DNA of 14,429 nucleotides from Lachnospiraceae bacterium UBA6403. GTDB taxonomy: Bacteria > Bacillota > Clostridia > Lachnospirales > Lachnospiraceae. Below are positions 1-14,429 of this stretch, piece by piece. The stretch is from positions 1 to 14,429 of the forward strand of contig DJPV01000009.1 of assembly GCA_002437435.1 (NCBI GenBank), written 5' to 3'. Under the pieces are notes generated by a model. The model saw only the letters and a list, made by a program, of their open reading frames with translations. It had not been told where the DNA came from and ran no database searches. Positions within the stretch are counted from its first letter, which is position 1. Each line of letters begins with the position of its first letter. The position numbers and the translations under genes were made by a program.

Positions 1-330
1 TAGGTAGTAAATTTGACACTACCCAATCCTAACAGAGAGTTACTTTATGAAATACTGAAAACATTGGTTTAAAAGTGGCTAGAACCCACCTGTGGAAGAA
101 ATATTGTAATAATGTATGAGCTGAGGAAACGTCTGTAGAGGTACAGGCTGTTGGTTATTATGTAGTGAAGCTGTATAAAGTGAGTATCCACAGAAGTGGG
201 GACGAACTGACGATTTAAAGGGTCTAAAATTCGAATACGTCGAAAGGCGTATGCCAATGGTTTGGCGTTAATTACCGATGCATGAAAAGGTACACAACAA
301 TATAAGACGGGGTTATCGGAACTTCACAGA
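1..330 (+). mobile_element. Possible group II intron fragment (part of domain I), truncated
   Basis: No convincing protein gene covers this stretch. It resembles the domain I RNA of bacterial group II introns of the Ll.LtrB-like type. An early GGTAGT/ACTACC hairpin lies at about 3-23, followed by a stretch with CTGAAAACATTGG that recalls the CAGAAAACAGCC segment of Ll.LtrB. Many short GAAA/GGAA-type loops follow, then a GTCGAAAGGC-type loop near 239-248 and a possible CCGAT/ATCGG closing stem near 275-319. The intron 5' end (GTGYG) would lie left of the window. No reverse transcriptase gene, domain V (the AGC-triad hairpin) or domain VI follows before the VOC gene, so it would be a remnant. 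The resemblance is from memory of family sequences, not an alignment. The right boundary (roughly 310-345) is uncertain. Confidence 0.45.
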
Positions 331-405
331 CAGCCACATCCATTGTTGCTTTGTTATCATAACACCGCATATTTTACTTCGTCCAATACGATCGCAACTA
401 TCCAT
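313..405 (-). pseudogene. Orphan 5' gene remnant (30-codon frame with good RBS and promoter)
   Basis: On the minus strand, GGAGGT (forward 413-418) sits 7 bases before an ATG at 403-405. This opens a 30-residue frame (starting MDSCDRIGRS, ending WLSVKFR) that stops at 313-315. A good promoter lies upstream at 467-494. The 3' part of the frame runs into the group II intron-like sequence, so I read it as the front end of a host gene truncated by insertion or deletion, rather than a functional microprotein. The product is not recognisable. The alternative, a genuine small peptide gene, cannot be excluded. Confidence 0.3.
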
Positions 406-466
406 GAAATTTCACCTCCATTTGAAAAAAGAATTTTGGTATTTGATATTTTTCAAAACCTCTGAA

Positions 467-494
467 ACTATAACAGAAAAAATTGTATTGGCAA
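467..494 (-). promoter_or_regulatory. Sigma-A promoter for the minus-strand remnant
   Basis: Reading the minus strand, TTGCCA (forward 489-494), a 16-base spacer and TATAGT (forward 467-472) are preceded by TGt, an extended -10. Transcription would start about 50 bases before the GGAGGT/ATG of the 30-codon remnant. It is divergent from the VOC gene. Confidence 0.4.
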
Positions 495-530
495 CCCTGA
501 AAAACGCATATGGGAAATTTTTAATATTTG

Positions 531-539
531 TGTTATATT
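531..539 (+). promoter_or_regulatory. Possible extended -10 for the VOC gene
   Basis: TGt-TATATT fits an extended -10, about 20 bases before the AGGAGG. No good -35 lies 16-18 bases upstream. A weaker alternative, TTGTGT-17-TATAAA (528-556), would put the start inside the ribosome site, so it is less likely. Confidence 0.3.
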
Positions 540-575
540 TTTTAGAGAAATATAAAATGCAGGAGGATATCAGAT

Positions 576-959
576 ATGCTGATAGAACATGTTGCAATGT
601 ATGTTGAAGATCTGGAAAAGACAAAAGAATTTTTTATAAAGTATTTTGATGCAAAAGCCGGTGAGCGTTATTATAATCCACAAACAGAGTTTCAGTCTTA
701 TTTCTTAAGCTTTGATGATGGAGCAAGGCTTGAGATCATGCAGAAGCCAAGGGTGTCAAATCTGAGAAAGGAACTGGCAAGAATTGGTCTTATTCATGTG
801 GCTTTTTCGGTTGGAAGCAGAGAGAAAGTAGATGAACTTACCAGGAGACTTCAGGAGGATGGATATAAAGTCATTAGTGGACCGCGGGTGACGGGAGATG
901 GATATTATGAGAGCTGCATTTTTGATGTAGAGGATAATCAGATCGAGATTACAGTCTGA
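576..959 (+). CDS. VOC-family (glyoxalase/bleomycin-resistance fold) protein
   Basis: The 127-residue protein has the length and pattern of a single-chain vicinal oxygen chelate protein, with two beta-alpha-beta-beta-beta halves. The putative metal ligands sit at the expected places: His5 (LIEHVAMYV, first strand), Glu53 (ARLEIM), His74 (GLIHVAFSV, start of the second half) and Glu124 (DNQIEITV, last strand). All four are present, so a metal-dependent cytosolic enzyme (lyase, isomerase or dioxygenase type) or a thiol-transfer resistance protein is plausible. The substrate cannot be read from sequence. AGGAGG at 561-566 lies 9 bases before the ATG, which fixes the start. The gene is followed closely by a YczE-type membrane protein and is probably co-transcribed with it. 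The family call is firm, the specific function open. Confidence 0.88.
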   Translation: MLIEHVAMYVEDLEKTKEFFIKYFDAKAGERYYNPQTEFQSYFLSFDDGARLEIMQKPRVSNLRKELARIGLIHVAFSVGSREKVDELTRRLQEDGYKVISGPRVTGDGYYESCIFDVEDNQIEITV

Positions 960-985
960 GGGACAAGAGAAAGGTGAGAGAGAAA

Positions 986-1648
986 ATGAAGTGGAAAGAT
1001 CGATTGGGGATCCGGCTGGTGGCATATCTGGGCGGCTTATTTATCATGACGGCAGGAATTGCCGTATCGGTAAAATCGAACCTTGGAGTATCGCCTGTAA
1101 GCTCGATTCCATATACGATTACCTGTGTATTTGGTATGGAGATGGGAAATGCAACCATCCTGTTTCATATTGTATTGGTTTTATTGCAGATCCTGTTATT
1201 ACGGAAAGATTTTAAATGGATCAATCTGTGCCAGGTTGTAGTTGGAATTATATTTGGTAAATTTACGACTTTATGTAATTCGCTTGTGGCATTATTGCCA
1301 TCTACGGATAATATGATAATACGACTGGGAATGATGTTGATCAGTATTATTCTGATTGCTGTCGGAATCTTTTTCTATTTGCCGGCAAATATCATGCCGC
1401 TTGCGGGAGAGGGGGCAATGCAGGCAGTATCGATCGTCTCTGGTATTGCATTTTCAAAGGTCAAGATCGGATTTGACTGCAGTATGGTTATTATTTCACT
1501 TGTTACCTGTCTGATCGCTATACACGGCGTTGGCAGTGTAGGAATCGGAACCGTTCTGGCTGCGGTACTGGTAGGATTTGTACTGGGATTGGTGACAAAG
1601 GCGTTTGGAACATGGCGTGATCACCTGTATTATGGAAGAATATCATAG
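986..1648 (+). CDS. YczE/YyaS/YitT-like integral membrane protein (DUF6198-type)
   Basis: This is a hydrophobic protein of 220 residues with about six membrane segments (roughly residues 11-30, 56-73, 80-100, 113-132, 163-180 and 184-206). The motif NLGVSPVSSIPY after the first segment, GEGAMQAVS in the middle and a glycine-rich GIGTVLAAVLVGFVLG last segment match the YczE family as I know it. The biochemical role of this family is not established; transport or sensing at the cytoplasmic membrane is only a guess. I prefer the ATG at 986 because AGGTGAG (972-978) sits 7 bases before it. An in-frame GTG at 974, giving four more residues, is the alternative and has a weaker ribosome site. The gene starts 26 bases after the VOC stop codon with no promoter between, so the two probably form an operon. 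Confidence 0.82.
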   Translation: MKWKDRLGIRLVAYLGGLFIMTAGIAVSVKSNLGVSPVSSIPYTITCVFGMEMGNATILFHIVLVLLQILLLRKDFKWINLCQVVVGIIFGKFTTLCNSLVALLPSTDNMIIRLGMMLISIILIAVGIFFYLPANIMPLAGEGAMQAVSIVSGIAFSKVKIGFDCSMVIISLVTCLIAIHGVGSVGIGTVLAAVLVGFVLGLVTKAFGTWRDHLYYGRIS

Positions 1649-1655
1649 ACAGGTG
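1622..1655. repeat. 7-bp inverted repeat over the yczE-like stop codon
   Basis: CACCTGT (1622-1628) and ACAGGTG (1649-1655) are perfect inverted copies separated by 20 bases. They straddle the TAG stop at 1646-1648 and end directly before the -35 of the holA promoter. No T-run follows, so it is not a standard terminator. An operator or a chance repeat is equally possible. Confidence 0.3.
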
Positions 1656-1684
1656 TTGAAAATCAAAATGGTATTTGGCATAAT
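1656..1684 (+). promoter_or_regulatory. Sigma-A promoter of holA
   Basis: TTGAAA (1656-1661), a 17-base spacer and CATAAT (1679-1684), with TGg directly before the -10 (extended -10). Transcription would begin near 1691, giving a short leader before GGAAGGAG. Confidence 0.65.
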
Positions 1685-1716
1685 GTACTGGAACAGGAAA
1701 GGAAGGAGACATAGCT

Positions 1717-2730
1717 ATGGCAGCAGGGAAAAAGCAGAGCGGTAAGGACGCAATGGCGGTTATCAACGAGCATATAAAGAATGAAAGCTATGCTCCGGTA
1801 TATCTGTTATACGGAGATGAAACATATCTTGTGAACCAGTACAGAGATAAATTGCTCTCGGTGGTAACAGACCGTGAGGATAATATGAACTTTGCAAAGT
1901 TTGCAGGAGAGAAGACAGATCCGATGGAGATCATAGGTTTCTGCGAGACGATGCCGTTCTTTGCTGACCGGCGGGTAGTGCTGGCAGAAGGAACCGGGTT
2001 GTTTAAAAAGAGTTGTGAGGAATTTGCAGAGCGGATAAAAGAACTGCCGGATACCTCATTGATCCTGTTTGTAGAGACAGAAGTCGATAAGAGAAATAAA
2101 CTATATAAGACCGTTGATAAGCTGGGAGAAGTCCTGTGCTTTGAAACGCCAAATGAGAAAACTCTTGCGGTTTGGGTTAAGGGAATGTTCAAAGAAGAAG
2201 GGAAACGGATAACCGATGATGCGATCCGTTCACTGATCGAACATACCGGATCGGATATGAATTCAATCAGGAATGAGATCGATAAACTGATAAGCTATAC
2301 AGTGGACAGGGAGGACGTAACGGTATCCGATGTTGAGAACCTCTGCGTAGGAAATTCGGAAGGACATATATTTGAGATGATCGACGCGATCTCCAGAAAG
2401 CAGCAGGATCGTGCACTTCATCTGTATCATGAGCTCCTTGAGAACCGGGAGCCTGCGATGCGGATCCTGTTCTTGATCGCAAGACAGTATGATCTGTTAT
2501 TAAAGACAAAGATGTGTCTTTCGGAGAATAAGAGTTATGCGGATACGGCATCCGTACTTGGCGTTCCATCCTGGTCGGTAAAGAAATATGCGGAACAGTG
2601 CCAGAATTATTCGGAACAGGAACTGAAGAAGATCATGGAAGCCTGTCAGGGTACTGACTACAAATTAAAGACCAGTCAGGCATCGGATGTAGTGGCAGTG
2701 GAAGTGCTGTTGATATCATTGAGCCGGTAG
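1717..2730 (+). CDS. holA: DNA polymerase III, delta subunit
   Basis: The 337-residue product has the usual length and layout of HolA, the clamp-loader subunit that opens the beta sliding clamp in the replisome. The N-terminal AAA+-like part begins with the typical PVYLLYGDETYLV (residues ~27-39; delta has a degenerate, non-hydrolysing P-loop region). The middle carries AVWVKGMFKEEGKRITDDA and a DMNSIRNEIDKLISY helix typical of the family. The C-terminal collar domain (about 215-335) includes IFEMIDAISRK and MRILFLIARQYDLLLKTK. GGAAGGAG (1701-1708) lies 8 bases before the ATG. The gene has its own extended -10 promoter and is convergent with rpsT, a common holA-rpsT arrangement in Firmicutes. 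No comEC gene lies immediately upstream as it does in many relatives. Confidence 0.95.
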   Translation: MAAGKKQSGKDAMAVINEHIKNESYAPVYLLYGDETYLVNQYRDKLLSVVTDREDNMNFAKFAGEKTDPMEIIGFCETMPFFADRRVVLAEGTGLFKKSCEEFAERIKELPDTSLILFVETEVDKRNKLYKTVDKLGEVLCFETPNEKTLAVWVKGMFKEEGKRITDDAIRSLIEHTGSDMNSIRNEIDKLISYTVDREDVTVSDVENLCVGNSEGHIFEMIDAISRKQQDRALHLYHELLENREPAMRILFLIARQYDLLLKTKMCLSENKSYADTASVLGVPSWSVKKYAEQCQNYSEQELKKIMEACQGTDYKLKTSQASDVVAVEVLLISLSR

Positions 2731-2812
2731 CCGGTGTGTGCTCCGCGCAGGAATGCAGCGAGTCAAAACATACCACAGGTATCATTATAGTCTGGAGACT
2801 GAATTATTATAC

Positions 2813-2846
2813 AAAAAAACAGAACCTCAAAGGGTTCTGTTTTTTT
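2813..2846. terminator. Bidirectional intrinsic terminator between holA and rpsT
   Basis: An A-run (2813-2819), stem CAGAACC (2820-2826), loop TCAAAG, stem GGTTCTG (2833-2839) and T-run (2840-2846). The flanking A and T tracts make it work for both convergent genes. Confidence 0.9.
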
Positions 2847-2912
2847 GACGGTTTGATTATATATGTGCAGCCTTACATATGTAATCAATTACATAAATAT
2901 ATATAAGTCAGA

Positions 2913-3176
2913 TTAAGCCATCTTGTTGACAGCAGCTGTAAGACGTGATACTTTACGAGAAGCATTGTTCTTGTGGTAAACGCCTTTGGTAGCAGCCTTG
3001 TCGATCTCTGAGATAGCAACCAGAAGATTTGCCTGAGCAGCTTCTTTGTCACCAGCAGCGATAGCAGCTTCTACCTTTTTGATAACTGTCTTAACCTTAG
3101 ACTTGATCATCTTGTTTCTTAAAGTCTTCTTGTCAATTACTTCAATTCTTTTCTTTGCAGATTTGATGTTAGCCAA
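2913..3176 (-). CDS. rpsT: 30S ribosomal protein S20 (TTG start)
   Basis: The small basic protein of 87 residues begins (M)ANIKSAKKRIEVIDKKTLRNKM and ends with the conserved GVYHKNNASRKVSRLTAAVNK. This is the S20 signature of long helices that bind 16S rRNA in the small subunit. The start codon is TTG (forward 3174-3176), and GGAGGT (forward 3185-3190) sits 8 bases upstream. No in-frame ATG gives the conserved ANIKSA start. Transcription comes from a near-consensus promoter at 3266-3294, leaving a leader of about 80 bases. E. coli rpsT is also known to start with UUG and to be regulated by free S20; whether that holds here is inference. Confidence 0.97.
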   Translation of the reverse strand: MANIKSAKKRIEVIDKKTLRNKMIKSKVKTVIKKVEAAIAAGDKEAAQANLLVAISEIDKAATKGVYHKNNASRKVSRLTAAVNKMA

Positions 3177-3265
3177 AATTCTCTACCTCCATTTAAAATA
3201 TAGATTATAATAAGGTTTTTACATTAAAACCGGACACGGACAATTCAATGTAAACATACTCATCA

Positions 3266-3294
3266 ATATTAGTATAGGGATGTTTATTTGTCAA
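3266..3294 (-). promoter_or_regulatory. Sigma-A promoter of rpsT
   Basis: On the minus strand, a perfect TTGACA (forward 3289-3294), a 17-base spacer and TAATAT (forward 3266-3271). It lies about 90 bases before the TTG start codon and is divergent from the glyA promoter. Confidence 0.75.
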
Positions 3295-3366
3295 GAGGAG
3301 AAGTAAAAATATTTCCATTTCTGAAAAATGAAAGGAGTTTCGGTCTTATTTCTATGACTTGCTGAC

Positions 3367-3395
3367 TTGTATGGAAAGAAAGGACATGGTATACT
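3367..3395 (+). promoter_or_regulatory. Sigma-A promoter of glyA
   Basis: TTGTAT (3367-3372), 17 bases, TATACT (3390-3395), with TGg before the -10 (extended -10). The start would be near 3402, about 40 bases before the ATG. The leader is too short for a glycine riboswitch, and none is seen upstream. Confidence 0.65.
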
Positions 3396-3442
3396 GTCTC
3401 TGTTAATGCGTTATATATTATTACATACCAGGAGGTAAGAAA

Positions 3443-4678
3443 ATGTTTGGATTTGATGAAATTACAAAGGTGGATCCTGAAGTTGCAGCGGCAATGACGG
3501 ATGAACTGAACAGACAGAATAACAATCTGGAGCTGATCGCGTCAGAGAATATCGTATCAAAGGCAGTTATGGCAGCTATGGGAAGCCATCTGACAAATAA
3601 ATACGCAGAAGGTTATCCTGGAAAAAGATATTACGGTGGATGCCAGTATGTAGATGTAGTGGAAGATCTCGCAAGAGAGCGTGCGAAGGAATTATTTGGA
3701 TGTGAATATGTAAATGTTCAGCCGCATTCCGGTGCACAGGCAAATATGGCAGTATTCTTCGCTATTTTAAATCCTGGCGACACATTTATGGGAATGAATC
3801 TGGATCATGGCGGACATCTGACACATGGTTCACCTGTAAATATGTCCGGTAAATATTTCCACTGTGTACCTTATGGTGTAAATGATGATGGATTTATAGA
3901 TTATGACAAGGTTCTTGAGATCGCAAAGGAATGCAAGCCAAAGCTGATCGTAGCAGGCGCATCTGCATATGCAAGAGCAATCGATTTCAAGAGATTCCGT
4001 GAGATCGCAGATGAGGTTGGCGCATATCTGATGGTAGATATGGCACATATCGCAGGTCTTGTAGCAGCAGGACTTCATATGAGCCCGATCCCATATGCAC
4101 ATGTTACAACAACTACGACACATAAGACACTTCGTGGACCTAGAGGTGGCATGATCTTGTGCAGTAACGAGGTGAATGAGAAGTTCAACTTCAATAAGGC
4201 AGTATTCCCTGGTATCCAGGGTGGTCCTCTGATGCATGTTATCGCAGGTAAGGCAGTATGTTTAAAGGAAGCATTACAGCCGGAATATAAGGAATATCAG
4301 GCACAGGTTGTAAAGAATGCAGCAGCACTTGCATCTGCATTGATGGCAAGAGGATTCAATATCGTATCCGGTGGAACAGATAACCACCTTATGCTGGTAG
4401 ATCTTCAGAATCTGGGACGTACCGGTAAAGAAGTAGAGAAGCTTCTGGATGAGGTTCATATCACTGTAAATAAGAACACAGTACCAAATGATCCAAAATC
4501 TCCATTTGTAACAAGCGGTATCCGTATCGGAACACCAGCGGTTACAACCAGAGGTGCAAATGAAGCTGATATGGAGACAATTGCTGAAGCGATCAAGGCA
4601 GCAGTTATTGATGATGATAAGGCAAAGGCAGAAGCCCTTGTTAAGAGTATTGTAGAGAAGTACCCACTGTATGCATAA
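3443..4678 (+). CDS. glyA: Serine hydroxymethyltransferase
   Basis: This 411-residue PLP enzyme interconverts serine plus tetrahydrofolate with glycine plus 5,10-methylene-tetrahydrofolate in the cytosol, the main entry to one-carbon metabolism. Family landmarks are all visible: [10 protein letters not shown] (about 30-39), [20 protein letters not shown] (52-71), [11 protein letters not shown] (91-101), [16 protein letters not shown] (118-133), the cofactor-binding VDMAHIAG (Asp199, His202) and [16 protein letters not shown], in which Lys228 should form the Schiff base with PLP. Length is typical of the bacterial family. GGAGGT (3431-3436) sits 6 bases before the ATG. The LCP gene starts 9 bases after the stop with no promoter or terminator between, so the two form an operon. 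No lesion seen. Confidence 0.98.
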
Positions 4679-4687
4679 GGTTGTTAT

Positions 4688-6229
4688 ATGGAAGATTTAT
4701 TTGACGAGAAGCTGTTAGAAGCGATTAAGCTTGCAGAATCTTTGCAGGATGAACAGTCAGAGGGAAAAAAGGCAGACGAAAAAACAGAGTCTGAGAACAG
4801 CAGTCAGATCAGCCGGCCGGAAGAACCGGCTGCTGATCCGGCATCTCAGACAGGTGAAGAAGCTGTTGATCTTCTGATCAAAGAGATTGTGCAGGAAGCG
4901 CAGGATGAGATTGCAGCGGAGGGAATCCGAACAGAAGATATCAAAAAGGATTTTTTTCAAAAGAAAGCGGATAATCAGAAGGAAGAACCGGTCAGAGAAA
5001 AAACTCAGAATCGAAAAAGTGATATTGAGCAAAGCACGGATGAGGAGTTATATATACGTGCGCGGGAACATAAGCGAAAGGGACCGAAAAAGCTGCGTGA
5101 TCCGTGGAGCCTGAAGAAAAAAATAATTGTTGGCGTATTTGTGGCGATCCTTGTTCTGGTCGGAATACCAACAGCCATTCTGGCCTGGATGATAAATCAG
5201 GGGAAAAAACAGCTGGCAGCAAATACAGCGTCAGAGATCATCAGTTTTCATGAGGACGGATCACATTCTACTGCGGTAACCTATAATGGAAAAAATTATG
5301 TATATAATAAAGATATTATATCAATCCTTGTATTTGGAGTAGATAACAGTGAGTACCAGGCACCGAAGGAAAGTTCCTCAGGCAGTCTGAATCTGTATGG
5401 AGAAGAAACAACGGAAGAAACGGACACCAGAGACAGGGATGATGAACTGACATATTCCGATGCAAATGGATCAGAATATATACGATATGGTGGAAGAGTT
5501 GATATGTGTTTCCTGTTTGTATTTAATAAAAAGACAGGAAAGCTGGATGTGATCGATATTAACCGGGACAGCATGACGGATGTCGATATCTGTACAACAA
5601 AGGGTGAGGTCGCACTGGCCGATACGATGCAGGCGGGTCTTGCCTATGGATATGCAGATGGCGGGACGATCAGCTGTCAGAATTTCACAAAGACGATTTC
5701 AGAGATGCTATACAATCTTCCGATTCATGGCTATATCGCGCTGGATATGGAAGGAATAGCAGATATCAATGATGCCGTAAAGGGTGTCACGTTATATGCC
5801 AAAGATACGGTGAGTGAGAATGTATTTGCCAAGGATACGGTGACGCTTGAAGGTGAGGATGCATATCAGTATGTAGAGAAGATGGCAACCAGAGTGGAGA
5901 CACTTGGGGAACATGCAAACCGGATGGCAAGGCAGGAACAGTATCTTACTTTATGGATTGAGCGTTTCCTGCAGCTTTATGGAGACAGCAGGAAAGAAGC
6001 AAAGATCGTATATGAAGCGGCAAAACCATATATGCAGACAAATCTGGATCGAAATGATATCCTGTATTTATATTACCGGATGCATGGTATTGATCTGAAT
6101 GTGACGGAATCGGATGTGATAGATCTGCCGGGCAAATATGAGAGAAACACATATTTTGATGAATACAAATTGGATCAGGATGCGTTAGTTAATTTATTGA
6201 TCCGGGTATTTTATACAGAAAAAGATTAA
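4688..6229 (+). CDS. LCP (LytR-CpsA-Psr) family envelope protein with long cytoplasmic N-terminus
   Basis: A 513-residue type II membrane protein. Residues 1-140 are charged, very acidic at first and basic near 126-145. One membrane span covers about 145-168 (KKKIIVGVFVAILVLVGIPT...), and the rest should lie outside the cell. The outer part carries LCP landmarks: ISILVFGVDN (211-220), GGRVDMCFLFVFN (268-280), DVIDINRDSM (287-296) and ANRMARQEQYL (410-420), giving the expected Arg/Asp set (Asp219, Arg270, Asp272, Arg293, Asp294, Arg412, Arg415). LCP enzymes move lipid-linked glycopolymers such as teichoic acids or capsule onto peptidoglycan. The substrate here is unknown and the sequence is divergent, with an acidic insertion at 225-262. 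Only a weak AAGG lies before the ATG, which suggests translation coupled to glyA 9 bases upstream. Confidence 0.85.
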   Translation: MEDLFDEKLLEAIKLAESLQDEQSEGKKADEKTESENSSQISRPEEPAADPASQTGEEAVDLLIKEIVQEAQDEIAAEGIRTEDIKKDFFQKKADNQKEEPVREKTQNRKSDIEQSTDEELYIRAREHKRKGPKKLRDPWSLKKKIIVGVFVAILVLVGIPTAILAWMINQGKKQLAANTASEIISFHEDGSHSTAVTYNGKNYVYNKDIISILVFGVDNSEYQAPKESSSGSLNLYGEETTEETDTRDRDDELTYSDANGSEYIRYGGRVDMCFLFVFNKKTGKLDVIDINRDSMTDVDICTTKGEVALADTMQAGLAYGYADGGTISCQNFTKTISEMLYNLPIHGYIALDMEGIADINDAVKGVTLYAKDTVSENVFAKDTVTLEGEDAYQYVEKMATRVETLGEHANRMARQEQYLTLWIERFLQLYGDSRKEAKIVYEAAKPYMQTNLDRNDILYLYYRMHGIDLNVTESDVIDLPGKYERNTYFDEYKLDQDALVNLLIRVFYTEKD

Positions 6230-6254
6230 TTTGTAAAAATGTTCCAAATGTGGA

Positions 6255-6283
6255 TTGAAGCAAAACGGGAAAAATGGTAAAAT
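6255..6283 (+). promoter_or_regulatory. Sigma-A promoter of the repeat-protein gene
   Basis: TTGAAG (6255-6260), 17 bases, TAAAAT (6278-6283), with TGg before the -10. The start would be near 6290, leaving a leader of about 68 bases. Confidence 0.65.
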
Positions 6284-6299
6284 TAACCTAGATTTTGCG

Positions 6300-6322
6300 G
6301 ATTCCGTATTTGGAATTTTTTT
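6300..6322 (+). terminator. Weak terminator-like hairpin in the leader
   Basis: ATTCC (6301-6305), a 6-base loop, GGAAT (6312-6316) and a run of Ts to 6322. The stem is short. It could end read-through from the LCP gene or act as an attenuator of the downstream gene, because it lies just after that gene's predicted transcription start. Confidence 0.3.
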
Positions 6323-6357
6323 GCGCAGATGAACGAAGATATGGAGGGTTGCATAAT

Positions 6358-9300
6358 ATGAAAAAATGTGTAAGAAACGTAACGGCGTGGCTGCTAACCA
6401 TTGTAATGGCAGCGGTGACAGTATTTCAGTGGGGAGGGCTGGCGGCAGATTCCGGAGGAACCGTACAGGCGGCAGATCTGATCGACCTGAGTCCTGATAA
6501 TGTAAAAATTAATCTGACAAACATCACGGGTAACTTCCGGTATACGGGATCTCCAATTGAACCGGAATTTTCAGTTACGGTGAACGGACAGACAATCAGT
6601 TCTGATTGTTATACTGTTGAATACAAGGATAATGTAAACCTTCGGAAGGGAAATGAAGCAGCAGAGATATGGATCTATGGTATTGAGAGCAGGGGATATA
6701 CAGGTTCTCAGTATGCATATTTTCATATTATAGAGGGAGATATCTCCAAAGCTGATGTTGCTTTTAAAGGTGATGCATATTACAACAGTACCGGATCGAT
6801 CCTGTATGTACCATATGTAAAACCGGGAGTAATGAATCCGCTTATTGGTAAAGTATCCTATGGAGGAAAAAAGTTAACCGAAAATACGGATTATATATTG
6901 ATAAAGGGAAACGAATTAAAAGAAGTCGGAGGAAATGGAACCCTAACGATTAAAGGAAAATCAAAATCCAACTGGTCATCTTCTTACAGTAAAAAAGTGA
7001 CATGGCAGGTAGTAAAGGCAGATATTGCGTCCGAAAATATCACTATGGAATATGAAAACTGTACTTATGATGGAACAGCAAAGACACCGAAGATCACAAT
7101 AGAGGATTCCAGATTCAGAACCTATTATCCAAGTGCTACTATTGATGGAACTTTGGAAGAGGGTACTGATTATACAGTTACATATGGTGATGCAGCTCAT
7201 GACAATATACAGCCGGGAACCGTAAAAGTAGTGATCACAGGAAAAGGTAATTATTCCGGTTTGGTTGAGAAAGAATTTACGATCAGTGATGACGGAAAGA
7301 ATCAGGATATTTCACAGGCAGATATCACAGTATCGGATGCCACTTATACCGGCGCACAGGTGACTCCGGATGTGAAAGTTGTCTATGCCGGTACAACATT
7401 GGAAAAGGAAAAGGATTATACGGTTCAATATCGAAATAACATAAATGTTGGTACAAAGACTGCAACTGCGGTTATCAGTGGAATGGGTGATTATACAGGT
7501 TCGAAAGATATGAAATTTACGATCAATAAAAAGGATTTGAGTGATCCGACCATTAAGGTTACAGCAAGTGATGTTACATATGCATATGGATCTAATGTTT
7601 CGTCACCTGCAATTACTGTTACAGATACAGTATCGGGAAAAGAATTAACCGGTGGAACATATGGTAAAGATTATACGATCAGTTATCCTACACGCCCTAC
7701 AGAAGTTGGTGACAATTATTCATTTACAATTACGGCAAAGGCAGATTCTAATTATACAGGAACTGCAACGGGCACATACCGGGTGCTGCCACTTGATGTG
7801 TCACAGACGGCACAGGTGACACTGGCACAAACGGAATATGAGTATAACGATGAGGCATTTAAACCTGCCGTAACATCCGTAGTTGTAAATGGAATAACTC
7901 TGGAAGACGGAAAAGATTATGCAGTAGATTATAAGGATAATATAGATGCTGGTGATAAGGCTAAAGTTATTGTTACATTTAAAGGAAATTATACAGGAAG
8001 TGTGACATCATGCTTTACGATCACATCACCGCTTCCAAATGTTAAAGATGCGTCTCTTACAATAGCGGATCAGACATATACAGGAAAACAGATCACTCCG
8101 GATGTAAGTACGATAACGATAGCAGGTCAGACCTTTACAAAGGATAAGGATTATACTGTTACTTACGGGGAGAATAAGAATGTTGGTTATGGTCAGATCA
8201 CATTGATAGGAAATAAACAGACCTGTGCGGGAACTCGCCTGATCGAGTTCAAGATCAATGCAGCGAATATTAGGCAGGCTTGTACCGTGAAGGGTCTGGT
8301 GTCCGGTCAGAAATTCGCATATACAGGTTCTGCGATCATGCCAAAGATATCTGTAACTTATGGGAATATTACTCTGGTTGAGAATGAAGATTATACGATC
8401 CGGTATAGTTCATCGAATCCGGTAAAAGCAGGCTCTTACCATGTGACGATCACTGGTAAAGGTAATTATACAGATCATATAGACCTGTTGTATATGATTA
8501 CTTCCGTTTCTATTGATGGAGCAATTGTTAAATATGCAGAATATGATAATACCTATAATGGAGCTGCAAAAGAACCTAAGGTCACGAGTATTATAACCGA
8601 AGATGGAACTACGATTACAGAGCTGAATGCTTTTGATGTTACATATACAGATAATATAAATTACGGAACAGCTACAATTACAGTAAAACCAAAGAGCACA
8701 AATGGTAAATATACAGGAACTGCAAGTACAACATTTACGATTAAGAAAGCAACTCTTTCAAATGACACCTGTACGATCAGTGCCATTCCGGATCAGACAT
8801 TCACTGAAAGTGAGATCAAACCGGAACCAACACTGACAGTTAACGGAAGAACCCTTGTAAAGGGAACTGATTATACAGTAGTTTACAAAGATAACACAAA
8901 TGTTGGAACAGCAACGATCACTATAAAAGGTCAGGGCAATTATACCGGAACTTATACCGGAAGCTTTACGATCGTAAAGAAGAATGATCCAACACCGGAG
9001 AAGATCAATCTGTCATCCGCTGTAATAACAGTTGCAGATCAGACCTATACCGGAAAAGCATTGACACCAAGCATAACAGTAGTGTTAAATGGAGCGGTTC
9101 TGCCGGCATCTGCTTATACAGTTACATACAGTAACAATGTAAATGTTGGAACAGCAACTGTTACAATCACAGGTAAAGGCAATTATGTTGGAAGCACTTC
9201 GGCGACATTTGCGATCAAGGCAGCAGCAAAGCCTGTTACACCTACTGTAACAAAGCCGGGTAAGGTAAAGGGAATCAGTGTAAAGAGTGTAAAGACAACA

Positions 9301-9813
9301 TCTGCAACCCTGAAATGGAAGAAGGTATCAGGTGCATCCGGTTATATGGTTTACCAGAAGAATCCATCAACCGGTAAGACCAAGCTTGTAAAGACTGTAA
9401 GTTCAAAGACAGTTTCATATAAAGCAACCAAGCTGAAATCAGCAACCAAGTATACATACACGATCTATGCTTACAAATTGTCAGGCAAGACAAAAGTCAG
9501 AGGCTCCGGCACAGCATACACATTTGTTACAAAGCCGGGTGCTGTTAAGAAGACAAAGGCAGTATCCAGGAAGACCAAGACCTGCGTAGTAAGCTGGAAG
9601 AAGACAAAGGGAGCCGATGGTTATGAAGTATACATGGCTACGTCCAAGAAGGGCAAATATAAGAAGATCGGTCAGACAAAGAAATTAACACTTACCAAGA
9701 AGAAATTAAAGAAAGGTAAGACCTGTTATTTCAAAGTCAGAGCGTATAAGACATATAAGGGCAAGAAAACCTATGGTGCTTATACAAAGGTTATAAAAGC
9801 AAAGATCAAATAG
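6358..9813 (+). CDS. Large secreted repeat protein with C-terminal fibronectin III domains
   Basis: This 1151-residue protein is probably exported. Residues 1-39 form a signal peptide (MKKCVRNVTAWLL... to VQA|AD). Residues 49 to about 954 hold eleven diverged repeats of ~75-95 residues. Each follows a pattern of YTG near the start, then a G-x-T-L strand, (K/G)DYTVxYxDNxNVGTATVTI, GKGNYTG and FTI, which looks like a beta-sandwich (Ig-like) unit. Two fibronectin type III domains follow (about 969-1058 and 1062-1151), each with a W-K-K core and an A/G-x-Y-V/T-Y pattern. They are very rich in lysine, mostly AAG codons. I see no LPXTG, SLH or choline-binding anchor and no catalytic motif, so a secreted or electrostatically wall-bound adhesin or scaffold is the best reading. 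GGAGGG (6343-6348) lies 9 bases before the ATG. An in-frame TTG at 6295 would add 21 non-signal-like residues and is rejected. Confidence 0.88.
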   Translation: MKKCVRNVTAWLLTIVMAAVTVFQWGGLAADSGGTVQAADLIDLSPDNVKINLTNITGNFRYTGSPIEPEFSVTVNGQTISSDCYTVEYKDNVNLRKGNEAAEIWIYGIESRGYTGSQYAYFHIIEGDISKADVAFKGDAYYNSTGSILYVPYVKPGVMNPLIGKVSYGGKKLTENTDYILIKGNELKEVGGNGTLTIKGKSKSNWSSSYSKKVTWQVVKADIASENITMEYENCTYDGTAKTPKITIEDSRFRTYYPSATIDGTLEEGTDYTVTYGDAAHDNIQPGTVKVVITGKGNYSGLVEKEFTISDDGKNQDISQADITVSDATYTGAQVTPDVKVVYAGTTLEKEKDYTVQYRNNINVGTKTATAVISGMGDYTGSKDMKFTINKKDLSDPTIKVTASDVTYAYGSNVSSPAITVTDTVSGKELTGGTYGKDYTISYPTRPTEVGDNYSFTITAKADSNYTGTATGTYRVLPLDVSQTAQVTLAQTEYEYNDEAFKPAVTSVVVNGITLEDGKDYAVDYKDNIDAGDKAKVIVTFKGNYTGSVTSCFTITSPLPNVKDASLTIADQTYTGKQITPDVSTITIAGQTFTKDKDYTVTYGENKNVGYGQITLIGNKQTCAGTRLIEFKINAANIRQACTVKGLVSGQKFAYTGSAIMPKISVTYGNITLVENEDYTIRYSSSNPVKAGSYHVTITGKGNYTDHIDLLYMITSVSIDGAIVKYAEYDNTYNGAAKEPKVTSIITEDGTTITELNAFDVTYTDNINYGTATITVKPKSTNGKYTGTASTTFTIKKATLSNDTCTISAIPDQTFTESEIKPEPTLTVNGRTLVKGTDYTVVYKDNTNVGTATITIKGQGNYTGTYTGSFTIVKKNDPTPEKINLSSAVITVADQTYTGKALTPSITVVLNGAVLPASAYTVTYSNNVNVGTATVTITGKGNYVGSTSATFAIKAAAKPVTPTVTKPGKVKGISVKSVKTTSATLKWKKVSGASGYMVYQKNPSTGKTKLVKTVSSKTVSYKATKLKSATKYTYTIYAYKLSGKTKVRGSGTAYTFVTKPGAVKKTKAVSRKTKTCVVSWKKTKGADGYEVYMATSKKGKYKKIGQTKKLTLTKKKLKKGKTCYFKVRAYKTYKGKKTYGAYTKVIKAKIK
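6502..9219 (+). repeat. Eleven tandem protein repeats (Ig-like, YTG/GNYTG type)
   Basis: Repeat units begin near 6502, 6760, 7042, 7327, 7555, 7813, 8053, 8281, 8527, 8773 and 9022, about 230-285 bases each. Units 4, 7, 10 and 11 are the closest to a consensus (DxTYTG...DYTVxY...NVG), while units 1, 2, 5 and 9 are the most diverged. Short near-identical DNA words around GGTAATTATACAGG recur, so recombination between units is possible. Confidence 0.8.
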
Positions 9814-9879
9814 ATGAAAGCTTTTTAGAACTATAGGACAAAATGTGTTGATAAAACCGTTTTCAATCCTGATAAATAA

Positions 9880-9948
9880 AAAACTCCATCCATAGTGGAT
9901 CATATTCAGAGAGAATAGAAGCTGCTGTGGATGGAGTTTTATTTATGT
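9880..9948. terminator. Bidirectional terminator with 13-bp stem
   Basis: AAAACTCCATCCA (9880-9892) pairs perfectly with TGGATGGAGTTTT (9928-9940), with a 35-base loop, followed by ATTT. An A-rich tract precedes it. It lies between the convergent repeat-protein gene and the phospholipase-like gene and should serve both. Confidence 0.85.
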
Positions 9949-9996
9949 ATATGATTATTCTATAGTTTATAATGCTTGCCATTATGTATACAGATG

Positions 9997-10779
9997 TTAT
10001 TTACATAAGATGTTTTTCATATAAGGCATTTCCAGATAATTGTCCGCCTGTTCCTGCAAAAAGGAGATGATATCCTTATAAGGAAAGATTTTTGTCATAC
10101 AATTATCATCAGGAGAGTTCTCTGTATCAGAGCAGACCGCCTGATTACCAGTTTCGAATGCAGTCTGAATTTCAGATTCGGTTGCTTCCGTGGTTCCGAT
10201 ATATGCAGATAAACACTTTTTTATCATTCCGGCATCTTCGGGTATACATTCTTTGATATGTATATCTTCCATTCGGTATGATACATGCTCCGGGACAAAT
10301 GGATGAAACTGTCTGTTCAGAACAGGATTGATCCGGTCATATTCCCCATAGAACCATTTGTCAGAGAAGAATTCTGCAAGCGGGATTCGGTCTGTCTGTC
10401 CTTTGAGCAGTCTTACAAATAAAGGATGCCTGGTATCGACAGAGGAAGCACCGGATTCATCTTCAAAGGCAAAATAATGCTGCCAGAAATCCGTCACATA
10501 ACTGGCGTCCAGCTGTAAATGTGCCAGAATTCCCAGATCAATAGGGGAAAGTCCCTGATCCCCGTACAGAGCATAAACAGCTGCCATATCTGGATATTTT
10601 GTGATCTGATATTTCTGGGATAATGGACGAAAATGGGTTCGCTCTTTATCCGATGTGACATCAGGAAGGATGCATCCAAGCATGAATTCTTCCGCAAATG
10701 TCTGTGGTATGTTTATTTGATTTTTTAAGCGGTTTAAAATTATTTCACCTTCTACAAGGTGCATTAAAAATCCGGGCAT
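9997..10779 (-). CDS. Zinc-dependent phospholipase C-like protein
   Basis: The 260-residue protein has candidate metal ligands in the spacing I associate with the zinc-dependent phospholipase C / S1-P1 nuclease-like helical fold found as single proteins in Clostridia: His7 (PGFLMHLVEGEI), Asp40 (LGCILPDVTSD), His49 (KERTHFRPL) and His87/Asp91 (LGILAHLQLDASYVTDFW), plus His101. No signal peptide is seen, so it probably acts in the cytoplasm, unlike secreted clostridial toxins of that fold. The C-terminal ~90 residues are acidic and not recognised. AGAAGG (forward 10788-10793) lies 8 bases before the ATG, with a promoter further upstream. It is divergent from the zinc-ribbon gene. The fold assignment is moderate and the substrate unknown. 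Confidence 0.65.
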   Translation of the reverse strand: MPGFLMHLVEGEIILNRLKNQINIPQTFAEEFMLGCILPDVTSDKERTHFRPLSQKYQITKYPDMAAVYALYGDQGLSPIDLGILAHLQLDASYVTDFWQHYFAFEDESGASSVDTRHPLFVRLLKGQTDRIPLAEFFSDKWFYGEYDRINPVLNRQFHPFVPEHVSYRMEDIHIKECIPEDAGMIKKCLSAYIGTTEATESEIQTAFETGNQAVCSDTENSPDDNCMTKIFPYKDIISFLQEQADNYLEMPYMKNILCK

Positions 10780-10803
10780 CGTCCTGACCTTCTTTCTCTG
10801 ATA

Positions 10804-10832
10804 ATAATAGATAGTTTATAGTGGGGTGTCAA
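10804..10832 (-). promoter_or_regulatory. Sigma-A promoter of the phospholipase-like gene
   Basis: On the minus strand, a perfect TTGACA (forward 10827-10832), 17 bases and TATTAT (forward 10804-10809). It is about 25 bases before the coding start. Confidence 0.65.
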
Positions 10833-10868
10833 GCGCGGAGAAATAAGATGTTCCATTCATTTCCGGTG

Positions 10869-10897
10869 TTGACGAAATATGGAAAAGGCTTTAAAGT
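10869..10897 (+). promoter_or_regulatory. Sigma-A promoter of the zinc-ribbon gene
   Basis: TTGACG (10869-10874), 17 bases, TAAAGT (10892-10897). The start would be near 10904, followed by a ~34-base leader to the ATG at 10938. It is back to back with the minus-strand promoter, with the two -35 boxes 36 bases apart. Confidence 0.55.
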
Positions 10898-10937
10898 AAA
10901 CGACAGAAGTACATTTGTTAGAAAAGAGGTGCGGTAT

Positions 10938-12155
10938 ATGGGTACAAAGATTTGTCCGATTTGTGACAGCCCGGTAAATAGTATTAATTTTTGTAAGACA
11001 TGTAAGCGGTTTGTCACGCCGATCGAAAATAATCATACATTTTATCTGAATGAGAGACGAAGCGATGTAGATTACCAGCGTGATTATAATTTCGATGGAG
11101 ATGCCTATGATTATAGTGCAGATAAGAAGGAGGTAGAAGATACAGTATCTGACTGTCACGATGAATTTGAATTCGGCAGGGATGAGCGAAAGGATTTTCA
11201 TGACGAATTCGGATCGGATCATAATGAAGATTACAACTGGCAGGAGGAGCAGAAAACATATTCTGGTAAACAGGATGGTAAGATAAAGTCGACAGAGGGA
11301 GAATGGAAATCCTGGCAGAATCGTACGCCGGGAACTCCATATAATACAGGAAAAAAGAAAAAGAAAGCATTTGTGATTGCTATCATCGGTGCTATTTTTG
11401 GCTTATGCTGTGAATTTTTACCGGTCATATTTGATCATATAAAGGATGATTCATATGAGTCAGATACAGAAGATGAGTATATAGAAGATGATACTTATAC
11501 GGAATGGGATGAAGAGGATGTAGATGATGCATCACTTGTTGCTCCGGATGGCTATATGTATTATACTGCGCCTGGAGAAAAACAGGGATCAGACGGCAAC
11601 TATTATACAGCCCTTTCTGCAGAAAAAGTATCGGAAGATGGCGGAGAATGTACATTAGTTGGACATTATGATGGTGTGACTATGACAGATTTTGAATCTG
11701 ATATGCTGGCAGGTGCACAGGATATGGGAATTGATCTGCAGGCAGATGAGTATGGCAGATATCTTGGACTATATAAGTATGACGATGGAAATACCTGCTA
11801 TGAAAAAAAGGATACATTTTATGCAGATATGGGATTTCTTCGTGTTGCCGTCTATGGAGATTATAATTCTGACAGAATCCATTCATTGATGATCGCACAG
11901 AAGATTCAGGATGATAATGACTATTACCGTATGGATGATATATATACGATAATTGCAAATGCTCTTGATGAGCCTGATCTGGAATCTGGAAGCGGTTACG
12001 ATTCTATTATAGCAGGACTCCATACGTTGCGGGATGCAACGGATACATCAGATGAAACAGGGAATAATTATACAGAAGTACATGTGGGAGAATGGGAGAT
12101 ATCAGTCTCACGCATGGGCGGTTATCTGTATATAGATCTGTATGTAAATAAGTAA
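10938..12155 (+). CDS. Zinc-ribbon, single-span membrane protein of unknown function
   Basis: I do not recognise a named family. The 405-residue protein starts with a four-cysteine zinc ribbon (Cys6, Cys9, Cys19, Cys22; CPICDSPVNSINFCKTC). A very acidic, Asp/Glu/Tyr-rich linker covers about 40-135. A basic KKKKK precedes one membrane span (about 143-165, FVIAIIGAIFGLCCEFLPVIF), then a second acidic linker (168-200) leads to an extracytoplasmic domain (about 200-405) without known motifs. The order zinc ribbon / linker / TM / outer domain resembles many Firmicute zinc-ribbon membrane proteins of unknown role. I choose the ATG at 10938 because AGAGGT (10925-10930) sits 7 bases before it and the promoter lies just upstream. 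An upstream in-frame GTG at 10821 would begin before that promoter. ftsH follows but has its own promoter. Confidence 0.8.
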   Translation: MGTKICPICDSPVNSINFCKTCKRFVTPIENNHTFYLNERRSDVDYQRDYNFDGDAYDYSADKKEVEDTVSDCHDEFEFGRDERKDFHDEFGSDHNEDYNWQEEQKTYSGKQDGKIKSTEGEWKSWQNRTPGTPYNTGKKKKKAFVIAIIGAIFGLCCEFLPVIFDHIKDDSYESDTEDEYIEDDTYTEWDEEDVDDASLVAPDGYMYYTAPGEKQGSDGNYYTALSAEKVSEDGGECTLVGHYDGVTMTDFESDMLAGAQDMGIDLQADEYGRYLGLYKYDDGNTCYEKKDTFYADMGFLRVAVYGDYNSDRIHSLMIAQKIQDDNDYYRMDDIYTIIANALDEPDLESGSGYDSIIAGLHTLRDATDTSDETGNNYTEVHVGEWEISVSRMGGYLYIDLYVNK

Positions 12156-12191
12156 AAAGGTTAAATCTTCGTGAACAAAAATGCTATTATA

Positions 12192-12220
12192 TTGCAAGCA
12201 AAAAAGAATGTGTCTATAAT
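12192..12220 (+). promoter_or_regulatory. Sigma-A promoter of ftsH
   Basis: TTGCAA (12192-12197), exactly 17 bases, and a perfect TATAAT (12215-12220). The start would be near 12227, leaving a ~65-base leader before the TTG start codon. Confidence 0.75.
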
Positions 12221-12291
12221 GAATGCGAAATTATCAGAAATACATACAAAAGAAAGATACAGCAGAAAAACTGTATAAAAGGAGGTTTCGA

Positions 12292-14163
12292 TTGGACAAT
12301 AATTTACCGGAAAACAGTAACAATAATAACAACAGCAATAACAATAATAATGGAAATAAAGGGAAAAACAATCGATCGATCATTGTGATCCTGGTTATCT
12401 CCATTTTGCTGACATTTTTATTCTGGCAGGTATTTGACCGTGTGTCATCAGGCAGAGAGGAAGAAGTCACATATGGTCAGTTCATCGAGATGTTAGATAA
12501 AGGTGAAGTTGGTTCTGTAAAGATCTATGGAAGCAAGATCGTATTTGAAAATAATGCCGATGATAAGCTGATCAGTAAGACCAAATATACAGCAACCAGA
12601 ATATCGGATGACAGTCTGGCAGAGAAACTTCGTCAGGCAAAAACGAAATATGGAACAGAATATGAAGGTGTAGATGAGAGTGGAAGTGCTATGGTCGGCA
12701 CAATCATTTCTTATATTGTGATGATCGTCGCGTTCTATCTGCTGTTATCAATGATCATGAAACGAAGCGGCGGCGTAGGCAGAGCAAATGCAAAGATCTA
12801 TGTTGAGAAGAAGACAGGCGTTACCTTTGCGGATGTAGCCGGTGAGGAAGAAGCGAAGGAGTCGCTGACTGAGATGGTGGATTTCCTTCACAATCCGAAG
12901 AAATATCTGGATATCGGTGCAAAGCTGCCCAAGGGTGCGCTGCTTGTGGGTCCTCCGGGAACCGGTAAGACTCTGCTTGCAAAAGCTGTGGCAGGTGAGG
13001 CAAATGTACCATTCTTCTCCATGTCCGGTTCAAGTTTTGTAGAGATGTATGTCGGTGTCGGTGCATCCCGTGTCAGAGATCTTTTCAAACAGGCGACACA
13101 GATGGCACCTTGTATCATATTTATCGATGAGATCGATGCGATCGGAAGAAGCAGAGATTCCAGACACGGTGGAGATTCCGAACGGGAGCAGACATTGAAC
13201 CAGCTCCTTGCAGAGATGGATGGCTTTGATACATCAAAGGGTATCGTGATCCTTGCGGCAACGAACCGTCCGGAGGTACTTGATAAAGCGCTCCTTCGCC
13301 CGGGAAGATTTGACCGTAGAGTTATCGTAGAGAAGCCGGATCTGAAGGGAAGAATCGATACACTGAAGGTTCATTCGAAGAATGTCAAGATGGATGAGTC
13401 AGTTGATCTTCGTGAACTTGCACTGGCAACCTCGGGTGCAGTCGGCGCGGATCTTGCAAATATTATAAACGAAGGTGCACTGGCAGCGGTAAGAGATGGC
13501 AGAAGTCTGGTTTCTCAGCAGGATCTGATCGGAGCAGTAGAAGTTGTATTTGCCGGAAAAGAGAAGAAGGATCGTCTGCTCAGTAAAGAAGAAAAACAGA
13601 TTGTTGCCTACCATGAAGTCGGACATGCGTTGCTCGCTGCACTTCAGAAGAATACAGAACCAATCCAGAGAATTACGATCGTTCCAAGAACAATGGGTTC
13701 TCTTGGTTATGTATGGCAGATTCCGGAGGAAGAAAAATATCTCGAATCCAAGAAAGAACTGGAAGCAGAGCTTGTAACCCTGCTCGGCGGACGTGCTGCA
13801 GAAGAGTTGAAATTTGACTCTGTAACGACCGGAGCATCTAATGATATCGAGAAGGCAACCAAGACAGCCAGAGCCATGATAACCATGTATGGTATGTCGG
13901 ACAAATTCGGTATGGTGCAGCTCGAATCGATAGAGGGACAGTATCTGGATAGAAATCTTGCACTTCAATGTTCGGATGAGACTGCAACAAAGATCGATAA
14001 GGAGATCCGCGATATGCTGCGGGATTCTTACAACAAGGCAAAGAAACTTTTGTCTGCTCATATGGCAGCTCTGGATTCTATCGCCTGCTTCCTGATAGAA
14101 CACGAAACGATCACCGGCAAAGAATTCATGTCGATTCTTGCTCAGGTGGAACCTCAGAAATAG
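12292..14163 (+). CDS. ftsH: ATP-dependent zinc metalloprotease FtsH (TTG start)
   Basis: This 623-residue membrane AAA+ protease degrades misassembled membrane proteins and short-lived regulators as a hexamer. Seen in order: an Asn-rich cytoplasmic tail (residues 3-22), TM1 (about 29-49), a short outer domain, TM2 (about 135-156), Walker A GPPGTGKT (220-227), Walker B IIFIDEID (Asp279/Glu280), the second region of homology ATNRPEVLDKALLRPGRFDR with arginine fingers Arg336/Arg339, and the zinc site HEVGH (His441, Glu442, His445) with Asp518 in TTGASNDIEKAT as third ligand. Everything needed for activity is present. GGAGGT (12281-12286) lies 5 bases before a TTG at 12292. The in-frame ATG at 12223 lacks a ribosome site and lies before the predicted transcription start, so the annotation should begin at TTG. 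Confidence 0.95.
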   Translation: MDNNLPENSNNNNNSNNNNNGNKGKNNRSIIVILVISILLTFLFWQVFDRVSSGREEEVTYGQFIEMLDKGEVGSVKIYGSKIVFENNADDKLISKTKYTATRISDDSLAEKLRQAKTKYGTEYEGVDESGSAMVGTIISYIVMIVAFYLLLSMIMKRSGGVGRANAKIYVEKKTGVTFADVAGEEEAKESLTEMVDFLHNPKKYLDIGAKLPKGALLVGPPGTGKTLLAKAVAGEANVPFFSMSGSSFVEMYVGVGASRVRDLFKQATQMAPCIIFIDEIDAIGRSRDSRHGGDSEREQTLNQLLAEMDGFDTSKGIVILAATNRPEVLDKALLRPGRFDRRVIVEKPDLKGRIDTLKVHSKNVKMDESVDLRELALATSGAVGADLANIINEGALAAVRDGRSLVSQQDLIGAVEVVFAGKEKKDRLLSKEEKQIVAYHEVGHALLAALQKNTEPIQRITIVPRTMGSLGYVWQIPEEEKYLESKKELEAELVTLLGGRAAEELKFDSVTTGASNDIEKATKTARAMITMYGMSDKFGMVQLESIEGQYLDRNLALQCSDETATKIDKEIRDMLRDSYNKAKKLLSAHMAALDSIACFLIEHETITGKEFMSILAQVEPQK

Positions 14164-14167
14164 GTGC

Positions 14168-14340
14168 AATACCGTACATGGACGGTTATATCACACAACT
14201 ATTATTCCGCAAGACGCTTGCGCTCTATTTCCACGCAACGGTGCTAAGTTCTCCGCCGATGGCGGTTCACTAAGAACCGGCGTGGAAAAAGGCTTGCTGC
14301 ATAACAGTATGTAATATAACCGTCCATGTGCGGTATTTTT
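14168..14340 (+). ncRNA. Structured element closed by a 24-bp inverted repeat, 3' of ftsH
   Basis: The left arm (14168-14191, AATACCGTACATGG...) and right arm (14314-14337) are inverted copies over 24 bases with one difference, which is a G-U pair in plus-strand RNA. A T-run (14336-14340) ends the right arm. Inside are a hairpin CGCAAG-ACG-CTTGCG (14208-14222), a perfect 9-bp stem TTTCCACGC/GCGTGGAAA (14228-14236 / 14280-14288) and, within it, CCGCC-GAT-GGCGG (14253-14265) enclosed by GTTCT/AGAAC (14248-14252 / 14273-14277), with GGTTC/GAACC as a competing pairing. It begins 4 bases after the ftsH stop. It could be a complex terminator, a processed 3' RNA or a MITE-type repeat. I do not recognise a known RNA family, and no clear target duplication is seen. 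Confidence 0.5.
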
Positions 14341-14350
14341 GATATCTCCT

Positions 14351-14400
14351 AAAAAACATATACCACAGCATAGTTGCAATATGTCGTAGTGGTTTTTATA
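14351..14400. terminator. Terminator-like hairpin, possibly bidirectional
   Basis: An A-run (14351-14356), ACCAC (14362-14366), inner GCATA/TATGT pairing (14368-14372 / 14380-14384), GTGGT (14389-14393) and a T-run to 14397. The tracts on both sides would allow function on either strand. Confidence 0.5.
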
Positions 14401-14402
14401 TA

Positions 14403-14428
14403 TAAAAATGCCGTTTTTGACGTGGCAT
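14403..14428 (-). terminator. Terminator for a minus-strand gene beyond the right edge
   Basis: On the minus strand, ATGCC, an 11-base loop, GGCAT (forward 14408-14428) and then TTTTATA. The short GC-containing stem with a U-run suggests that a gene to the right ends here, convergent with ftsH. Confidence 0.4.
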
Positions 14429-14429
14429 G

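Follow-up and report, generated by a model that had tools for sequence, protein, structure and literature searches.

Integron attC sites have a fold that is more conserved than the sequence of their arms, and they are recognized as folded single strands. The repeat family described here is like attC sites in principle only, in that its fold is conserved beyond the arm sequence. It is like MITEs of the ERIC, RUP, and Correia type in being short and highly paired, in occurring as many, mainly intergenic copies, and in bearing terminal inverted repeats and, in one genome (G001), direct repeats; it is unlike them in that its inner core is conserved across genomes with compensatory changes, whereas its ends and arms diverge. 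BOX elements of Streptococcus pneumoniae are likewise intergenic, are predicted to give a structured transcript, and reach or supply an upstream stop codon; in 36 of 58 annotated overlaps, the upstream gene takes its stop codon from the BOX element (PMC3049150). The present family differs from BOX in its host family, in having matches across a whole bacterial family, and in that no modular boxA-B-C array was seen. REP and REPIN sequences, which occur with TnpA_REP and carry a GTAG or CGTC tag, are extragenic palindromes like the present repeats, and as here some form inverted pairs. REPs are 20–40 bp long and GTAG REPs likewise reach or supply stop codons (PMC3733652). The repeats here are 170–200 bp long, outside that size range, with a three-helix core and no association with Y1 in Lachnospira.

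We found no earlier description of the Lachnospiraceae family in the titles and beginnings of abstracts of the papers listed. The family is apparently undescribed, although MITE, BOX, and REP are known kinds of repeat. A survey that lists 3161 candidate microbiome RNAs, of which 250 are palindromic, may include part of it (PMC8040213).

Structure of the element behind ftsH

The window, by which we mean the whole 14,429-nt stretch of contig DJPV01000009.1 from Lachnospiraceae bacterium UBA6403, carries ftsH on the plus strand at 12223–14163 (FtsH_fam, 730.6 bits). The element follows in sense orientation, running in the same direction as ftsH after a gap of 4 nt from the stop codon, and its 173 nt leave space for at most 57 codons. 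Its left outer arm (24 nt, 14168–14191, plus strand) is complementary at 23 of 24 positions to the right outer arm (14314–14337, plus strand), and the two form the outermost helix of the predicted fold. The initial annotation had described a multi-hairpin element enclosed by a 24-bp inverted repeat, and our analysis bore this out. No other 24-bp inverted repeat in the window pairs within 200 nt with one mismatch or fewer, and three single-base shuffles of the window produced none. The plus-strand fold reached −83.5 kcal/mol against −42.2 ± 4.2 kcal/mol for 200 dinucleotide shuffles (z = −9.8), none of which folded as well. That annotation placed the end of the element at 14340, which takes in three Ts past the right arm; the run of five Ts at 14336–14340 begins within the last two bases of the arm.

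The conserved core of the repeat family lies inside the arms at 14204–14301 on the plus strand, where it scores 82.2 bits with the family's covariance model (R1, below), a match obtained by construction, since R1 was built from 13 sequences that include the window copy. A small hairpin, CGCAAG/CTTGCG, occupies 14208–14222; its 3′ part contains the family motif CGCTNNCGCT, and its eight CGCT/CGCT columns are invariant in all 13 aligned sequences. The long central hairpin (14229–14287, plus strand), defined by the predicted fold and covariation, is built from a stem of TTCCACGC (14229–14236) with GCGTGGAA (14280–14287), a stem of CGGT (14239–14242) with ACCG (14276–14279), a CTAAG (14244–14248) opposite a second CTAAG (14270–14274), and a variable apical hairpin (14253–14265). 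The nested stems noted at the outset were all recovered, the 9-bp stem and the two 5-bp stems in the predicted fold and the 6-bp stem as CGCAAG/CTTGCG. A proposed switch between the pairings GTTCT/AGAAC and GGTTC/GAACC fared worse: the competing GGTTC/GAACC pairing is present as letters in the window element, but GGTTC (14264–14268) overlaps the apical hairpin that varies among copies, and the switch is therefore not a feature of the family.

The whole unit possibly spans 14161–14351 on the plus strand, as it would then start with TAGG and end with CCTA, as is usual for units in G001; the TAG of this TAGG is the ftsH stop codon (14161–14163). Past the element, positions 14360–14429 hold more hairpin-like sequence with T runs, seen by eye and absent from the terminator-scan list, and this is possibly the true ftsH terminator. 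Upstream of ftsH, the window encodes a 1172-aa protein with a GH85_C/fn3-like stretch (6295–9813) and two ORFs of 260 and 444 aa without a Pfam match (9997–12155); the ORF at 10821–12152 had no match in NCBIfam or Pfam.

An Rfam comparison, suggested from the start, gave no match to the element up to E = 1; elsewhere in the window it gave two, both far below their gathering scores. Phage and plasmid records held no match to the element. A viral origin was rejected, as a 17-base arm pattern occurred in six viral contigs, none of which carried the 12-mer of the opposite arm in the stretches examined.

A repeat family in Lachnospiraceae genomes

A BLAST search with the element as query, covering 397 genomes from the bacterial family of G001, matched 12 genomes, six of them at two places each, with nearly all matches confined to the inner ~70 nt. 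When these loci were read out, they proved to share a common core inside unrelated long arms. The seed alignment consisted of the window copy and 12 loci; five loci were left out by eye as chance-looking (L087, L089, L096, L097, and L099) and four as coming from genomes already represented (L098, L102, L103, and L104). RNAalifold found 25 pairs in this 13-sequence alignment, 16 of which had changed on both sides. The covariance model R1, covering the core of ~100 nt, matched 168 of the 397 sampled Lachnospiraceae genomes at E ≤ 0.01, a threshold at which about four of the 397 genomes could match by chance and which admits some genomes with a best E above 0.001. Copies are undercounted in this survey, as at most nine candidates were scored per genome under strict filters. 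Present in about four of every ten genomes sampled, the family would make up a substantial share of gut-commensal mobile DNA, and one that lacks annotation.

When 150 candidates per genome were scored, R1 found 45 copies in G334, 44 in G001, 34 in G052, and 15 in G375. Among the genomes reached via ftsH loci (below), that of Mediterraneibacter catenae had 25 matches and that of Lactobacillus rogosae ATCC 27753 had 22, and the Roseburia faecis and Blautia caecimuris genomes had none. The genus of G013, inferred from the L. rogosae record to be Lachnospira, had matches at E ≤ 1e-4 in 16 of 22 genomes and no match in the other six. Across a sample of the phylum (13 candidates scored per genome), four of 299 genomes matched at E ≤ 1e-4, and all four (G001, G184, G211, and G265) are within the Lachnospiraceae sample too.

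The position of the window copy had raised the possibility of a stable 3′ end belonging to ftsH. We kept 80 FtsH loci, mainly from Lachnospiraceae and other Eubacteriales and often with flanks cut by contig ends, and R1 matched at only two of them, located downstream of the gene by ~1.0 kb in L010 and ~1.2 kb in L074, and on this count we rejected an ftsH-linked RNA; 6 of the 14 genomes reached via ftsH loci match R1. The BLAST search and covariance model, which had been put forward as the way to tell these readings apart, led to covarying stems at varied loci and not to a tie to ftsH. At L010, a second long inverted repeat with several hairpins was seen by eye immediately behind ftsH (5810–6070); R1 has no match there.

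Some genomes carry more elaborate arrangements. In G334, mosaic intergenic arrays combine two core types with other repeats, including GTCATTCTGAGCGAAGCGAAGAATCTTT (L178, 1–4101). Convergent core pairs with starts 220–430 bp apart, and in one pair ~1.06 kb apart, occur in G052 (L139–L148) and G375 (L149–L153). The two halves of the G052 pairs end differently, in ATTTAAAAATCTC and GCGAAACTC, which suggests a composite unit.

The oddity of the family is its inverted conservation: the folded core is kept, and the long arms can change together from copy to copy. The share of cells that pair is 92.6% in a set of 55 distinct cores and 75.6% after shuffling; both sides have changed in 19 of the 25 pairs, in 265 cells compared with 78.9 when shuffled. 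None of 500 shuffles reached any of the five measures, and sliding the partner by one column lowered core pairing to 34–40%. This covariation comes in part from model fitting and relatedness, as fitted alignments lean to standard pairs including G-U, and the copies and rows in these covariation counts, as in the position and GU/AC counts below, were de-duplicated by identical sequence and not by phylogeny.

The arms follow a different course. Seven G013 copies, selected out of 13 loci because they are of a single core type, have a mean pairwise identity of 40% over the arms (15 nt) against 95.5% over the core (first 44 nt), and each of their arms pairs with its own partner at 15–18 of 18 positions. 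Orthologous copies in related species (L298 and L303) show, by eye, matched changes in both arms, and at one of the orthologous sites described below (site 1) matched changes were seen by eye in the apical hairpin. Arm turnover is not general, as most copies read in G404 have one arm sequence in common (L279–L282; L249 differs). Guide-like arms were considered and rejected: at the 13 G013 loci, arms match their own flanks no better than other flanks, with longest matches of 8–10 nt to their own and 7–12 nt (once 17) to those of other loci. At one orthologous site, L293 and L294 have, by eye, kept the outer arms around unrelated interiors.

Probable mobility of the copies

The G001 unit is ~202 bp long and has terminal inverted repeats. 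A unit search in which 40 of 81 candidates were scored gave 67 matches, most of which run from position 1 or 8 to ~202; among the matches listed, none has its left and right halves split around an ORF. Of 30 G001 loci examined, a near-full unit and sufficient flank were available in 17. Among these 17 copies, 12 start with TAGG and 14 end with CCTA, with ends of the ATTGCGAAACTC / GAGTTTCGCAAT type inside. Perfect direct repeats of 10–14 bp flank 7 of the 17 copies and several more have imperfect ones; two score zero and others are weak. The mean direct-repeat score, from lengths of 5–14 and with one or two bases that may be part of the unit end, was 7.53, compared with 2.44 when partners were shuffled and a maximum of 4.06 in 200 shuffles. 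This test of target duplication covers G001. Several G001 copies sit at contig ends, and the repeat thus seems to break assemblies.

Gain and loss were also visible between species. At two orthologous sites in five Lachnospira species, a copy is present in G704, G709, and G718 and absent from G715 and G719, and each empty site is, by eye, a short gap from the stop of one gene to the start region of the next. Such filled and empty sites let arm turnover, gain, and loss be measured.

Short size, dispersal in many copies, terminal inverted repeats with target-site duplication in G001, and filled and empty sites are features of MITEs, and because of them we regard the element as probably belonging to a family of MITE-type repeats, short, mobile, and non-autonomous, that extends across the Lachnospiraceae. 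This had been among the initial guesses, with many copies and target duplications as the expected sign; that sign was found in G001, and the window copy has, by eye, no convincing duplication at its flanks. The composite units with two facing cores in some genomes argue against a simple MITE. In the search for an autonomous partner, no recognizable transposase was found in the 12 largest clusters of flanking ORFs, of which 70 residues of one member each were read by eye. The unit may be moved in trans by a transposase, probably that of an IS that makes 10–12-bp target duplications. Duplications of this length fit IS4-group elements.

A REP/REPIN-like system, in which a Y1 (HUH) enzyme of the TnpA_REP type cuts and pastes the folded, single-stranded core and the inverted pairs are REPIN-like units, would also suit several features: the repeats are extragenic palindromes, G052 and G375 have convergent pairs, unpaired motifs between stems are conserved, and the GU/AC balance reported below is of the DNA type. 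We consider such a system quite unlikely. Y1_Tnp is found in 8 of 16 copy-positive but 5 of 6 copy-negative Lachnospira genomes (some matches in these 22 genomes are fragments), a distribution on which we rejected a link to a Y1 transposase, and direct repeats of 10–14 bp are not known as a mark of the HUH route.

That the outer arms are pre-existing palindromes or terminators, with a smaller element inserted in their loop, is very improbable. Arms that differ among copies around a nearly identical core, and a window arm that ends in a T run, are what such insertions would leave. However, several G013 copies share a motif outside their variable arms (by eye), most G001 units end in shared terminal repeats outside the arms, and no such palindrome is apparent by eye at either empty site.

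Constraint on the fold and position relative to genes

The family is mainly intergenic and biased to the sense side 3′ of genes. With ORFs called mechanically, 22 of 162 copies lie inside an ORF of at least 90 aa and 140 outside. Between co-directional genes, 55 of these 140 are in sense and 21 in antisense orientation; a further 29 are flanked by convergent genes and 19 by divergent ones, and for 16 one neighbor is missing. A same-strand stop occurs within 200 nt upstream of the core in 182 of 277 copies, the window copy included, and an opposite-strand stop within 200 nt downstream in 71 of 277.

Covariation alone is no proof of RNA, and the balance of G-U to A-C cells offers a cheap second test. 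The model's pairs in 253 distinct cores hold 199 G-U and 145 A-C (p = 0.004 for equality), whereas tRNA acceptor stems, with seven acceptor pairs counted by position in 75 tRNAs, gave 45:1 (Fisher p = 4.7e-9 against the cores). Arm pairs outside the core, from 163 distinct copies, hold 244 G-U and 195 A-C. Divided by context, the GU:AC ratio of the cores is 91:71 where the only neighbor is a sense gene upstream (119 copies), 13:17 where it is an opposite-strand gene downstream (20), 38:22 with both neighbors (47), and 57:35 with neither (67). As G-U is only slightly above A-C, unlike in tRNA, the balance favors a main constraint on the fold that is DNA-borne. A weak RNA-level effect is also compatible with it, as the reversal to 13:17 is in the predicted direction, in few cells.

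These counts bear on whether the repeats are instead a structured-RNA family, a 3′-UTR or small RNA duplicated around genomes, whose compensatory changes keep a fold that stabilizes or terminates transcripts. The strong covariation would suit such a family, and so would two terminator-like sites found within the element where 0.3 were expected in the region. The excess of G-U over A-C, its reversal in copies with only an opposite-strand gene, and the sense bias all lie in the direction predicted for an RNA role and count against the MITE reading. A functional RNA would nevertheless be expected to show G-U far above A-C, and the cores do not, even in the copies with only a sense gene upstream. 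Presence and absence at orthologous sites, direct repeats around copies, the lack of an Rfam match, and the lack of a tie to ftsH also speak against this reading, and we hold it to be unlikely. Of the initial suggestion of an unnamed RNA family, then, the covarying stems stood and the RNA-like balance of pairs did not. Similarly, the sole arm mismatch, T14175 opposite G14330, can form a U-G wobble only on the plus strand, as had been pointed out, but the hint of RNA selection drawn from it is not sustained given the balance in the cores.

Returning to a mobile repeat of the MITE type, the core hairpin, as a DNA cruciform or a single strand, would be needed for movement or for replication-linked copying. 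The arms would drift and yet stay self-complementary, either through hairpin-templated repair that copies one arm anew from its partner or through selection for pairing. Our preferred guess combines hairpin-templated arm copying with a protein that reads the folded core. We offer only tentatively the wider proposal that the DNA fold, and not the terminal sequence, is the conserved determinant, with some enzyme recognizing the single-stranded or cruciform core and the arms rewritten, copy by copy, by hairpin-templated copying. The copy behind ftsH lies at the stop codon, whose TAG it may itself supply; the ftsH transcript would carry at its 3′ end a very stable hairpin that might also act to some extent as a terminator. 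Any such effect on the host gene would be a by-product and not the reason for the element's existence.

Position at stop codons was most regular in the Mediterraneibacter catenae genome (G404), where it raises a sharp question about target choice. An upstream gene of the kind counted above precedes 21 of its 25 copies, and in 17 of these 21 the stop ends 47–49 nt before the core, a spacing that is looser in other genomes. Among copies with a fixed-pattern start, 14 of 15 either follow the stop codon immediately or overlap it by its final A, and the genes concerned are unrelated (L279–L282, L363–L375). The far end was located in five copies and lies at most ~2 nt from a convergent stop in three of them (L282, L368, and L370). 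Other sequences with a similar, AATTC-type start were seen in the genus of G404 right behind the stop of one gene, which by eye appears to be rnfB-like (L414–L417, L423, L425, and L426).
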